Below, piece by piece: positions 1 through 64,000 of a DNA stretch of 64,000 nt. The notes under the pieces were generated by a model. That model had not been told where the DNA came from and searched no databases. It worked only from the letters and a program-made list of their open reading frames with translations. Location of the stretch: NCBI GenBank assembly GCA_905182065.1, contig CAJIZN010000001.1:744001-808000 (forward strand). Direction: 5' to 3'. The translations under genes and the position numbers were made by a program. The DNA is from Candidatus Marisimplicoccus framensis (lineage in GTDB: Bacteria; Bacteroidota; Bacteroidia; Flavobacteriales; Flavobacteriaceae). Within the stretch, counting starts at the first letter, position 1. Every line of letters starts with the position of its first letter.

Positions 1-1022
1 ACTTTTTCCCAATTTTGATTTGGCACCAATCTCATTGAAATTTTAGCACTAGCTTCACTAGGAATAACTGTTTTAGATCCTTCTCCTGAATAACCTCCCC
101 ATATACCATTTACATCAAGTGTAGGACGAATTGATTTTCTTTCGAGTGTTGAATATCCTTCTTCTCCTTTCGTTTTTCTAAGTCCTAACGAATCTTTAAA
201 TTTTTCATCATCAAATTTTGAAATTTTCTCTATTGATTCTCTTTTTGATTTATCTATCTCTATAACATCATCGTAAAACCCAGGTATAGTTATTCTACCC
301 GTATCATCTATAAGTGAACTAATCATATCTGATAAAATATTTATTGGATTAGCTAAAGCTCCTCCGTATATTCCAGAATGAAGATCTCTATTTGGCCCAG
401 TAACTTTAACCTCCATATAAGATAAACCTCTTAGTCCTACTGTTAAAGTTGGATTGTCAAGATTACTTAAACCAGTATCTGATATTAAAATAACATCAGC
501 ATCAAGCTTAGATTTATTTTCTAAAAGAAATTTTTCCAGATTATCACTACCAACCTCTTCCTCTCCCTCTATCATAAACTTTACATTACAGTTTAGTTTA
601 TTTTTTTTTATAAGCTGTTCAAAAGCCTTAACATGCATGAAAACTTGACCCTTATCATCACAAGCACCTCTTGCGAAAATTGCACCTTCTGGATGAATAT
701 CAGTTTTCTTAATTACTGGTTCAAAGGGTGGATTAGTCCAAAGCTCCAAAGGGTCTGGTGGCTGAACATCATAGTGACCATAAACTAAAATTGTTGGAAA
801 TGCATCATCTACGAGTTTTTCTGCATAGACAATAGGATGGCCATTAGTTTCATATACGTTTGATGAATCACATCCTGATTTTAAAAGTTCATTTGATAGC
901 CATTTAGCTGTTTTATTCATAGTATCCTTATACCTAGAATCAGCACTAATAGAGGGTAGTTTTAAAAACTCAAATAACTCATTTAAATATTTCTCTTTCT
1001 CCTTTTCAGATAATGTACTCAT
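1..1022 (-). CDS. M20 family dipeptidase (C-terminus beyond window)
   Basis: Cytosolic zinc metallopeptidase of the M20 dipeptidase group, likely cleaving dipeptides for amino-acid supply. About 340 N-terminal residues are visible from the ATG at 1022; the stop lies outside the window. Residues 82-87 read GHYDVQ, the first metal-ligand motif. GACDDKG at about 119-125 supplies the bridging Asp, and EGEEEVGS at about 152-159 holds the catalytic Glu pair. A dimerisation (lid) domain follows with the RxxHSG-type segment RDLHSG. No signal peptide is visible. Family members are usually about 450-460 residues, so roughly a quarter is missing. The gene is divergent from the tRNA-Leu that follows. The exact substrate cannot be read from sequence. 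Confidence 0.92.
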   Translation of the reverse strand, partial: MSTLSEKEKEKYLNELFEFLKLPSISADSRYKDTMNKTAKWLSNELLKSGCDSSNVYETNGHPIVYAEKLVDDAFPTILVYGHYDVQPPDPLELWTNPPFEPVIKKTDIHPEGAIFARGACDDKGQVFMHVKAFEQLIKKNKLNCNVKFMIEGEEEVGSDNLEKFLLENKSKLDADVILISDTGLSNLDNPTLTVGLRGLSYMEVKVTGPNRDLHSGIYGGALANPINILSDMISSLIDDTGRITIPGFYDDVIEIDKSKRESIEKISKFDDEKFKDSLGLRKTKGEEGYSTLERKSIRPTLDVNGIWGGYSGEGSKTVIPSEASAKISMRLVPNQNWEK

Positions 1023-1024
1023 AG

Positions 1025-1056
1025 TTGATTTATTTTTAAAAACTTATTTATATTTG
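1025..1056 (+). promoter_or_regulatory. Bacteroidota-type promoter of tRNA-Leu
   Basis: TTG at 1025-1027 and the perfect -7 box TATATTTG (TAnnTTTG) at 1049-1056 are 21 bases apart. This places transcription start a few bases before the tRNA at 1067. It matches the known Bacteroidetes sigma-A consensus. Confidence 0.65.
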
Positions 1057-1066
1057 TTCACCTTTT

Positions 1067-1148
1067 GCGGGTGTGGTGAAATTGGTAGACACGCTAGACT
1101 TAGGATCTAGTGCCTAACAGCTTGGGGGTTCGAGTCCCTTCACCCGCA
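1067..1148 (+). tRNA. tRNA-Leu (anticodon TAG)
   Basis: An 82-base class II tRNA. The acceptor stem GCGGGTG (1067-1073) pairs with CACCCGC (1141-1147), followed by discriminator A. The anticodon stem CTAGA/TCTAG encloses the loop CTTAGGA, giving anticodon TAG for CUA codons. The long variable arm is typical of leucine tRNAs, and the T-arm contains GGTTCGAGTCC. CCA is not encoded. Confidence 0.96.
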
Positions 1149-1154
1149 CTTTAT

Positions 1155-2777
1155 TTAATTCTCAAAGTTATTCAGTCCTCTATACCCTGATCCTTTTACA
1201 AACCTACCAGAAAAATTTCCAGTATGTTCTCCTTTTGATAATACTTGAGTTCCATTTACAAATACGTCTTCAACTCCAACTGCAAATTGAAGAGGCTTTT
1301 CAAAAGTAGCTTTGTCTTCTATTATTTTTGGATCAAAAACTACAACATCTGCAAAAAATCCTGTTTTCAAATACCCTCTTTTTTTAATTCCTAGATTTTC
1401 AGCAGGAAATCCAGATAATCTTCTAATTGCCTCCTCCATTGTAATTAATTTCTCTTCTCTTACATATTTACCTAATACTCTTGCAAAACTTCCAAATGCT
1501 CTTGGATGAGTAATAAAATCTTTAGATATATCTGAGTAAGATCCAGCATCTGAGTCAAATGAAACCCATGGAAGCATTATTTTTTTTCTAATATTATCTT
1601 CTGACATACTAAAATAGATACACTGAATTCTACTACCATCTTCAATTATAAGATTTACAATAGCTTCTTCAGGGGACTCTCCTCTAATTTTAGCTGCTTC
1701 AGCAATTGTCATACCTCTATATTTACTAGACATAGATTGTTTATTGAAACCAACCATTAAAATATCTTCTGGAGGCTGTTCTGAAAGTTCTTTTCTTATA
1801 TCTTGAAAAAGTCTTTCTCTTATATCAGGTCTTTTCATACGGTTTATCCATGCTTGTCTTCCACCTTCTTGAACCCATGTTGGTATTACTCCTGTTAATC
1901 CAGTAGAGGAAGCGGGATAAGTATACATGTCAGCAGTAATTTTCAAACCTTGTTCTCTGGCACTTTCTACTTTATCAATCACTGAATCTAATAAATGCCA
2001 ATTAGGTTTTCTTGAAGTTTTTAGATGATAAATTTGAGCAGGTATATTAGCTCTTTCCGCAATTTCTAGTAATTCATCAACTGCTTCTAATACTCTAAAA
2101 TCTTCATTTCTCATGTGAGATATGTAGCTTCCTCCATACGATGATGCTATTTTCGATAACTCAACTAATTCATCTGTGTCAGCATAATCGCCAGGGGCAT
2201 ATATCAATGAAGATCCAATACCCATAGCTCCTTCCTCCATGGCTATTCTAACAATATTTTTCATAGAGTTCATTTCTTCAGATGTTGCCTTTCTATTTCC
2301 ATAACCAACCTCTTGAATCCTAACTGTAGCAGAACCTAAATATGATGCAATATTTGTTGAAACACCACTTGATTCTAATTTTTCCATTGCTTCTCCAAAA
2401 GAAACGTAATTATTATTCCTTATTGAGCCTGTAGGTCCAGGAGAAGTACCTTCACCAAAAACTTCTAATGTAACACCTTGTTTCAAATCACTTAATGATC
2501 TACCATCTTGCATCAATGTGTTATAACCCCAACTAAGCATATTGATAAATCCTGGAGAAACTACTTTACCAGTAGCATCAATTGTTTGATTAGCTAAAAA
2601 GTTATTATTTTTCCCAACATAAAAAATTGTATCATTTTTTATGGCAACATTACCGATATATCCATTCATTCCGCTGCCATCATGAATCGTTCCGCCAGAA
2701 ATCAAGACATCAACATTAATTGGTTCATTATCACATGATAAAGTAAATAATACAAATACTAAAAATATTTTTTTCAT
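1155..2777 (-). CDS. N-acyl-D-amino-acid deacylase-like amidohydrolase, lipoprotein
   Basis: Amidohydrolase-superfamily protein of the D-aminoacylase group, 540 residues, probably anchored in the envelope: the signal peptide ends in a lipobox with Cys15 (FTLSC). The family removes N-acyl groups from D-amino acids using zinc. HMRNE (221-225), YHLK (250-253), ADMYTYPASSTGL and the later FDSDAG (catalytic Asp) are recognisable. The usual HxH after 'PGFID' is absent and reads NMLSWGYN at 79-86. The protein therefore belongs to a variant subgroup, and its reaction is uncertain. The start overlaps the upstream phosphatase stop by four bases (ATGA), so the two are probably co-transcribed. Confidence 0.85.
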   Translation of the reverse strand: MKKIFLVFVLFTLSCDNEPINVDVLISGGTIHDGSGMNGYIGNVAIKNDTIFYVGKNNNFLANQTIDATGKVVSPGFINMLSWGYNTLMQDGRSLSDLKQGVTLEVFGEGTSPGPTGSIRNNNYVSFGEAMEKLESSGVSTNIASYLGSATVRIQEVGYGNRKATSEEMNSMKNIVRIAMEEGAMGIGSSLIYAPGDYADTDELVELSKIASSYGGSYISHMRNEDFRVLEAVDELLEIAERANIPAQIYHLKTSRKPNWHLLDSVIDKVESAREQGLKITADMYTYPASSTGLTGVIPTWVQEGGRQAWINRMKRPDIRERLFQDIRKELSEQPPEDILMVGFNKQSMSSKYRGMTIAEAAKIRGESPEEAIVNLIIEDGSRIQCIYFSMSEDNIRKKIMLPWVSFDSDAGSYSDISKDFITHPRAFGSFARVLGKYVREEKLITMEEAIRRLSGFPAENLGIKKRGYLKTGFFADVVVFDPKIIEDKATFEKPLQFAVGVEDVFVNGTQVLSKGEHTGNFSGRFVKGSGYRGLNNFEN

Positions 2778-3827
2778 TTTATAATGATTGCTTCTAATTT
2801 ATCAAAAATTTCAGTATTATCATAAATACCATTGAAAAGTGACGAATAAGGACCGAAACTAAATATTGGAACCATTGTAGCTGTATGACTCCCTGACACA
2901 TATTTATTTACAACTTTAGAATCTTTTAGATTACCATCAATAATTGAAAGACCTCCTGTTTCATGATCTGCTGTTATTACTACTGTTGTATTTTTATCTT
3001 TATAAGCAAAGTTAAAAACCTTTCCAACTGTTCTATCAAACTCTAACATTTCGCTTATCATATGTTCTGAGTCATTATCATGACCACCCCAATCAATTTG
3101 TGAACCTTCAACTAATAGAAAAAAAGGTTTATTGAAGCTTGAAAGTTTTTGAACAGTTGCTTGAACTATATCTTCTAGAGATGGTTTTCTTCCTTCGTGT
3201 TTTCCAATAGGTTCGTCATAATCAGTTAAAAATCCAATTTTATTTGAATTGATTTTTATAAAATTTTCTAAACTATTTGCAAATAAATAGTCATCCATTT
3301 CATTCATTAAGTTTCTTTTATCACGCCTATCATTAAAATATTTTTCACCACCCCCTACAAAAAAATTAATATTACTCTTAGATAGTTGACTTGCTATTTC
3401 ATCATAATCATATCTACTTTTTACTTTTGAATAATATGATGCTGGAGTAGCATGAACAATAGTAGAAGTAGCAATAATAGCAGTCATATAGCCTTTATCT
3501 CTGGAAATCTCAAGAATAGACTTTACAGGACTGTAATTCTACATCCATACCAACTACTCTGTTATAAGTTTTTACACCTGAAGACATTGCAGTTCCTGAT
3601 GCAGCAGAATCAGTGACTAAATCATCAAATGAATGAGTTTTGATTAAACCAATATGATGAGATCTTTCTAGTGAAGTATAATTATTATTAGAGTACATAC
3701 CAGATGAAATTTGAGATAATCCCATCCCATCTCCTATCATCATAATAATATTTGGAAGTTTGGACTCTTGACTGAAACTATATAATGGTGCTAGAAGAAC
3801 CATCACAAACATTAGATATCTAAACAT
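2774..3827 (-). pseudogene. alkaline phosphatase (PhoA family), single frameshift
   Basis: Secreted phosphomonoesterase of the PhoA family, split into two reading frames. The N-terminal part (3510-3827) has a signal peptide and carries MIGDGMG (metal Asp) and TDSAASGTAM, which holds the nucleophilic Ser. The rest (2774-about 3535) has HATPASYY, WGGHDND and TADHETGG, all expected metal-ligand segments. One surplus base near 3530-3535 causes the shift. Removing it joins GMDVEL to SPVKSILEIS and restores the family's KSILE...HATPA order, giving about 350 residues. All catalytic motifs survive. This is either a very recent pseudogene or a sequence error. It sits upstream of the D-aminoacylase-like gene with a four-base overlap. 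Confidence 0.85.
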
Positions 3828-3856
3828 ATGTACAAATTTATATTTATAAATTATAA

Positions 3857-5092
3857 TTACTGTAAATATTTTGTTAAGGATTGAACTATTATTGAATTTC
3901 TTTCTACTTTTTTTAATATATAATTTATGTTAGCTAGTCCAGACTTATTTCTTTCTTTCTCAGAATTATTTAACCATGAAAAGGTTTCATAAAACTCTTC
4001 AGAATCTTTAACTGAATATACTCCTCCTAATTCTATTAGTTCTTCAGCCTCAATATATCCTTGGTAATTAAAGCCAATTATTACGGGACAAGAAAAAACT
4101 GCCGGCTCAAGAATATTATGAAGACCTTTATTTGACATTCCACCTCCAACATATGAAATACTCCCATAGGCATATAAATATTTTAAGATACCTATTGAAT
4201 CTATAATTAAAATTTTTCTTTTAAAATCATCTTCAGATTTCAAACATGAAAATTTAATAGCTTTTTCACCATATAGATTTTCCAGCTTATTAATAAAGTC
4301 ATATGAAATATCATGTGGAGCAATTATGGACTTTACACTATTATTTTTTATGGTTTTATCGATCAATTTAATATCTTTCTCCCAAACACTTCCAGCTATA
4401 AAACACTTTTGATTATCAATAAACTTTTCTATTTTATTTATTTTCTTTTTCTCTTCAAGTGTCTTTATTACTGATGTAAACCTAGAATCTCCAGATATAC
4501 TTATATTATTAGATAAGTATTTTTTAAGTACTTTTTTTGAATTAATATCTTGGACATAGAATAGATCAATTTTCTTTAATTTATTTAGAAACCATTTTCC
4601 ATAGAATTTGAAATAAAATTGAGATTCATCAAATTTTGATGATACTGAATAAATTATTGAATTATTTTTTTTTAAATATGTTAAATAATTAGACCAAATA
4701 TCATTTTTTATAAAAACAGCAACTTTTGGATTAACAATTTGTATAAACTTTCTAGCATTTAACGCAGTATCAAGAGGAAGGTATACCATTGAGTCAGCAA
4801 CTTTATAATCTCTAGAATTTTCTAATCCAGATGGAGAGAAAAAAGTTACTACCACCTTAAGATCATCAATTTCTGACTTAAGGGACTCAATTATTGGTTT
4901 TGCGATTTCAAATTCTCCTAGGGAGGAAACATGAAACCAAATATTTTTATTTGAAGAATTGATTTCTTCTTTTAAGATTTTAAATGAGTTCTTTCTGCCT
5001 TTAAAAAATAGATTTGTTTTAGGAGATAAAATCCTTAAAGGTTGAGATAGCAAATAGGCTACCCTTATAAATATTTCATAAAAAATTTTCAC
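3857..5092 (-). CDS. waaA: 3-deoxy-D-manno-octulosonic acid (KDO) transferase
   Basis: Transfers KDO from CMP-KDO to the lipid A precursor at the inner membrane, the first core step of lipopolysaccharide synthesis. The protein has 411 residues, close to family size. It has the hydrophobic N-terminal anchor, then WFHVSSLGEFE with the catalytic Glu (family motif H.aSvGE), a GT-B fold, and the donor-site stretch SYVGGGMSNKGLHNILEPAVFSCPVIIG. The start is GTG at 5092, chosen because translation begins MKIFYEIFIR there and no upstream alternative fits. It is divergent from the sugar aminotransferase, with about 40 bases between the starts. Confidence 0.93.
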   Translation of the reverse strand: MKIFYEIFIRVAYLLSQPLRILSPKTNLFFKGRKNSFKILKEEINSSNKNIWFHVSSLGEFEIAKPIIESLKSEIDDLKVVVTFFSPSGLENSRDYKVADSMVYLPLDTALNARKFIQIVNPKVAVFIKNDIWSNYLTYLKKNNSIIYSVSSKFDESQFYFKFYGKWFLNKLKKIDLFYVQDINSKKVLKKYLSNNISISGDSRFTSVIKTLEEKKKINKIEKFIDNQKCFIAGSVWEKDIKLIDKTIKNNSVKSIIAPHDISYDFINKLENLYGEKAIKFSCLKSEDDFKRKILIIDSIGILKYLYAYGSISYVGGGMSNKGLHNILEPAVFSCPVIIGFNYQGYIEAEELIELGGVYSVKDSEEFYETFSWLNNSEKERNKSGLANINYILKKVERNSIIVQSLTKYLQ

Positions 5093-5133
5093 TATATCCT
5101 TTTTCCAAAAATACTTTTTTAATTTTGTTTTTG

Positions 5134-6264
5134 ATGAAAAAAATCAACATGGTTGATCTAAACGGTCAATACAGAAAAATTCGATGGCAAGTTAACAGAG
5201 AGATAAAAAAAGTAATTAACTCTTCCACATTTATTAATGGTCCTATTGTAAAGGAGTTCCAAAATAATTTACAGAAATATGTAGATGTAAAACATGTTAT
5301 TCCATGTGCTAATGGAACTGACGCACTACAAATTGCTTTAATGGCTCTTGAATTAAAAAGTGGTGATGAAGTAATTACAACAAACTTTTCTTTTGCTTCT
5401 ACTATCGAGGTGATTCTCTTACTGGGTTTAAAACCAGTTGTTGTTGATGTCGATCCTAGAACTTTTAACATTGATCCTAGCTTGATTCAAGATAAGATTA
5501 CAGACAAAACAAAAGCCATTATTCCTGTCCATTTATATGGGCAATCATGTAGAATGGAAGAGATATTAGAAATAGCTAATAAAAATAATCTTCAAATAAT
5601 CGAAGATAATGCTCAAGCTTTAGGCTCTAAATATAAATTTGCAAATTCTCAGAAGCAAATGTCTGGATCTATTGGAGACATTGCTACAACATCCTTTTTT
5701 CCTTCTAAAAATCTTGGGTGTTATGGAGATGGAGGTGCAATATTTACAAATTCAGATAATCTAGCATATAAGATGAGGGGAATAGTTAATCACGGAATGT
5801 ATGAAAGATATTACCATGATGAAATTGGAGTAAATTCTCGTCTGGATTCTATTCAGGCAGCAATTTTAAATGTTAAACTTAAATATTTAGATAAATACAA
5901 CAAAAGAAGACAGGAAGCTGCAAATCATTATAATGCAGCTTTTGAGAATATTGATCAAATTGAGGTTCCATTTATTGAATCAGATATTGATTCACATGTA
6001 TATCATCAATACACTTTAAAAATTATGAATGGAAAACGTGATGAATTAGCTGATCACTTATTAAAAAACAATATTCCCTTTGGGATATATTACCCATTGG
6101 GATTTCATGAGCAAAAAGCATATAAACAAGAGTTTGTTTCAGATAATGACTTTCCTGTAACAAACAAAGTTAAAAATCAGGTAATTTCATTACCAATGCA
6201 TACTGAGCTTTCAAAAAAACAAATAAAATTTATTTCAAATACAATTATCAGTTTTTTTGAATAA
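5134..6264 (+). CDS. DegT/DnrJ/EryC1/StrS family sugar aminotransferase
   Basis: PLP-dependent aminotransferase acting on a nucleotide-activated keto-sugar, for surface polysaccharide or O-antigen. The protein has 376 residues. The N-terminal MVDLNGQY, GTDALQIALMAL, PVHLYGQ, EDNAQALGSKY and TTSFFPSKNLGCYGDGGA (PLP Lys192) are all diagnostic. The EDNAQALGSKY stretch resembles the WbpE/WlbC-like branch, which forms a 3-amino uronate sugar, but this is only a resemblance. An in-frame TTG exists at 5125; ATG at 5134 is preferred because family members begin near 'MVDL'. It lies next to waaA on the opposite strand, consistent with a cell-surface role. Confidence 0.9.
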   Translation: MKKINMVDLNGQYRKIRWQVNREIKKVINSSTFINGPIVKEFQNNLQKYVDVKHVIPCANGTDALQIALMALELKSGDEVITTNFSFASTIEVILLLGLKPVVVDVDPRTFNIDPSLIQDKITDKTKAIIPVHLYGQSCRMEEILEIANKNNLQIIEDNAQALGSKYKFANSQKQMSGSIGDIATTSFFPSKNLGCYGDGGAIFTNSDNLAYKMRGIVNHGMYERYYHDEIGVNSRLDSIQAAILNVKLKYLDKYNKRRQEAANHYNAAFENIDQIEVPFIESDIDSHVYHQYTLKIMNGKRDELADHLLKNNIPFGIYYPLGFHEQKAYKQEFVSDNDFPVTNKVKNQVISLPMHTELSKKQIKFISNTIISFFE

Positions 6265-6298
6265 TTATTCAATTCGTTTACTTTAGTAAAAAAGAACC

Positions 6299-7574
6299 AT
6301 GAAAAACCTATTAATTTTTTTATTAATGTCATCAACTTTGCTCTCGCAAGAAAAGTATATTCATGCTGGTAAAATTTATGATTCAAATTCAGGAAAATAT
6401 CATTTAAATAAAACTATTATTGTTTCGGAAAATATAATTAGTTCAATTGAAGATGGATTTATTGTACCTGATAATGAGAACATAATAGTATATGATCTTA
6501 AATCTAAAGTTCTTTTACCTGGATTAATAGATTTTCATGTTCATATGGAAAGTGAGTCAGGTGGGAAAGATAAATATATAAATAGGTTTCAAGATAATAA
6601 AGCAGATGTAGCCTATAGATCTACAGTAGTTGCAAGAAAAACTCTGCTAGCAGGATTTACTACTGTCAGAGATGTTGGAGGTTCTGGAGTTAATATTTCT
6701 CTTCGAAATGCTATTAATAGCAGGTGTTGTTGTTGGACCTAGGATATTTACATCTGGAAAAACAATAGCTACAACAGGCGGTCATGGAGATCCAACCAAT
6801 GGTTACAGAGAAGGTTTAGTTGAAGATCCAGGTCCAGAAGATGGAGTGGTTAATTCAATTGCTGATGCTAGAAAAGCAGTTAGATATAGATATAAAAATG
6901 GAGCTGATTTAATAAAAATTACTGCAACTGGTGGAGTAATGAGTATGGCTAAAAATGGTCAAAACCCTCAATTTACAGAAGAAGTTATGAGGGCAATAGT
7001 TAATACAGCAAATGATTATGGAATGCATGTTGCAGCTCATGCTCACGGAGATGAAGGCATGTATAGAGCTGTTAGATCAGGAGTAAAAACTATAGAGCAT
7101 GGTTCTATTATGAAAGAAAGAACAATGAAACTTATGAGGGAAAAAAATACTTATTTAGTTCCTACAATTAGTGCAGGTGAACATGTTGCAAAAATGGCTG
7201 GTATTCCAGGCTATTATCCTGCAATTATAATTCCTAAGGCTTTAGAGGTTGGTGTTCAAAATAAAGCCTCAACAAAGAAAGCATATCAAATGGGTGTTCC
7301 CATTGCATTTGGAACAGATGCTGGGGTTTTTCCTCATGGAGATAATGCTGGTGAATTTGTATACTGGGATGAAATTGGAATTCCTCCGGAATATTCTATT
7401 AAATCAGCTACAATTACTAATGCTAAATTACTTAACATGAATAATTTGTTAGGTCAAATAAAGAAGGGGTTTTATGCAGATATTATAGCAACTAATGATA
7501 GTCCAACGGAGGATATTTCTACTTTATTAAATATCATTTTTGTGATGAAGAATGGAGAGGTTTATAAAAAATAA
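6299..7574 (+). pseudogene. secreted amidohydrolase (imidazolonepropionase-like), single frameshift
   Basis: Exported metal-dependent amidohydrolase related to the Xaa-Pro dipeptidase/imidazolonepropionase-like group. It starts with a signal peptide ending near STLLSQ. Frame one (6299-6742) carries LLPGLIDFHVHME with the HxH metal pair and GFTTVRDVGG. Frame two (to 7574) carries IKITATGGVMS, HAHGDEG, IEHGS and FGTDAG, the remaining metal and catalytic motifs. One surplus A near 6718-6722 breaks the frame. Without it, LRNAIN continues as AGVVVGPRIF as expected. The total would be about 424 residues, normal for the family. It converges on fabD with two bases between stops. Decayed gene or sequence error cannot be separated here. 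Confidence 0.85.
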
Positions 7575-7576
7575 GT

Positions 7577-8449
7577 CTAAATTTTATTGACAACAATATC
7601 TCCATCAATTTTTTTAATTAATCCTTGAAGAATATTTCCTGGTCCAACCTCAATGAATTCTTTGACTCCATCTTCGATCATCTTGTTTATACTTTGTGAC
7701 CAAAGAACAGCTCCTGTTAATTGATTAAGAAGATTAGCTTGAATAACTAATGGATCTATAACTGCAGATGCTGTAAAATTTTGGTAAATAGGACAGTTAG
7801 GTTTTTTAAAATCAATATTGTCTATGCCTTTTTTTAATTCATTAGAGGCAGATTTCATTAAATCTGAATGAAAAGCTCCACTTACAGGAAGTATCAATGC
7901 TCTTCTTGCACCTTTTTCTTTAAGTGATTCACATGCTTTTTCTACAGCGTTAAATTCCCCTGAAATAACTAATTGACCAGGACAGTTATAATTAGCCGGT
8001 TTAACAATACCGTCAATTTCATTACATACAGACTCAACAATTTCGTTGGATAAGCCAAGTATTGCTGCCATGGTTCCTTCAGTTTCTTGACATGCTTGTT
8101 GCATTGCATTTGCTCTAATAGAAACCAATCTTAAACCATCTTCAAAGCTTATCGATTTAGATGCAACAAGAGCAGAAAATTCACCAAGGGAATGACCTGC
8201 GCATACATCAGGTTTAAATGTATTGGATGTTAATGCTGATATAACAGAATGAATAAAAATTGCTGGTTGAGTAACTTTTGTTTGTAATAATTCTTCACTA
8301 GAACCTTCAAACATTAATTCAGTAATATTGAAGTTCATAACTTCATTTGCTTTTTTAAAAAGATCTCTAGATTCTATTTTCTCATTAAATAGTTCTTGAC
8401 CCATACCTGGTTTTTGGGATCCTTGTCCAGGAAAAACATATGCCTTCAT
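7577..8449 (-). CDS. fabD: malonyl-CoA:ACP transacylase
   Basis: Cytosolic enzyme moving malonyl from CoA to acyl carrier protein for fatty-acid elongation. It has 290 residues, the standard length. FPGQGSQ opens the protein, GHSLGEFSAL at 85-94 holds the nucleophilic Ser87, and SGAFHSDLM holds the partner His. QPAIFIHS and the C-terminal EVGPGNILQGLIKK are also typical. The ATG is at 8449. It is the last gene of the run DUF151 nuclease-thyA-folA-fabD, with gaps of at most four bases, so it is very likely one operon. No regulatory element is visible inside it. Confidence 0.97.
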   Translation of the reverse strand: MKAYVFPGQGSQKPGMGQELFNEKIESRDLFKKANEVMNFNITELMFEGSSEELLQTKVTQPAIFIHSVISALTSNTFKPDVCAGHSLGEFSALVASKSISFEDGLRLVSIRANAMQQACQETEGTMAAILGLSNEIVESVCNEIDGIVKPANYNCPGQLVISGEFNAVEKACESLKEKGARRALILPVSGAFHSDLMKSASNELKKGIDNIDFKKPNCPIYQNFTASAVIDPLVIQANLLNQLTGAVLWSQSINKMIEDGVKEFIEVGPGNILQGLIKKIDGDIVVNKI

Positions 8450-8450
8450 A

Positions 8451-8945
8451 CTATTTCTTTATATAAGTTAAAAAAGAATATTTAATATTTTCAACACCCT
8501 CTAATTCATGTGTTTCTTCATTAACTAATTTGAATTTTTCAATAGGAATTTCAGGAAAGTATGCATCCCCTTTATAGTCTTTAAATATTCTTGTCAATTC
8601 AATTTTATCTACAATATTTATAGTTTGACTATATATTTCCCCACCACCAAGAATAAAAGTCTGAGAGTCGTCTTTGCAGTGATCTAATGCCTCATTAATG
8701 CTTTTACAAATTATTACTCCCTCATATTGATATTCAGTATTTCTTGTAACAACAATATTCACTCTATTAGGAAGAGGGTTGGGTAGTGATTCAAAGGTTT
8801 TTCTACCCATTATTACATTATGACCTTGGGTTAGCTCTTTGAATCTTTTTAAGTCTTTGGGGATATTCCATATTAGTTTATTATCTAATCCAATAACATT
8901 GTTTGTAGATGCAGCAGCAATTATTGTAAGTTCATTTTTTATCAT
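8451..8945 (-). CDS. folA: dihydrofolate reductase
   Basis: Reduces dihydrofolate to tetrahydrofolate with NADPH, regenerating the cofactor oxidised by the adjacent thymidylate synthase. It has 164 residues. IIAAASTNNVIGLDNKLIWNIPKDLKRFK contains the Trp-Pro-Asp-type substrate loop (here WNIPKDL). HNVIMGRKTFESLP is the NADPH site, and FILGGGEIY the second nucleotide loop. Start ATG is at 8945. It lies one base from fabD and four from thyA. The thyA-folA pairing is a classic functional coupling. Confidence 0.97.
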   Translation of the reverse strand: MIKNELTIIAAASTNNVIGLDNKLIWNIPKDLKRFKELTQGHNVIMGRKTFESLPNPLPNRVNIVVTRNTEYQYEGVIICKSINEALDHCKDDSQTFILGGGEIYSQTINIVDKIELTRIFKDYKGDAYFPEIPIEKFKLVNEETHELEGVENIKYSFLTYIKK

Positions 8946-8949
8946 ATCC

Positions 8950-9774
8950 TTAAACTGAAATTTTACCTTTTATTGCAGGATGAGAATTATAATTCAATAT
9001 TTCTATATCATCAAATTTAAAATCTTCAATATTTTTAACTGTTTGATTTAGTTTTAATGTTGGGAGGGGCATAGGTTCTCTTGATAATTGAAGTTTAACC
9101 TGTTCAAAATGGTTAAGGTAAATATGAGTATCTCCAAAAGTATGAACAAAATCACCAACTTCATATCCGCATACTTGAGCAATCATGTGAGTAAGTAAAG
9201 AATAGGAAGCAATGTTAAATGGAACACCTAGAAATACATCTGCACTTCGTTGATACATTTGACACGATAATTTATTATCTGCTACGTAAAATTGAAAAAA
9301 AGCATGACATGGGGGTAACGCAGCTTTTCCATCTTTAACATTTTCACTAAATGATTTTTTGCTATCAGGAATTATATTTGGATTCCAAGCTGTTACTATC
9401 ATTCTTCTACTTGAGGGGTTTGTTTTAAGAGAGTTAATAACATCTTTAAGTTGGTCTACACCATCACTATTCCAGTTTCGCCATTGGTGTCCATAAATTG
9501 GGCCAAGATCACCTTTGCTATCTGCCCATTCATCCCAAATTGTAACTCCATTATCCTTTAAATACTTGATATTTGTTTCACCATTAATAAACCAAATTAG
9601 TTCATGAATAATAGATCTTAAATGTAATTTCTTAGTAGTAACAAGGGGAAACCCATCCTGTAAATTAAATCTCATTTGATAACCAAACACACTAACAGTT
9701 CCAGTTCCAGTTCTATCCTTTTTTTCTAAACCATTATCGCTTATATGTTTAAGTAAATCTATGTATTGTTTCAT
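8950..9774 (-). CDS. thyA: thymidylate synthase
   Basis: Converts dUMP to dTMP using methylene-tetrahydrofolate. It has 274 residues, matching the ThyA family. Evidence: [17 protein letters not shown] (dUMP phosphate Arg), [24 protein letters not shown] with the catalytic Cys, and [18 protein letters not shown]. The ATG at 9774 overlaps the end of the upstream nuclease gene by four bases, suggesting translational coupling. Downstream folA supplies the recycled folate. Confidence 0.98.
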
Positions 9775-10397
9775 TTGATACTTTTTCTAATATTTAACTC
9801 ATCTCTTAATTTTGCAGCGATTATATAATCCTCATTTTGGATACTTTTTTCAAGCATTTTTTTAATTTTATTTGTAGATATTTTTTTTAAATCTTTTGAT
9901 TTAGTTATATTTTCATCTGAGGTGTCAGTTTTATAAGTTTCAAAAAAACTATCATCAGTAAGTTTAATTTCCTCAGAATATCTTTCATCATCTTCAAATC
10001 CAGCTTCATCAAGAACTTTCTTATTAACAAATATTGGAGTACTAAATCTTAGAGATAATGCAATCGCATCAGAAGTTCTAGAATCTATTTTTATTATTTT
10101 GTTCTTCTTTTCACATACTATGTTTGAGAAAAAAACACCATCAATTAATTTATGTATTATCACATGATTAAGTTTTATGTTAAACTTATCTGCAAAACTT
10201 TTAAATAATTCATGTGTTAAAGGTCTAGTAGTCTTAATTTTTTTTTCTAGTGCTATTGCAATAGCCTGAGCTTCAAATCCTCCAATTACGATTGGTAGTT
10301 TTCTACTTCCATTTAGCTCATCTAAAATTAAAGCAAATGCTCCAGAAGTATTATCGCTGTATGATATTCCTTGAATTTTTAATTCTACCAATTCCAT
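9771..10397 (-). CDS. bifunctional nuclease family protein (DUF151) with C-terminal UVR motif
   Basis: DUF151/BFN-domain protein of 208 residues. The family is named for nuclease activity shown in a plant homologue; its bacterial role is unsettled. The domain spans about residues 1-135: [30 protein letters not shown] and [19 protein letters not shown] are its hallmarks. The tail, about residues 170-205, reads [22 protein letters not shown], a UvrB/UvrC-type UVR motif that usually mediates protein contacts. Translation could begin at a TTG at 10415. ATG at 10397 is preferred because homologues start MELVELKI-like. It leads the thyA-folA-fabD run and overlaps thyA by four bases. Confidence 0.88.
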
Positions 10398-10475
10398 GTA
10401 AAAATATAATTGCAAAATTAATTAAATAAAATTTAAATCTCATTAGAGCACTACAGGAAATATTTTTTTTATCAT

Positions 10476-10483
10476 TAAATTCG
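10476..10483 (+). promoter_or_regulatory. possible -7 box of pdhB
   Basis: A TAAATTCG stretch lies about 20 bases upstream of the pdhB start and differs from TAnnTTTG at one position. No clear -33 TTG is present, so this is tentative. Confidence 0.3.
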
Positions 10484-10499
10484 CTTAAAATTAATAACT

Positions 10500-11477
10500 A
10501 TGAAGACAGTCCAGTTTAGACAAGCAATTTGTGAAGCTATGTCAGAAGAAATGAGAAGAGATGAAACTATTTATCTTATGGGAGAGGAAGTAGCGGAATA
10601 TAATGGAGCCTACAAAGCTTCAAAGGGTATGTTGGATGAATTTGGAGAATTAAGAGTAATAGATACACCTATATCAGAAGCTGGTTTTTCAGGTGTTGGT
10701 GTAGGTTCAACAATGGTTGGAGCTAGGCCCATAATAGAATTTATGACTTTTAATTTTGCTTTAGTTGGAATAGATCAGATAATTAATAATGCTGCAAAAA
10801 TTAGACAAATGTCTGGTGGCCAATTTCCATGTCCAATTGTCTTTAGAGGACCAACTGCCTCTGCAGGTCAATTAGGCGCAACTCACTCTCAAGCTTTTGA
10901 AAGCTGGTTTGCTAACTGTCCAGGCTTAAAAGTAATAGTTCCATCTAATCCTTATGATGCTAAAGGTCTACTTAAGTCTGCAATAAGAGATGATGATCCA
11001 GTTATTTTTATGGAGTCTGAACAAATGTATGGAGACAAAGGTGAAATACCAGAAGGAGAATACACACTTCCCATTGGAGTTGCTGATATAAAAAGAAAAG
11101 GAAAAGATGTAACAATTGTATCATTTGGAAAAATTATTAAAGAGGCATATAAGGCAGCTGAAGTTCTCGAAAAAGAAGGTGTTGAATGTGAAATTATTGA
11201 CCTAAGAACTCTAAGGCCAATTGATTACGACACAGTAATTGAATCTGTGAAAAAGACAAATCGACTAGTAATTCTTGAGGAAGCTTGGCCTTTTGGAAAT
11301 ATATCTACAGATATTTCCCATAAAGTACAGAATGAAATATTCGATTATCTTGATGCACCCATTGAAAAAATAAATAATGCAGATACTCCGACACCGTATT
11401 CGCCAGTTTTACTTGAAGAATGGCTTCCAAATAGTGAAGAGGTAATTAAAGCAGTTAAGAAAGTGCTATACCTTTAA
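10500..11477 (+). CDS. pdhB: pyruvate dehydrogenase E1 component, beta subunit
   Basis: Beta subunit of the alpha2-beta2 E1 enzyme that decarboxylates pyruvate with thiamine diphosphate and feeds acetyl-CoA synthesis. It has 325 residues. Typical stretches are [31 protein letters not shown] (with the conserved Glu near the cofactor), [49 protein letters not shown] and the C-terminal [13 protein letters not shown]. The alpha subunit is not in this window, so the genes are split, as is common in flavobacteria. It converges on hppA with a four-base overlap of stop regions. Confidence 0.95.
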
Positions 11478-13591
11478 AGTAGTGGAGCTATAACTAACGC
11501 AACTACAGCAATTAATTTAAGAAGAATATTAAGTGATGGTCCAGATGTATCTTTGAATGGATCACCAACTGTATCTCCGACAACTGCGGCTTTATGAGCA
11601 TCAGATCCTTTTCTACCTTGTTCTTCAATCATCTTTTTAGCATTATCCCATGCTCCTCCTGCATTTGATTGAAAAATTGCCATTAAGACTCCACATGAAG
11701 TAACACCTGCTAAAAGGCCACCTAACATTTCAGCACCTCCAGTAAAACCAATTATTACTGGTGCAGAAATTGCCATTACTCCAGGTAATACCATTTCCCT
11801 TAATGCAGCTTCAGTAGAAATTTCAACACATTTGCTATATTCAGCAACTCCATCTGCATCATTAAATATTTTTAAGTCTTCTTTTGTTGCTTTAGAAAGA
11901 TCCGAATCATATTTTCTCATGATTTCAAGAGCTGCCTTAAGCTCTGGAAGATCTCTAAATTGTCTTCTAACTTCTTCAATCATGCTCATTGCTGCTTTTC
12001 CAACTGCATTCATTGAAAGAGCGGAAAAAACAAAGGGTAACATTGCCCCTAGAAGTAATCCTGACATTACGATTGGTTTTGAAATATCTATTGATTCTAT
12101 TCCTGCTGTTTGCATAAATGCTGCAAATAGTGCTAATGCAGTTAAGGCTGCGGATGCAATTGCAAAACCCTTACCAATTGCAGCAGTTGTATTTCCTACA
12201 GCATCAAGTTTATCTGTTCTCTCTCTTACTACTGGATCTAAATCAGCCATTTCAGCAATACCTCCAGCGTTATCTGAAATTGGACCATATGCATCTACTG
12301 CTAATTGAATACCAGTATTAGCAAGCATTCCAACCGCAGCAATAGCAATACCGTATAATCCTGCAAAATGATGTGAAAGAAGAATTGCAGCACAGATAAA
12401 TATTATAGGCAATGCTGTTGAAATCATACCAACACCTAATCCTGCTATAATAGTAGTTGCTGCACCAGTTTCAGATTGTTTAACAATCGACAGAACAGGC
12501 TTTTTACCAGTTGCAGTATAATATTCAGTAACCTTTCCAACTAGAAGTCCAGCAACTAAACCACTTATAGTCGCAAGAAAAACTCCATTTGAAGTATATA
12601 CAATATCATTAAATACCCATGATTCAGGTAGTAAGTTTTGAATTAAAAAATATGTAACAACAACCATTAATCCTGCAGAAAGGAATTCCCCTGTATTAAG
12701 AGCTTTATGAGGATCGCCACCTTCTTTAACTCTAACAAAGAAAGTACCAATTATAGACATTATAATTCCAGAAGCAGCAATATAAAGTGGAAGTAATACA
12801 GCATTTATTTTAATTTCAGAAAATTCAGATAAACCAACATAAGCAGCACCTAAAACCATTGCACCTATTATTGAACCAACAAATGATTCAAATAAATCTG
12901 CACCCATTCCAGCTACATCACCTACATTGTCACCAACATTATCTGCAATTGTTGCGGGATTTAAAGGATGATCTTCAGGAATACCTGCTTCAACTTTACC
13001 AACAAGATCAGCTCCAACATCAGCAGCTTTAGTGTATATTCCACCACCAACTCTTGCAAATAACGCAATTGAAGATGCACCTAATGAAAATCCTGACAAC
13101 ACTTGAATTACAGTGTTTATGTCGGTAAACATAGGTTCATAAATAATAAATAAAGATCCAAGACCAAGAACACCTAAACCTACAACACCCATTCCCATTA
13201 CAGATCCTCCAGAAAAAGCAATTTCAAGTGCTTTTCCAATAGATTCTTGAGCAGCATTAGTTGTTCTAACATTAGCTTTAGTTGCAACCTGCATACCAAT
13301 AAAACCTGCTAATCCAGAACATAGTGCCCCTACAACAAATGATACTGCAACCAACCAACTACTTCCTTCATTTATTCCTTTAAATGCTAACAAAACAGCA
13401 GTTATTACAACAAAAATTGATAATATTTTATATTCAGCTTTCAAGAATGCCATAGCGCCATCTGCAATATTTTTTGCAATTTCTGCCATTTTAGCATTTC
13501 CAACTTCTTTTTTAGAAACCCATGAATTTTTTATAAAAACAAAAATTAAAGCAATAATTCCAGCTGTTGGGATAAGATATATGTAGTCCAT
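11474..13591 (-). CDS. hppA: membrane-bound ion-translocating pyrophosphatase
   Basis: Integral membrane pump of 705 residues that hydrolyses cytosolic pyrophosphate and exports Na+ and/or H+. About 16 transmembrane helices are expected. The substrate site [11 protein letters not shown] (191-201) is followed by the Asp-rich [15 protein letters not shown] and a C-terminal [10 protein letters not shown]. Position 470 in GNTTAA is Ala, the mark of the K+-dependent class (K+-independent enzymes carry Lys). The gate glutamate is at Glu235 in DLFESFVGS, the position linked to Na+ transport. A Na+-PPase or Na+,H+-PPase is therefore likely, fitting the Na+-NQR operon nearby. That assignment is an inference from family literature. 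Confidence 0.95.
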
Positions 13592-13606
13592 TTGTTAAAT
13601 TTTTTT

Positions 13607-13639
13607 CAAATATAATACAATGATAAAAATGGTGGGCAA
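13607..13639 (-). promoter_or_regulatory. promoter of hppA
   Basis: On the minus strand a TTG at 13639-13637 is followed after 22 bases by the perfect -7 box TATATTTG (13614-13607). It lies 15 bases from the hppA ATG, so the 5' untranslated region is only about ten bases. Confidence 0.6.
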
Positions 13640-13659
13640 TAATATTGAGAAAGATGTAA

Positions 13660-14262
13660 CTAAAGTTCCTTTTTAATAAGTTCAAGGATTGTTTCGTAAT
13701 CAGATTTATTTTCTACAAAATCTAGATCATCTACATTTATTTTTAGAAGTTTACCACTGGTATAGTTGGAAATCCAAGCTTCATACCTTTCGTTTAGTCT
13801 ACTTAAATATTCAATACTAATTGTCTTTTCGTAATCTCTTCCGCGTTTGTGTATTTTATTAACTAGGCTTGGAATACTACTTTGGAGATATACTAAAAGA
13901 TCTGGAGGCTTAACTAAATTTAACATAGTATCAAATAAAGCTAAATAATTATCATAGTCCCTTTGAGTCATTAACCCCATTGCATTTAGATTAGGAGCAA
14001 AAATAAAAGCATCTTCATATATAGTTCTATCTTGAATTACATTTTCCTTTTTGTTGTCAATTGTAACTAATTGTTTGAAACGACTGTTTAAAAAATATAT
14101 TTGAAGATTAAATGACCATCTTTCCATATGATTATAGAAATCATCTAAATATGGGTTAGCAATAACATCTTCATAATATGGTTTATATTTTAAACTTTTA
14201 GAAAGTTGTTTTGTTAGGCTAGTTTTTCCAGCTCCAATATTTCCTGCAATTGCTATTCTCAT
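13660..14262 (-). CDS. deoxynucleoside kinase
   Basis: Salvage kinase phosphorylating deoxynucleosides, of the dNK/dGK-dCK fold, 200 residues, cytosolic. The P-loop GNIGAGKTS is at 7-15. YYEDVIANPYLDDFY carries the substrate-binding Glu of the family. QDRTIYEDAFIFA is the DRS-type motif with the catalytic/base-recognition Asp-Arg. RGRDYEKTISIEYLSRLNERYEAW is the lid region with arginines. Start ATG at 14262 directly precedes the P-loop, as in homologues. It diverges from the metK operon. Which deoxynucleoside is preferred cannot be told. Confidence 0.9.
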   Translation of the reverse strand: MRIAIAGNIGAGKTSLTKQLSKSLKYKPYYEDVIANPYLDDFYNHMERWSFNLQIYFLNSRFKQLVTIDNKKENVIQDRTIYEDAFIFAPNLNAMGLMTQRDYDNYLALFDTMLNLVKPPDLLVYLQSSIPSLVNKIHKRGRDYEKTISIEYLSRLNERYEAWISNYTSGKLLKINVDDLDFVENKSDYETILELIKKEL

Positions 14263-14312
14263 AATTTTTAGCCAAAATAGTAGGTTTTTTTAAAAGAAAA
14301 AAGAAGAATAAA

Positions 14313-14341
14313 TTGAAATAAGTTTTTTTTTTATACTTTTG
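14313..14341 (+). promoter_or_regulatory. promoter of the metK operon
   Basis: TTG at 14313-14315, an 18-base spacer and the perfect -7 box TACTTTTG at 14334-14341. The predicted +1, around 14347, falls right at the 5' edge of the riboswitch. The same octamer TACTTTTG serves the Phe/Tyr operon. Confidence 0.65.
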
Positions 14342-14349
14342 AGTCTAAC

Positions 14350-14400
14350 AGAGGAATGATTTGACTGATTGCAACCTCTAAAAAAAATTGCTAAAGCAGT
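14350..14400 (+). promoter_or_regulatory. SAM-II-type riboswitch upstream of metK
   Basis: The leader folds as a classical H-type pseudoknot. P1 pairs AGAGG (14350-14354) with CCTCT (14375-14379). The loop contains TGATTTGACTGATTGCAA, which matches the SAM-II loop pattern GATTTnAnnGnATTGCAA. An A/T-rich linker follows, then GCTAAAG. P2 pairs ACTG (14364-14367) with CAGT (14397-14400). SAM-II aptamers are known to bind S-adenosylmethionine and repress methionine genes in proteobacteria and some Bacteroidetes. The element ends about 48 bases before the metK ATG, and no terminator stem is visible between. Control is therefore probably at translation or through 5' accessibility. Confidence 0.82.
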
Positions 14401-14448
14401 ATTTCTTTTACTCGCAATCAATCTTATTATTTCTCACAAAACAATTTT

Positions 14449-15702
14449 ATGTCGTATTTGTTTACGTCCGAATCTGTTAGTGAAGGACATCCAGATAAAG
14501 TATCAGATCAAATTAGTGATGGTATACTAGATAATTTTTTAGCTTTTGATCCAAATAGTAAAGTTGCATGTGAAACTCTCGTTACTACAGGACAAGTAAT
14601 TTTATCAGGAGAAATATCAAGTTCTACTTATGTAGATGTCCAAGATATTGCTAGAAATGTAATAAAGGATATAGGTTATAACAATGATCAATATAAATTT
14701 TCTGGGGAATCTTGTGCTGTTATGTCATTACTTCATGAACAATCAGAAGATATTTTAAGAGGAGTAGAAAGAGATATAAAAGAAGAACAAGGGGCAGGGG
14801 ACCAAGGGATAATGTTTGGTTATGCTTGTAATGAAACTGATGATTCTATTCCATTAACTCTAGATATTGCTAATAGATTATTATTAGAACTTTCAAAACT
14901 TAGAAAATCTAAATCAATTTCATATTTAAGACCAGATTCTAAATCTCAAGTTACTGTAGAATACGATGAAAATGATAACCCTGTAAAGGTTGATACAATT
15001 GTAATTTCAACTCAACATGATGAATTTGATAGTGATGATAAGAAGATGTTAGATAAAATAAGAAAAGATATCATTGAGATCTTAATCCCAATTGTTAAGA
15101 ATTCATATTCTCAAAAAATACAAAAATTATTTAATGATGAAATTAAATATCATATTAATCCTACCGGTAAATTTGTTATCGGAGGTCCTCATGGTGATAC
15201 AGGTTTAACTGGGCGTAAAATAATTATAGATACATATGGTGGAAGAGGAGCTCATGGTGGTGGAGCTTTCAGTGGAAAAGATCCAAGTAAAGTTGATAGA
15301 AGTGCTGCATACGCTGCAAGACATATCTCAAAAAATTTAGTAAAAGCAGGAGTTTCTGACGAAATATTAATTCAAGTTGGATATGCAATAGGTATTGCAG
15401 AACCAGTATCTCTTAATATAAATACTTGTGGAAAGTCTAAGCTAACTATTTCAGATTCTAAACTATCTGAAATAGTTAATGAAATATTTGACCTAAGACC
15501 CCATTCTATAGAATCAAGATTTAAATTAAGAGATCCAATTTATCTTGAAACTGCAGCTTATGGTCACATGGGTAGAAAATCTAAAAAAGTAACCAAAACA
15601 TTTAATTCTAAATATTCTGGAGTAAAGAAAATTGATGTTGAACTTTTTCCTTGGGAAAAGTTAGAATACGTTAACCAATTAATTAAAACACTTAAAATAT
15701 GA
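14449..15702 (+). CDS. metK: S-adenosylmethionine synthetase
   Basis: Makes S-adenosylmethionine from methionine and ATP in the cytosol. It has 417 residues, usual for Bacteroidota. LFTSESVSEGHPDKVSDQISD begins the protein (ATP site). EQGAGDQGIMFGYA is the conserved loop, and GGPHGDTGLTGRKIIIDTYGG and GGGAFSGKDPSKVDRSAAYAAR are the P-loop-like signatures. The start ATG is at 14449, behind a SAM-II-like leader. SAM, its own product, should therefore repress the operon. The stop overlaps the metY start by four bases (ATGA). Confidence 0.98.
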   Translation: MSYLFTSESVSEGHPDKVSDQISDGILDNFLAFDPNSKVACETLVTTGQVILSGEISSSTYVDVQDIARNVIKDIGYNNDQYKFSGESCAVMSLLHEQSEDILRGVERDIKEEQGAGDQGIMFGYACNETDDSIPLTLDIANRLLLELSKLRKSKSISYLRPDSKSQVTVEYDENDNPVKVDTIVISTQHDEFDSDDKKMLDKIRKDIIEILIPIVKNSYSQKIQKLFNDEIKYHINPTGKFVIGGPHGDTGLTGRKIIIDTYGGRGAHGGGAFSGKDPSKVDRSAAYAARHISKNLVKAGVSDEILIQVGYAIGIAEPVSLNINTCGKSKLTISDSKLSEIVNEIFDLRPHSIESRFKLRDPIYLETAAYGHMGRKSKKVTKTFNSKYSGVKKIDVELFPWEKLEYVNQLIKTLKI

Positions 15703-16970
15703 ATCATAATGATCAAACACTAGCATTACATGCTGGACACAATACATCTGAAACTGGAGGAACAAGAGCAGTTCCTATATATCAAACAACATCATATGTT
15801 TTTGATAATACTGACCATGCAGCTAATCTATTTTCTTTAGCTGAACCTGGTTATATATATACAAGAATAAATAATCCAACAGCAGATATTCTTGAACAAA
15901 GATTAGCATCTTTAGAGGGAGGAATTGCTGCGGTTGCAACTTCATCTGGATCTGCTGCCTTAGCAACTACACTTTTGACTCTTTTAAAAACAGGAGATCA
16001 CATTGTTGCTTCAAATAGTTTATATGGAGGAACATTCAACTTACTTAATGTTACTTTACCCAGATATGGCATTACAACTACTTTTGTTGATCCTGATGAT
16101 ACAGAAAACTTTTCAAAAGCAATTAATAAGAATACTAGAGTTGTTTATATAGAGAGCGTTGGGAATCCTAAACTTGATGTTCTTGATATAGAATCTATTT
16201 CAAAAATTGCCAAAAAATCAAAACTTCCATTGATTGTTGATAATACTGTTGCTACTCCTTATCTCTTAAAACCAATTAAGTATGGAGCTGATATAGTTAT
16301 TCATTCTACAACAAAATATATCACTGGAAATGGGACTTCTATTGGAGGTGTAATAATTGATGCTGGAAACTTTGACTGGAGTAATGGACTATTTCATGAA
16401 TTTACCGAGCCATCTGCAGGATATCATGGATTAGTATATCATGAAGCACTTGGACCAGCTGCATTTATAGCAAAAGTTAGAATAGAGGGATTGAGGGATT
16501 TAGGAAGTGCTCCTAGTCCATTTAATTGTTTTCAAACAATTCAAGGTCTTGAAACTTTGTCAATAAGAATAAAAAAACACTCCGAGAATGCATTAAAAGT
16601 TGCTGAATGGCTTGAAAATCAGGACAAGGTAGAGTGGGTTAATTATCCAGGATTAAAATCCTCTAAATATCATAATCTATCAAATAAATATTTAAAAAAT
16701 GGACAGAGTGGGATTGTTACTTTTGGATTAAAAGGTGGCTTTGAATCTGCTAAAAAATTAACGGATAATACAAAGATATTTTCTTTATTGGCAAATTTTG
16801 GTGATTCAAAATCTTTAATTATTCATCCATCAAGCACTACTCATCAACAATTAAATGAAGAGCAGCAAAAGTCTACTGGTGTTACTTCAGATTTAGTAAG
16901 AATTAGTATTGGACTTGAAGACCCTAATGATTTAATTAATGATCTTAAAGACGCATTAAACTCTATATAA
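15699..16970 (+). CDS. metY: O-acetylhomoserine sulfhydrylase / aminocarboxypropyltransferase
   Basis: PLP enzyme condensing O-acetylhomoserine with sulfide (or methanethiol) to homocysteine or methionine. It has 423 residues. TLALHAGHNTSETGGTRAVPIYQTTSYVF is the family opening; YTRINNPTADILEQRLASLEGG and VDNTVATPYLLKP follow. IHSTTKYITGNGTSIGG carries the PLP-binding Lys. HPSSTTHQQLNEEQQKSTGV near the end is typical of O-acetylhomoserine rather than cystathionine enzymes. It is translationally coupled to metK and followed without a gap by the acetyltransferase that makes its substrate. Confidence 0.96.
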   Translation: MNHNDQTLALHAGHNTSETGGTRAVPIYQTTSYVFDNTDHAANLFSLAEPGYIYTRINNPTADILEQRLASLEGGIAAVATSSGSAALATTLLTLLKTGDHIVASNSLYGGTFNLLNVTLPRYGITTTFVDPDDTENFSKAINKNTRVVYIESVGNPKLDVLDIESISKIAKKSKLPLIVDNTVATPYLLKPIKYGADIVIHSTTKYITGNGTSIGGVIIDAGNFDWSNGLFHEFTEPSAGYHGLVYHEALGPAAFIAKVRIEGLRDLGSAPSPFNCFQTIQGLETLSIRIKKHSENALKVAEWLENQDKVEWVNYPGLKSSKYHNLSNKYLKNGQSGIVTFGLKGGFESAKKLTDNTKIFSLLANFGDSKSLIIHPSSTTHQQLNEEQQKSTGVTSDLVRISIGLEDPNDLINDLKDALNSI

Positions 16971-17933
16971 TTGGAAGAAGAGTTAAAATATATACTAATT
17001 CAAGATTTTGAAACTTTGGATGGATTAAAGGTTCTAAATATTAACTTAAGTTATCAGGTATTTGGAAAAAAATTAGGGACTGCTCCAGTTATTCTTATCA
17101 ATCATGCATTAACTGGAAATTCCCTTGTCACTGGAAAAAATGGCTGGTGGAGTGAAGTAATTGGTGAAGAAAAACCAATTGATACTAAAAAGTATTCAAT
17201 TTTATGTTTTAATATTCCAGGCAATGGATTCAATGAAAATAATTTCGATTATAATTTAGATCTTAATCTTGGTGATATAGCCTTATTATTTATTAAAGCC
17301 CTTGAAAAAATGAAACTCCCAAAGCTACATGCTATTGTTGGAGGTTCAATTGGTGGATGTTTAATTTGGGAGATGATAGCATTAAAAAATGATTTAGCAT
17401 CCTTAATAATTCCAGTTGCGTCTGATTGGAAAGCAAATGATTGGCTTCTAGCAAATACTTTCCTACAAGATAGAATTTTAAAAAACTCAAGAGATCCAGT
17501 AAGTGATGCTAGAATTCATGCAATGACTTTTTATAGGAATCCTAAATCCTTAAACACACGATTTAACAGAACAAAAAACCTAGATAAAAAAATGTATAAC
17601 GTTGAGTCATGGCTTAGTCATCATGGAGTAAAACTTCGTCAAAGGTTTAGTCTTGAATCATATATTTTTATGAATAGACTTTTGAGTTCTACTGATATTA
17701 CTCGTGATGGTCAGGCTTTTGAGAATAAGATTTCTAAAATTAAATCTTCAATTCATATCATATCTATAGACTCAGATATTTTCTTTTTACCTGAAGAAGA
17801 TCAAGAGACTTTTTTAATTGCTAGAAAAAATAATATTGATATTAAAAATCATATTATAAATTCTATTCATGGTCATGATGCTTTTTTGATCGAAACAAAA
17901 CAAATTTCAGATATCTTTACTAAAATATTTTAA
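16971..17933 (+). CDS. metX: homoserine O-acetyltransferase, short form
   Basis: Alpha/beta-hydrolase acyltransferase that makes O-acetylhomoserine for MetY. It has 320 residues, somewhat shorter than the common 350-380. Oxyanion-region INHALTGNS, nucleophile elbow VGGSIGGCLIWEM (catalytic Ser), SIDSDIFFLPEEDQE (Asp) and SIHGHDAFLIE (His) complete the triad in order. FYRNPKSLNTRFNR and LESYIFMNRLLSSTDITRDG are shared with MetX. The start is a TTG at 16971, immediately after the metY stop. No ATG fits before the conserved region. Acetyl rather than succinyl use is inferred from pairing with MetY. Confidence 0.9.
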   Translation: MEEELKYILIQDFETLDGLKVLNINLSYQVFGKKLGTAPVILINHALTGNSLVTGKNGWWSEVIGEEKPIDTKKYSILCFNIPGNGFNENNFDYNLDLNLGDIALLFIKALEKMKLPKLHAIVGGSIGGCLIWEMIALKNDLASLIIPVASDWKANDWLLANTFLQDRILKNSRDPVSDARIHAMTFYRNPKSLNTRFNRTKNLDKKMYNVESWLSHHGVKLRQRFSLESYIFMNRLLSSTDITRDGQAFENKISKIKSSIHIISIDSDIFFLPEEDQETFLIARKNNIDIKNHIINSIHGHDAFLIETKQISDIFTKIF

Positions 17934-17936
17934 ATT

Positions 17937-18365
17937 ATGGCAGTACACTTAGATAGGGTTAATGACAAATATTTATTTGAGTTAACTAATGAAAATGGAC
18001 ATCAAGTTTTTTTGGACAGAAAATATTCTCCTGATTATGATGTTAAAGGAGTAAGCCCAATGGAGCTTTTATTGATGGGTGTTGCAGGATGTAGCAGTAT
18101 AGATATTATATCTATTTTAGAAAAACAAAAATTGAATCCTATTTCTTATAAAATGGAAGTTGAGGGTGAAAGAGAGTCAACTCCTGGTGAACCATATAAA
18201 AAAATTCACGTAAGTCTTTATGTTGAAGGAGATATACCAGGCGAAAAGATAATACGTGCAGCAGCATTAAGTTTTGATAAGTATTGCTCGGTTTCAAAAA
18301 ATTTAGAGAAGTCCACTTCTATTGAACATTCTATTTATCTAAATGGTTCAATAATCAAAAAATAG
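17937..18365 (+). CDS. OsmC family protein
   Basis: OsmC/Ohr-fold protein of 142 residues, cytosolic. Family members reduce organic hydroperoxides with two cysteines or have unknown roles. LMGVAGCSSIDIISIL contains one conserved Cys on the central helix, and FDKYCSVSKNLEKSTSIEHSIYL contains the second. Both redox cysteines are present. DYDVKGVSPMELLLMGVAGC is the standard core. It follows metX by three bases and is probably the last gene of the metK operon, before a new promoter at 18375. A link to sulfur metabolism is possible but not shown. Confidence 0.88.
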   Translation: MAVHLDRVNDKYLFELTNENGHQVFLDRKYSPDYDVKGVSPMELLLMGVAGCSSIDIISILEKQKLNPISYKMEVEGERESTPGEPYKKIHVSLYVEGDIPGEKIIRAAALSFDKYCSVSKNLEKSTSIEHSIYLNGSIIKK

Positions 18366-18374
18366 ACTAAAAAC

Positions 18375-18405
18375 TTTGATTTTATCTGTACCTATTATAC
18401 TTTTG
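18375..18405 (+). promoter_or_regulatory. promoter of the Phe/Tyr biosynthesis operon
   Basis: TTTG at 18375-18378, a 19-base spacer and TACTTTTG at 18398-18405: an essentially perfect Bacteroidota promoter (TTTG-N19-TAnnTTTG). The expected +1 is about 18410-18412, one to three bases before the leader-peptide ATG at 18413. Confidence 0.75.
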
Positions 18406-18412
18406 ATGAATA

Positions 18413-18475
18413 ATGACAAATAATTTTAATTTTTTTTATAACTATTACTTCTTCTTAAATCAGAAGACAGGGTAA
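18413..18475 (+). CDS. Phe/Tyr-rich attenuator leader peptide
   Basis: A 20-codon reading frame, MTNNFNFFYNYYFFLNQKTG, then TAA. Eight of twenty residues are aromatic (Phe 5, 7, 8, 13, 14; Tyr 9, 11, 12), in front of an operon making exactly these two amino acids. The last Phe pair (18449-18454) lies on the 5' arm of the first leader hairpin, and the stop codon lies just behind region 2, as in trp- and phe-type attenuators. The promoter places transcription start almost on the ATG, so the message is probably leaderless. No homologous peptide can be recognised; the call rests on composition, position and RNA pairing. Confidence 0.85.
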   Translation: MTNNFNFFYNYYFFLNQKTG

Positions 18476-18512
18476 CTATGTTATAAAAAAAATAAAATAT
18501 ACTAGTCCTGTC
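18450..18512 (+). promoter_or_regulatory. attenuator: competing 1:2 and 2:3 hairpins
   Basis: Region 1 TCTTCT (18450-18455) pairs with AGAAGA (18462-18467), closing a six-base loop. Region 2 GACAGGGT (18466-18473) can instead pair with region 3 GTCCTGTC (18505-18512): six Watson-Crick pairs plus two G-U. Pairing 2:3 consumes the 5' arm of the terminator. A ribosome waiting at the Tyr or last Phe codons would cover region 1 and free region 2, allowing read-through. A ribosome reaching the stop would cover region 2 and allow termination. Confidence 0.8.
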
Positions 18513-18531
18513 AAATCAGGACTTTTTTTTT
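18504..18531 (+). terminator. intrinsic terminator of the Phe/Tyr attenuator
   Basis: The stem AGTCCTG (18504-18510) pairs with CAGGACT (18517-18523) around the loop TCAAAT, followed by an uninterrupted T-run to 18531. It ends two bases before the pheA ATG at 18534, so it can only serve as a conditional stop for the downstream operon. Confidence 0.9.
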
Positions 18532-18533
18532 AT

Positions 18534-19346
18534 ATGAAAGTATCAATTCAAGGAATTAGAGGATCATTTCACCATATGGTTGCAAATCAATATTTTGATT
18601 CATTTGAATTAAATGAATGTTCAACTTTTGAAAGTCTTGTAAAATCTGTAGTTAATAATGAATCAGATTATGGAATAATGGCTATTGAAAATTCAATTGC
18701 AGGCTCAATACTACCTAATTATGCTCTTATAGACGAATATAATCTTTCAATTACAGGAGAATATAGTTTAAATATTGATCACAATTTAATGTGTTTTCCA
18801 AACCAAAAAATTACTGATATTAATGAAGTTCACTCTCATCCAATGGCTTTGCTTCAATGTTCTAAATTCTTTAGTAATTATCCACACATCAAATTAATAG
18901 AAAGTCAGGACACTGCTTTGTATGCAAAAAATATAAGAGATAATGAGATGTTAGGTGTAGGAGCAATTGCGAGTTTAGATGCATTAGAAATATATAATTT
19001 ACAAATCTTAGAGTCTTCTATCCAAACTATTAAAAACAATAAGACTCGATTTGTAATTCTTGAAAAGAATCACAAAAATATAAATGATTATGATAAGGCT
19101 GCTATTAAATTTATTCTTGATCATAAAAGAGGAAGTTTAGCCACTGTATTAAATATAATGAGTGATTGTAGTCTTAATCTAACTAAGATTCAATCTTTAC
19201 CTGTCGTAAAAACTCCAGGTAAATATTCTTTTTTTGTCGACATCACTTTTAAATCTATTGAAAATTACCAAAAGGCAATAAAAATTATCGAATTAATGGC
19301 TCAAGAATTTAAAATTCTGGGAGAGTATAAATATCAAAGATCATGA
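18534..19346 (+). CDS. pheA: prephenate dehydratase
   Basis: Converts prephenate to phenylpyruvate, committing to phenylalanine. It has 270 residues. The catalytic domain begins IQGIRGSFHH; YGIMAIENSIAGSILPNYALI and the later NNKTRFVIL contain the Thr-Arg-Phe active-site motif (TRF). The C-terminal ACT-like part has HKRGSLATVLNIMSDCSLNLTKIQSLPV, expected to bind phenylalanine for feedback inhibition. The ATG at 18534 follows the attenuator T-run directly. No Shine-Dalgarno is present. Its stop overlaps the tyrA start by four bases. No chorismate mutase domain is fused here; that activity sits in the third gene. Confidence 0.95.
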   Translation: MKVSIQGIRGSFHHMVANQYFDSFELNECSTFESLVKSVVNNESDYGIMAIENSIAGSILPNYALIDEYNLSITGEYSLNIDHNLMCFPNQKITDINEVHSHPMALLQCSKFFSNYPHIKLIESQDTALYAKNIRDNEMLGVGAIASLDALEIYNLQILESSIQTIKNNKTRFVILEKNHKNINDYDKAAIKFILDHKRGSLATVLNIMSDCSLNLTKIQSLPVVKTPGKYSFFVDITFKSIENYQKAIKIIELMAQEFKILGEYKYQRS

Positions 19347-20191
19347 AAGTTGGCATAATAGGTTTAGGGTTAATAGGGGGGTCAATTTCTTTAAAATTAA
19401 AAGAAGTTAACAATGGAATTACTATCTATGGTTTTGATAAAAACAATCAGTCGCTTGATTTCTCTCTGAGTAAACAAATTATCGATAAGAAGTTGGATCT
19501 TGTATCATTATTAGATTTTGATTATTTATTTCTAGCAATACCTGTTGAATCAATTAAAAGCCAACTAGCTAGTATTTTAGATAAAATATCTGAAAAAACT
19601 TTAGTCATTGATTTTGGGTCAACTAAATATCAAATTTGTAATTCAGTCAGTAATCATAAAAAACGAGGAAACTTTTTAGCTGCTCACCCTATAGCTGGTA
19701 CTGAATTTTCAGGTCCGATTGCTGCAAAAAAAGATTTATTTGATAACAAGGTTATGATATTGTGTGAAACTGAAAAAACAGACTCTTCTCTGCTTTCAGT
19801 AGCAATTGAAATGTTTAAAAGTTTAGGGATGAATATTAAGACAATGGATGCAATTGAACATGATAAACATATTGCTTATGTATCTCATTTGTCTCATATT
19901 TCTTCTTTCATGTTAGGTAAAACAGTAATGGATAAGGAGGACGACGATCAGACAATTTATGATATGGCAGGAAGTGGATTTGAATCAACAGTTAGGTTAG
20001 CTAAAAGTTCTCCTGAAATGTGGTCTTCAATTTTTATTGAAAACAAAAAAAATATTATTGAATCTCTTGATGAATACATGTTAAATATTAATAATTTTAA
20101 AAAATTAATAGAAACTAGTGATCAAGAGAACCTTAACACTGAGATGAAAAAAATTAATGGTATTAAAGAAATTTTAAAAGGAATTAACTAA
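19343..20191 (+). CDS. tyrA: prephenate dehydrogenase
   Basis: Oxidative decarboxylation of prephenate to 4-hydroxyphenylpyruvate with NAD(P)+, the tyrosine branch. It has 282 residues. The Rossmann motif GIIGLGLIGGSISLKL is at 4-19. VIDFGSTK, AAHPIAGTEFSGP (catalytic His region) and HDKHIAYVSHLSHISSFML are hallmark segments; GSGFESTVRLAKSSPEMW also fits. No ACT domain is visible, so regulation is likely transcriptional, through the shared attenuator. It overlaps pheA by four bases and is followed six bases later by the DAHP synthase gene. Confidence 0.95.
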   Translation: MKVGIIGLGLIGGSISLKLKEVNNGITIYGFDKNNQSLDFSLSKQIIDKKLDLVSLLDFDYLFLAIPVESIKSQLASILDKISEKTLVIDFGSTKYQICNSVSNHKKRGNFLAAHPIAGTEFSGPIAAKKDLFDNKVMILCETEKTDSSLLSVAIEMFKSLGMNIKTMDAIEHDKHIAYVSHLSHISSFMLGKTVMDKEDDDQTIYDMAGSGFESTVRLAKSSPEMWSSIFIENKKNIIESLDEYMLNINNFKKLIETSDQENLNTEMKKINGIKEILKGIN

Positions 20192-20197
20192 AATATT

Positions 20198-21280
20198 ATG
20201 GAAAACAAAAAGGAATTTAGGAATTGGCTAGACAAAATGAGTTTAGATCATCCACTTGTTATAGCGGGCCCATGTAGTGCAGAGACTGAAGAACAAGTTC
20301 TAAAAATCGCTCATGAGTTGAAAGATACTGATGTAAGTGCATATAGAGCAGGTATATGGAAACCAAGAACTAGACCAGGAATGTTTGAAGGTGTTGGTGC
20401 AATAGGATTAAATTGGTTAGAAAGGGTCAAAAAAGAAACTGGCTTATTAATAGCTACAGAAGTTGCAAATTCTGTTCATGTAGATCTAGCATTAAAACAT
20501 AATGTGGATATTTTATGGATTGGAGCTAGATCGACTGTAAGTCCATTTATTGTTCAAGAAATTGCAGATGCCTTAAAGGGTACTGATAAGATAGTTTTAA
20601 TAAAAAATCCTGTTAATCCTGATTTGTCTCTTTGGATGGGTGGGCTTGAAAGAATCTATTCAGCAGATATCAAAAATTTAGGAGTTATTCATAGAGGTTT
20701 CTCTTCATATGATAAATCTAAATATAGAAATAACCCTGAATGGCAAATTGCTGTTGAATTTCAAAATAATTTCCCAGATATTCCTCTGATTTGTGATCCT
20801 TCCCATATTGCAGGTAAAAGAGATTTAATATATGATTTAAGTCAAACATCACTTGACCTAAATTATGATGGTTTAATGATTGAATCACATTGGGACCCAG
20901 ATAATGCTTGGAGTGATGCTGCTCAACAGGTAACACCTAAACGTTTAATTCAGATAATGAAAGACCTTAAAATAAGAGAGAAGACTTCTGATGGAGAAGA
21001 TTATCAAAATCAATTAAATAACTTAAGATCTCAAATTGATGTTGCGGATCAAAACTTATTGACTACTCTAGGTAAAAGAATGAAAGTTGCTAAAGATATA
21101 GGTAAACTAAAGTCAGATAATAATGTAGCAATACTTCAAAATAAGAGATGGAATGAGATTTTAGGAAAAATGATATTAGATGGAGAAGATCATGGATTAA
21201 GTGAGGAATTTATTCTTAGATTTTTTAAAGCAATTCACCAAGAATCTATTAATAACCAAAAGAAAATATTAAATAAATAA
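20198..21280 (+). CDS. bifunctional DAHP synthase / type II chorismate mutase
   Basis: Fusion of the first shikimate-pathway enzyme with chorismate mutase, 360 residues. About residues 1-265 are the 3-deoxy-7-phosphoheptulonate synthase: VIAGPCSAETEEQV, YRAGIWKPRTRPGMFEGVG, LWIGARSTVSPF, VLIKNPVNPD, ICDPSHIAGKR and IESHWDP. About 270-360 is an AroQ-type helical mutase: LNNLRSQIDVADQNLLTTLGKRMKVAKDIGKLK with the conserved Arg and Lys. This fusion order is characteristic of Bacteroidota. Placing it after pheA and tyrA lets one attenuator control entry to and both exits from prephenate. Confidence 0.95.
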   Translation: MENKKEFRNWLDKMSLDHPLVIAGPCSAETEEQVLKIAHELKDTDVSAYRAGIWKPRTRPGMFEGVGAIGLNWLERVKKETGLLIATEVANSVHVDLALKHNVDILWIGARSTVSPFIVQEIADALKGTDKIVLIKNPVNPDLSLWMGGLERIYSADIKNLGVIHRGFSSYDKSKYRNNPEWQIAVEFQNNFPDIPLICDPSHIAGKRDLIYDLSQTSLDLNYDGLMIESHWDPDNAWSDAAQQVTPKRLIQIMKDLKIREKTSDGEDYQNQLNNLRSQIDVADQNLLTTLGKRMKVAKDIGKLKSDNNVAILQNKRWNEILGKMILDGEDHGLSEEFILRFFKAIHQESINNQKKILNK

Positions 21281-21288
21281 GATAAAAA

Positions 21289-22470
21289 ATGTTATCAGAT
21301 AAAATTAACTCGTTACCAATTTCTCAAACTGTTGCAATGACTGCTAAGGCCCATGATTTAAAAAATCAAGGCGTTGATGTAATAACTTTAAGTGCTGGTG
21401 AACCGGACTTTGATATACCAGATTATATTAAGCAAGCAGCAATTGATGCTATTAATCAAAATTATCATAAATATTCACCTGTTGATGGATTTTTAGATCT
21501 TAAAAAAGCTATTTGTAAAAAATTTAAAAGAGATAATAATCTTGATTATGACACTAATCAAATTGTTGTCTCTACTGGAGCAAAACAGTCTATAGCTAAT
21601 GTTTGTATGTCTTTAATAAACAAAGGTGATGAAGTTGTAATTCCAACTCCTTATTGGGTAAGTTACAGTGCTATGGTATCACTTGCAGATGGAATACCAG
21701 TATTTGTTCACCCTAGTGAAGATGGAAATTATAAAGTAACAGCTGAACAGCTTGAATCTGCAATTACAGAAAAAACAAAAATGATAATGCTTAATTCACC
21801 AAATAATCCAAGTGGTTCGGTTTTTAGTGAGGAAGAATATCTGGAATTTTCAAAAGTATTATTAAAATACCCTAATATAATAGTGGTCTCAGATGAAATA
21901 TATGAACATATAAATTATGGTTCTAAAAGTATAAGTTTTGCAAGTTTACCAGGAATGTATGAAAGAACTGTTACTGTTAATGGAATATCTAAAGCTTTTG
22001 CAATGACTGGTTGGAGAATAGGTTATTTAGCAGCTCCAAAAATACTAGCTAAAGCGTGTAATAAAATGCAAGGTCAAATTACTAGTGGAGCTAATTGTAT
22101 TGCCCAGAGAGCAGCAATTACTGCATTAGAAGAGTCCCCAGAAAGAATAAAATATATGGTTGATGAATTCAAAATCAGAAGAGATTTAATAATTGATCTT
22201 GTTAATCAGGTTAATGGTTTTAAAGTTAAGCAACCACCAGAGGGAGCTTTCTATATTTTTCCTGAGGTATCCGAATTATTTGGAAAAACATTCAAAGGTC
22301 AAACAGTTAATAATGCAAATGATTTATCATTGCTAATTTTAGAGAAGGCTTATGTTGCAACTGTCCCTGGTGATGCTTTTGGGTATCCAAATTGTATAAG
22401 AATTTCCTATTCAGCATCTAGAGAACAAATTGAGGAAGCGATTAGGAGGATTAAAGACCTTTTATCTTGA
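21289..22470 (+). CDS. class I PLP aminotransferase (aspartate/aromatic type)
   Basis: Fold-type I aminotransferase of 393 residues. TLSAGEPDFDIPDYIKQAA, PTPYWVSYSAMV, LNSPNNPSGSVF, VVSDEIYEHINYG, VNGISKAFAMTGWRIGYLAAP (PLP Lys) and the C-terminal RISYSASREQIEEA place it in the aspartate aminotransferase Ib group. Within the Phe/Tyr operon it probably transaminates phenylpyruvate and 4-hydroxyphenylpyruvate to the finished amino acids, possibly also oxaloacetate. It starts eight bases after the DAHP synthase. Its stop overlaps the rsmG start (TTGA). Confidence 0.92.
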   Translation: MLSDKINSLPISQTVAMTAKAHDLKNQGVDVITLSAGEPDFDIPDYIKQAAIDAINQNYHKYSPVDGFLDLKKAICKKFKRDNNLDYDTNQIVVSTGAKQSIANVCMSLINKGDEVVIPTPYWVSYSAMVSLADGIPVFVHPSEDGNYKVTAEQLESAITEKTKMIMLNSPNNPSGSVFSEEEYLEFSKVLLKYPNIIVVSDEIYEHINYGSKSISFASLPGMYERTVTVNGISKAFAMTGWRIGYLAAPKILAKACNKMQGQITSGANCIAQRAAITALEESPERIKYMVDEFKIRRDLIIDLVNQVNGFKVKQPPEGAFYIFPEVSELFGKTFKGQTVNNANDLSLLILEKAYVATVPGDAFGYPNCIRISYSASREQIEEAIRRIKDLLS

Positions 22471-23090
22471 TTGAGTTAAAAAAATATTTTCCAAATTTAT
22501 CACAAGATCAATTAAAACAATTTAAGAGGTTAATTCCAATATATAAAGATTGGAACTCAAAAGTTAATTTAATATCTAGGAGAGATATTGAGAACTTATT
22601 TATAAATCATATTCTACATTCTCTTTCTATCGTAAATATTATAAAGTTTAAGGACACAACTAGTATTTTAGATGTTGGAACTGGTGGAGGTTTTCCTGGG
22701 ATTCCTTTAGCTATATTTTTTCCCAATGTTAAATTCACATTATTAGACAGTATTGGGAAAAAAATTAAAGTTGTAGAATCTGTATCTAAAGATTTATCTC
22801 TCTCGAATGTTACTGCAATAAATGATAGGGTAGAGAACCACTCCGAGAATTATGACTTTATATTATCTAGAGCAGTAGCAAAAACAGAAAAATTTTATTC
22901 TTTAGTCAATAATAATTTCAATTCTAAATCTATAAATGAAATTCCAAATGGAATAATTTCTCTAAAAGGAGGAGACCTTAAAGATGAACTAAAACATTTT
23001 AAAGAAAAAAAGATATTTGAGATATCTGATTTTTTTTCTGAGGAGTTTTTTAAAACTAAAAGAATTGTTTATGTTCCTTTTTCAGATTAG
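22467..23090 (+). CDS. rsmG: 16S rRNA (guanine527-N7)-methyltransferase
   Basis: Methylates G527 in the decoding region of 16S rRNA using SAM; loss gives low-level streptomycin resistance in other bacteria. It has 207 residues, the standard length. YKDWNSKVNLISRRDIENLFINHILHSL is the GidB opening. DVGTGGGFPGIPLAIFFP is the SAM-binding loop, and FILSRAVAKTEKF follows. The start is TTG at 22467, overlapping the aminotransferase stop by four bases. No ATG lies before the conserved region. Its place at the end of an amino-acid operon appears to be translational coupling rather than shared function. Confidence 0.93.
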   Translation: MIELKKYFPNLSQDQLKQFKRLIPIYKDWNSKVNLISRRDIENLFINHILHSLSIVNIIKFKDTTSILDVGTGGGFPGIPLAIFFPNVKFTLLDSIGKKIKVVESVSKDLSLSNVTAINDRVENHSENYDFILSRAVAKTEKFYSLVNNNFNSKSINEIPNGIISLKGGDLKDELKHFKEKKIFEISDFFSEEFFKTKRIVYVPFSD

Positions 23091-23101
23091 AATTTAAACT
23101 A

Positions 23102-23815
23102 ATGAAAATATCTAAACAAATTTTTTTAGCTTTTGTTATTATACTTCTAAATGGATGTAATTCTAAAAACTCTAAAACAGAATCAACTTCAAAAAAAATT
23201 GAAGTAGAAGTTATTCCAGAAGTCAAAATATCTTCTGAAAAAAGTGTAGAAAAAGAATTCAGATTGACAGATGATAATGTAATTGACTTTTTATTTGACT
23301 ATGAAAAAAGTAATAAAGAAAATCATGTAAGAATTTACACTCCATTTGGCATAATTGAGATTTTACTTTATAATAACACACCTTACCACAGGTCAAATTT
23401 TATTTATCTCACAAAAAAGAAATATTTTGAAGGAACTCAGTTTTACAGAGTAATTAATGATTTTGTAATACAAGCAGGAAACAGTGATAACATTAAAGTT
23501 TCAAAAAAAAGGAGAGATATTGGAAAGTATCTTTTACCTAATGATTTTAATAAAGGTCATACTCATAAAAGAGGAATGGTTAGTATGCCAAGCAGTTCAG
23601 TAGATAATCCATATAAAATGGCATCACCATTTGAATTTTTTATAGTGCAAAAAAAAGATGGTGCTCATCATTTAAATGGAAACTACACAATTTTTGGAGA
23701 AGTAATAGATGGAATGGAAACAGTAGATATTATAGCTAATTTACCAACAGATAATAGAGATTGGCCATTAAATAATGTCTACATAAATAAAGTTGAAATT
23801 GTAAATGATAATTAA
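23102..23815 (+). CDS. cyclophilin-type peptidylprolyl isomerase, lipoprotein
   Basis: Envelope folding helper, 237 residues. The signal peptide ends at a lipobox with Cys20 (LLNGC), followed by a Ser/Lys/Glu-rich linker to about residue 70. The cyclophilin domain covers about 75-235: TPFGIIEILLYNNTPYHRSNFIYL, GTQFYRVINDFVIQAGN (FxRVIxxFxxQxG core with the catalytic Arg), GMVSMPSS and GNYTIFGEVIDGMETVDIIA. The standard active-site segment is present, so isomerase activity is plausible. It lies eleven bases after rsmG and converges on pruA. Confidence 0.9.
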   Translation: MKISKQIFLAFVIILLNGCNSKNSKTESTSKKIEVEVIPEVKISSEKSVEKEFRLTDDNVIDFLFDYEKSNKENHVRIYTPFGIIEILLYNNTPYHRSNFIYLTKKKYFEGTQFYRVINDFVIQAGNSDNIKVSKKRRDIGKYLLPNDFNKGHTHKRGMVSMPSSSVDNPYKMASPFEFFIVQKKDGAHHLNGNYTIFGEVIDGMETVDIIANLPTDNRDWPLNNVYINKVEIVNDN

Positions 23816-23819
23816 TTCT

Positions 23820-25445
23820 TTAGCCCATAAATGGATATCTAAAATCTTTAGCTGGGATGAAAGTCTCTTTAATTAACCTTGGAGATGTCCATCTCAAAAG
23901 ATTAAGGTAAGAGCCTGCTTTATCATTTGTTCCAGATCCTCTAGCCCCTCCAAAAGGTTGCTGGCCAACAACTGCACCAGTACATTTATCATTTATATAA
24001 AAATTTCCTGCACAATTTTGAAGTTTATCCACAGCATCACTAAGTATATATCTATCCTCACAGAAAACTGCTCCAGTTAATGCATACTCAGAAGTTTCAT
24101 CAACAATCTTTAGAGTTTCTTCCCATTTAGCATCATCATATTCATAAATTGTAACTACAGGTCCAAATAATTCAGTTTCCATTGAATAATATTTTGGATT
24201 GGATGTCTTGATTACAGTTGGTTCAATAAAATAACCCTCAGATTTATCATATCCACCACCAATTATAACTTCTGCATCTTTATCAACTTTAGCTTTTTCT
24301 ATTGCATCAACTAGTTTGTCAAATGAATTTTCGTGAATAACAGCTGTCATAAAATTATTAAAATCCTCAGGACTACCCATTTTTATTTTACTAACCTCTG
24401 TCTTTAATTTTTCAAAAAAATCTTTTGAGATTGATTTAGGTATATAAACTCTTGAAGCAGCAGAACATTTTTGACCTTGAAATTCAAATGCTCCTCTTAT
24501 AACTGCAGTTGATAATTCATCAGTATCTGCAGAGTTGTGAGCTACTATAAAATCTTTCCCTCCTGTCTCACCAACAATTCTAGGATAAGAATTATAGTTT
24601 TCAATATTGGTTCCAATTTTTTTCCATAATCCTTTAAAAACTGATGTTGATCCGGTAAAATGAATTCCTGCAAAGTACTTTGAATCTAAAACTGTATTAG
24701 TAATCATTTCAGGGTCACCATAAACTGCATTAATTACTCCATCTGGAAGACCAGCTTCTTTGAATACATCAATTACAATTTTAGCAGAAAAAATTTGATG
24801 ATCGCTAGGTTTCCATACTACTGTATTACCCATCATTGCTGCACTGCCTGGAAGATTTCCAGAAATTGCAGTAAAATTAAATGGTGTAATCGCATACACA
24901 AAGCCCTCAAGAGGTCTGTATCCTAATCTATTCCAAACACCATCTTCAGACTTTGGTTGTTGAGAGTAAATGTGTTGCATACTATGAACATTAAATCTTA
25001 AAAAATCTACTAGTTCACAAGCAGCATCAATTTCAGCCTGAAAAATAGTCTTAGATTGAGCTAGCATAGTGGCAGCATTAATTTTATCTCTGTATGGACC
25101 AGCTACAAGTTCAGCTGCTTTAAGGAAAATCGCAGCTCTTTGTTCCCATCTCATGTTTGCCCATTTGTCTTTCGCGTCTAATGCCGATTTTATTGCCATC
25201 TCAACATGTTCTTTTTCTGCTAAATAATATTTACCAAGAATATGTTTATGATCATGAGGGGGTGACATATTAGAAGTTTTAGAACTTTTAATAAATTTAC
25301 CGCCAATCCACATCTTTACATCTGTTTTTGAATTTTTAAGTTCTTTGTATGTCCTAAGAACTGATTCTTTTTCTGGACTATTTGGTTTGTAATCCTTTAT
25401 GGGTTCATTTATTGGATTTGGCACATTAACAATCGAGTTATTCAT
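23820..25445 (-). CDS. pruA: L-glutamate gamma-semialdehyde (1-pyrroline-5-carboxylate) dehydrogenase
   Basis: Second step of proline catabolism: oxidises glutamate semialdehyde to glutamate with NAD+. It has 541 residues. TPFNFTAISGNLPGSAAMMGNTVVWKPS is the NAD-binding part, RIVGETGGKDFIVAH holds the general-base Glu, and AFEFQGQKCSAASRVY holds the catalytic Cys. GQQPFGGARGSGTNDKAGS near the C-terminus is typical of this ALDH4 branch. It stands alone, with no PutA proline dehydrogenase domain fused or adjacent, as usual in flavobacteria. It is divergent from the nqr operon. Confidence 0.95.
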   Translation of the reverse strand: MNNSIVNVPNPINEPIKDYKPNSPEKESVLRTYKELKNSKTDVKMWIGGKFIKSSKTSNMSPPHDHKHILGKYYLAEKEHVEMAIKSALDAKDKWANMRWEQRAAIFLKAAELVAGPYRDKINAATMLAQSKTIFQAEIDAACELVDFLRFNVHSMQHIYSQQPKSEDGVWNRLGYRPLEGFVYAITPFNFTAISGNLPGSAAMMGNTVVWKPSDHQIFSAKIVIDVFKEAGLPDGVINAVYGDPEMITNTVLDSKYFAGIHFTGSTSVFKGLWKKIGTNIENYNSYPRIVGETGGKDFIVAHNSADTDELSTAVIRGAFEFQGQKCSAASRVYIPKSISKDFFEKLKTEVSKIKMGSPEDFNNFMTAVIHENSFDKLVDAIEKAKVDKDAEVIIGGGYDKSEGYFIEPTVIKTSNPKYYSMETELFGPVVTIYEYDDAKWEETLKIVDETSEYALTGAVFCEDRYILSDAVDKLQNCAGNFYINDKCTGAVVGQQPFGGARGSGTNDKAGSYLNLLRWTSPRLIKETFIPAKDFRYPFMG

Positions 25446-25527
25446 AACATAAATTTTGGTTATCTAAATTAATTTAATTTGATAATAATTTTAATAAAAA
25501 TACTTTTTTTTCTTGATGTGTTATTAG

Positions 25528-25535
25528 TAAATTTG
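25528..25535 (+). promoter_or_regulatory. -7 box of the nqr operon
   Basis: A perfect TAAATTTG (TAnnTTTG) lies 23 bases before the nqrA ATG. The region about 19-21 bases upstream is T-rich without a clear TTG, so only the -7 element is called. Confidence 0.5.
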
Positions 25536-25558
25536 CAGACATAAATTATTAATAATTG

Positions 25559-26908
25559 ATGTCTAAAGACATAAGCATCAAAAATGGTGCTAAACTAAAT
25601 CTGAAAGGATGTGCTTCAAAAGAATTTGGGGTCGCCAAAAAAAGCCTTACCTACGCTTTAAACCCTGACGACTTCTTTTCTCTAATTCCTCGTATGCTTG
25701 TTAAAGAAGGGGATAAAGTTTCTCTTGGTCAACCTATTTTTTATGACAAAAATGATGAAGATGTTAAAATAGTGTCTCCAGTTAGTGGAATAGTAAAAGA
25801 GATTGTAAGGGGTGCTAAAAGAAAAATTTTAAATGTTATAATACAAAAAGAAGGTGAGGATATCCTAAAATTTGATATTCCTAGTTTTTCAAAATTATCT
25901 AAAGAAAAGATAATTGAACTTCTAATTGATTCTGGCTCTTTATCATACATAAAGCAAAGACCTTATAATATAATAGCCAAACCTAATAAGCTTCCAAAAT
26001 CAATATTCGTTTCTACTCATTCAACTGCTCCTTATTCAGTTGATTATAATTTTATAATGGCTGATAGAATGGATGATTTACAGGCTGGGGTCAATATTAT
26101 GAGCACTTTAATTGATAAGCCAATTAACTTTTCAACTACTCATAATAAAGATACTCGTTTCACAAATCTTAATAATGTTGAAATATATAATATAAAAGGA
26201 GTTCATCCTTCTGGAAATGAAAGCTTTCAAATAAATAAAATTGATCCTTTAAATTTTGGAGAAACAGTTTGGGTAGTTAAACCTGAAGATCTTGCTAATA
26301 TTGGTGCTTTTTTTAAAACAGGTGTTTTCTGTTCAACAAGGACAATTGCAGTTTCTGGAGATTCATTAAAATCTCCAAAATATTTTAGTACTGTTATTGG
26401 GTCTTCAATTTCATCTTTAATTAATAATGATGAAATAAATGATATTAATAATTACAGATTTATAAACGGCGATCCTCTAAGTGGATCAAAAGTTGAATAT
26501 TCTGATTATATAGGATTTTACAATAATTGTCTAAGTGTAATCGAAGAAGGTAATAATTATAGAATGCTTGGATGGCTTCCTTTCATGTACAATTCTGTAC
26601 CTAGTTTATCTAAGACCTCATTCTCATGGTTGTTAAGTGGTGCAAAAAAAGTTAACACAAATCTTAATGGAGAAGAGAGAGCTATTGTAGTGACTGGAGA
26701 GATGGAAAAATACTTTCCTATGGATATATTTCCAATGCAATTAATAAAAGCATGTATCAGGGGTGATATTGAAAAAATGGAATCTTTGGGCATATACGAA
26801 GTTGTGCCAGAAGACTTTGGTCTAGTAGATTTTTCTTGTACATCAAAAATTGAAGCTCAAGAAATAATTAAAAGTGGAATTCAAATAATGTTAAAAGAAG
26901 TAGGTTAA
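25559..26908 (+). CDS. nqrA: Na+-translocating NADH:quinone oxidoreductase subunit A
   Basis: Peripheral cytoplasmic subunit of the Na+-NQR respiratory pump; in other bacteria it contributes to the quinone site. It has 449 residues. ISIKNGAKLNLKGCASKEF opens the protein, followed by the lipoyl-like PRMLVKEGDKVSLGQPIFYDK. VSPVSGIVKEIVRGAKRKILNVIIQ and GVHPSGNESFQINKIDPLNFGETVW are NqrA signatures. ATG at 25559 is preferred to the preceding in-frame TTG at 25556. It is the first gene of nqrABCDEF-apbE; its stop overlaps the nqrB start by one base. Confidence 0.96.
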   Translation: MSKDISIKNGAKLNLKGCASKEFGVAKKSLTYALNPDDFFSLIPRMLVKEGDKVSLGQPIFYDKNDEDVKIVSPVSGIVKEIVRGAKRKILNVIIQKEGEDILKFDIPSFSKLSKEKIIELLIDSGSLSYIKQRPYNIIAKPNKLPKSIFVSTHSTAPYSVDYNFIMADRMDDLQAGVNIMSTLIDKPINFSTTHNKDTRFTNLNNVEIYNIKGVHPSGNESFQINKIDPLNFGETVWVVKPEDLANIGAFFKTGVFCSTRTIAVSGDSLKSPKYFSTVIGSSISSLINNDEINDINNYRFINGDPLSGSKVEYSDYIGFYNNCLSVIEEGNNYRMLGWLPFMYNSVPSLSKTSFSWLLSGAKKVNTNLNGEERAIVVTGEMEKYFPMDIFPMQLIKACIRGDIEKMESLGIYEVVPEDFGLVDFSCTSKIEAQEIIKSGIQIMLKEVG

Positions 26909-28065
26909 TGAAATTTATTAGAAAACAAGTTGATCAAATAAAAAAACCTTTCCTTAAGGGGGGTAAACTAGAAATATTGTATCCTGCCTTTAATGCATTT
27001 GAAACAATGCTTTTTGTTCCGGATCATACAACCTCAAAAGGATCTCACATTCGTGATGGAGTTGATTTAAAAAGAACAATGATAACTGTTATAATAGCTC
27101 TTATGCCAGCATTATTCTATGGAATGTATAATACTGGTTACCAATACTTTATTCAAACTGGTATTGACTTTACATTTTTAGACGCTCTTCTTCATGGAGC
27201 TTATAAAATTTTCCCAATGATTGTAGTTTCATATGCAGTTGGTTTAGCAATTGAGTTTGCATTTGCAGTCTACAGAAATCACCCAGTTAACGAAGGATAT
27301 CTAGTAACAGGTCTTCTTATTCCAATGATAATGCCGATAGATATGCCATTATGGATGTTAGCTATTTCTGTTGTTTTTGCTGTGTTAATTGCCAAGGAAG
27401 CTTTTGGTGGAACAGGAATGAATATACTTAACCCAGCACTTACAGCTAGAGCTTTTGCTTTCTTTGCTTATCCTACCTTCATGTCAGGTGATAAAGTATG
27501 GGTTTCAGAGGCAAGTAATGTAGATGCTATATCTGGTGAAACTATACTGGGAACTCTTGCAGCTAACGGAGATGTAACATATTCTTCTTTTAATATGTTC
27601 ATGGGATCTATTCCTGGATCTGTAGCTGAAACTTCAGTATTTTTTGTATTAATAGGAGCCCTAATTTTAATCTCGACTGGAGTAGGGAGCTGGAGAATAA
27701 TGATAAGTGGAATTCTGGGTGCTTCATTAGTTGGAATATTATTTAACCTTTGGGGTGCTAATTCTTTGATGAATTTTGATTGGTATAATCATCTTTTAGT
27801 AGGTGGTTTTGCTTTTGGAATTGTATTTATGGCTACTGATCCTGTTTCAGCTGCTCAAACAACTAAAGGGAAGTGGATATATGGATTTTTAGTTGGAGTA
27901 TTTTGTATTCTAATTAGAGTGTTTAACCCTGCTTATCCTGAAGGAGTGATGCTAGCAATTTTACTTATGAATGTCTTTGCCCCACTCATTGATCATTATG
28001 TTATAGAGTCAAATGTATCTAATAGAAGAAAAAGATGGGAAAGTATTAAACTAAAAACAGCATAA
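26908..28065 (+). CDS. nqrB: Na+-NQR subunit B
   Basis: Multi-spanning membrane subunit that carries covalent FMN and riboflavin and forms the Na+ path. It has 385 residues. Segments such as EAFGGTGMNILNPALTARAFAFFAYP and FGIVFMATDPVSAAQTTKGKWIYGF are diagnostic. The expected flavinylation Thr is Thr212 in DAISGETILG. The usual context is SGAT-like, and here Glu replaces Ala before the Thr, while NqrC in the same operon has the canonical DAISGAT. ATG overlaps the nqrA stop (TAATG). Confidence 0.96.
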   Translation: MKFIRKQVDQIKKPFLKGGKLEILYPAFNAFETMLFVPDHTTSKGSHIRDGVDLKRTMITVIIALMPALFYGMYNTGYQYFIQTGIDFTFLDALLHGAYKIFPMIVVSYAVGLAIEFAFAVYRNHPVNEGYLVTGLLIPMIMPIDMPLWMLAISVVFAVLIAKEAFGGTGMNILNPALTARAFAFFAYPTFMSGDKVWVSEASNVDAISGETILGTLAANGDVTYSSFNMFMGSIPGSVAETSVFFVLIGALILISTGVGSWRIMISGILGASLVGILFNLWGANSLMNFDWYNHLLVGGFAFGIVFMATDPVSAAQTTKGKWIYGFLVGVFCILIRVFNPAYPEGVMLAILLMNVFAPLIDHYVIESNVSNRRKRWESIKLKTA

Positions 28066-28781
28066 TGAATAGAGATTCCAATAAACATACATATATTTTT
28101 TCTGCATTAATGGTAGTCTCAGTTGCTTTCGTCTTGTCGTTTACCTCGGAATCATTAAAAGATTTACAAAATGCAAATGTCAAAAAAGAAAAAATGCAGA
28201 ATATTCTTTCAACAGTAGGAATCAACGTAACAAGAGATGAATCTGAATTACTTTATAAAGATTATATATCTGAAGAACTTTCTTTAAAATCTGACGGAAC
28301 AATTGATAGCGAGATTAATGCCTTTAATATAAATCTTGCACTAGAAGTTAAAAAAGATCTTGACATACAAAGATATCCTCTATACATAGCTAATGTTGAA
28401 AATGAAAAATTTTATGTTATTCCCTTAAGAGGAGCTGGATTATGGGCTGAAATATGGGGTTACATTGCGCTCAGAGAAGATATTAACACAATAAAGGGTG
28501 TGTCATTTGACCATAAAAGTGAAACTGCAGGTTTAGGAGCAGAAATTACTGAAGACTGGTTTATTAATAGTTTTAATGAAGAAAAAATAAAAGATTTACA
28601 AGGAGAATTTGTTGGTATTTATGTATCAAAAACTAATAATGACCCTGAAAATAATGATAAAACGGATAATGAAATAGATGCTATATCTGGAGCAACAATT
28701 ACAGGTGATGGTGTATCTGACATGATAACTGAAAGAGTACAAAACTATCTGCCATATTTTAATAATATTACTAATGAGTAA
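28065..28781 (+). CDS. nqrC: Na+-NQR subunit C
   Basis: Single-helix-anchored periplasmic subunit carrying covalent FMN. It has 238 residues. The membrane anchor is at about 10-28. RGAGLWAEIWGYIAL and FDHKSETAGLGAEI are family motifs. The flavin-attachment Thr211 lies in DAISGATITGDGV, matching the ApbE target pattern DxxSGAT. ApbE is encoded four genes downstream. It overlaps nqrB by one base and nqrD by eight. Confidence 0.96.
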   Translation: MNRDSNKHTYIFSALMVVSVAFVLSFTSESLKDLQNANVKKEKMQNILSTVGINVTRDESELLYKDYISEELSLKSDGTIDSEINAFNINLALEVKKDLDIQRYPLYIANVENEKFYVIPLRGAGLWAEIWGYIALREDINTIKGVSFDHKSETAGLGAEITEDWFINSFNEEKIKDLQGEFVGIYVSKTNNDPENNDKTDNEIDAISGATITGDGVSDMITERVQNYLPYFNNITNE

Positions 28782-29421
28782 AGAAAGAGAGCCATTATTT
28801 TCTAAAAAGAATAGAGCACTATTAACAGATCCTTTGGATGATGATAATCCAATTACTGTCCAAGTTCTTGGTATATGCTCAGCTTTAGCAATTACAGTTA
28901 AGTTAGAACCTGCTGTAATTATGACTTTATCTGTAATATTTGTAATGGCTTCTAGTAATGTAATTGTTTCAATTCTTAGAGATGTAATTCCTACTAGAAT
29001 AAGAATTATTGTTCAATTAGTTGTTGTAGCATCTCTTGTAGCAATAGTAGATCAGTTTTTAAAGGCTTATGCCTATGATGTAAGTAAACAGTTAGCAATT
29101 TTCATTGGACTTATAATTACAAACTGTATAGTAATGGGAAGGCTTGAAGCATTTGCTCTAGGAAATGGAGTTTGGAAGTCATTTTTAGATGGTGTTGGTA
29201 ATGCTGCAGGTTATGGTTGGATTCTTATAGTTGTTGCTTTTGTTCGAGAATTATTCGGATCTGGTGAATTGTGGGGAATCCCTGTTATACCGCAATTTAT
29301 TTATGATTTAGGATATGCTGATAATGGCCTAATGCTATTATCTCCAATGGCTCTTATTGTAGTTGGGGTTTATATATGGATTCAAAGATATTATAATAGA
29401 AAATTAATTGAAAAAGACTAA
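28774..29421 (+). CDS. nqrD: Na+-NQR subunit D
   Basis: Integral membrane subunit with about six helices, paired with NqrE in an inverted-topology RnfA/E-like fold that holds an iron centre between them. It has 215 residues. NPITVQVLGICSALAITVKLEPA contains the conserved glycine-Ile-Cys segment. NCIVMGRLEAFALGNGVWKSFLDG is the second conserved stretch with its Cys. The start overlaps nqrC by eight bases. Confidence 0.96.
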   Translation: MSKEREPLFSKKNRALLTDPLDDDNPITVQVLGICSALAITVKLEPAVIMTLSVIFVMASSNVIVSILRDVIPTRIRIIVQLVVVASLVAIVDQFLKAYAYDVSKQLAIFIGLIITNCIVMGRLEAFALGNGVWKSFLDGVGNAAGYGWILIVVAFVRELFGSGELWGIPVIPQFIYDLGYADNGLMLLSPMALIVVGVYIWIQRYYNRKLIEKD

Positions 29422-30039
29422 ATGGAAGACCTGGTTAACTTATTTATAAAAAGTATTTTCATAGAAAATATGGTCTTTGCATATTTTCTTGGTATGTGTT
29501 CATACTTAGCGGTCTCAAAAACAGTAAAGACTGCTGTTGGCCTTGGTTATGCAGTAATCTTTGTTTTATCAATTACAGTTCCAATAAACTACTTAATTAA
29601 TTCATATTTATTAGCTCCAGGTGCTCTTTCATGGATTGGTCCTCAATTTGCAGATGTAGACTTATCATTTCTAACTTTTATAATGTTCATAGCTGTTATT
29701 GCATCAATGGTTCAGCTAGTTGAAATGATTGTAGAAAAAATTTCTCCAAGTTTATATGGTTCACTTGGAATTTTTCTTCCTTTAATTGCTGTTAACTGTG
29801 CTATTTTGGGAGGCTCTTTATTTATGCAACAAAAGGATTTTATTAATACTTTTGAATCTGCGGTATATGGGTTTGGATCTGGTGTTGGATGGTTTCTTGC
29901 TATTGTTGCTATAGCCGCAATAAGAGAAAAAATAACTTATTCAAATATTCCTGAACCATTAAAAGGACTTGGAATAACTTTTATTATAACTGGGTTAATG
30001 GCTCTAGGTTTTATGAGTTTTATGGGAATTAAATTATAA
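29422..30039 (+). CDS. nqrE: Na+-NQR subunit E
   Basis: Integral membrane partner of NqrD, 205 residues, about six helices. [24 protein letters not shown] carries the first conserved Cys, and [21 protein letters not shown] the second. The two half-repeats match the RnfA/NqrE family. [48 protein letters not shown] is the typical C-terminus. The start follows the nqrD stop with no gap. Confidence 0.96.
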
Positions 30040-30042
30040 GAA

Positions 30043-31338
30043 ATGGATATTAATGTAATAATTGCTAGTACTGTAGGTCTTTTTGTTATAACGCTTTTAT
30101 TAGTGACAATGCTTTTATTTGCAAAAGCAAGACTATTACCTTCTGGTCCGGTTAAACTAATAATTAATGGAGAAAAAAATGTTGAAGTAAACTCAGGGGA
30201 TACCCTGTTAACTACACTCGGAAATAATAAAATATTCCTACCATCTGCATGTGGAGGTGGTGGAACTTGTGTTCAATGCAAGTGTCAAGTTGTTGAAGGT
30301 GGAGGGGAAATACTTCCTACTGAGGAACCCCATTTTACAAGAAAAGAAATTTCAGAAGGCTGGAGACTAGGTTGTCAAGTTAAAGTTAAACAAGACATGA
30401 AAATTGAAGTTCCTGAAGAGGTGTTTGGTATCAAAAAATGGGAAGCTAAAGTAAAAAGTAATTATAATGTAGCATCATTCATCAAAGAGTTTGTTATTGA
30501 AATTCCTGAAGAAATGGACTATAAAGCAGGAGGTTATATTCAAATTGAGATTCCAGAGTGTGATATTAATTATAAAGAAATGGATATTACATCTCATCCA
30601 GATGAACACCCGGATAATCCTCAAAAATTTAAACTTGAGTGGGATAAGTTTAATCTATGGCCTCTAAATATGAAAAACAATGAAACCGTTGAGAGAGCAT
30701 ATTCTATGGCTTCATATCCAGCAGAAGGTAAGCAAGTAATGTTAAATGTGAGAATAGCAACTCCACCATGGGATGGTAAAAAAAATAATTGGATGACAGT
30801 TAATCCTGGTATTGCATCATCTTATATTTTTTCAAAAAAACCTGGAGATACTGTTACAATCTCTGGCCCTTATGGTGAGTTTTTTATTAATGAATCTGAC
30901 GCAGAAATGTTATATGTTGGAGGAGGAGCAGGAATGGCTCCTATGAGATCTCATTTATACGAACTATTTAGAACTATAGAAACTGGAAGAAAGGTAACTT
31001 TTTGGTATGGGGGAAGATCAAAAAGAGAACTATTCTATGTCGATCATTTTAGAGCTTTAGAAAAAGATTATCCAAACTTCAAGTTTTATATCGCATTATC
31101 AGAACCTTTGGAAGAAGATAATTGGAAAGTAAAAGATTCTCTTGACGCTGAAGGGGATGGTTTTACAGGATTTATTCATCAAGTAGTCATTGATAATTAT
31201 CTTTCAAACCATGAATCTCCTGAGGATATAGAGGTTTACTTTTGTGGTCCACCATTGATGAACATAGCTGTTGCAAAAATGGCTGAAGACTTCGGCGTAC
31301 CTCCAGAGAATGTAAGATTTGATGACTTCGGTGGCTAA
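30043..31338 (+). CDS. nqrF: Na+-NQR subunit F (NADH dehydrogenase subunit)
   Basis: Entry point for NADH electrons: an N-terminal anchor helix, a 2Fe-2S ferredoxin domain and an FAD/NADH reductase domain, 431 residues. The iron-sulfur ligands lie in [18 protein letters not shown], with a later [16 protein letters not shown] is the FAD-binding motif, [13 protein letters not shown] the NADH-site glycine-rich loop, and [35 protein letters not shown] the conserved C-terminus. It starts three bases after nqrE and overlaps apbE by one base. Confidence 0.97.
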
Positions 31339-32339
31339 TGTTATTTATTAAACAAATAATTTTATTCTTTTCATTATTTTTTATCATAAGTTGTGATAAT
31401 AATACATATGAATATAAGCGTGTTCGTGGAAATGCACTTGGAACAACCTACAGTGTAATTATTGAAACTGAAATAAAAGAAAGTTTAATAAGGAAAAAAA
31501 TTGATTCTATTTTCGAGGTTGTAAATAGTTCAATGTCTACTTACATTGATAATTCAATTATATCAAAAGTTAATATTTCTGATAAACCTATTATTGTTGA
31601 TCAGCATTTTATAAAAGTTTTCAATACATCAAAGGAGATATGGTCTTTATCAAAAGGATATTTTGATCCAACTGCAGGTTCTTATGTTAATTTATATGGA
31701 CTAGGTCCTGATACTAAAACTGAACTGATTGATAAATCTAAAATTGATAGTGTAAAAAAAATTGTTGGATTTGAAAAAGTTTTTTTAAGTAATGACAATA
31801 AAATTATTAAAAAAAATAAAAATATTTTTATCGACTTTAATGCAATAGCCAAGGGATACTCTGTTGATTTAATAAATGATTTATTTATAAAAAATAATAT
31901 TAAGAATTTTTTAATTGAAGTTGGAGGTGAGATAATCACTAAAGGAAATGCTGAAAATAAAAGAGGGTGGAAGGTCGCAATTCAAAATCCAATAGAAATC
32001 AATAGTTACTATACTGAAATTACACTTATGAATAAATCATTAGCTACTTCGGGAAACTATAGAAAATTTAGAATCGACCCGAATAATGGGGAGAGATATG
32101 CACATATAATTAATCCATTAACAGGTCAATCGTTATTTAATAATATTTTAAGTGCTTCAGTGATATCAGATAATTGCATCAATTCTGACGCATGGGCTAC
32201 TGCATTAATGGTAATGAATCCAGATATTGCTCAAGAGATAATTGATAAAATTGACGGTATTGAAATGTTGTTGTTAACATCAAAAAACGATCAAATCTTT
32301 CCAATTAAATCAAAAGGTTGGGATTCTAATACTAAATGA
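31338..32339 (+). CDS. apbE: FAD:protein FMN transferase, lipoprotein
   Basis: Attaches FMN covalently to Thr residues of NqrB and NqrC, working on the outer face of the cytoplasmic membrane. It has 333 residues with a lipoprotein signal peptide (FIISCD, Cys19). GNALGTTYSV is the usual opening. FDPTAGSYVNLYGLG, DFNAIAKGYSVDLI, FLIEVGGEIITKG and YAHIINPLTGQS are ApbE signatures, and SDAWATALMVM carries the Mg2+-binding Asp. Its start overlaps the nqrF stop, so enzyme and substrates are co-expressed. It converges on the methyltransferase with an eight-base overlap. Confidence 0.95.
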   Translation: MLFIKQIILFFSLFFIISCDNNTYEYKRVRGNALGTTYSVIIETEIKESLIRKKIDSIFEVVNSSMSTYIDNSIISKVNISDKPIIVDQHFIKVFNTSKEIWSLSKGYFDPTAGSYVNLYGLGPDTKTELIDKSKIDSVKKIVGFEKVFLSNDNKIIKKNKNIFIDFNAIAKGYSVDLINDLFIKNNIKNFLIEVGGEIITKGNAENKRGWKVAIQNPIEINSYYTEITLMNKSLATSGNYRKFRIDPNNGERYAHIINPLTGQSLFNNILSASVISDNCINSDAWATALMVMNPDIAQEIIDKIDGIEMLLLTSKNDQIFPIKSKGWDSNTK

Positions 32340-33090
32340 TCTTTTTTGCAATAGGTATTAGGTCATTCTCTAAAAGCCCATATTTAATTTTCATTTTTTT
32401 AGAGAAATTATCTCCATAATTAACCATTATAACATCAAACCCTACTTCTTCAACACGATCTTTAAAATCAAGTCCATATTCTCTGACGTGATCATATTGA
32501 CCAAAATATTTTTCTCTTTCTTGATGTGATATTATATTAAAATCTTCAAATGTTTTTTTTCTATTAATGTTAATTGGAACTTGAAGTATTGACATCCCAC
32601 CTCTCTTTAATACTCTGTATATTTCCTTTAATGCTTTAGTATCCTCTTCAATATGTTCAAGTACATGGTTGCATATTATTAAGTCAAATGATTCATCTTT
32701 AAATTGCGTTGATTTTAAATCTCCTTTTATGTCAGCAATTGGAGAGTTAATATCAAATGTTAAGTAATCCCAATGTTTAAATTTCTTAAACTTTTTATAA
32801 AATATTTGTTCTGGTGCAACATGCAGCACTTTTAAGTTTGAACTTAAAATATTTGTTTCTTTAGAAAGATATAGCCATAAAAGTCTATGTCTTTCTAATG
32901 ATAAAGTTCCTGGACATAAAGCATTTTTTCTAATAGAATTGTATCCATAGGATAAAAATTTTGAGTAACTACTTCCATCGATAGGATCAACAAATTTATT
33001 CCCTTTAAATAATACTCTTAGAATAGGGGTTAAATAAAAACTATACTTAATTAATAATTTTCTAGGTAGAAACTTTAATATGTATTTCAT
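32332..33090 (-). CDS. class I SAM-dependent methyltransferase
   Basis: Methyltransferase of 252 residues; the substrate cannot be recognised. VLHVAPEQIFYKKFKK replaces the common glycine-rich loop, then LTFDINSPIADIKGDL (acidic residue that would bind the SAM ribose) and FDLIICNHVLEHIEEDTKALKEIYRVLKRGGMSILQVPI, the classic post-I and motif III. Residues 1-60 include a basic amphipathic stretch that may contact the membrane. It is the last gene of the gpmI-thioredoxin-like-map-methyltransferase run and touches map by one base. Confidence 0.85.
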   Translation of the reverse strand: MKYILKFLPRKLLIKYSFYLTPILRVLFKGNKFVDPIDGSSYSKFLSYGYNSIRKNALCPGTLSLERHRLLWLYLSKETNILSSNLKVLHVAPEQIFYKKFKKFKHWDYLTFDINSPIADIKGDLKSTQFKDESFDLIICNHVLEHIEEDTKALKEIYRVLKRGGMSILQVPININRKKTFEDFNIISHQEREKYFGQYDHVREYGLDFKDRVEEVGFDVIMVNYGDNFSKKMKIKYGLLENDLIPIAKKII

Positions 33091-33899
33091 TAATCAAAAA
33101 AGTTTTTAAATCTTTTTTCTTCTTCTGATTTTACTCCTAAAGCATTATATATGTAGTCAAAAGTTGAAAGAATCTCAGGCTTTCCATCTATCAATGCTAT
33201 ATTGTGTTCAAAATGTGCACTAGCTAACCCATCTAATGTTACAAATGTCCATCCATCGTCATCCAGTTTAATTTTTTCTGTACCTAAATTTATCATTGGT
33301 TCAATTGCAAGAACTAGACCGTTTTTAAGAATTTTTCCGGTCCCCTTTTTTCCATAGTTTGGAACTTCAGGTTCTTCGTGTAAATTTTCACCTAAACCGT
33401 GCCCAACAAGCTCTCTAACTATTCCATATCCATGTAAATTAATATAAGATTGAATTGCATTCCCAATATCACCAATTCTGTTATTTTCTATCATTACATC
33501 AATTCCCTGATATAGAGATTCTTTTGTAACATCTAATAGATCTTTAATTTCTCTACTAACATCACCTACTGAAAATGTATAGGCATGATCACCATAATAC
33601 CCTTCTTTTATTACTCCACAATCAACAGAGATTACATCTCCATCATTTAAGGGTTTATTACATGGAATTCCATGTACAACTTGGTTATTAACGCTAACAC
33701 ATAATGTATTCGGAAAATCATTATATCCTTTGAATCCTGGGATAGCGTTGTTGTCTTTTATAAATTCTTCTGCTATTTTATCAAGATATAAAGAACTTAC
33801 ACCTGGTTTAATTTCTTGGGCCATTAGACCAAGAGTTTTAGAAACTAACTGTGCACTATCTCGAATTTTTTTTATTTCTTCAATTCCTTTATATATCAT
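33090..33899 (-). CDS. map: methionine aminopeptidase, type I
   Basis: Removes the initiator methionine from nascent proteins; cytosolic dimetal enzyme. It has 269 residues. The five metal ligands are visible in order: SVDCGVIKEGYYGDHAYTF (two Asp), GHGLGENLHEEPEVPNYG (His, and the conserved second His), LAIEPMINLG (Glu) and SAHFEHNIALID (Glu). NNQVVHGIPCNKPLNDGD holds the substrate-gating His. The length is typical of MapA. It overlaps the upstream lipoprotein gene by four bases. Confidence 0.97.
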   Translation of the reverse strand: MIYKGIEEIKKIRDSAQLVSKTLGLMAQEIKPGVSSLYLDKIAEEFIKDNNAIPGFKGYNDFPNTLCVSVNNQVVHGIPCNKPLNDGDVISVDCGVIKEGYYGDHAYTFSVGDVSREIKDLLDVTKESLYQGIDVMIENNRIGDIGNAIQSYINLHGYGIVRELVGHGLGENLHEEPEVPNYGKKGTGKILKNGLVLAIEPMINLGTEKIKLDDDGWTFVTLDGLASAHFEHNIALIDGKPEILSTFDYIYNALGVKSEEEKRFKNFFD

Positions 33900-34399
33900 T
33901 CTGAATAGTAAACGTGTTTGTAATTTTTATTATTAATTATATTAAGAATATCTTTTTCTAAATTTTCATAAGGGAACTCAACTATTCTATTCATCTCTAT
34001 AGATTCGCTTAAAAAAATAATAGTGGGTGTATTAGTAATATCCTTTCCATTTTCATAACCATCTGATGATTTTTTATTAGAATCCAATAGAATAATTTTT
34101 AAATTATCTTCAGAAAAATTTAGTGTATTTAAAATTTTAATTAGTCTTGGCACTTCTCTTTCACTATCATGACATTTAGTATTCATATAAATTTCAATTT
34201 GAAATTCATCAAGATTAGAAAAATCATAATTAAGAGTTTTAGTATCTAAATTATAAGAATCATAATTCTTTTTAAACCATTCTGTATTAGGTGAATTAAA
34301 TAAATAATCAATATTTACAACACCCTCATTGATTAAGTATTTATTATCTGAAGAACAGCCTAAAAAAAATACTGACAATAAAAATATAATCTTTTTCAT
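33896..34399 (-). CDS. thioredoxin-like lipoprotein with single active-site Cys
   Basis: Small envelope protein of 167 residues with a lipobox at Cys15 (FFLGC). Residues about 65-165 look like a degenerate thioredoxin fold: a beta-strand EIYMNTKCHDSEREVPRLIKIL with a CHDS motif instead of CxxC, a second strand LKIILLDSN, and NTPTIIFL carrying the cis-Pro expected opposite the active site. The resolving Cys is replaced by Ser. Thiol oxidoreductase activity would have to be monothiol, or the domain may be structural. It overlaps gpmI and map by four bases each. No specific function is known to me. Confidence 0.7.
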   Translation of the reverse strand: MKKIIFLLSVFFLGCSSDNKYLINEGVVNIDYLFNSPNTEWFKKNYDSYNLDTKTLNYDFSNLDEFQIEIYMNTKCHDSEREVPRLIKILNTLNFSEDNLKIILLDSNKKSSDGYENGKDITNTPTIIFLSESIEMNRIVEFPYENLEKDILNIINNKNYKHVYYSE

Positions 34400-35940
34400 A
34401 TAACAAGAGATTTACCGTTCATTTCTTCTGGTTTTTTAATACCCATAATATCTAAAATAGTAGGTGCAATATCTGCTAAAATTCCATTTTTTATTTCATT
34501 ATGATTTGAGTTTACAATTATTATTGGTACAGGATTTATAGTATGTGAAGTATTTTGAGAGCCATCACTATTTACCATTTTTTCACAGTTACCATGATCA
34601 GCTATAATAATGGAAGTATAATTTTTTTCATTTGCTATTTTAATTATTTGACCTAAGTAATGATCAACTGACTCACAGGCTTTAATTGCAGCTTTAAAAT
34701 CACCTGTATGCCCTACCATGTCGGGATTAGCAAAATTTAAACATATAAAACCAAATTTTTCCTTATTGATCTCCTTAATAATATTATCTGTTACTTCAGC
34801 TGCACTCATTTCAGGTTTTAAGTCATATGTTGCCACTTTTGGGGATGGGCATAGAATTCTTTCTTCTTTCTCAAATGGTACTTCATAACCCCCATTAAAA
34901 AAGAATGTGACGTGTGGATATTTTTCAGTTTCAGCAATTCTTAATTGAAAAATATTATTATTCGAAATAACCTCACCAAGAGTATTCTTTAATTTTTTAC
35001 TTTTAAAGATTGGTTTTGCTTTTTTAAATTTTTCATCATATTCTGTAAGAGTATAAAAGTTGCTTATTATGGGGCTCATTCCAAATTCGCTTTTATTTTC
35101 TTCACATAACACAGAAGTTAATTGCCTCCCTCTATCTGATCTATAATTAAAAAATATAATTGTGTCGTCAGGTTTTAGTTGATGAATGGGATTTCCATTT
35201 TTATTTAATTTAACTAAGGGTTCAATAAATTCGTCAGTTTTATTATTAGCATATGATTCTTTTATTTCATTACTAAAGTTCTCAGTTTTTTTTCCTTTTC
35301 CATTACTTATTAAATCATAAGCTTTGTGAATTCTCTCCCATCTATTATCTCTATCCATTGCGTAATATCTTCCTATTACAGTGGAAAGTTCTCCTCCATT
35401 TTGTTCACAAAAATCTTCTAATGTTTGGATATAGTTTATACCAGATTTTGGATCAACATCTCTCCCGTCTGTAAATGCATGTATGAATATCTTTTCTTTG
35501 ACATCCGAAAGAGAAAGTATAATTTCTTTTAGATGATCAATGTGTGAATGAACTCCCCCATCTGAAAGGAGTCCAATTAAATGAATATTTGATGAATTTT
35601 GTCTTGAGTATGAAATGATATCTTCAAATTCTTTTTTATCATGAAAATTACCAGTTTCTATAGAATTATTAATCTTTAAAAGGTCTTGTAAAACTATTCT
35701 ACCAGACCCAATATTCATATGACCAACTTCACTATTTCCCATCTGCCCTTCGGGTAACCCTACATCTTGTCCATGAGTAATTAAATAATTACTTGGATAC
35801 TCTTTTATGAGATGATTGAAATTTGGTGTATTAGCTTTATCAGGAGCAGAGACATCTTTATCATTAGTGATGCCCCATCCATCAAGAATTAATAATAAAA
35901 CTTTTTTGTTCAATTTTTTATTTAAATATACAAATATCAT
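34396..35940 (-). CDS. gpmI: 2,3-bisphosphoglycerate-independent phosphoglycerate mutase
   Basis: Interconverts 3- and 2-phosphoglycerate in glycolysis using two Mn2+ ions and a phosphoserine intermediate. It has 514 residues, the standard length. LLLILDGWGI is metal Asp site 1; GQMGNSEVGHMNIGSGRIV holds the catalytic Ser. HAFTDGRDVDP, RYYAMDRDNRWER and FFNYRSDRGRQLT are substrate loops. FANPDMVGHTGD and IIIADHGNCEKM hold the remaining metal ligands. ATG is at 35940, with a TTG three bases upstream. It leads a four-gene minus-strand run and is divergent from rsgA. Confidence 0.97.
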   Translation of the reverse strand: MIFVYLNKKLNKKVLLLILDGWGITNDKDVSAPDKANTPNFNHLIKEYPSNYLITHGQDVGLPEGQMGNSEVGHMNIGSGRIVLQDLLKINNSIETGNFHDKKEFEDIISYSRQNSSNIHLIGLLSDGGVHSHIDHLKEIILSLSDVKEKIFIHAFTDGRDVDPKSGINYIQTLEDFCEQNGGELSTVIGRYYAMDRDNRWERIHKAYDLISNGKGKKTENFSNEIKESYANNKTDEFIEPLVKLNKNGNPIHQLKPDDTIIFFNYRSDRGRQLTSVLCEENKSEFGMSPIISNFYTLTEYDEKFKKAKPIFKSKKLKNTLGEVISNNNIFQLRIAETEKYPHVTFFFNGGYEVPFEKEERILCPSPKVATYDLKPEMSAAEVTDNIIKEINKEKFGFICLNFANPDMVGHTGDFKAAIKACESVDHYLGQIIKIANEKNYTSIIIADHGNCEKMVNSDGSQNTSHTINPVPIIIVNSNHNEIKNGILADIAPTILDIMGIKKPEEMNGKSLVI

Positions 35941-35944
35941 CAAG

Positions 35945-35952
35945 TAGATTTG
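35945..35952 (+). promoter_or_regulatory. -7 box of rsgA
   Basis: TAGATTTG, a perfect TAnnTTTG, lies 37 bases before the rsgA ATG. No convincing TTG is found at the -33 distance. Confidence 0.45.
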
Positions 35953-35989
35953 TTAATATGATTAGGAAAAAATATATTGTTGTTTAATT

Positions 35990-36937
35990 ATGACTCAAGG
36001 AACTGTATATAAATCAACGGGTAGTTGGTATTTAGTAAAAGCTAGAGATAATTTTTTAGAATGTAGAATAAAGGGTAAGATTAGACTTAAAGATATCTCT
36101 ACAACAAATCCAATAGCAGTAGGAGATCATGTGATATTTGAGTTAGAAAATGATGGAAATGGAATTATATCAGATATTCTTCCAAGAACAAATTATATAA
36201 TTAGAAAATCTGTCAACCTGTCTAAACAACGTCATATAATTGCATCTAATATTGACATATCAGTTTTAGTCGTTACCTTAAATAATCCAACTACTTCTAA
36301 AAACTTCATAGATAGATTTCTTGTAAGCTGTCAAGCATATGATATTCCAGTAATAATTGCTTTTAATAAAGTAGATACATATACAGAAGAAGAAAAAAGT
36401 GAATTAGAAAAATTAATTAAAATTTATAAGAATATTGGATATAGTTGTGAGTTAATTTCTGCTAAATATGGAAAAGGAATAAATGAACTTATAAACTTAA
36501 TGAAAAATAAAACTTGTATTATTTCTGGACATAGTGGAGTGGGTAAGTCTACTCTTGTAAACTCTATTTCTCCAAATTTAAGACTTAAGACTAAAGAGAT
36601 TTCTTCATCTCATAATCAAGGAAAACATACTACAACTTATGCGGAAATGTTTGATTTAGATTCTAATATCAGAGTTATTGATACTCCTGGAATTAGAGGA
36701 TTTGGATTAGTAGATATATCTAAGTTTGAGCTAGGTGATTTTTTTCCAGAATTTTTTAGTGCAAAACAAAAATGTAAGTTTAATAATTGTCTTCATCTAG
36801 ATGAACCAGATTGTAATGTTAAAAAGAAAATTAAAGAAGGTGAAATTTATGAAAGTAGATATCACACATATTTAGATATGTTAAAAGACCAAAATATTTA
36901 TAGAAAATCTGATGAGAGTAGTGATACAGAGAGTTAA
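35990..36937 (+). CDS. rsgA: ribosome small subunit-dependent GTPase A
   Basis: Circularly permuted GTPase that checks and releases the maturing 30S subunit. It has 315 residues. An N-terminal OB fold (about 1-75) is followed by G4 FNKVD, then G1 ISGHSGVGKSTLVNSI and G3 DTPGIRGFG, the permuted order typical of the family. The C-terminal zinc knuckle is CKFNNCLHLDEPDCNV. ATG is at 35990. The 3' end overlaps dtd by 26 bases in a different frame. Confidence 0.96.
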   Translation: MTQGTVYKSTGSWYLVKARDNFLECRIKGKIRLKDISTTNPIAVGDHVIFELENDGNGIISDILPRTNYIIRKSVNLSKQRHIIASNIDISVLVVTLNNPTTSKNFIDRFLVSCQAYDIPVIIAFNKVDTYTEEEKSELEKLIKIYKNIGYSCELISAKYGKGINELINLMKNKTCIISGHSGVGKSTLVNSISPNLRLKTKEISSSHNQGKHTTTYAEMFDLDSNIRVIDTPGIRGFGLVDISKFELGDFFPEFFSAKQKCKFNNCLHLDEPDCNVKKKIKEGEIYESRYHTYLDMLKDQNIYRKSDESSDTES

Positions 36938-37364
36938 AAGTTCTAGTGTAGAGATTAATCAAAAGATTAAAAGTGAAATTGAAAAAGGCCTTTTAGTTTT
37001 AGTTGGAATTTCTTCAGATGATAATAAAAGTGATGTTGAATGGTTGGTAAATAAAATACTTAATCTTAGAATATTTAATGATAAAGATGGTGTTATGAAT
37101 TATTCTTTAAAAGATATAGATGGTGAGATATTAATTATATCTCAATTTACTTTAATGGCCTTAACTAAAAAAGGAAATAGACCTTCATATATAAATTCAG
37201 CCTCTCATCAAACTGCTATTCCATTATATGAATATTTCATTAAGATGTTCAAAGAAAAAATGAATGATAGAGTTAAATCTGGAGTTTTTGGAGCTGACAT
37301 GAAGGTCAATCTTCTTAACGATGGACCAGTAACGATTATAATAGACACAAAAGATAAAGAATAG
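36912..37364 (+). CDS. dtd: D-aminoacyl-tRNA deacylase
   Basis: Hydrolyses D-amino acids wrongly attached to tRNA, protecting translation. It has 150 residues, the exact family length. MRVVIQRVKSSSVEI opens it, SQFTLMAL carries the SQF(S/T)L active-site segment, and SGVFGADMKVNLLNDGPVTIIID carries the cross-subunit Gly-Pro motif. It begins inside the end of rsgA (26-base overlap), which implies translational coupling. It converges on murB. Confidence 0.96.
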   Translation: MRVVIQRVKSSSVEINQKIKSEIEKGLLVLVGISSDDNKSDVEWLVNKILNLRIFNDKDGVMNYSLKDIDGEILIISQFTLMALTKKGNRPSYINSASHQTAIPLYEYFIKMFKEKMNDRVKSGVFGADMKVNLLNDGPVTIIIDTKDKE

Positions 37365-37365
37365 A

Positions 37366-38373
37366 TTACATTATTATTACTTCTTCTTCAAGTTCTATTT
37401 CAAAATTACTATAAATAGTTTCCTTTATTTTTAAAGCAAAATTTAACAATTCATTACCTGTCGCACTTCCATAATTAATTATAACCAAAGGTTGATTCTC
37501 ATAAACACCTACGTTTTTATCTTTTTTATTTTTAAATCCAGATTGATCTATAAGCCATGCTGCTGAAATTTTATAATTATCAGCATCAACTTTATGGGCA
37601 GGTGTATTTGGAAACTTATCTAATAGAGATTTATATTTAGAACTATTAACTATAGGGTTTTTAAAAAAACTTCCACAATTACCAAAAAATTTAGGGTTAG
37701 GAAGTTTTGAGGTTCTAATTTTTATTACCTCATCTGATATTTTTTTAACTGATAATTCAGTATTTAGAAGATTAATATTTAAATCTTTATAATCTATATT
37801 AAAGTTATGTGCAGATTTAGTTAAAAGAAGTTTAACTGAGGTAATTAGTGTTTTATTTTTAAGTGTAGATTTAAAAATCGAAGTTCGGTAATCAAATTTA
37901 CATTCTGTTTTTTTAAATTCAAATTCACTCAAAGAATCTAACATTAATCCTTTACAACTATAAAATATGTCTTTTAGTTCAACACCATAAGCGCCTATAT
38001 TTTGAATTGGTGCAGCTCCAACTTTGCCAGGAATTAAGGAGAGGTTTTCTACACCTCCAAAATCATTTTTTATGGCCCATAAGACAAAATCATGCCAATT
38101 CTCTCCTGCAGAAACTTCAACTAAAACACTATTTTCATCTTCTTGTATAATTTTCTTTCCCTTATTTTTTAAATTAATAATTAATCCATCATAAGATTTT
38201 GTGAAAAGAATATTACTGCCACCTCCTAAGACAAGAATTTCATCTTTTCTATTTTGTTTTGATAAAATATTAGCAAGATCAGAGATATTATCTACTTCTA
38301 ATAATAGTTGAGCTTTTTCGTCTACACTAAATGTATTGAATTTTTTAAGAGAACAATTTCTATGAATTTTCAT
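37366..38373 (-). CDS. murB: UDP-N-acetylenolpyruvoylglucosamine reductase
   Basis: FAD enzyme reducing the enolpyruvyl group to lactyl to make UDP-MurNAc, for peptidoglycan. It has 335 residues, E. coli-like type I length. The FAD-binding ILVLGGGSNILF is followed by LSLIPGKVGAAPIQNIGAYGVELKD, FDYRTSIFK, NCGSFFKNPIV (catalytic Ser) and AAWLIDQSGFKNKK. ATG at 38373 follows a TTG at 38376 that abuts the aminotransferase stop. It probably forms a two-gene unit with that aminotransferase. Confidence 0.95.
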   Translation of the reverse strand: MKIHRNCSLKKFNTFSVDEKAQLLLEVDNISDLANILSKQNRKDEILVLGGGSNILFTKSYDGLIINLKNKGKKIIQEDENSVLVEVSAGENWHDFVLWAIKNDFGGVENLSLIPGKVGAAPIQNIGAYGVELKDIFYSCKGLMLDSLSEFEFKKTECKFDYRTSIFKSTLKNKTLITSVKLLLTKSAHNFNIDYKDLNINLLNTELSVKKISDEVIKIRTSKLPNPKFFGNCGSFFKNPIVNSSKYKSLLDKFPNTPAHKVDADNYKISAAWLIDQSGFKNKKDKNVGVYENQPLVIINYGSATGNELLNFALKIKETIYSNFEIELEEEVIIM

Positions 38374-38376
38374 CAA

Positions 38377-39567
38377 TTAACTGATATATTCTTTAAGTCC
38401 TTTATCAATTATATTAATTGCACGCTTAAGCTTTTCTGAATTGAGTACAAATGCAATTCGAACTTCATCATCTCCATTGTTTTTAGAACTATAAAATCCA
38501 GATGCAGGAGCAAGCATTACGCTTTCGTTATTTATTGAAAAATCTGTAAGTAAAAATTTTGAAAACTTTTCAGCATCTTTAATAGGTAATTTAATTATTG
38601 AATAGAATGCACCTATAGGATCTGAGTATTTAATATTACTTAATTTAGATAATTCACTTATTAGAACTTTCCTTCTATTTGAATATTCATTGATTGCACC
38701 TTTAATATAATTTTCATTACAATTTAATGCTTTATCAGCTGCAATTAATGCTAGTGTTGGAGGAGATAACCTTGTTAGAGCAAACTTTAAACATGTTTGA
38801 ATAAAATCAGAATTTTTTGAAACAATAAAACCTATTCTAGCACCACATAAACTATATCTTTTTGAAGTAGAATCAATTAATATGGCATTATCATAAAACC
38901 TTTTGTCTTCAAGAATTGAAAAGTGCTTTATATCAGTATAAATAAACTCTCTATATACTTCATCTACAACAATAAATAAGTCATGTTTTTTTGCAAGATT
39001 AGCAATATCAATTATTTCTTCTTTTGAGTATACATAACCTGTTGGATTACATGGATTACAAATAATTATTGCTTTAGTTTTATTATTTATTTTATCTCTA
39101 AACAAATCTATTGATGGTAGCGCAAAATTATCTTCAATTTTTGAAGTAATTGGAATAACTTTTACATCTGATGCGTGAGCAAATCCGTTATAATTTGCAT
39201 AAAAAGGTTCTGGGATTATAACTTCATCTCCTGGGTCACATATAGAATTCATTGTAAATGATAAGGCTTCACTAGCTCCAACAGTAGTTATTATGTCGTC
39301 AGGTATGACTTGAATGTTATGCTTAGAATAATAACTACATAAATTATTTCTAAATTCAAGTGAACCTTGTGAAGATTCATATTTTAAAAGATCTAAGTCA
39401 ATATTTCTTATAGCATCAATAGATTCTTCAGGAGATTTAATGTCAGGTTGACCTATGTTTAAGTGGAGAATATTAATGCCTCTTTTCTTTGCTTGATCTG
39501 CAAATGGAACTAATTTTCTGATTGGTGAAGGAGGTATATTAATTCCTTTTTTTGAAATTGTTGGCAT
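38377..39567 (-). CDS. class I PLP aminotransferase, unassigned substrate
   Basis: Fold-type I aminotransferase of 396 residues. LHLNIGQPDIKSPEESIDAI, PEPFYANYNGFAHASDV, IICNPCNPTGYVYSKEEI, VVDEVYREFIY and LIDSTSKRYSLCGARIGFIVS with the PLP Lys are clear. It resembles the second aspartate/aromatic-type aminotransferase commonly found in flavobacteria, but it is clearly distinct from the one in the Phe/Tyr operon. The substrate is unknown. It lies directly upstream of murB on the same strand and is divergent from valS. Confidence 0.88.
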   Translation of the reverse strand: MPTISKKGINIPPSPIRKLVPFADQAKKRGINILHLNIGQPDIKSPEESIDAIRNIDLDLLKYESSQGSLEFRNNLCSYYSKHNIQVIPDDIITTVGASEALSFTMNSICDPGDEVIIPEPFYANYNGFAHASDVKVIPITSKIEDNFALPSIDLFRDKINNKTKAIIICNPCNPTGYVYSKEEIIDIANLAKKHDLFIVVDEVYREFIYTDIKHFSILEDKRFYDNAILIDSTSKRYSLCGARIGFIVSKNSDFIQTCLKFALTRLSPPTLALIAADKALNCNENYIKGAINEYSNRRKVLISELSKLSNIKYSDPIGAFYSIIKLPIKDAEKFSKFLLTDFSINNESVMLAPASGFYSSKNNGDDEVRIAFVLNSEKLKRAINIIDKGLKEYIS

Positions 39568-39585
39568 TTATTTAACTTAATTTTG

Positions 39586-39593
39586 CAAATATA
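39586..39593 (-). promoter_or_regulatory. -7 box of the aminotransferase-murB unit
   Basis: Perfect TATATTTG on the minus strand, 18 bases before the aminotransferase ATG. It lies back to back with the valS -7 box. Confidence 0.5.
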
Positions 39594-39606
39594 CTTCAAG
39601 GTATGT

Positions 39607-39614
39607 TATTTTTG
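39607..39614 (+). promoter_or_regulatory. -7 box of valS
   Basis: Perfect TATTTTTG (TAnnTTTG) on the plus strand, 26 bases before the valS ATG. The two divergent boxes are separated by 13 bases, so the two polymerases' footprints would overlap. Confidence 0.5.
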
Positions 39615-39640
39615 TTTTAGATTAAAATATTTATGAATTG

Positions 39641-42268
39641 ATGCAAATTCCACCTAAGTATAACCATATTGATACAGAGAAAAAATGGTACTCATTTTGG
39701 ATGAAAAATAAACTTTTCAAATCTGTTCCAAATGAGAAAGAACCATTCACTATAGTAATCCCTCCCCCAAATGTTACAGGGTTGCTTCATATGGGCCATA
39801 TGCTGAATAACACTATACAAGATATCTTAGTTAGAAGAGCTCGTATGATGGGAAAAAATGCTTGTTGGGTTCCTGGAACTGATCATGCATCAATTGCAAC
39901 TGAGGCAAAAGTTGTTGAAAATCTTAAAAAAAGGGGAATAAACAAATCAGATATTACTAGAGATGAATTTCTTGAGCATGCATGGGATTGGACAGAAAAG
40001 TATGGTGGAGGCATATTAGAACAATTAAAAAAACTTGGTTGCTCATGTGACTGGGATAGAACAAAGTTTACTCTTGATGATGACATGTATGAATCTGTTA
40101 TTCAGGCATTTGAAGCCTTACATGAAAAAGGATTAGTATACAGGGGTTACAGAATGATAAACTGGGATCCAGAAGCTAAAACTACTGTCTCTGATGAAGA
40201 AGTTAATCATATTGAAGAGGATTCAAGCTTGTACTACTTAAAATATTTTATTGAAAATTCTGAAGTTGAGCTTCAAATAGCAACTACTAGACCCGAAACT
40301 ATTTTTGGAGATACTGCATTATGTGTTAATCCTAAAGATGAAAGATATAAAGACATTATTGGTAAGCAAGCAATCGTCCCAATATGTGGGAGAAAAATAC
40401 CAATTATAGCTGATTCATATGTAGATCTTGAATTTGGGACTGGTTGTCTAAAAGTTACTCCTGCACATGATATTAATGACTATAATCTAGGCATTAAACA
40501 TAATCTAGAAACAATTGATATTTTTGATGAAAATGCAATTTTGAATAATAATGGTCTTCATTATGAAGGTAAGGATAGATTTCAGGTTAGAAAAGAAATT
40601 GAAATTGAATTAGATTCTAAAAATCTTTTAGTTAAAAAAGAAAATTATATTCATAACGTAGGAAGATCTGAAAGAACAAATGCTGTGGTTGAACCAAGAC
40701 TATCAAAACAGTGGTTTCTTAAAATGGATGACATTACCAAGCCAGCTATTAAAAATGTACTTGAAAATGAAAATATTAAATTCTTTCCTGGTAAGTTTAA
40801 ATCCACTTACAAATACTGGCTTGAGAATATTAAAGATTGGAATATTTCAAGACAGTTATCATGGGGACATCAAATCCCAGTATTTTATTATGGTAATAAT
40901 GAAAATTATATAGTAGCAAAAAATAAAAAAGAAGCATTAACAAAAATTAATAATAAATCTAAAGTTCAATATAAGGAAGATGACTTAAGTCAAGATGATG
41001 ATGTTCTAGACACATGGTTTTCTTCATGGTTATGGCCAATTTCTGTATTTGATGGAATTAGAAATCCAAATAATGATGAAATCAATTATTATTATCCAAC
41101 ACAAGATTTGGTAACAGGACCAGATATTATATTTTTTTGGGTTGCTAGAATGATCATATCAGGATATGAATTTAGAGATGAAAAGCCTTTTTCAAATGTT
41201 TATTTCACAGGAATTGTTAGAGATAAACTTAGAAGAAAAATGTCAAAGCAGCTTGGTAATTCCCCAGATGCAATTAAGCTTATTGAAGAGTATGGAGCTG
41301 ATTCAGTAAGAGTGGGATTAATGTTAAGTTCTGCAGCTGGAAATGATTTACTATTTGATGAATCTTTATGTCAACAAGGAAAAAACTTTACAAATAAAAT
41401 ATGGAATGCTTTAAGGCTTGTTAACGGATGGGAGGTTGATGAAGAAAAATCACAACCAGTTGTCAATAAACTAGGAATTGATTGGTATAGTAACAAGTTT
41501 AATAATTCGTTAGAGTTAATTAATAAGAATTTTGAAAATTACAGAATTTCTGATGTCTTAATGTCATCATATAGACTAGTATGGGACGACTTTTGTTCAT
41601 GGTTGCTAGAAATATTAAAACCTAATTTTGGTGAAAAAATTGATAAAAAATCAAAGACTGAGTTAATAATTCTATTTGAGAAAAATTTAAAAATTCTTCA
41701 TCCTTTTATGCCATTCTTAACAGAAGAAATTTATCATAATTTACCTAATACTAATAATTCTTCTCCTTTAACAATAAGTAACTGGCCTGAGATTGAAGAT
41801 TATGATCAAAAATCTGTTAATGAATTTGAAATTACTAAGGAAGTAATTTCACAAATTAGGAATTATAGGAAGGAAAAAAATATTTCATTTAAAACATCTC
41901 TTGATTTATATTATTTGCCAGATAAAAATTCTCCAGGAAATATTGAAATAATTAAAAAAATAGCTTCAATTAATAAATTAGAAGAATCCTCAAAAGAAAA
42001 TTTTGAAATGGTTAATTCATTTATAATTAAAAACTATGAATTCTTTATACCATTAGAGGGAGGGTTTGATAAAGATGCTGAAATTATGAAGTTAAAAAAA
42101 GAGTTAGATTATAATGAAGGTTTCTTAAAATCTGTTGAGAACAAATTAAAAAATGAAAACTTTGTTAAAAATGCTCCTGCTGCTATAGTCAATATAGAAA
42201 AACAAAAGATTTTAGATACAAGGAGCAAAATCAAATCAATACAAAAATCAATTTCTGAATTAAGTTAA
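39641..42268 (+). CDS. valS: valyl-tRNA synthetase
   Basis: Charges tRNA-Val with valine; class I synthetase of 875 residues, the family size. PPPNVTGLLHMGHMLNNT is the HIGH signature (HMGH). Editing-domain segments ATTRPETIFGDTAL and TPAHDINDYNLG follow, then DVLDTWFSSWLWP and DKLRRKMSKQLGNSPD, the KMSKS loop (KMSKQ). The C-terminal coiled coil that contacts tRNA is at about 810-875 (DAEIMKLKKELDY onward). ATG at 39641 is preferred to the TTG just before it. Confidence 0.98.
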   Translation: MQIPPKYNHIDTEKKWYSFWMKNKLFKSVPNEKEPFTIVIPPPNVTGLLHMGHMLNNTIQDILVRRARMMGKNACWVPGTDHASIATEAKVVENLKKRGINKSDITRDEFLEHAWDWTEKYGGGILEQLKKLGCSCDWDRTKFTLDDDMYESVIQAFEALHEKGLVYRGYRMINWDPEAKTTVSDEEVNHIEEDSSLYYLKYFIENSEVELQIATTRPETIFGDTALCVNPKDERYKDIIGKQAIVPICGRKIPIIADSYVDLEFGTGCLKVTPAHDINDYNLGIKHNLETIDIFDENAILNNNGLHYEGKDRFQVRKEIEIELDSKNLLVKKENYIHNVGRSERTNAVVEPRLSKQWFLKMDDITKPAIKNVLENENIKFFPGKFKSTYKYWLENIKDWNISRQLSWGHQIPVFYYGNNENYIVAKNKKEALTKINNKSKVQYKEDDLSQDDDVLDTWFSSWLWPISVFDGIRNPNNDEINYYYPTQDLVTGPDIIFFWVARMIISGYEFRDEKPFSNVYFTGIVRDKLRRKMSKQLGNSPDAIKLIEEYGADSVRVGLMLSSAAGNDLLFDESLCQQGKNFTNKIWNALRLVNGWEVDEEKSQPVVNKLGIDWYSNKFNNSLELINKNFENYRISDVLMSSYRLVWDDFCSWLLEILKPNFGEKIDKKSKTELIILFEKNLKILHPFMPFLTEEIYHNLPNTNNSSPLTISNWPEIEDYDQKSVNEFEITKEVISQIRNYRKEKNISFKTSLDLYYLPDKNSPGNIEIIKKIASINKLEESSKENFEMVNSFIIKNYEFFIPLEGGFDKDAEIMKLKKELDYNEGFLKSVENKLKNENFVKNAPAAIVNIEKQKILDTRSKIKSIQKSISELS

Positions 42269-42913
42269 TTAGGCAATTACTGAAATCCCTCCTGAAACCC
42301 TATCTCCAAGTTTAACTTTAATATTTGATTCTAGAGGTAAGAAAAGATCAACTCTTGATCCAAACTTAATAAATCCAGAATCTTCTCCTTGTACAATATG
42401 AGTATTAGTTGTTGCATAATTTACAATTCTCCTTGCAACAGCTCCTGCTATTTGTCTATATAGAACTTCACCAAACTTTTTATTATTAATTACCACTGTT
42501 GTTCTTTCATTTTTGAGTGAAGATTTTGGATGCCATGCAACAAGGTAATCTCCTGTATGATATTTACTATATACAATTTCACCAGACACTGGATACCTGT
42601 TAACATGAACATCTAAAGGAGATAAGAATATTGATACTTGAATTCTTTTATCCTTAAAAAATTCATTTTCTTCAACTTTATTTATAACTACTATCTTTCC
42701 ATCAGCAGGGCTTAATATTAATTCAGAATTTTTAACAATATCTCTTTTAGGGTTTCTAAAAAACCATAAAATCAATAAAAATTGAATTAAAGTCAATATT
42801 TGAAATAAACTTTTAATGTTTTCAGAATTAATTAATATTTCAAATGAGATTACCAATGAGCTACTCACTAAAAAGCTAAAAGCAATAATTTTAAAACCTT
42901 CTTTATGAAACAT
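42269..42913 (-). CDS. psd: phosphatidylserine decarboxylase proenzyme
   Basis: Makes phosphatidylethanolamine from phosphatidylserine at the cytoplasmic membrane. It has 214 residues, the short (archaeal/Bacteroidota-type) form. Two N-terminal helices (about 8-50) are followed by LSPADGKIVVI and SIFLSPLDVHVNRYPVSGEI. The self-cleavage site is FIKFGSRVDLF at about 182-190, expected between Gly185 and Ser186 to create the pyruvoyl group. It starts one base into the cdsA stop, so it is coupled to phospholipid precursor synthesis. No recognisable pssA lies in the window. Confidence 0.93.
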   Translation of the reverse strand: MFHKEGFKIIAFSFLVSSSLVISFEILINSENIKSLFQILTLIQFLLILWFFRNPKRDIVKNSELILSPADGKIVVINKVEENEFFKDKRIQVSIFLSPLDVHVNRYPVSGEIVYSKYHTGDYLVAWHPKSSLKNERTTVVINNKKFGEVLYRQIAGAVARRIVNYATTNTHIVQGEDSGFIKFGSRVDLFLPLESNIKVKLGDRVSGGISVIA

Positions 42914-43569
42914 TAGATTAATGTAATTATTAAAACTATGTATGAAACACCCATTGCACTATCAAGCCTATCAAGAACCCCACCGTGACCAGGTAATATT
43001 GTACCGCTATCTTTAACCCCTGCCATTCTTTTAATTTTGGATTGATAAATATCACCAATTAGTCCAAAAATTGGTATTAAAATACCCAGAGAAACTGTTT
43101 TCCAAAATGGATATATTTCTTGAATATAATTAAATGAAATTATACTAAAAATTATTGAACACAAAAAGCCTCCTACAAAACCTTCCCATGTTTTATTAGG
43201 TGAAGCTTTAATTTTCATTTTGGTTTTACCAAAATAAGATCCAAAAAAATAAGACATAGTATCACTTATCCAGATTAGAATGAATATTAATAAAATTGGA
43301 AATGGATTATAAAACTCATCAAAAGAAAAAGGAATTAGAGCTAATACTATCATAGATTGAAATACATAATATTGCGGTAGACGAAAAATTAAAGATTGAT
43401 TTGAATTATTTAATTTAATTTTTTTCCATAATTCATGAGACTCATAAGTAGCTAATAATGTTAAGAGAATAAAGGCCACAAGAAAGCTTTCTGAGCTATG
43501 AATTATTGACCCAGTAACAAGGGAAATATATACAATACCCGTAATTAATCTTGGTAGAAAATTAATCAT
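42913..43569 (-). CDS. cdsA: phosphatidate cytidylyltransferase
   Basis: Makes CDP-diacylglycerol, the common precursor of bacterial phospholipids, in the cytoplasmic membrane. It has 218 residues with about six helices, shorter than the usual 265-285. The C-terminal signature is intact: GDIYQSKIKRMAGVKDSGTILPGHGGVLDRLDS. It overlaps psd by one base and the upstream LUD gene by eight. The missing length is in the hydrophobic N-terminal half, so a reduced helix number is likely rather than truncation. Confidence 0.93.
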   Translation of the reverse strand: MINFLPRLITGIVYISLVTGSIIHSSESFLVAFILLTLLATYESHELWKKIKLNNSNQSLIFRLPQYYVFQSMIVLALIPFSFDEFYNPFPILLIFILIWISDTMSYFFGSYFGKTKMKIKASPNKTWEGFVGGFLCSIIFSIISFNYIQEIYPFWKTVSLGILIPIFGLIGDIYQSKIKRMAGVKDSGTILPGHGGVLDRLDSAMGVSYIVLIITLI

Positions 43570-44143
43570 CGCTTAATATTAGATAAATATCTTTTGCACC
43601 ATTCCCATAAGTTAAAAAATTTTCTTCGTTGAGTTTATTTTTAACATTAATAGTAGTAATGTTAGTTGGAAAATTAGATTTATACTTATTCTTAAGTTTT
43701 GTCATTCCTTCACTTACATCTGAAACAAATTGAGAAGAGTTAGCAAGAATTATGACTACAGGAGGAAGATTTTCAATTCTATTACTTTTAATCTGTTTAT
43801 TACAAATTAATATTCTCCCTGTATTAGATAATAAAAACTCACATTCTGTAACTAGAGCCTTAACATTATCATTATCAATTTTTCTAATTAGTCTAATACC
43901 GAGGTTCTTAGAAATATTTGAATCAAGTGAGCAAACACTATCTAAATTCCATTGATTTTCTTCTATTATCTTTTCAAAAATTTCATTTGTAGAGTTTTTT
44001 TCATCTATAAATGTAAATCTCCCTCCTGAACTAGTAAAGTTTTTTGCAAATATTATATCGTGTGAATCATCTTTATTAATTGGAGACTCTATTGCATTTG
44101 AATCTTCATTTTTTTTATTCCTAAAAAAGTCCCAAAATCCCAA
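43562..44143 (-). CDS. LUD domain-containing protein
   Basis: Protein of 193 residues of the LutC/YkgG-like LUD domain family. It carries the characteristic late segment GAKDIYLILSDD and a Rossmann-like core (ALVTECEFLLSNTGRILI, VVIILANSSQFVSDV). LutC proteins belong to lactate-oxidation operons, but no LutA/B is adjacent, so a different role is likely. The start is TTG at 44143, since no ATG precedes the conserved sequence. It sits between ftsH and cdsA on the same strand, five bases after ftsH and overlapping cdsA by eight, an arrangement common in flavobacteria. Confidence 0.75.
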   Translation of the reverse strand: MGFWDFFRNKKNEDSNAIESPINKDDSHDIIFAKNFTSSGGRFTFIDEKNSTNEIFEKIIEENQWNLDSVCSLDSNISKNLGIRLIRKIDNDNVKALVTECEFLLSNTGRILICNKQIKSNRIENLPPVVIILANSSQFVSDVSEGMTKLKNKYKSNFPTNITTINVKNKLNEENFLTYGNGAKDIYLILSDD

Positions 44144-44148
44144 AATAT

Positions 44149-46086
44149 TTAATCTTTATTTTTTTCTATAATTTCTTCTTTACTGTTCGGTCTTTCTCCA
44201 AGTATTTTCACAAGATCTTCTTTAAAAATAACCTCTTTTTCAAGTAATCTTGATGCTAAAGTTGATAATTTAGTTTTATTCTTTTTTAGAATTGCACAAG
44301 CTCTTTTATATTGCTTTTCAATAATTAAAGAAATTTGTTCATCAATTTTTCTAGCTGTTTCTTCAGAATAAGGTTTGGTAAAATTATAGTCACCTTGTCC
44401 ACTAGAATCATAATATGTAATATTTCCAATTTTATCATTTAAACCATAAACAGAAACAATTGCTCTAGCTTGCTTTGTTACTTTTTCCAAATCACTTAAA
44501 GCTCCAGTAGAGATTTTATTAAACATTATTTTTTCTGCTGCACGCCCCCCTAGAGTTGCACACATTTCATCGAGCATTTGTTCAGTCCTTACAATCATTC
44601 TTTCCTCTGGAAGATACCAAGCGGCACCTAGAGATTGTCCTCTAGGAACAATAGTAACCTTAACAAGAGGAGCAGCATGCTCAAGAAGCCAACTTACAAT
44701 TGCGTGACCAGCTTCATGAAATGCTATAGTATTTTTTTCTTCTTTTGAAATTATTTTATTTTTTTTCTCAAGACCTCCTACAATTCGATCAACAGCATCT
44801 AAAAAGTCTTGCTTTCCAACAGATTTTTTATCATTTCTTGCTGCGATTAACGCTGCTTCATTACAGACATTAGCAATATCAGCACCAGAAAATCCAGGAG
44901 TTTGTTTAGCTAAAAATTCAAGATCAAGACCTCTACTCTTTTTTAGGGGTTTTAAATGAACTTGGAAAATCTCTCTTCTTTCGTTCAAGTCTGGTAAGTC
45001 AACAAAAATTTGTCTGTCAAATCTTCCAGCTCTCATCAATGCTTTATCCAGAACGTCAGCTCTATTTGTAGCAGCAACTACGATAACATTTGTGTCTGTT
45101 CCAAATCCATCCATTTCAGTAAGAAGTTGATTTAGAGTATTCTCTCTTTCATCATTAGATCCAGTCATATTATTTTTTCCCCTTGCTCTTCCGATTGCAT
45201 CAATCTCATCAATAAAAATAATTGCAGGAGATTTATCTTTTGCTTGTTTAAATAAATCTCTAACTCTTGAAGCTCCTACACCCACAAACATCTCAACAAA
45301 ATCAGAACCTGAAAGAGAAAAGAATGGAACTTTTGCTTCACCTGCCACTGCCTTAGCTAATAATGTTTTACCAGTTCCTGGTGCACCAACTAATAAAGCT
45401 CCCTTTGGAATCTTTCCACCTAGAACTGTATATTTTTTTGGATTCTTAAGAAAATCAACAATTTCTTGAACCTCTTCTTTAGCACCTAACAATCCTGCCA
45501 CATCCTTGAATGTGACTTTTACATCTGTATTTTGATCAAATAATTTTGCTTTTGATTTACCTATGTTGAATATTTGACTTCCTGCACCTCCACCTCCTCC
45601 TGACATTCTTCTCATCAAAAATATCCAGACACCAATAATAATGATAATGGGAAGAAAGCCTAATAAGACATCTAACCATCTGTTTTCCATTGTTACAAAC
45701 TCAACAGAGAAATTTAGATTTTCTGAATCTCTAATATCTTGAAGCCTTGTTTCAAATAATTCAGGAGTTCCTATTTCAAATTGGTAATGAGGACCTGCCA
45801 AATTATCTTGGCCTAAAAAGTTTTTAGCTTTTGCTTTTTTGTGAATTTCTTTATCTAAAGCATTTTCATTTAAAGTTATTCTTGCATATCTCTGGTTGAT
45901 AATTGACACTTTCTCTATATCACCATTTAATAAATAATTTTCAAAAGATGATATATCAGTAGGTTGTGTATTTTGAACACCAGCATCTCCCCCTAAAAGT
46001 CCAATACTTAGTATGAAAAAAACTATTGATGCATAGAACCAATAGATGTTGATTTTTGATTTATTATTCTTTTTCTTATTAGCCAT
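44149..46086 (-). CDS. ftsH: ATP-dependent zinc metalloprotease FtsH
   Basis: Membrane-bound AAA+ protease degrading misfolded membrane proteins and regulators. It has 645 residues. Two transmembrane helices flank an external domain (about 15-35 and about 140-160), followed by RRMSGGGGG. Walker A GAPGTGKT, Walker [14 protein letters not shown] and the arginine-finger stretch RAGRFDRQI lie in the AAA module. [10 protein letters not shown] is the zinc site, with the third ligand in the later region around [11 protein letters not shown]. It is three bases downstream of rsfS. Confidence 0.98.
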
Positions 46087-46089
46087 TAA

Positions 46090-46461
46090 TTAAGCTTTAG
46101 ATTTAACATTTGTTATTTTAGCATCTCCCCATAGGTTCTCAATGTCATAATATTCTCTAATGTTTTGTTGAAAAATATGAACAACCACATCAACATAATC
46201 AATTAATACCCATTCTTGGTTTTCAGTTCCTTCTGTGCCAAACGGTTTTTCCTTTAATTTCTTACTTACATGTCTTCTTATTGAGTTTGCAATAGCAGCT
46301 ACATGAGTATTTGATGTTCCAGTACAAATAATAAAAAAACCGCAAACTGTATTGCCTATTTTAGTAAGATCCATTAAATTTATATCAACACCTTTTACAT
46401 CTTCTATACTAAATAAAATTTCATCAATTAATTTAGAATCTTTTGATTTGGATTTAACCAT
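46090..46461 (-). CDS. rsfS: ribosome silencing factor
   Basis: Binds ribosomal protein L14 and blocks subunit joining when nutrients are short. It has 123 residues. VKGVDINLMDLTKIGNTVCGFFIICTGTSNTHVAAIANSIRRHV and GTENQEWVLIDYVDVVVHIFQQNIREYYDIENLWGDA are the DUF143 signature stretches. It is the first gene of the rsfS-ftsH-LUD-cdsA-psd minus-strand run and divergent from birA. Confidence 0.96.
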   Translation of the reverse strand: MVKSKSKDSKLIDEILFSIEDVKGVDINLMDLTKIGNTVCGFFIICTGTSNTHVAAIANSIRRHVSKKLKEKPFGTEGTENQEWVLIDYVDVVVHIFQQNIREYYDIENLWGDAKITNVKSKA

Positions 46462-46477
46462 TAATCTTTTCTTTTTT

Positions 46478-46485
46478 CAAATTTA
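46478..46485 (-). promoter_or_regulatory. -7 box of the rsfS-ftsH operon
   Basis: Perfect TAAATTTG on the minus strand, 16 bases before the rsfS ATG, in the 38-base gap to divergent birA. Confidence 0.45.
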
Positions 46486-46499
46486 TTACTTTTAATAAC

Positions 46500-47228
46500 A
46501 TGTCTACTATTAAGATAATCAAAGTTAATGCCACTCGGTCAACAAATGACAAAGTAAAGATGTTAATTAAATCAAAAAAAATAATAAGTGGAGATATTGT
46601 ATCTGCAAAATATCAATATGGTGGAAGAGGACAACTTACTAATAGATGGTATTCTAGCTATGGTAAAAACCTTCTTTGTTCATTATACTTTGAGTTTCCA
46701 AAGATTTCTCCAGACCTTGGTTTCTCTATAAATTATGCTGTTTGTTTATCAGTATTAAAAACCATAAGAAAATTTGTCCCTGATCAAACAATAATTAAGT
46801 GGCCCAACGACATTTTGTCAGGAGATAAGAAAATTTCTGGAATATTAATTGAGAATACTATTAGGTCAAATAAAATTAATTCATCAATTATAGGAACAGG
46901 TATAAATATTAATCAAATTATATTTAGGAATTCAATAAATGCTACCTCATTAAAAAATTTATCTAATAAAGATTTTTACGTGAACGATGTTTTAGATGAA
47001 TTAATTAATAATTATAAATTTTATCTATCTAAGATTAATAATATTGAAGAACTTTCTAAGGAATATCATAATAACTTATATGGTCTTAATGGATGTAATT
47101 TTATGTTAAAAGGAAAAAAAGTAAAAGGAAAAGTTATAAAGGTTCTAAACAATGGACAAATTAAAGTTGATATTGAGTCAGAAGGGATTGCTAGTTATAG
47201 ATCAGGAGAAATTAAAATAATTATTTAA
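46500..47228 (+). CDS. birA: biotin--[acetyl-CoA-carboxylase] ligase
   Basis: Attaches biotin to carboxylase carrier proteins. It has 242 residues and no N-terminal helix-turn-helix, so this is the ligase-only form without repressor function. GGRGQLTNRWYSSYGKNLLCSLYFE is the biotinyl-AMP loop, TIIKWPNDILSGDKKISGILIEN the catalytic segment with the key Lys, and IIGTGININQ the conserved glycine turn. A small C-terminal SH3-like domain follows. It converges on pyrE with one base between. Confidence 0.94.
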   Translation: MSTIKIIKVNATRSTNDKVKMLIKSKKIISGDIVSAKYQYGGRGQLTNRWYSSYGKNLLCSLYFEFPKISPDLGFSINYAVCLSVLKTIRKFVPDQTIIKWPNDILSGDKKISGILIENTIRSNKINSSIIGTGININQIIFRNSINATSLKNLSNKDFYVNDVLDELINNYKFYLSKINNIEELSKEYHNNLYGLNGCNFMLKGKKVKGKVIKVLNNGQIKVDIESEGIASYRSGEIKIII

Positions 47229-47229
47229 T

Positions 47230-47868
47230 CTATTTCCAGATTTTAGGATCTTCTCTCCATGTTTTCAATCTGTTTATCTCAATTTCGTTAAGTGAACCCT
47301 CAGATTCAATTTTCTCAACTAATGAGTTGTAATCTGATAATGAATTAATTGAAATATTTTCATCTTCAAACTTTTTATTTGCAAACTGAAAATTATAAGA
47401 AAAAATTGATAACATTCCCATTACATTAAACCCTTCAGATTTTAATGCATTAATTGCATTTAAACTACTCTTACCTGTACTAATTAGATCTTCAATAACT
47501 ACAACATTAGATCCTTCTTGAATACTTCCTTCAATCTGATTTTTAAGCCCATGTCCTTTAGGTTCAGGCCTTACATATGCATATGGCAAATCTAATCTTT
47601 CAGCAATCATAGCTCCAATTGCAATAGCTCCTGTCGCAACTCCAGCTATAGATATATTTTCTCCATACAGTTTTTTAACAATATTTGTCATTTCATCCGC
47701 AATGAACTTTCTCACATCAGGATATGATAGTATTAACCTGTTATCACAATAAATAGGAGATTTAATTCCACTAGTCCAAGTAAACGGATTTTTGGTATTC
47801 AATTTAATTGCATTAATTTGTGTAAGATAATTTATAGTTTGCTCAGCAACTTTTTTGTCTAATACCAT
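47230..47868 (-). CDS. pyrE: orotate phosphoribosyltransferase
   Basis: Joins orotate and PRPP to make OMP in pyrimidine synthesis. It has 212 residues. FTWTSGIKSPIYCDNR is the orotate-binding opening, and PYAYVRPEPKGHG a catalytic loop with conserved Lys/His. NVVVIEDLISTGKSSLNAI is the PRPP motif. The start codon faces the divergent NUDIX gene with only eight bases between. A TACATTTG box on the minus strand overlaps the NUDIX start codon, which would leave pyrE with virtually no 5' untranslated region. Confidence 0.96.
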   Translation of the reverse strand: MVLDKKVAEQTINYLTQINAIKLNTKNPFTWTSGIKSPIYCDNRLILSYPDVRKFIADEMTNIVKKLYGENISIAGVATGAIAIGAMIAERLDLPYAYVRPEPKGHGLKNQIEGSIQEGSNVVVIEDLISTGKSSLNAINALKSEGFNVMGMLSIFSYNFQFANKKFEDENISINSLSDYNSLVEKIESEGSLNEIEINRLKTWREDPKIWK

Positions 47869-47873
47869 CGATA

Positions 47874-47881
47874 CAAATGTA
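47874..47881 (-). promoter_or_regulatory. -7 box of pyrE, overlapping the NUDIX start codon
   Basis: Perfect TACATTTG on the minus strand ends six bases before the pyrE ATG. A TTTG at 47901-47898 lies 16 bases further upstream, slightly short of the usual 17-23 spacing. Confidence 0.4.
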
Positions 47882-48497
47882 TAAAGTTTTCTTCAACCAA
47901 AAGCCATTAATTCTTACAAATGAAATTCAAGAATTTTCAGATACTGAACCATTTATTTTCATTAAATACTCTAATGCAAGTCAAATAATAAAAGCATTAA
48001 AGTCTACTAAAAATAGTAAAGTATATTTATATCATAAAAATTTTGACAAACTTTGGAAAACTTTTACAAAGCAATTTCCTGTTATAGAAGCAGCTGGAGG
48101 TTTAGTTGAAAGAACAGATAATAAACTTTTATTTATTTTTAGAAATAATAAGTGGGACCTTCCAAAAGGTGGAGTTGAAAAAAATGAATTGATAATCGAA
48201 GCTGCAAAAAGAGAAGTCACTGAAGAAACGGGTGTAGCAGATTTAATTGTTCAAAACCAGCTATCTGAAACATATCATATTTTTAAAAAAGGTAAAAGGT
48301 TCAGATTAAAGAAAACCTATTGGTTTAGGATGGCAACTAATTATACTGGTCATCTTAAGCCTCAAATTGAAGAAGATATTTTAAAAGCTGAATGGATTTC
48401 AAAAGATGGGATTAAAGATTTTTTAAATGATGCCTTTGAGAATATTAGGATCATTGTATTAGAGGTTCTAGATAGTAATTTCGTTAGGGATAAATAA
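47877..48497 (+). CDS. NUDIX hydrolase
   Basis: Pyrophosphohydrolase of the Nudix superfamily, 206 residues. The N-terminal 70 residues are unassigned, then AAGGLVERTDNKLLFIFRNNKWDLPKGGVEKNELIIEAAKREVTEETGV contains the complete Nudix box (Gx5Ex7REVxEExG-like), so metal-dependent catalysis is plausible. FKKGKRFRLKKTYWFRMATNYTG resembles the diadenosine-polyphosphate/(p)ppGpp group, but the substrate cannot be assigned. Its last 30 bases overlap convergent coaD. Confidence 0.88.
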   Translation: MYKVFFNQKPLILTNEIQEFSDTEPFIFIKYSNASQIIKALKSTKNSKVYLYHKNFDKLWKTFTKQFPVIEAAGGLVERTDNKLLFIFRNNKWDLPKGGVEKNELIIEAAKREVTEETGVADLIVQNQLSETYHIFKKGKRFRLKKTYWFRMATNYTGHLKPQIEEDILKAEWISKDGIKDFLNDAFENIRIIVLEVLDSNFVRDK

Positions 48498-48920
48498 TTT
48501 GTAATCACCTTTATTCTTTATAAGGTCTCGAACGATACTGCTGCTTATAAAGGAATTTTTAGGTGATGTTAGGAAAAATACAGTTTCAATTCCTGTCATC
48601 TCACGATTAGTAAGAGCAATACTTTTTTCAAATTCAAAGTCAGCAGGATTTCTTAAACCCCTTATAATAAATTCAGCATTATTTTTTTTACAAAAATCTA
48701 CTGTAAGTCCATCGTAAGTTTTTACATAAACTTTAGTTTCAGCTTCAAAAGTTTTAGATACAAAATCAAATCTTTCTTTACTTGAAAACATGTATTTTTT
48801 ATCTAAATTTTCTCCTATTCCAATAATTATTTCATCAAAAACCTTTAGACCTCTGTGAATTATATCTTGATGACCTATTGTTACTGGGTCAAAAGATCCT
48901 GGAAATACTGCTCTTTTCAT
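48468..48920 (-). CDS. coaD: pantetheine-phosphate adenylyltransferase
   Basis: Makes dephospho-CoA from 4'-phosphopantetheine and ATP, the penultimate CoA step. It has 150 residues. RAVFPGSFDPVTIGHQDII contains the HxGH-type nucleotide site (TIGH). IRGLRNPADFEFEKSIALTNREM and FLTSPKNSFISSSIVRDLI carry the conserved Arg and the ISSS motif. The 3' end overlaps the convergent NUDIX gene by 30 bases. It lies 20 bases downstream of ddl on the same strand. Confidence 0.97.
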   Translation of the reverse strand: MKRAVFPGSFDPVTIGHQDIIHRGLKVFDEIIIGIGENLDKKYMFSSKERFDFVSKTFEAETKVYVKTYDGLTVDFCKKNNAEFIIRGLRNPADFEFEKSIALTNREMTGIETVFFLTSPKNSFISSSIVRDLIKNKGDYKLFIPNEITI

Positions 48921-48940
48921 TTATTAAATTTAATTATAAT

Positions 48941-49909
48941 TTATAGAATTGATTTTATTTGATTATTTAAAACTTCTTTAACGAACAATCCTTGTACTTC
49001 GATTTGCTGAGGTACTATACTTTGCTTAGTAAATCCAGGAATTGTATTTGTCTCAAGAATATGTGGAATTTTATCTACTATTATAAACTCTGATCTAGTT
49101 ATTCCATTTAACTCAAGATTATCATAAATTTTAGTAACATATTTATGAATCAATTCTATAGATTCTTTAGAAATATTACCTGGAGTTATTTCTTGGGATT
49201 CACCTAAATATTTTGCATTGTAATCAAAAAGTTCATTTTCACTTTTAATTTCTGTAATAGGAAGTATTATTCTTTCTCCACCTCTATCTATAACCCCAAC
49301 AGAAACTTCTTGACCCTCAAGAAAAGTCTCTATCAAAACTTGATTATCCTCATTAAAAGCAATTTTAATTTTATCCTCGAGTTCGTCTATATAATTAACT
49401 TTAGACACACCAATGCTACTTCCTCCGTTATTAGGTTTTACGATACATGGAATTTGAATTGTTTCTAATATTTTTGCAATATTAATAGTTTCTTTCTTTT
49501 TTAAAAGAATTTGCTTAGCACAAGGAATATCAAGACTATCTACAAATTCAATAAACTTTTTTTTATTAAAAGTTAATTGTGAAACATAATTATTGCATCC
49601 AGTCTGTGGTATATGATTTTTTTCTAAAACTTCAGCTAAAACTCCATTTTCTCCAGGATCTCCGTGAATAATATTAAATACTGCATCAGGCTTAATAATG
49701 ATTCCATCTATTTCAAAAGTGAAATTCTGAAAATCTAAATCAAATATTCTTTCATCAAATTTTACTGTTTTTTCTTTTTTTGAAATACAGATTTCATAAA
49801 TATTCCAATCAGGATTATCTTTAAGATTCTCATAAATAAATTCTCCACTTTTGACAGAGACTCCATGTTCAGAAGAATACCCGCCAAAAACAACTGCAAT
49901 ATTTTTCAT
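48941..49909 (-). CDS. ddl: D-alanine--D-alanine ligase
   Basis: ATP-grasp enzyme making D-Ala-D-Ala for peptidoglycan. It has 322 residues. VVFGGYSSEHGVSVKSG carries the first substrate-binding Ser/Glu region. NIIHGDPGENGVLAEVL, KPNNGGSSIGVSKV and ETFLEGQEVSVGVI are ATP-grasp segments, and LETNTIPGFTKQSIVPQQIEVQG the C-terminal metal and substrate loop. It is upstream of coaD and divergent from the PASTA gene. Confidence 0.97.
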   Translation of the reverse strand: MKNIAVVFGGYSSEHGVSVKSGEFIYENLKDNPDWNIYEICISKKEKTVKFDERIFDLDFQNFTFEIDGIIIKPDAVFNIIHGDPGENGVLAEVLEKNHIPQTGCNNYVSQLTFNKKKFIEFVDSLDIPCAKQILLKKKETINIAKILETIQIPCIVKPNNGGSSIGVSKVNYIDELEDKIKIAFNEDNQVLIETFLEGQEVSVGVIDRGGERIILPITEIKSENELFDYNAKYLGESQEITPGNISKESIELIHKYVTKIYDNLELNGITRSEFIIVDKIPHILETNTIPGFTKQSIVPQQIEVQGLFVKEVLNNQIKSIL

Positions 49910-49980
49910 ATTAATTTCAAATGTAACTCATTATAATAAAAGACGATTATGTCTTAGTATATTTACATTAAATTATTGAA

Positions 49981-50532
49981 ATGAAAATTTTGAATCACTT
50001 TAAAAGTAAATCATTAATAAAGCATATTATTTTAATGCTATCGACTATTTTTATTGTATTCTTCCTAGTTTATAACTCTCTGAAAATTTACACAAAACAT
50101 AATACTTACATAGAAGTTCCTGATTTATCTGGGATGAAACTAGACAGAGCAATAAGTGTCCTTGATGATAATAAGCTTAAATACGAAGTCTTAGATTCTT
50201 CTAAATTCTTTATTGAAATCCCTAATTATTCAATAATATCTCAAATTCCTAAAGGACTTGAACTAGTTAAAAAAAATAGAAAAATATATCTTAATGTAAA
50301 TCCTCAAAATTTTCAGAAAGTCTCATTACCAAATATAATTCAGATTACTAAAAGAAATGCAGAATCAATCCTTACAGCTTTAGGGTTTCAAGTAAGAGAT
50401 TATAGTTATATTGATGATATTGGAAAGGATATGGTCTTAGACGTACTATTTCAAGGAGAAAAAATACTTCCAGGTCAAAAGATTCCAATGAACTCAGAGT
50501 TAGATTTAATTTTGGGTAATGGAAAAAGATAA
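49981..50532 (+). CDS. PASTA domain-containing membrane protein
   Basis: Single-pass protein of 183 residues: cytoplasmic basic N-terminus, one helix at about 15-36, then two PASTA repeats outside. Repeat 1 (about 43-105) begins IEVPDLSGMKLDRAISVLDDNKLKYEV and repeat 2 (about 112-182) begins VSLPNIIQITKRNAESILTALGFQV. PASTA domains bind cell-wall fragments in kinases and penicillin-binding proteins, but here no catalytic domain is attached. The gene sits between ddl and rluD, as often seen in flavobacteria. It overlaps rluD by 14 bases. Confidence 0.88.
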   Translation: MKILNHFKSKSLIKHIILMLSTIFIVFFLVYNSLKIYTKHNTYIEVPDLSGMKLDRAISVLDDNKLKYEVLDSSKFFIEIPNYSIISQIPKGLELVKKNRKIYLNVNPQNFQKVSLPNIIQITKRNAESILTALGFQVRDYSYIDDIGKDMVLDVLFQGEKILPGQKIPMNSELDLILGNGKR

Positions 50533-51547
50533 TTCAAAACAAGATTTCGAGCAAGAACTTCATGAGCATTTTGCTTTTGATATTGATTCTGGTCAAGAAC
50601 CCCTCAGAATTGATAAGTTTCTTATGAACAGAATTGAAAATGCTACTAGAAATAAAATTCAGAAAGCTGCTAAAGAGGGGTCTATTAGAGTTAACGAACA
50701 AGTAGTGAAATCAAGTTATAAAGTAAAAAAAGATGATAAGATCAGAATTTTATTTACTCATCCACCTTATGAAAATCTTCTTACTCCTGAAGAAATTGAT
50801 TTAAACATTGAGTATGAAGATGACTCAATAATAATAGTAAATAAAAAAAGTGGAATGGTTGTTCATCCTGGTCATGGAAATTATTCTGGTACTCTAATAA
50901 ATGCTTTATTATATCATTTTGAAAATTTACCTAATAATTCATCAAACAGACCTGGCTTAGTTCACCGTATTGATAAAGACACTTCAGGTTTATTGGTTAT
51001 TGCTAAAACTGAAAAATCAATGACTTTCTTAGCAAAGCAATTTTTTAAAAAATCTGTTGAAAGGGAGTATTATGCTCTTGTTTGGGGAGACTTAAAGGAT
51101 GATGAGGGTGAAATAAATGCTCCAATAGGAAGAAATCCAAAAAATAGACTTCAAATGATTGTATATGAAGATCTAGAAGGTGGAAAAGAAGCAATAACAA
51201 ATTATAAAGTAATTGAAAGATTTGGCTATGTTACTTTAATTAGTTGTAGACTTAAAACAGGAAGAACTCACCAAATTAGAGTCCACATGAAGTATCTGGG
51301 GCATACTATTTTTAATGATGAAAGATATGGTGGAGATAAAATATTAAAAGGAACTGTATATAGTAAATACAAACAATTTGTAGATAATTGTTTCAAACTC
51401 CTTCCAAGACAGGCCCTTCATGCTAAAACTCTTGGATTTATTCACCCTAAAACAAAAGAAAAACTATCATTCGACACTGAAGTTCCAGATGACATGACAT
51501 CTGTAATTGATAAATGGAGACTTTATTCTAAGCATAAAAATTTATAA
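50519..51547 (+). CDS. rluD: RluA-family 23S rRNA pseudouridine synthase
   Basis: Isomerises uridines in 23S rRNA; the RluD-like form modifies the helix 69 loop. It has 342 residues. The S4 RNA-binding domain is at about 28-88 (LRIDKFLMNRIENATRNKIQKAAKEGSIRVN). The catalytic domain has INKKSGMVVHPGHG and RPGLVHRIDKDTSGLLVIAKT with the nucleophilic Asp, plus LKTGRTHQIRVHMKYLGH. ATG at 50519 begins 14 bases inside the PASTA gene. The RluD subtype is inferred from length and the S4 domain. Confidence 0.92.
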   Translation: MEKDNSKQDFEQELHEHFAFDIDSGQEPLRIDKFLMNRIENATRNKIQKAAKEGSIRVNEQVVKSSYKVKKDDKIRILFTHPPYENLLTPEEIDLNIEYEDDSIIIVNKKSGMVVHPGHGNYSGTLINALLYHFENLPNNSSNRPGLVHRIDKDTSGLLVIAKTEKSMTFLAKQFFKKSVEREYYALVWGDLKDDEGEINAPIGRNPKNRLQMIVYEDLEGGKEAITNYKVIERFGYVTLISCRLKTGRTHQIRVHMKYLGHTIFNDERYGGDKILKGTVYSKYKQFVDNCFKLLPRQALHAKTLGFIHPKTKEKLSFDTEVPDDMTSVIDKWRLYSKHKNL

Positions 51548-51561
51548 ATTTGAAATAAAAA

Positions 51562-52317
51562 ATGAAAATACTTATTTCGCCAGCTAAGTCTTTAGATTTT
51601 GAAAATAAAGTTGAAACATCTTTTAATACTGTGCCTCTATTTAATGATAAGGCAATACAGGTTAATAATTCTATAAAAGATTTATCTGCTCCTGATCTTT
51701 CAAGACTTATGACTATATCACCTAAACTAAGTGATTTAAATTGGTTAAGAAACCAGGATTTTCAAAAAAATAATTCGAAAGAAAAGCAAGCAATATTTGC
51801 CTTTAATGGGGATGTTTATGATGGGATAGACGCAAACACTATTTCTACTTCTAATCATGAAAAACTTCAGAGTACTTTAAGAATTTTATCAGGACTCTAC
51901 GGAATTTTAAAACCATTTGATAAAATAAAACCATACAGACTAGAGATGGGGACTAAAATATCAATTGATGGATCAAAAAATCTATATGATTTTTGGAAAA
52001 AAAATGTTACAGATTCAATTTTAAAAGAAATTAAAGAAGAAGAAATTATTATTAACCTAGCTAGTAATGAGTATTTCTCTGTTATTGATTCTTCTTTAAT
52101 TGACAACAAAATTATTACCCCTCAATTCAAAGACTTTAAAAATGGAAAGCTAAAGATTATTTCTTTCTATGCTAAAAAAGCAAGAGGACTAATGACTAGA
52201 TTTCTGATTGATAATGATATACAATCATCATCTGATATTGAAAATTTTAATTCTTCAGGTTATACATTTAGTCAAGCTGAGACTGCAGATTCTACTTCAC
52301 CAGTATTTGTTAGATAA
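51562..52317 (+). CDS. yaaA: peroxide stress protein YaaA
   Basis: DUF328/YaaA protein of 251 residues. In E. coli YaaA lowers free intracellular iron during peroxide stress. MKILISPAKSLDFENKV is the signature opening. FNGDVYDGI, LRILSGLYGILKPFDKIKPYRLEMGTK and INLASNEYFSVID follow, and YAKKARGLMTRFLI is the late conserved stretch. It starts 14 bases after rluD. The protein is cytosolic, without signal or membrane segments. Confidence 0.94.
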   Translation: MKILISPAKSLDFENKVETSFNTVPLFNDKAIQVNNSIKDLSAPDLSRLMTISPKLSDLNWLRNQDFQKNNSKEKQAIFAFNGDVYDGIDANTISTSNHEKLQSTLRILSGLYGILKPFDKIKPYRLEMGTKISIDGSKNLYDFWKKNVTDSILKEIKEEEIIINLASNEYFSVIDSSLIDNKIITPQFKDFKNGKLKIISFYAKKARGLMTRFLIDNDIQSSSDIENFNSSGYTFSQAETADSTSPVFVR

Positions 52318-52397
52318 TATTCTTGAGTTAGATTTTATCGCTATTATAAACTTATTGCTGAATGATTTATTTGTAAATTTAAAGCAAGGAAATATAT

Positions 52398-53123
52398 ATG
52401 TTTAAAAAAATTTTATTTTTCATTTTCATAATCCAATTTACCTACTCACAGGATAGACAGTTAATTCAAGGAAAGGTGATTTATAGAAATATTGATGTAC
52501 CTGCTGCTAACGTTATAAATAATACAAATCAAACCTCTACAATCACAAATGATCAAGGTGAATTTGAAATTTTTGCCAAAGAGGGTGATGAAATTATTTT
52601 TTCATCTGTTCAATATATCATTAGAACGGTTAGAGTAAATAATGAAATATTAAAAAATAAAAGACTAGTGGTTCAAATTAATGAAAGAGTAAGAGAATTA
52701 GATGAAGTTGTTATTACCCCTGATGATACACAAAAATTTCTTGATCTTAAAGAAGAACAATTTAAGGGATTTGATTATATAGCAGATAAGTCTACAAAAA
52801 TTCAGAATGTTCTTACAGATAATAGACAAGTAGTGAATGGTTTAAATTTTGTGAATATTTTTAAGTTACTTTCAACTATAGTAGATTCTAAATCAGATCA
52901 GGAAAAGTTAAACATTGTTCCAAGTGATGTTCTTCCCTACATATTAGAAGAAAACTTTTTTTCAGATGTTCTTAAACTTGAAACCTTTGAAATAAATGAT
53001 TTTTTATTTAATCTAGATTCAGATGAAAAGATGAAAAATCTCATCTTAGAAAAGAATCAATTCTTAGTTATAGATTATTTATTAAACAAAGCAGATTCAT
53101 ATAAAAATCTAAAAGTTGAATGA
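52398..53123 (+). CDS. secreted protein with carboxypeptidase-like regulatory domain (paralogue 1)
   Basis: Exported protein of 241 residues with a signal peptide (about 1-18, FTYSQ). Residues about 22-100 form a CarboxypepD_reg-like beta-sandwich: IQGKVIYRNIDVPAANVINN, TITNDQGEFEIFAKEGDEIIFSSVQY, and the typical LDEVVIT at its end. TonB-dependent receptors also begin this way, but no plug or barrel follows. The remaining helical part is unrecognised. It overlaps the next gene (ATGA), its paralogue. The role is unknown; surface or periplasmic adaptor is one possibility. Confidence 0.8.
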   Translation: MFKKILFFIFIIQFTYSQDRQLIQGKVIYRNIDVPAANVINNTNQTSTITNDQGEFEIFAKEGDEIIFSSVQYIIRTVRVNNEILKNKRLVVQINERVRELDEVVITPDDTQKFLDLKEEQFKGFDYIADKSTKIQNVLTDNRQVVNGLNFVNIFKLLSTIVDSKSDQEKLNIVPSDVLPYILEENFFSDVLKLETFEINDFLFNLDSDEKMKNLILEKNQFLVIDYLLNKADSYKNLKVE

Positions 53124-53896
53124 GAAAAATAATTTTTCTTTTTCTTTTAGTTTCATTTTATTCTTTTTCTCAAAATAATAACGACAAGTTTATTGAAGGA
53201 ATTGTTTATAATGATAATTCATATTCAATAGAAGGTGTCCATGTATTAAACATAACTTCAAACGAGGCAACAATAACTAACTCCGAAGGAAATTTTAAGA
53301 TTTTAGTCAAATTGAACGATGAATTAATATTCTCTGCTATTCAATTTAAGAGAAAAAAAATCACAATGAATCAAGATATATTTGATTCATTATCTATAAC
53401 TGTATACTTAGAAGAATTTGTTAATGAGCTTGATGAGGTTATTTTAAATTCAAGTGGACTTTCTGGAAGTCTTATGAATGATCTTCAAAATACTGGGATT
53501 GTAAAAGATTTGAATTTTGATGATATAGGAATTCCTGGTTTTACAGGAATAAGAAAAGAGGATATTCCATCGAGTTCTCAATTAACCAAAGAGCTTTTGC
53601 TTGCACCTTTAGTAGGAGGTATAGATATTGGAAGAATGTATAATTGGATTTCGGGTTATTATAAAGAAAAAAGAAACTTTAGGGAATTTAAAAATGATTA
53701 CAGTCTTATTGATCAAATAATTAAATTCTATGGTTTAAGATTTTTTATTGATGAGTTTGGATTAAGTGAAAATAATATTCATGAATTTGTTACATCTACA
53801 TATCAAAACTATCCACTTGAGGAAAACTTCAAAGCAGGTAATTATACATTGGTAATAGATTATTTTAAAAAAAATTTTAAGAGGTTGAATTATTGA
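53120..53896 (+). CDS. secreted protein with carboxypeptidase-like regulatory domain (paralogue 2)
   Basis: A 258-residue exported protein with the same build as its upstream neighbour: signal peptide (about 1-17), IEGIVYNDNSYSIEGVHVLN, TITNSEGNFKILVKLNDELIFSAIQF and NELDEVILN, then a helical C-terminal half unlike any family I recognise. The two genes are a tandem duplication that has diverged beyond the N-terminal domain. It lies directly upstream of tatA, 14 bases before the preferred tatA start. Confidence 0.8.
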   Translation: MRKIIFLFLLVSFYSFSQNNNDKFIEGIVYNDNSYSIEGVHVLNITSNEATITNSEGNFKILVKLNDELIFSAIQFKRKKITMNQDIFDSLSITVYLEEFVNELDEVILNSSGLSGSLMNDLQNTGIVKDLNFDDIGIPGFTGIRKEDIPSSSQLTKELLLAPLVGGIDIGRMYNWISGYYKEKRNFREFKNDYSLIDQIIKFYGLRFFIDEFGLSENNIHEFVTSTYQNYPLEENFKAGNYTLVIDYFKKNFKRLNY

Positions 53897-53910
53897 TTAG
53901 TTTTGATACT

Positions 53911-54186
53911 ATGATATTGTTTATTAGTGGAGCTGAGTTGGTTTTTGTTTTTTTTATTGTGCTTCTTGTATTTGGTGCAGATAAAATACCATCAATTGCA
54001 AAAGGGTTAGCTAAAGGAATGACACAAATAAAACAAGCTACTAATGAAATTAAAACTGAGATTTCAAAAAATACTGATGTTAAAAACCCATCAGAATCAT
54101 TAACAAAAGATCTTAAGGATAGTGTAAGTGATATTAAAAAGGACTTTGATGACCTTAAGGATTCAATTAAGAAAGATTTAAACTAG
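53911..54186 (+). CDS. tatA: Sec-independent translocase TatA-type subunit
   Basis: Pore-forming subunit of the twin-arginine pathway that exports folded proteins. It has 91 residues from the ATG at 53911, where MILFISGAELVFVFFIVLLVFGADKIPSIAKGLAKG gives the single helix, the FG hinge and the amphipathic helix typical of Bacteroidota TatA. A TTG start at 53893 would add six residues that homologues lack. The C-terminal half is a charged Lys/Asp-rich tail (DLKDSVSDIKKDFDDLKD), likely coiled. No tatC is in the window. It overlaps the convergent O-methyltransferase by nine bases. Confidence 0.9.
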   Translation: MILFISGAELVFVFFIVLLVFGADKIPSIAKGLAKGMTQIKQATNEIKTEISKNTDVKNPSESLTKDLKDSVSDIKKDFDDLKDSIKKDLN

Positions 54187-54819
54187 TCTTGATACTGAAA
54201 GTCCATCTCTAAGTGGTAGAATTACAGTTTCAAATCTTTCATCTTCATTCAAGGTCTTATTAAACTCTATTAAAATATTTGTTTCTTCATCATTTTTTGA
54301 AGGAGAGTTTAATACTTTTCCTGACCAAAGAACATTATCTGATATAATTATTCCATTATTGTTTAGTCTCTCTGAAACAAGATTGAAATACTCAATATAA
54401 TTCTCTTTATCAGCATCAATAAATACTATGTCATATGATTCATCGAGATTCTCTAATATATCTTTAGCATTTCCAGTAAGTTGGATAATTTTATCTCTTT
54501 TCCCACTCATTTCAAAATATTTATTTTGAATTTTAAGTAGTTCTTCATTTCTATCGATTGTAAATATCTTACCTCCATCTGATAATCCCTCAGCTAAACA
54601 TAAAGTTCCATAGCCAGTATATGTTCCAATTTCAAGAATACATGATGGTGATTTCATTTTGGAAATCATACTTAGAAATCTTCCTTGAATGTGCCCACTT
54701 AACATCCTAGGTTGAAGAACCTTCTGATAAGTTTCTTCATTTAATTTAGCTAGAATTTCAGGTTCTGTATTAGAATTTTCTGAAATATATTCAGTTAGTT
54801 TTTCAGATATAAAGTCCAT
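54178..54819 (-). CDS. SAM-dependent O-methyltransferase (class I, COMT-like)
   Basis: Methyltransferase family 3 (CCoAOMT-like), 213 residues. CILEIGTYTGYGTLCLAEGL is SAM motif I. IFTIDRNEELLKIQNKYF holds the acidic ribose ligand, YDIVFIDADKENYIEYF the divalent-metal Asp motif, and IIISDNVLWSGKVL the second metal segment. Such enzymes methylate catechol-type hydroxyls; the physiological substrate is unknown. It is one base from the flavin reductase gene on the same strand. Confidence 0.9.
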   Translation of the reverse strand: MDFISEKLTEYISENSNTEPEILAKLNEETYQKVLQPRMLSGHIQGRFLSMISKMKSPSCILEIGTYTGYGTLCLAEGLSDGGKIFTIDRNEELLKIQNKYFEMSGKRDKIIQLTGNAKDILENLDESYDIVFIDADKENYIEYFNLVSERLNNNGIIISDNVLWSGKVLNSPSKNDEETNILIEFNKTLNEDERFETVILPLRDGLSVSRLV

Positions 54820-55437
54820 TTATTTTTTTGGTCTTTGATATTCAAATCTATCTAAAAGACTTGGTAAAGCATATCCATCACATCCATTAATAGTAACGAC
54901 ACCCCCCTTATCAAGTTGAAGGAATCCAGAGTCACTTACTAATTCTTCATTGAAATAAATATCTTCAATAGAGGCTACCACAAGTATTGTCCCGTTTTCT
55001 TTTATATTATATTCATTTTGATATTTACAAATTAGTTGAACTGGACTACCTTTTACAAAAGGAGCTTTGCATCCATCTTTATATTCTTGTTCTAAATTTG
55101 TTTTATCAAATTCAGATATTTCTTCAGGATATTTTGCACTTGTATGATGAGCTTCACTAATTAAATCTTTAACAATATGATTAACTGTAAAGAGTCCTGT
55201 TTCCTTAATATTTTTAAATGTATCTCTTGGAACAGTAGTTGGTCTTAAAATATATCCGAGCATTGCAGGATTACTCCCTAAATGTGTAATTGAGCTAAAA
55301 ACAGATACATTTTCAACACCTTCCTTAGATATACTTCCAAGAAGGTTTGCTGACTTATAACCAGTACATGAATTAATCAGGTTAATTCTATAAAATTTTT
55401 GTAAATCATCGAACTCTTCTTTAGATAAATGTTTCAT
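54820..55437 (-). CDS. flavin reductase-like FMN-binding protein
   Basis: FMN-binding split-barrel protein of 205 residues. ENVSVFSSITHLGSNPAMLGYILRPTTVPRDTFKNIKETGLFTVNHI is the flavin reductase-like core that holds FMN. Such proteins reduce flavin with NAD(P)H or act as FMN-dependent oxidoreductases. It is transcribed with the O-methyltransferase (one-base gap), a pairing seen in flavobacteria without a known joint function. It is divergent from the S9 peptidase gene. Confidence 0.87.
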   Translation of the reverse strand: MKHLSKEEFDDLQKFYRINLINSCTGYKSANLLGSISKEGVENVSVFSSITHLGSNPAMLGYILRPTTVPRDTFKNIKETGLFTVNHIVKDLISEAHHTSAKYPEEISEFDKTNLEQEYKDGCKAPFVKGSPVQLICKYQNEYNIKENGTILVVASIEDIYFNEELVSDSGFLQLDKGGVVTINGCDGYALPSLLDRFEYQRPKK

Positions 55438-55498
55438 TCTCCAAAAGTAACAAGAAATCTTTCATAAATCGTATCTTAATATGCTCAAAAACATAACT

Positions 55499-57353
55499 AT
55501 GAAATTTTTTTTAAAATTATTCCCCCTATTTATTTTTATTATTTCGTGTACTGAATCAGAAAAAAATATTGAGCAGTACTCAATAGAGACTCTTATGTCA
55601 AATAACAGAAGCTCAGGTGGATATTTTTCAAAAGATGCAGACAAATTAATTTACAGTTCAGATAAATCTGGAATATTTAATATTTACGAAGTTGATCTAA
55701 GTACTAATGAAGAAACTCAGTTAACAGACTCAAAAGAGGAGTCATTTTTTGTAAGAGGTTACTCACCAAATACTGGTGAGGTTATATATTCAGCAGATAA
55801 AGGGGGTAATGAAAATTCTCATATTTATTTGATTAGGGAAGGAATAGTATAGACTTAACACCTGGTGAAAACACAAAAGCATCATTTGTTGGCTGGACAA
55901 AAGATGAACTAGGAATCTATGTTATTTCAAATTCTAGAGATCCAAGATTCTTTGATTTATACAAGATAGAAATTGTAACACTTAACTCGGAAATGGTTTT
56001 TAAAAATGATATTGGATATAATCTTAACAGCATTTCTAATAATGATAATTACCTTTAGTTTTAAGTCTAAACATTTCTAGGAGCGAGCAAAAATTATTTT
56101 TATATGATATTAAAAGTAATCAACAAGTTGAAATTTCAAATCAAGCTGCTAACTTTCTCTGGACAAAATTTTGATAAAAATGATGAAAACTACTCTTTAT
56201 ACTACCAACTATGATAGTGAGTTTTATTATTTGATGTCATATAATTTAAAAAATGGTGAAAGAAGTATTGAATATAAAACAAATTGGGATGTTGCATTTA
56301 GTTATCTTTCAAAAAACAATTCATATAGGGTAATAGCTGTCAATGAAGATGCTCAAAATAAGCTTACTATTAAAAATATGAGCGATCAATCTGACCTAAA
56401 TTTAATTGGCTCTTGAGAATATGAATATAAATAGTGTTGGTTTTTCTGAGGATGAAAAATTATTAAGAGTTTCTGCTGGAAGCCCAAACAGTCCAGGAGA
56501 TATTTATACCTATGAATTATCAACTAATAAACTAAATAAAATTACCTCAAATTTAAATTCAAATGTTAACCCTGACGATCTTGTAAATGCAGAAGTAATT
56601 AGATATGAATCGTTTGATGGATTAGAGATTCCAGCAATACTTTATAAGCCGCACGCCGCCAATAAAAAAAATAAAGTACCAGCTTTGGTTTGGGTTCACG
56701 GAGGCCCTGGTGGACAATCACGAGTTGGATACCGTGCTTCAATTCAATATCTTGTTAATCATGGATATGCTATTCTTGCAGTAAATAATAGAGGTAGTAG
56801 TGGTTATGGAAAAACATTCTATTCGCTAGATGATCTAAATCATGGTGAGGATGATCTTCAAGATTGTGTATGGGGTAAAAAATGGCTTCAGGATCAAGAT
56901 TATATTAACCCTGATAAAATAGGAATAATTGGTGGAAGTTATGGTGGATTTATGACAATGGCAGCTATGACTTTTGAGCCTGAAGAATTTAAAGTAGGAG
57001 TAAATATATATGGGGTAACAAATTGGATTAGAACTTTAAGGTCAATTCCTGCTTTTTGGGAAGCAACAAGAAAATCACTTTATAAAGAAATGGGAGATCC
57101 TTACTCTAAAGACTCTTTAAGGCTTTATGATATTTCTCCATTGTTTCACGCAAAGAATATAAAAAATCCAATCATGGTTTTACAAGGAGCTAATGACCCA
57201 AGAGTTCTTCAAATTGAATCTGACGAAATGGTACAAGAAGCAAGAAATGCTGGTGCTTATGTAGAATACGTTTTGTTTGAAGATGCAGGTCACGGATTTG
57301 TCAAAAAAGAGCAACAAATTGAGAGTAATCAAAAGATCTTAACTTTTTTATAA
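55499..57353 (+). pseudogene. S9 family prolyl oligopeptidase, copy 1 (multiple frameshifts)
   Basis: Exported serine peptidase of the DPP4/acylaminoacyl-peptidase type, with lipobox SCTE at the end of the signal peptide. Comparison with copy 2 shows single-base shifts near 55847 (one base lost), 56053 (lost), 56156 (gained), 56190 (gained) and 56411 (gained). These break the N-terminal beta-propeller. The catalytic half (56406-57353) is open: VWVHGGPGG (oxyanion), GIIGGSYGGFMTM (Ser), GANDPRV (Asp) and DAGHGF (His). The final residues after LTFL are missing, because the gene fuses into copy 2 at a T-run. ATG at 55499 gives the signal peptide directly. Confidence 0.85.
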
Positions 57354-58961
57354 ATGGCTATGCACCATCGACTAATGAAGTTTTTTACTCAGCAGATAAA
57401 GGTGGTAATGAAAACTCACATATTTATTTAATTAGGAATAATGAGACCGTTGATCTAACGCCAGGAGAAAACACTAAGGCATCATTTTTTGGATGGACTC
57501 AAGATGAACAGGACATGTATGTATTGTCAAACTCAAGAGATCCTAGATTCTTTGATTTATATAAAATAAATATTTTAACACTTGAATCAGTAATGGTTTA
57601 TAAAAATGATAAAGGATATAGTCTAAATAGTATCTCTAATAATGATAAACATTTAGTCTTAAACTAAACTTATCTAGAAGTGAACAGAAATTATTTTTAT
57701 ATGAAATTAAAAGTAAACAGCAATTTGAAATTTCAAATCAAACTGCTAACTATTCAGGGCAAAATTTTGATAAAAATGATGAAAACTTTCTTTACACTAC
57801 AAACTATGATAGTGAGTTTTATTATTTAATGTCATATAATTTAAATAATGGAGATAGAAGTATAGTTTATAAAACTAATTGGGATGTTGCATTTAGCTAT
57901 CTTTCAAAGAATGATTCATTTAGAGTTGTTGCTGTAAACGAGGATGCTCAAAACAAAATAATATTAAAAATATGAATGATCAATCAGATTTGAATTTAAT
58001 TGGTCTTGAAAATATGAATATAAATAGGGTTGCTTTTTCTGATGATGAAAAAATGATTAGAATTTCTGCTGGAAGCCCAAATTCTCCAGGAGATATATAT
58101 ACGTATAATCTCTCAACTAATAAATTAAATAAGATTACCACAAATCTAAATTCAAGTGTTAACCCTGACGATCTTGTAAACGCTGAGGTAATTAGGTATG
58201 AATCATTTGATGGATTAGAGATTCCAGCAATTCTTTATAAACCACATAGCGCTAAAAAAGGAAATAAGGTTCCTGCTCTTGTATGGGTTCATGGTGGTCC
58301 TGGAGGACAATCAAGAGTTGGGTATCGTGCTTTAATTCAATACTTAGTTAATCATGGCTATGCTATTCTTGCAGTAAATAACAGGGGGAGTAGTGGTTAT
58401 GGAAAGACATTCTATTCACTAGATGATAGAAATCATGGTGAAGATGATCTTCAGGATTGTGTTTGGGGTAAAAAATGGCTTCAAGATCAGGACTATATTG
58501 ACCCTGATAAAATAGGAATTATTGGAGGAAGTTATGGTGGATTTATGACTATGGCAGCTATGACTTTTGAGCCTGAAGAATTTAAAGTTGGAGTAAATAT
58601 ATATGGAGTAACAAATTGGATCAGAACTTTAAGGTCAATTCCTGCTTTTTGGGAAGCTACAAGAAAATCACTTTATAAAGAAATGGGAGACCCTTACTCT
58701 AAAGACTCTTTAAGGCTTTATGATATTTCCCCATTGTTTCATGCAAAGAATATTAAAAATCCAATTATGGTTTTACAAGGAGCTAATGATCCAAGAGTTC
58801 TTCAAATTGAATCTGACGAAATGGTTCAAGAAGCTAGAAATGCTGGTGCATATGTAGAATATATTTTATTTGAAGATGCTGGTCATGGATTTAACAAAAA
58901 AAAGCAACAAATTGAGGGTAATCAAAAAATCTTAACTTTTCTAGATAATTATCTTAAATAA
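57343..58961 (+). pseudogene. S9 family prolyl oligopeptidase, copy 2 (5'-truncated, frameshifted)
   Basis: Tandem copy of the preceding gene. It begins abruptly in the propeller at GYAPSTNEV (equivalent to GYSPNTGEV of copy 1), without signal peptide or start. Shifts lie near 57661 and 57960, each one base lost. The catalytic half from 57972 is open to the normal end ILTFLDNYLK with the full triad. Its protein sequence differs from copy 1 at only about 20 of 315 positions, while many codons differ silently. The two halves were therefore under selection after duplication. The junction lies in a T6 tract shared by both copies. Confidence 0.85.
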
Positions 58962-58970
58962 ATAAATATA

Positions 58971-58978
58971 TAGATTTG
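58971..58978 (+). promoter_or_regulatory. -7 box of tRNA-Val
   Basis: Perfect TAGATTTG nine bases before the tRNA. No clear TTG is seen at the -33 distance. Confidence 0.5.
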
Positions 58979-58986
58979 TATTACTA

Positions 58987-59061
58987 GGGTGATTAGCTCA
59001 GTTGGTTTAGAGCACTACCTTGACAGGGTAGGGGTCACTGGTTCGAATCCAGTATCACCCA
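58987..59061 (+). tRNA. tRNA-Val (anticodon GAC)
   Basis: A 75-base tRNA. GGGTGAT (58987-58993) pairs with ATCACCC (59054-59060), followed by discriminator A. The D-arm starts TAGCTCAGTTGG. The anticodon arm CTACC/GGTAG closes the loop TTGACAG, giving anticodon GAC. The T-arm is GGTTCGAATCC. CCA is not encoded. The following gene begins two bases later, so the two are probably co-transcribed. Confidence 0.96.
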
Positions 59062-59063
59062 CT

Positions 59064-59498
59064 ATGAGAAAAAAAATATTTTTAATACCAATTATTACAC
59101 TAGGAATTATTTTTATTGTTCTTGGATTAAGATGGATGCTAGTTGATGAGCCATGGATGTTAGATAGAGTTGCCAATGAAGAAAGGCTTAATATGACATT
59201 TGAAAAGTTATTTAGTGAAGAAATAAATGATACTCTTCCAGGATACTTGAAACAAATCTATCGTTTCTTTGGGCTTTGGGTTTCTATAATTGGTCTTTTT
59301 ATTCTTTCTTTTTCTAAACCAGAATTTATTGAAAACAAAGCTTTTGCAAAAAACTTACTTATTTGTATTGGTACAATGGTATTCTCAGCTCAGGTGCTAG
59401 CATATGTTTATATTCCTAGCTCACCGTTTATATATCTTGGGTGGGGGAGTATTCTTTTATATTTAGTTTCAGTTTGGAGTTATAGAAAACTTTCTTAA
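59064..59498 (+). CDS. four-helix membrane protein of unknown function
   Basis: 144 residues with four predicted transmembrane segments, at about 5-24, 65-85, 98-117 and 121-140. A soluble loop between the first two is acidic/hydrophobic (DEPWMLDRVANEERLNMTFEKLF). It resembles small DUF4345-like inner-membrane proteins in layout, but I do not recognise it with certainty. ATG at 59064 is two bases past the tRNA-Val; an open frame also runs back through the tRNA but cannot be real. It converges on threonine dehydratase with a four-base overlap. Confidence 0.72.
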   Translation: MRKKIFLIPIITLGIIFIVLGLRWMLVDEPWMLDRVANEERLNMTFEKLFSEEINDTLPGYLKQIYRFFGLWVSIIGLFILSFSKPEFIENKAFAKNLLICIGTMVFSAQVLAYVYIPSSPFIYLGWGSILLYLVSVWSYRKLS

Positions 59499-60430
59499 AA
59501 GGGAAGATTATTCAAATCAACATTACCACCAGAGATTATAATACCTACTTTCTTATTTCTAAAAGTTTCTTTATTTTTTAAAACTGCAGCTAAAGGAAGA
59601 GAACAAGATGGTTCACAAATAATTTTTAATCGTTCCCAAATAATTTTCATTGATTCAATAATTTCTTCTTCGGTAATTCGAATAATTGATTTAACCTCAT
59701 TTTTAATAATTGGAAAATTTTTATCACCTAGTTGAGTTTTTAAACCGTCAGCAATTGTGTTAGCAGTTTCATTAGTTTCTATTTTACCACTTTTAAGAGA
59801 TCGATAAGCATCGTCGACTTCAAATGGTTCAGCACCAATAACCGTACAATTTTTACCAAAATATTTTGCAGCTAAAGCACTTCCAGCTATTAGTCCTCCT
59901 CCTCCAACAGGAACTAAGACATGTTCAATTGAATCATTGTATTCTAGTAGCTCTTTACAAGCAGTACCTTGCCCTAGAATTACTTCAATATCATTAGATG
60001 GGTGAAGAAATGTTGCGCCTGTTGATTCTGCTATATTATTTGCTGCTTTCTCTCTAGCTTTAAGGTTAGGTTCACATTCTATAAGTTCTCCCCCATAACC
60101 TTTAACAGCAGTTTTTTTAATTTCAGTTGCTGAGGATGGCATTACAATGTATGCTTTTACTCCAATACTTTTAGCAGCAAGTGAAAGAGCCTGAGCAAAA
60201 TTTCCAGATGAATGAGTTACAACACCATTTTTTTTATTCTCATCTGAGAGTTGAAGAATTGCATTTGTTGCACCTCGCATTTTAAATGCCCCCATTTTCT
60301 GAAAGTTATCACATTTAAAATAAATTTCAGACCCTGTCATTTCATTAATCTGATTTGATGTTAATACAGGAGTATTATGAATAAATGGCTTAATACGATT
60401 ATGACAATCTATTAGATTTTTTTTTGTCAT
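59495..60430 (-). CDS. threonine/serine dehydratase (PLP fold II)
   Basis: Fold-type II PLP enzyme of 311 residues. HNTPVLTSNQINEMTGSEIYFKCDNFQKMGAFKMRGATNAI holds the PLP Lys in GAFKMRGA. VTHSSGNFAQAL is the substrate loop, LVPVGGGGLIAGSALAAKY the PLP-phosphate glycine loop, and IISGGNVDL the C-terminus. There is no ACT regulatory domain, so it is a catabolic threonine dehydratase or serine racemase-like form. ATG at 60430 overlaps the upstream redoxin remnant by four bases; a GTG lies six bases earlier. Confidence 0.92.
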   Translation of the reverse strand: MTKKNLIDCHNRIKPFIHNTPVLTSNQINEMTGSEIYFKCDNFQKMGAFKMRGATNAILQLSDENKKNGVVTHSSGNFAQALSLAAKSIGVKAYIVMPSSATEIKKTAVKGYGGELIECEPNLKAREKAANNIAESTGATFLHPSNDIEVILGQGTACKELLEYNDSIEHVLVPVGGGGLIAGSALAAKYFGKNCTVIGAEPFEVDDAYRSLKSGKIETNETANTIADGLKTQLGDKNFPIIKNEVKSIIRITEEEIIESMKIIWERLKIICEPSCSLPLAAVLKNKETFRNKKVGIIISGGNVDLNNLPF

Positions 60431-60982
60431 TTCCACTTTATATTACATCCAATACTTGGTTTTTGAAGCTCTTTGTTTTCAATACCATTTTTAAGACATT
60501 GAATTGCATTATCCATATCACTTCCATCTGATTCAATATCATTACCTGGTCTAGAGTTATCAAGTTGTCCTCTGTAAACCAATTCTAGATTAGAATCATA
60601 TAAGTAAAAATCAGGAGTACAAGCTGCGTCATATGCTTTAGCTACTTCTTGAGTTTCATCATATAAATACGGAAAATTAAAATCATTTTCAAGAGCATTA
60701 ATTTTCATTTTTTCAGGGCTATCATCTGGATAATTAATCACATCATTACTTGATATAGCGATAAACTTAATCTCATCACTATTATGATCTTTAGCTAAGT
60801 CTACTTATTGTGGGTTTACATGTTTGACGTAAGGACAGTGATTGCAGATAAACATAATTACCGTTCCTACACTTCCTTTAGAAGTCATAAAGAGATAAAT
60901 CAGAATCAGAAGTTACATCTAAAAGATTAAAATTAGGTGCTTTTGATCCAAGTGATATCATGTTTGATGGTGTCCTAGCCAT
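60427..60982 (-). pseudogene. AhpC/TSA-type thioredoxin-like protein, disrupted
   Basis: Thioredoxin-fold protein of about 185 residues in the undamaged state. From ATG at 60982 it reads GSKAPNFNLLDVTS, then a surplus base near 60880-60887 shifts the frame. The continuation reads VIMFICNHCPYVKHV with an intact CxxC, then an in-frame TAA at 60805-60807 (expected QLVDLAKDH), then FIAISSNDVINYPDDSPEKM and YDAACTPDFYLYD. Two independent lesions in one gene suggest a true pseudogene rather than a sequencing slip. The family usually has the same CNHCPYV motif and about 180-200 residues. Confidence 0.85.
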
Positions 60983-61101
60983 AATTTATATTTTATTAAA
61001 TTTAATACTTAATTATAAATCAAATACAATTTCATAATTAAATAACAAATAGAAACTTTATATAAGTTTCTTTATATTTAGAAAAATAAAAAATAATTAA
61101 A

Positions 61102-61602
61102 ATGAAAAAAATTATAATAATATTAGCAATACTTGCTTTAGGATGTGATGCTCCTGTTACTGAAGGACATGGTTTTTGGGCAGGTCAAGATGGAGATGAG
61201 ACTTTTATCGCAGGGCCATCTGAAACAACAGATGTATATAATAAATTTATGGATGCTCATAGTGAGAGGGATATGGAGACTATAAAATCTCTTTTATCTG
61301 AAGACCTTGTTATTTGGCATTCAGATGGTAGTAGAGTAGAAGGAAGAGATGTGCATTTAGAAGCTCTTCAATCATGGTTCGATCAAACTAATCCGACTTT
61401 TAATCCTTTCTGGGGTATGCCTTATGTAGGTGTTAACAACGCTGAAACTTGGATGATCGCTGCTCACAACTCAAAAACTACAGTTGATGGTGAAGATTCA
61501 TATGCTTCACATATGCTAGATCTTCAGGTCACAGATGGATTGGTCAATATGATAATTGTTTATTCTAGAGAATTACCACCACCTCCACCACCACAAGATT
61601 AA
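61102..61602 (+). CDS. NTF2/SnoaL-like lipoprotein
   Basis: 166-residue exported protein with a lipobox at Cys15 (LALGCDA). Residues about 45-160 resemble the NTF2-like cone fold: VYNKFMDAHSERDMETIKSLLSEDLVIWHSDGSRVEGRDVHLEALQSWF is the typical opening with helix and sheet, ending DLQVTDGLVNMIIVYSREL. Such domains can be ketosteroid isomerase-like or purely binding; no catalytic set is obvious. The C-terminus is an unusual Pro6-Gln-Asp tail. The function is unknown. Confidence 0.78.
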   Translation: MKKIIIILAILALGCDAPVTEGHGFWAGQDGDETFIAGPSETTDVYNKFMDAHSERDMETIKSLLSEDLVIWHSDGSRVEGRDVHLEALQSWFDQTNPTFNPFWGMPYVGVNNAETWMIAAHNSKTTVDGEDSYASHMLDLQVTDGLVNMIIVYSRELPPPPPPQD

Positions 61603-61610
61603 GTAGTAAA

Positions 61611-62109
61611 GTGGATATTATACTACTAATTATAGGGTTTCTACTTATGTTTAATAGGCATAGTAGGAAGTTTTTTACCTATTATACCTGGCCCGGTTAC
61701 TTCTTGGCTAGGTATTTTACTTTTAAACTTAACCTCTGTTGTAGAGTTTAATTTAAATTTTGTTTTGATTACATTAACTGTTGCAATATCAGTTGGTATT
61801 TTAGATTATCTAATACCTGTACTTGGAGTAAAAAAACTTGGTGGAACAAGATCTGGTCAAATTGGAACTACATTAGGTTTAATTATTGCTTTAATTATAC
61901 TTGGTCCAATAGGAATAATTATAGGTCCGTTTGGCGGAGCTTTACTAGGTGAGATGTCAACAAAAAAGTCATTTCAGGACTCTATTAAGCCAGCTTTTGG
62001 TGCATTTGTAGGAGTTGTTGCTGGAAGTGTTATTAAGTTTTTGATCAGCCTTAGTTTCTTATTTTTTTATTTTGACATTTTTTGGGGTTATAGAGAAAGT
62101 TTCTTTTAA
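61611..62109 (+). pseudogene. DUF456 family membrane protein, single frameshift
   Basis: Small multi-helix protein of about 165 residues. Frame one, from GTG at 61611, reads DIILLIIGFLLM. A surplus T near 61648-61651 shifts the frame, which continues LIGIVGSFLPIIPGPVTSWLGILLL, the DUF456 opening. GKxGG-like VKKLGGTRSGQIGTTLGLIIAL and GPFGGALLGEM follow, all in the second frame to 62109. About four helices are expected. Homologues have no assigned function. The indel lies in a T-rich site, so a base-calling error is plausible. Confidence 0.75.
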
Positions 62110-62148
62110 ATAATTCCCTAAATTGAAAAAACTAATTAACTAATTAAA

Positions 62149-62634
62149 TTGAAAAAATTTGAGAAAAAATTTGTTGCCTCATGGACCGATCTTGATCCAA
62201 ATTGGCATGTTGCAAATCATGCTTATATAAAATATGCTGCAGACACACGAGTCGCTTTTTTTTCTGTTATTAAATTGGATAAGGAGGAGTTTGAAAATTT
62301 AAATCTTGGACCTGTCCTTTTCTATGAGCATATGTATTATTATAAAGAAATTTTGATGGGAGTTGAATTTAAGGTTAATGTTGAGGTTAACGGTTACAGT
62401 GATGATGGAAAATTTTTCTCGCTATTTCAAAATTTTTATGACACTAAGGGAAATCATCTAGCTCATCTTGATCTTGCGTTTGGTGTTATGGATACAAAGA
62501 CAAGAAAATTGACATCAATGCCTACTGCATCATTTGAAATTTTAAAAAGTTCTCCAAAATCAAGATCTTTTAAAATATTAACTAAAGAAGATATGAGAAA
62601 ACATGGAAAATTTCCTGAAAATATTATTATGTAG
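62149..62634 (+). CDS. hotdog-fold acyl-CoA thioesterase family protein
   Basis: 161 residues of 4-hydroxybenzoyl-CoA thioesterase-like hotdog fold. FVASWTDLDPNWHVANHAYIKYAADTRVAFF is the family opening, with the Asp-containing helix segment. A conserved sheet follows (EVNGYSDDGKFFSLFQNFYD, HLAHLDLAFGVMD). The acyl chain and physiological substrate are unknown. The start is TTG at 62149, because no ATG precedes the conserved domain. Confidence 0.83.
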   Translation: MKKFEKKFVASWTDLDPNWHVANHAYIKYAADTRVAFFSVIKLDKEEFENLNLGPVLFYEHMYYYKEILMGVEFKVNVEVNGYSDDGKFFSLFQNFYDTKGNHLAHLDLAFGVMDTKTRKLTSMPTASFEILKSSPKSRSFKILTKEDMRKHGKFPENIIM

Positions 62635-62707
62635 CAGTAATATTGCAGTATTATAATTTTTTTAGTAACCATGTAAATTCATAATTTAACTTAAAATACC
62701 TATTAAC

Positions 62708-62950
62708 ATGAAAGAAAAATATTGGAAAAAAAATATTATGTATTTAAGAGTTCTTCTTACCATATGGTTTATTTCTTCTTTTGGTTTTGGGATTCTTTTT
62801 GCGGAAAGCTTAAATAATTTTTATTTAGGAGGATTTCCTTTAGGCTTTTGGTTTGCTCAACAGGGATCAATTTACATATTCGTTATTTTAATTTTTGTAT
62901 ATGTTTATTTGATGAATAAGCTAGATAAAAAACACAACTTAGAAGAATAA
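62708..62950 (+). CDS. DUF4212 protein, small partner of sodium:solute symporter
   Basis: 80 residues with two transmembrane segments (about 10-30 and 45-68): ILRVLLTIWFISSFGFGILF-type opening and FYLGGFPLGFWFAQQGSIYIFVILIFVYVYLMNKLDKKH, the DUF4212 hallmark. Members are typically encoded just before a VC_2705-family symporter, as here, one base upstream of it. They are thought to be small subunits of the carrier. Confidence 0.9.
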   Translation: MKEKYWKKNIMYLRVLLTIWFISSFGFGILFAESLNNFYLGGFPLGFWFAQQGSIYIFVILIFVYVYLMNKLDKKHNLEE

Positions 62951-62951
62951 C

Positions 62952-64000
62952 ATGGATGCACAATTTTGGACATATACTTTAGTTGGAATAACATTTTCAC
63001 TATATATTGGAATAGCTATTTGGTCAAGAGCCAAGAGTACAAAAGAATTTTATATAGCAGGTGGAGGAATTCACCCTGTTATAAATGGAATGGCTACAGC
63101 TGCAGACTGGATGTCAGCAGCCTCATTTATATCCATGGCAGGAATAATATCGTTCTTAGGATATGGTGGTTCACAGTATTTAATGGGTTGGACAGGTGGA
63201 TATGTATTACTGGCACTTTGTCTAGCACCCTATCTTAGAAAGTTTGGAAAATTTACAGTGCCTGATTTTATAGGAGAAAGATATTACTCGCAAAATGCAC
63301 GAACCATAGCCTTAATTTGTGCAATTTTTGTGTCATTTACATATGTAGTTGGACAAATGAAAGGAGTTGGTGTTGCATTCTCAAGATTTCTGGAAATACC
63401 ATATGATAGTGGAGTAATTATTGGAATTGCAATAGTTTTTTTCTATGCTGTTCTTGGAGGTATGAAAGGTATTACTTATACTCAAGTAGCTCAATATTGT
63501 GTTTTAATCTTTGCATTTACTGTCCCTGCTATTTATCTATCTCTGCAAGCTACTGGAAATCCGATTCCACAAGTTGGATTTGGAAGTAAAACTTTAGACG
63601 GAGTCTATCTCTTAGAAAAACTTAACCTATTATCAGTTGATCTAGGCTTTGATAAGTATACTGATATAAATCGGACTACTTTAATAAATGTTTTTTTTAT
63701 AACTGGAGCTTTAATGTTTGGAACAGCAGGACTTCCTCATGTAATTGTTAGATTTTTTACAGTGCCTAAGGTACGTGATGCTAGAATTTCTGCGGGATGG
63801 GCTTTGTTGTTTATTTCAATATTATATACTACAGCTCCTGCTGTAGCTGCATTTGCTAAAGTTAATCTAATAAATACAGTGTCAAATGCTAAGTATACTG
63901 ATATGCCAGATTGGTTTAAGAACTGGGAAAATACTGGATTACTTCAGTTTGATGACAAAAATGCAGATGGAATTATTCAATATGTTGCAGATACTCAAGT
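62952..64000 (+). CDS. sodium:solute symporter, VC_2705/acetate permease-like (C-terminus beyond window)
   Basis: First 349 residues of an SSSF-family carrier. FWTYTLVGITFSLYIGIAIWSRAKSTKEFYIAGGGIHPVINGMATAADWMSAASFISMAG is the conserved TM1-2 region with the sodium-site and GMATAADWMSAASF signature. GWTGGYVLLALCLAPYLRKFGKFTVPDFIGERY and GLPHVIVRFFTV are typical of the acetate/propionate-like branch. The start ATG is at 62952. The remaining part lies past the window edge. It works with the DUF4212 partner directly upstream and would use the sodium gradient made by Na+-NQR. Confidence 0.92.
   Translation, partial: MDAQFWTYTLVGITFSLYIGIAIWSRAKSTKEFYIAGGGIHPVINGMATAADWMSAASFISMAGIISFLGYGGSQYLMGWTGGYVLLALCLAPYLRKFGKFTVPDFIGERYYSQNARTIALICAIFVSFTYVVGQMKGVGVAFSRFLEIPYDSGVIIGIAIVFFYAVLGGMKGITYTQVAQYCVLIFAFTVPAIYLSLQATGNPIPQVGFGSKTLDGVYLLEKLNLLSVDLGFDKYTDINRTTLINVFFITGALMFGTAGLPHVIVRFFTVPKVRDARISAGWALLFISILYTTAPAVAAFAKVNLINTVSNAKYTDMPDWFKNWENTGLLQFDDKNADGIIQYVADTQ

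Follow-up and report, generated by a model that had tools for sequence, protein, structure and literature searches.

The pheA attenuator of Escherichia coli (pheL; the Phe leader of Rfam) combines an aromatic-rich leader with alternative 2:3 and 3:4 hairpins in the control of prephenate dehydratase, with Phe as its only cue and a Shine-Dalgarno start, and textbook attenuators take a single amino acid as cue. To our knowledge, Bacteroidota ribosomes initiate without Shine-Dalgarno sequences, and the coupling of ribosome and polymerase has been little studied in this phylum. A 2010 terminator survey described leader-peptide systems as shown only in Proteobacteria and Actinobacteria and itself added Firmicutes (PMC2965389), and the transcriptome of Bacteroides thetaiotaomicron was reported to include short ORFs resembling attenuation leaders (PMC7366714). 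For Flavobacterium psychrophilum, a 2021 paper presented strong clues for leader-peptide attenuation 5' of amino-acid operons, along with a structured pheA 5' element that was conserved in other Flavobacteriaceae genera and had no Rfam hit (PMC9723704). In Sinorhizobium meliloti, the trpL leader ORF sits at the extreme 5' end of its transcript, which starts with the ATG, and attenuation there is ribosome-dependent (PMC7298713).

Here we examine the leader 5' of pheA in the window, by which we mean the whole 64-kb stretch of DNA analysed. It comes from a genome of 1.23 Mb (two contigs, 87.6% complete); the named record nearest to it in pheA (93% identical), a marine MAG entitled 'Cryomorphaceae bacterium MED-G11', is placed by NCBI in Flavobacteriales. 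The pheA leader is a real and strongly conserved device of a known kind, and we regard it as highly probable that it is a classic ribosome-mediated transcription attenuator, kinetic in its decision, which senses charged tRNA-Phe and tRNA-Tyr jointly and governs the pheA-tyrA-DAHP synthase/chorismate mutase-aminotransferase operon. It shares with the E. coli attenuator the aromatic-rich leader, the 2:3 and 3:4 hairpins and the control of prephenate dehydratase, but differs in its cue of Phe and Tyr (Trp too in relatives), a departure from the single-amino-acid textbook cases, and in an operon that adds tyrA and DAHP synthase. Its leader ORF, predicted to lie at the 5' end of the transcript, and its probable dependence on the ribosome resemble S. 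meliloti trpL, whereas trpL has Trp as its cue, belongs to the Alphaproteobacteria and has an experimental 5' end, that of the window being predicted (PMC7298713). The F. psychrophilum element concerns the same gene and the same family as the window's attenuator; the main text of that paper goes without the leader sequence, cue, pairing scheme and spread beyond the family that are given here (PMC9723704). Searches of the open-licence PMC literature gave no account of a Phe/Tyr/Trp cue, of a spacing rule or of class-wide spread, though these may have been described elsewhere. Two features may be new, namely the near-leaderless start in the window's genus and, in many relatives, a pan-aromatic cue. 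For Bacteroidota, the pheA leader offers a well-supported example of classic attenuation that lends itself readily to testing.

Architecture of the pheA leader

The leader ORF lies between a putative promoter of the Bacteroidota type and an intrinsic terminator, directly 5' of pheA (Table 1), and on a reading of the sequence 8 of its 20 codons are for Phe or Tyr, the product amino acids of the operon. An earlier note on this DNA had described the leader, the order of the four downstream genes, and the 2:3 and 3:4 pairings with the T-run; leader and pairings are present as it gave them, and domain matches bear out the gene order. The terminator stem (AGTCCTG with CAGGACT, around the loop TCAAAT and followed by eight T) begins 28 nt 3' of the leader stop codon. 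Two terminator-like sites, which are this hairpin on one strand and on the other, occur in the 1-kb region, where shuffles have a mean of 0.2.

Table 1. Positions in the window of the pheA leader, its regulatory features and the operon
Feature	Position	Strand	Remarks
Putative -33 promoter element TTTG	18375..18378	+	19 nt 5' of -7 box; from sequence
Putative -7 promoter box TACTTTTG (TAnnTTTG)	18398..18405	+	7 nt 5' of leader ATG
Leader ORF MTNNFNFFYNYYFFLNQKTG*	18413..18475	+	ATG 18413, TAA 18473-18475; 20 codons, 5 Phe and 3 Tyr
Control zone, codons 5-14 (5 Phe, 3 Tyr, 2 Asn)	18425..18454	+	Simulated stalls, P(2:3) 0.91-0.96
Region 1	18445..18455	+	Pairs with 18462-18467; extended form also with 18471-18475
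Region 2	18462..18475	+	Antiterminator 5' arm 18466-18473, touching leader stop codon
Region 3	18504..18512	+	Terminator 5' arm 18504-18510; antiterminator 3' arm 18505-18512
Intrinsic terminator: region 4 (18517-18523) and T-run (18524-18531)	18517..18531	+	
pheA, prephenate dehydratase	18534..19346	+	Pfam PF00800, E 1e-53
tyrA, prephenate dehydrogenase	19343..20191	+	NF006307 above cut-off; PF02153, PF20463
DAHP synthase fused to chorismate mutase	20198..21280	+	PF00793 and PF01817
Class I/II aminotransferase	21289..22470	+	PF00155

As pheA begins about 10 nt beyond the terminator stem in the window, the hairpin could shade its start codon, and the leader might then control translation of pheA by start codon masking and not transcription. 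We consider this extremely improbable: the eight T lie outside the stem, and the distance from terminator to pheA runs from 6 to 105 nt among relatives, so that masking of the start codon is not the common feature.

The minimum-energy fold of 18413-18540 consists of a long 1:2 hairpin and the terminator (-30.2 kcal/mol; shuffle mean -14.2, z -5.5, 0/200 shuffles as low). The 1:2 helix had been drawn as 18450-18455 with 18462-18467 and had been taken to exclude 2:3. Those pairs exist, but as drawn they overlap 2:3 by only 2 nt, and in the fold of 18440-18515 a 1:2 of four pairs stands beside a 2:3 of seven; the two become exclusive because of an extension, 18445-18449 with 18471-18475, which the minimum-energy fold contains. 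When regions 1 and 4 are removed, 2:3 forms at -10.8 kcal/mol, with 1/200 shuffles as low.

Two observations concern the window at large. By a strict hairpin-plus-T-run test, it holds one intrinsic terminator per strand, that of the + strand being the pheA attenuator, and its other genes may end by other means. The Rfam matches within it number three, a SAM-II riboswitch and two tRNAs, none of them at the pheA leader; the riboswitch (RF01726, 79.6 bits) is at 14345-14404, directly 5' of metK-metY-metX-osmC.

Conservation among relatives

Of the 149 genomes in the first set of relatives, 105 (counting that of the window) gave a pheA, and the DNA upstream of it was read in every case. An aromatic-rich leader ORF and an intrinsic terminator occur together at 84 of these 105 loci. 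The pair was not seen at 21 loci: seven (L102-L108) make up one family with a far more distant pheA, five (L088, L090, L109-L111) a family of 0.6-Mb genomes, and two (L041, L101) are cut by contig ends. Among the remainder (L034, L061, L068, L081, L087, L089, L099), the script overlooked a fitting leader at L034 and at L099, and L087 has a leader and, by the criteria used, no terminator. In a class-wide sample, where the element was sought only beside pheA, a pheA of this kind is present in 57 of 197 genomes; 54 of these loci (omitting the window's own, one already in the first set, and G266) and three named loci form a second set of 57, mostly class-wide sample, 35 of which have leader and terminator. 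Two doubtful rows, L173 (which looks spurious, p 0.695) and L085 (long start), were retained in the counts.

Conservation in relatives had been set as a test in the earlier note, and leader and pairing are indeed kept while the bases change. The same note called a whole attenuator noteworthy in this phylum; given these counts, the hisG and trpE counterparts described below and the pheA element named in the 2021 paper, it is not exceptional there.

Phe codons occur in all 84 leaders of the first set, Tyr codons in 83 and Trp codons in 34. Over the 1497 leader residues before region 2, Phe accounts for 28.1%, Tyr for 18.4%, Trp for 2.3% and Leu for 2.1%; since Trp has a frequency near that of Leu and the sequences are related, its selection as a cue is no more than suggested.

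The hairpin might instead be the ordinary terminator of metK-metY-metX-osmC, the same-strand genes directly upstream (osmC ends at 18365), and the aromatic ORF a by-product of T-rich sequence. We judge this very unlikely, even though gene groups of the same strand flank the hairpin and the stretch from osmC to pheA showed no further terminator. A strict leader test (an ATG ORF of 12-35 codons, at least seven of them Phe, Tyr or Trp) was passed by 82 of the 102 first-set loci with 250 nt upstream, whereas the reverse strand passed in 3/102 and dinucleotide shuffles in 5.0%; in the second set 36 of 57 passed, against one on the reverse strand and 3.6% of shuffles.

Covariation of the antiterminator

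As judged from the sequences, the antiterminator 2:3 covaries between genomes. The terminator arm differs by lineage (AGTCCTG, AGTCTCGAT, AGTCCCGT, ATCCCGCT, AAGCCTTGAT and others), and region 2, which is coding in many relatives, changes along with it. Paired with the leader end, a genome's own region 3 has a mean of -11.8 kcal/mol, compared with -7.7 for region 3 from other genomes. The 2:3 pairing beats 95% of shuffled leader ends in 74 of 84 loci of the first set and 27 of 35 of the second; with foreign region 3 as control, the own value is reached in at most 5% in only 43 of 84 loci.

A MAFFT alignment (A1, 62 sequences) was not used for pair counts, since region 2 was out of register in it and the window's genus stood one column off; an anchored placement with permutation controls was used instead, in which 117 of 119 loci gave 86 distinct rows. 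Over eight positions, 84.3% of cells pair (permuted mean 73.4%, maximum 76.0% in 200 permutations of the 86 rows), and positions 4 and 5 are both Watson-Crick in 91.9% (permuted mean 47.5%, maximum 56.8% in 300 permutations of the 86 rows); position 7 pairs in only 44 of 86 rows. A plain terminator of the upstream genes would need no such covariation of the 2:3 helix. The count of cells changed on both sides (121, against a permuted mean of 107.9 and a maximum of 130) does not separate own from permuted partners and was dropped as evidence because it does not discriminate.

Codon spacing and simulated stalling

Measured from its first nucleotide, the last aromatic codon lies 11-17 nt before the region 2 core in 75 of 84 leaders, with a mode of 14 (36/84), and the stop codon falls anywhere from -8 to +32 nt relative to that core. 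A ribosome with that codon in its A site is expected to cover about 12 nt past the codon's first base; region 2 thus starts where the ribosome ends, the geometry needed if the ribosome is to act by stalling at the last aromatic codons. That this spacing is held also argues against a hairpin that merely ends the upstream gene group.

For the stall simulation, an assumed ribosome footprint was made unavailable for pairing and the RNA was folded as far as the terminator loop. Codons 1-4 of the window's leader give a P(2:3) of at most 0.29; the values are the high ones of Table 1 from the first to the last Phe, 0.59 at codon 15 and 0.00 from codon 16 to the stop. With the spacing, this agrees with the earlier proposal that stalling frees region 2. 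With nine footprint sizes the outcome for the window was similar, apart from the zone's margins; at F5, P(2:3) drops to 0.3 when the 3' reach is shortest. Across the 84 leaders, a stall at the last aromatic codon gives a mean P(2:3) of 0.78 and stalls further upstream give 0.77-0.91; the mean then drops to 0.31, 0.06 and 0.00 at one, two and three codons beyond the last aromatic one and is 0.03 at the stop. Every aromatic codon is effective as a stall place in 72 of 84 leaders. In the simulation, stalls at Asn or other codons lying between aromatic ones work just as well, so that specificity would be set by which codons are present.

Without a ribosome, P(2:3) is 0.00 in the window; over the 84 leaders it has a mean of 0.51 and is below 0.5 in 35 and below 0.2 in 25, so that termination by default is not general. 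A 1:2 state in the absence of a ribosome, part of the trp/phe logic that had been read from the window, is seen in the window itself and is weak in many relatives. The no-ribosome mean would also suit a trans-acting factor or a ligand-binding RNA that picks 2:3 or 3:4, with the leader peptide secondary, as 2:3 and the terminator could make a switch on their own. We give this reading very little credence: a ligand or protein needs neither the dominance of aromatic codons in the leader nor their conserved distance to region 2, and a scan with Rfam release 15 gave no leader family at or above the gathering score at the pheA leader. For the stalled ribosome, our preferred reading, inclusion of the complete terminator lowers the equilibrium P(2:3) in the window to at most 0.30, so that the decision for antitermination must be kinetic.

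The placement of region 1 is better than in codon-order shuffles in 72 of 84 leaders. The 1:2 pairing is 0.678 for the own sequences, 0.661 after synonymous codon permutation (own higher in 54 of 84) and 0.498 after codon-order shuffling; the last is the stronger contrast, and selection on codon choice for 1:2 is weakly indicated.

Putative promoter and predicted transcript start

Upstream of the putative -7 box (Table 1) stands a TTTG that we take to be the -33 element, at a spacing to the -7 box that is likewise our assumption. A scan for sigma-70-type sites was uninformative (5 sites against 5.9 expected). All 23 loci of the window's genus have a strict TAnnTTTG box 6-9 nt 5' of the leader ATG (shuffle expectation 0.3), and none of the 23 has one before the ATG of pheA itself; a promoter box belonging to the leader again goes against the hairpin as an ordinary terminator of the genes before it. 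In F. psychrophilum, the -7 box spans -12 to -5 (PMC9723704), from which a 5' UTR of 2-5 nt is predicted for the genus, and one of about 3 nt for the window, with +1 at about 18410. As 87% of F. johnsoniae transcripts have leaders longer than 10 nt (PMC6847099), a 5' UTR this short would be unusual; a near-leaderless start has a precedent in S. meliloti trpL, whose transcript begins with the ATG (PMC7298713). In other genera, a strict box was found in 32 of 96 loci, just 5 of them with the box 4-14 nt from the leader ATG, and the 5' UTR is longer or less clear.

Proposed mechanism and related leaders

In the mechanism that we propose, RNA polymerase would start about 3 nt 5' of the leader ATG and a ribosome would load on the leader without a Shine-Dalgarno sequence. 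When Phe or Tyr is scarce, the ribosome would stall within codons 5-14 and break the long 1:2 hairpin, leaving region 2 free to form 2:3 before region 4 is made, with read-through into pheA. When both are plentiful, the ribosome would reach codon 16 or beyond and cover region 2, 3:4 would form, and transcription would end near 18531; if there is no translation, 1:2 would form and termination would follow by default. An attenuator needs the first ribosome near the polymerase within the first ~100 nt, and such leaders would thus be a natural assay of coupling in Bacteroidota.

A wider reading, to which we would give slightly less than an even chance, is that of a class-wide attenuator for the whole aromatic family, with Phe and Tyr nearly everywhere and Trp in many leaders, all inside the simulated stall zone, in keeping with an operon that includes DAHP synthase. 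In this genus it would be joined to near-leaderless loading (the leader ORF 2-5 nt from the 5' end), which would couple ribosome and polymerase without Shine-Dalgarno signals.

In the window's family, hisG is present in 32 of 41 genomes, and a His-run leader with a terminator was seen at 30 of 30 loci (L183-L212); trpE has a match in 41 of 41 genomes, with a Trp-run leader at 29 of 30 loci (L213-L242), 28 of them with a terminator. Inspection of 30 ilvD loci showed nothing similar, and hisG had no match in the window's own genome. The trpE leader of that genome, MILIKTNWWWNFEK, is accompanied by a terminator (L234, from G000:C1:107411 onward), and its ATG comes 4 nt after the end of a TATATTTG box, so that transcription may begin at the ATG itself. 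Among the 29 trpE leaders, 17 have a strict -7 box 4-14 nt 5' of the leader ATG, against a shuffle expectation of 0.3, a hint that near-leaderless leader ORFs are not confined to the pheA operon.
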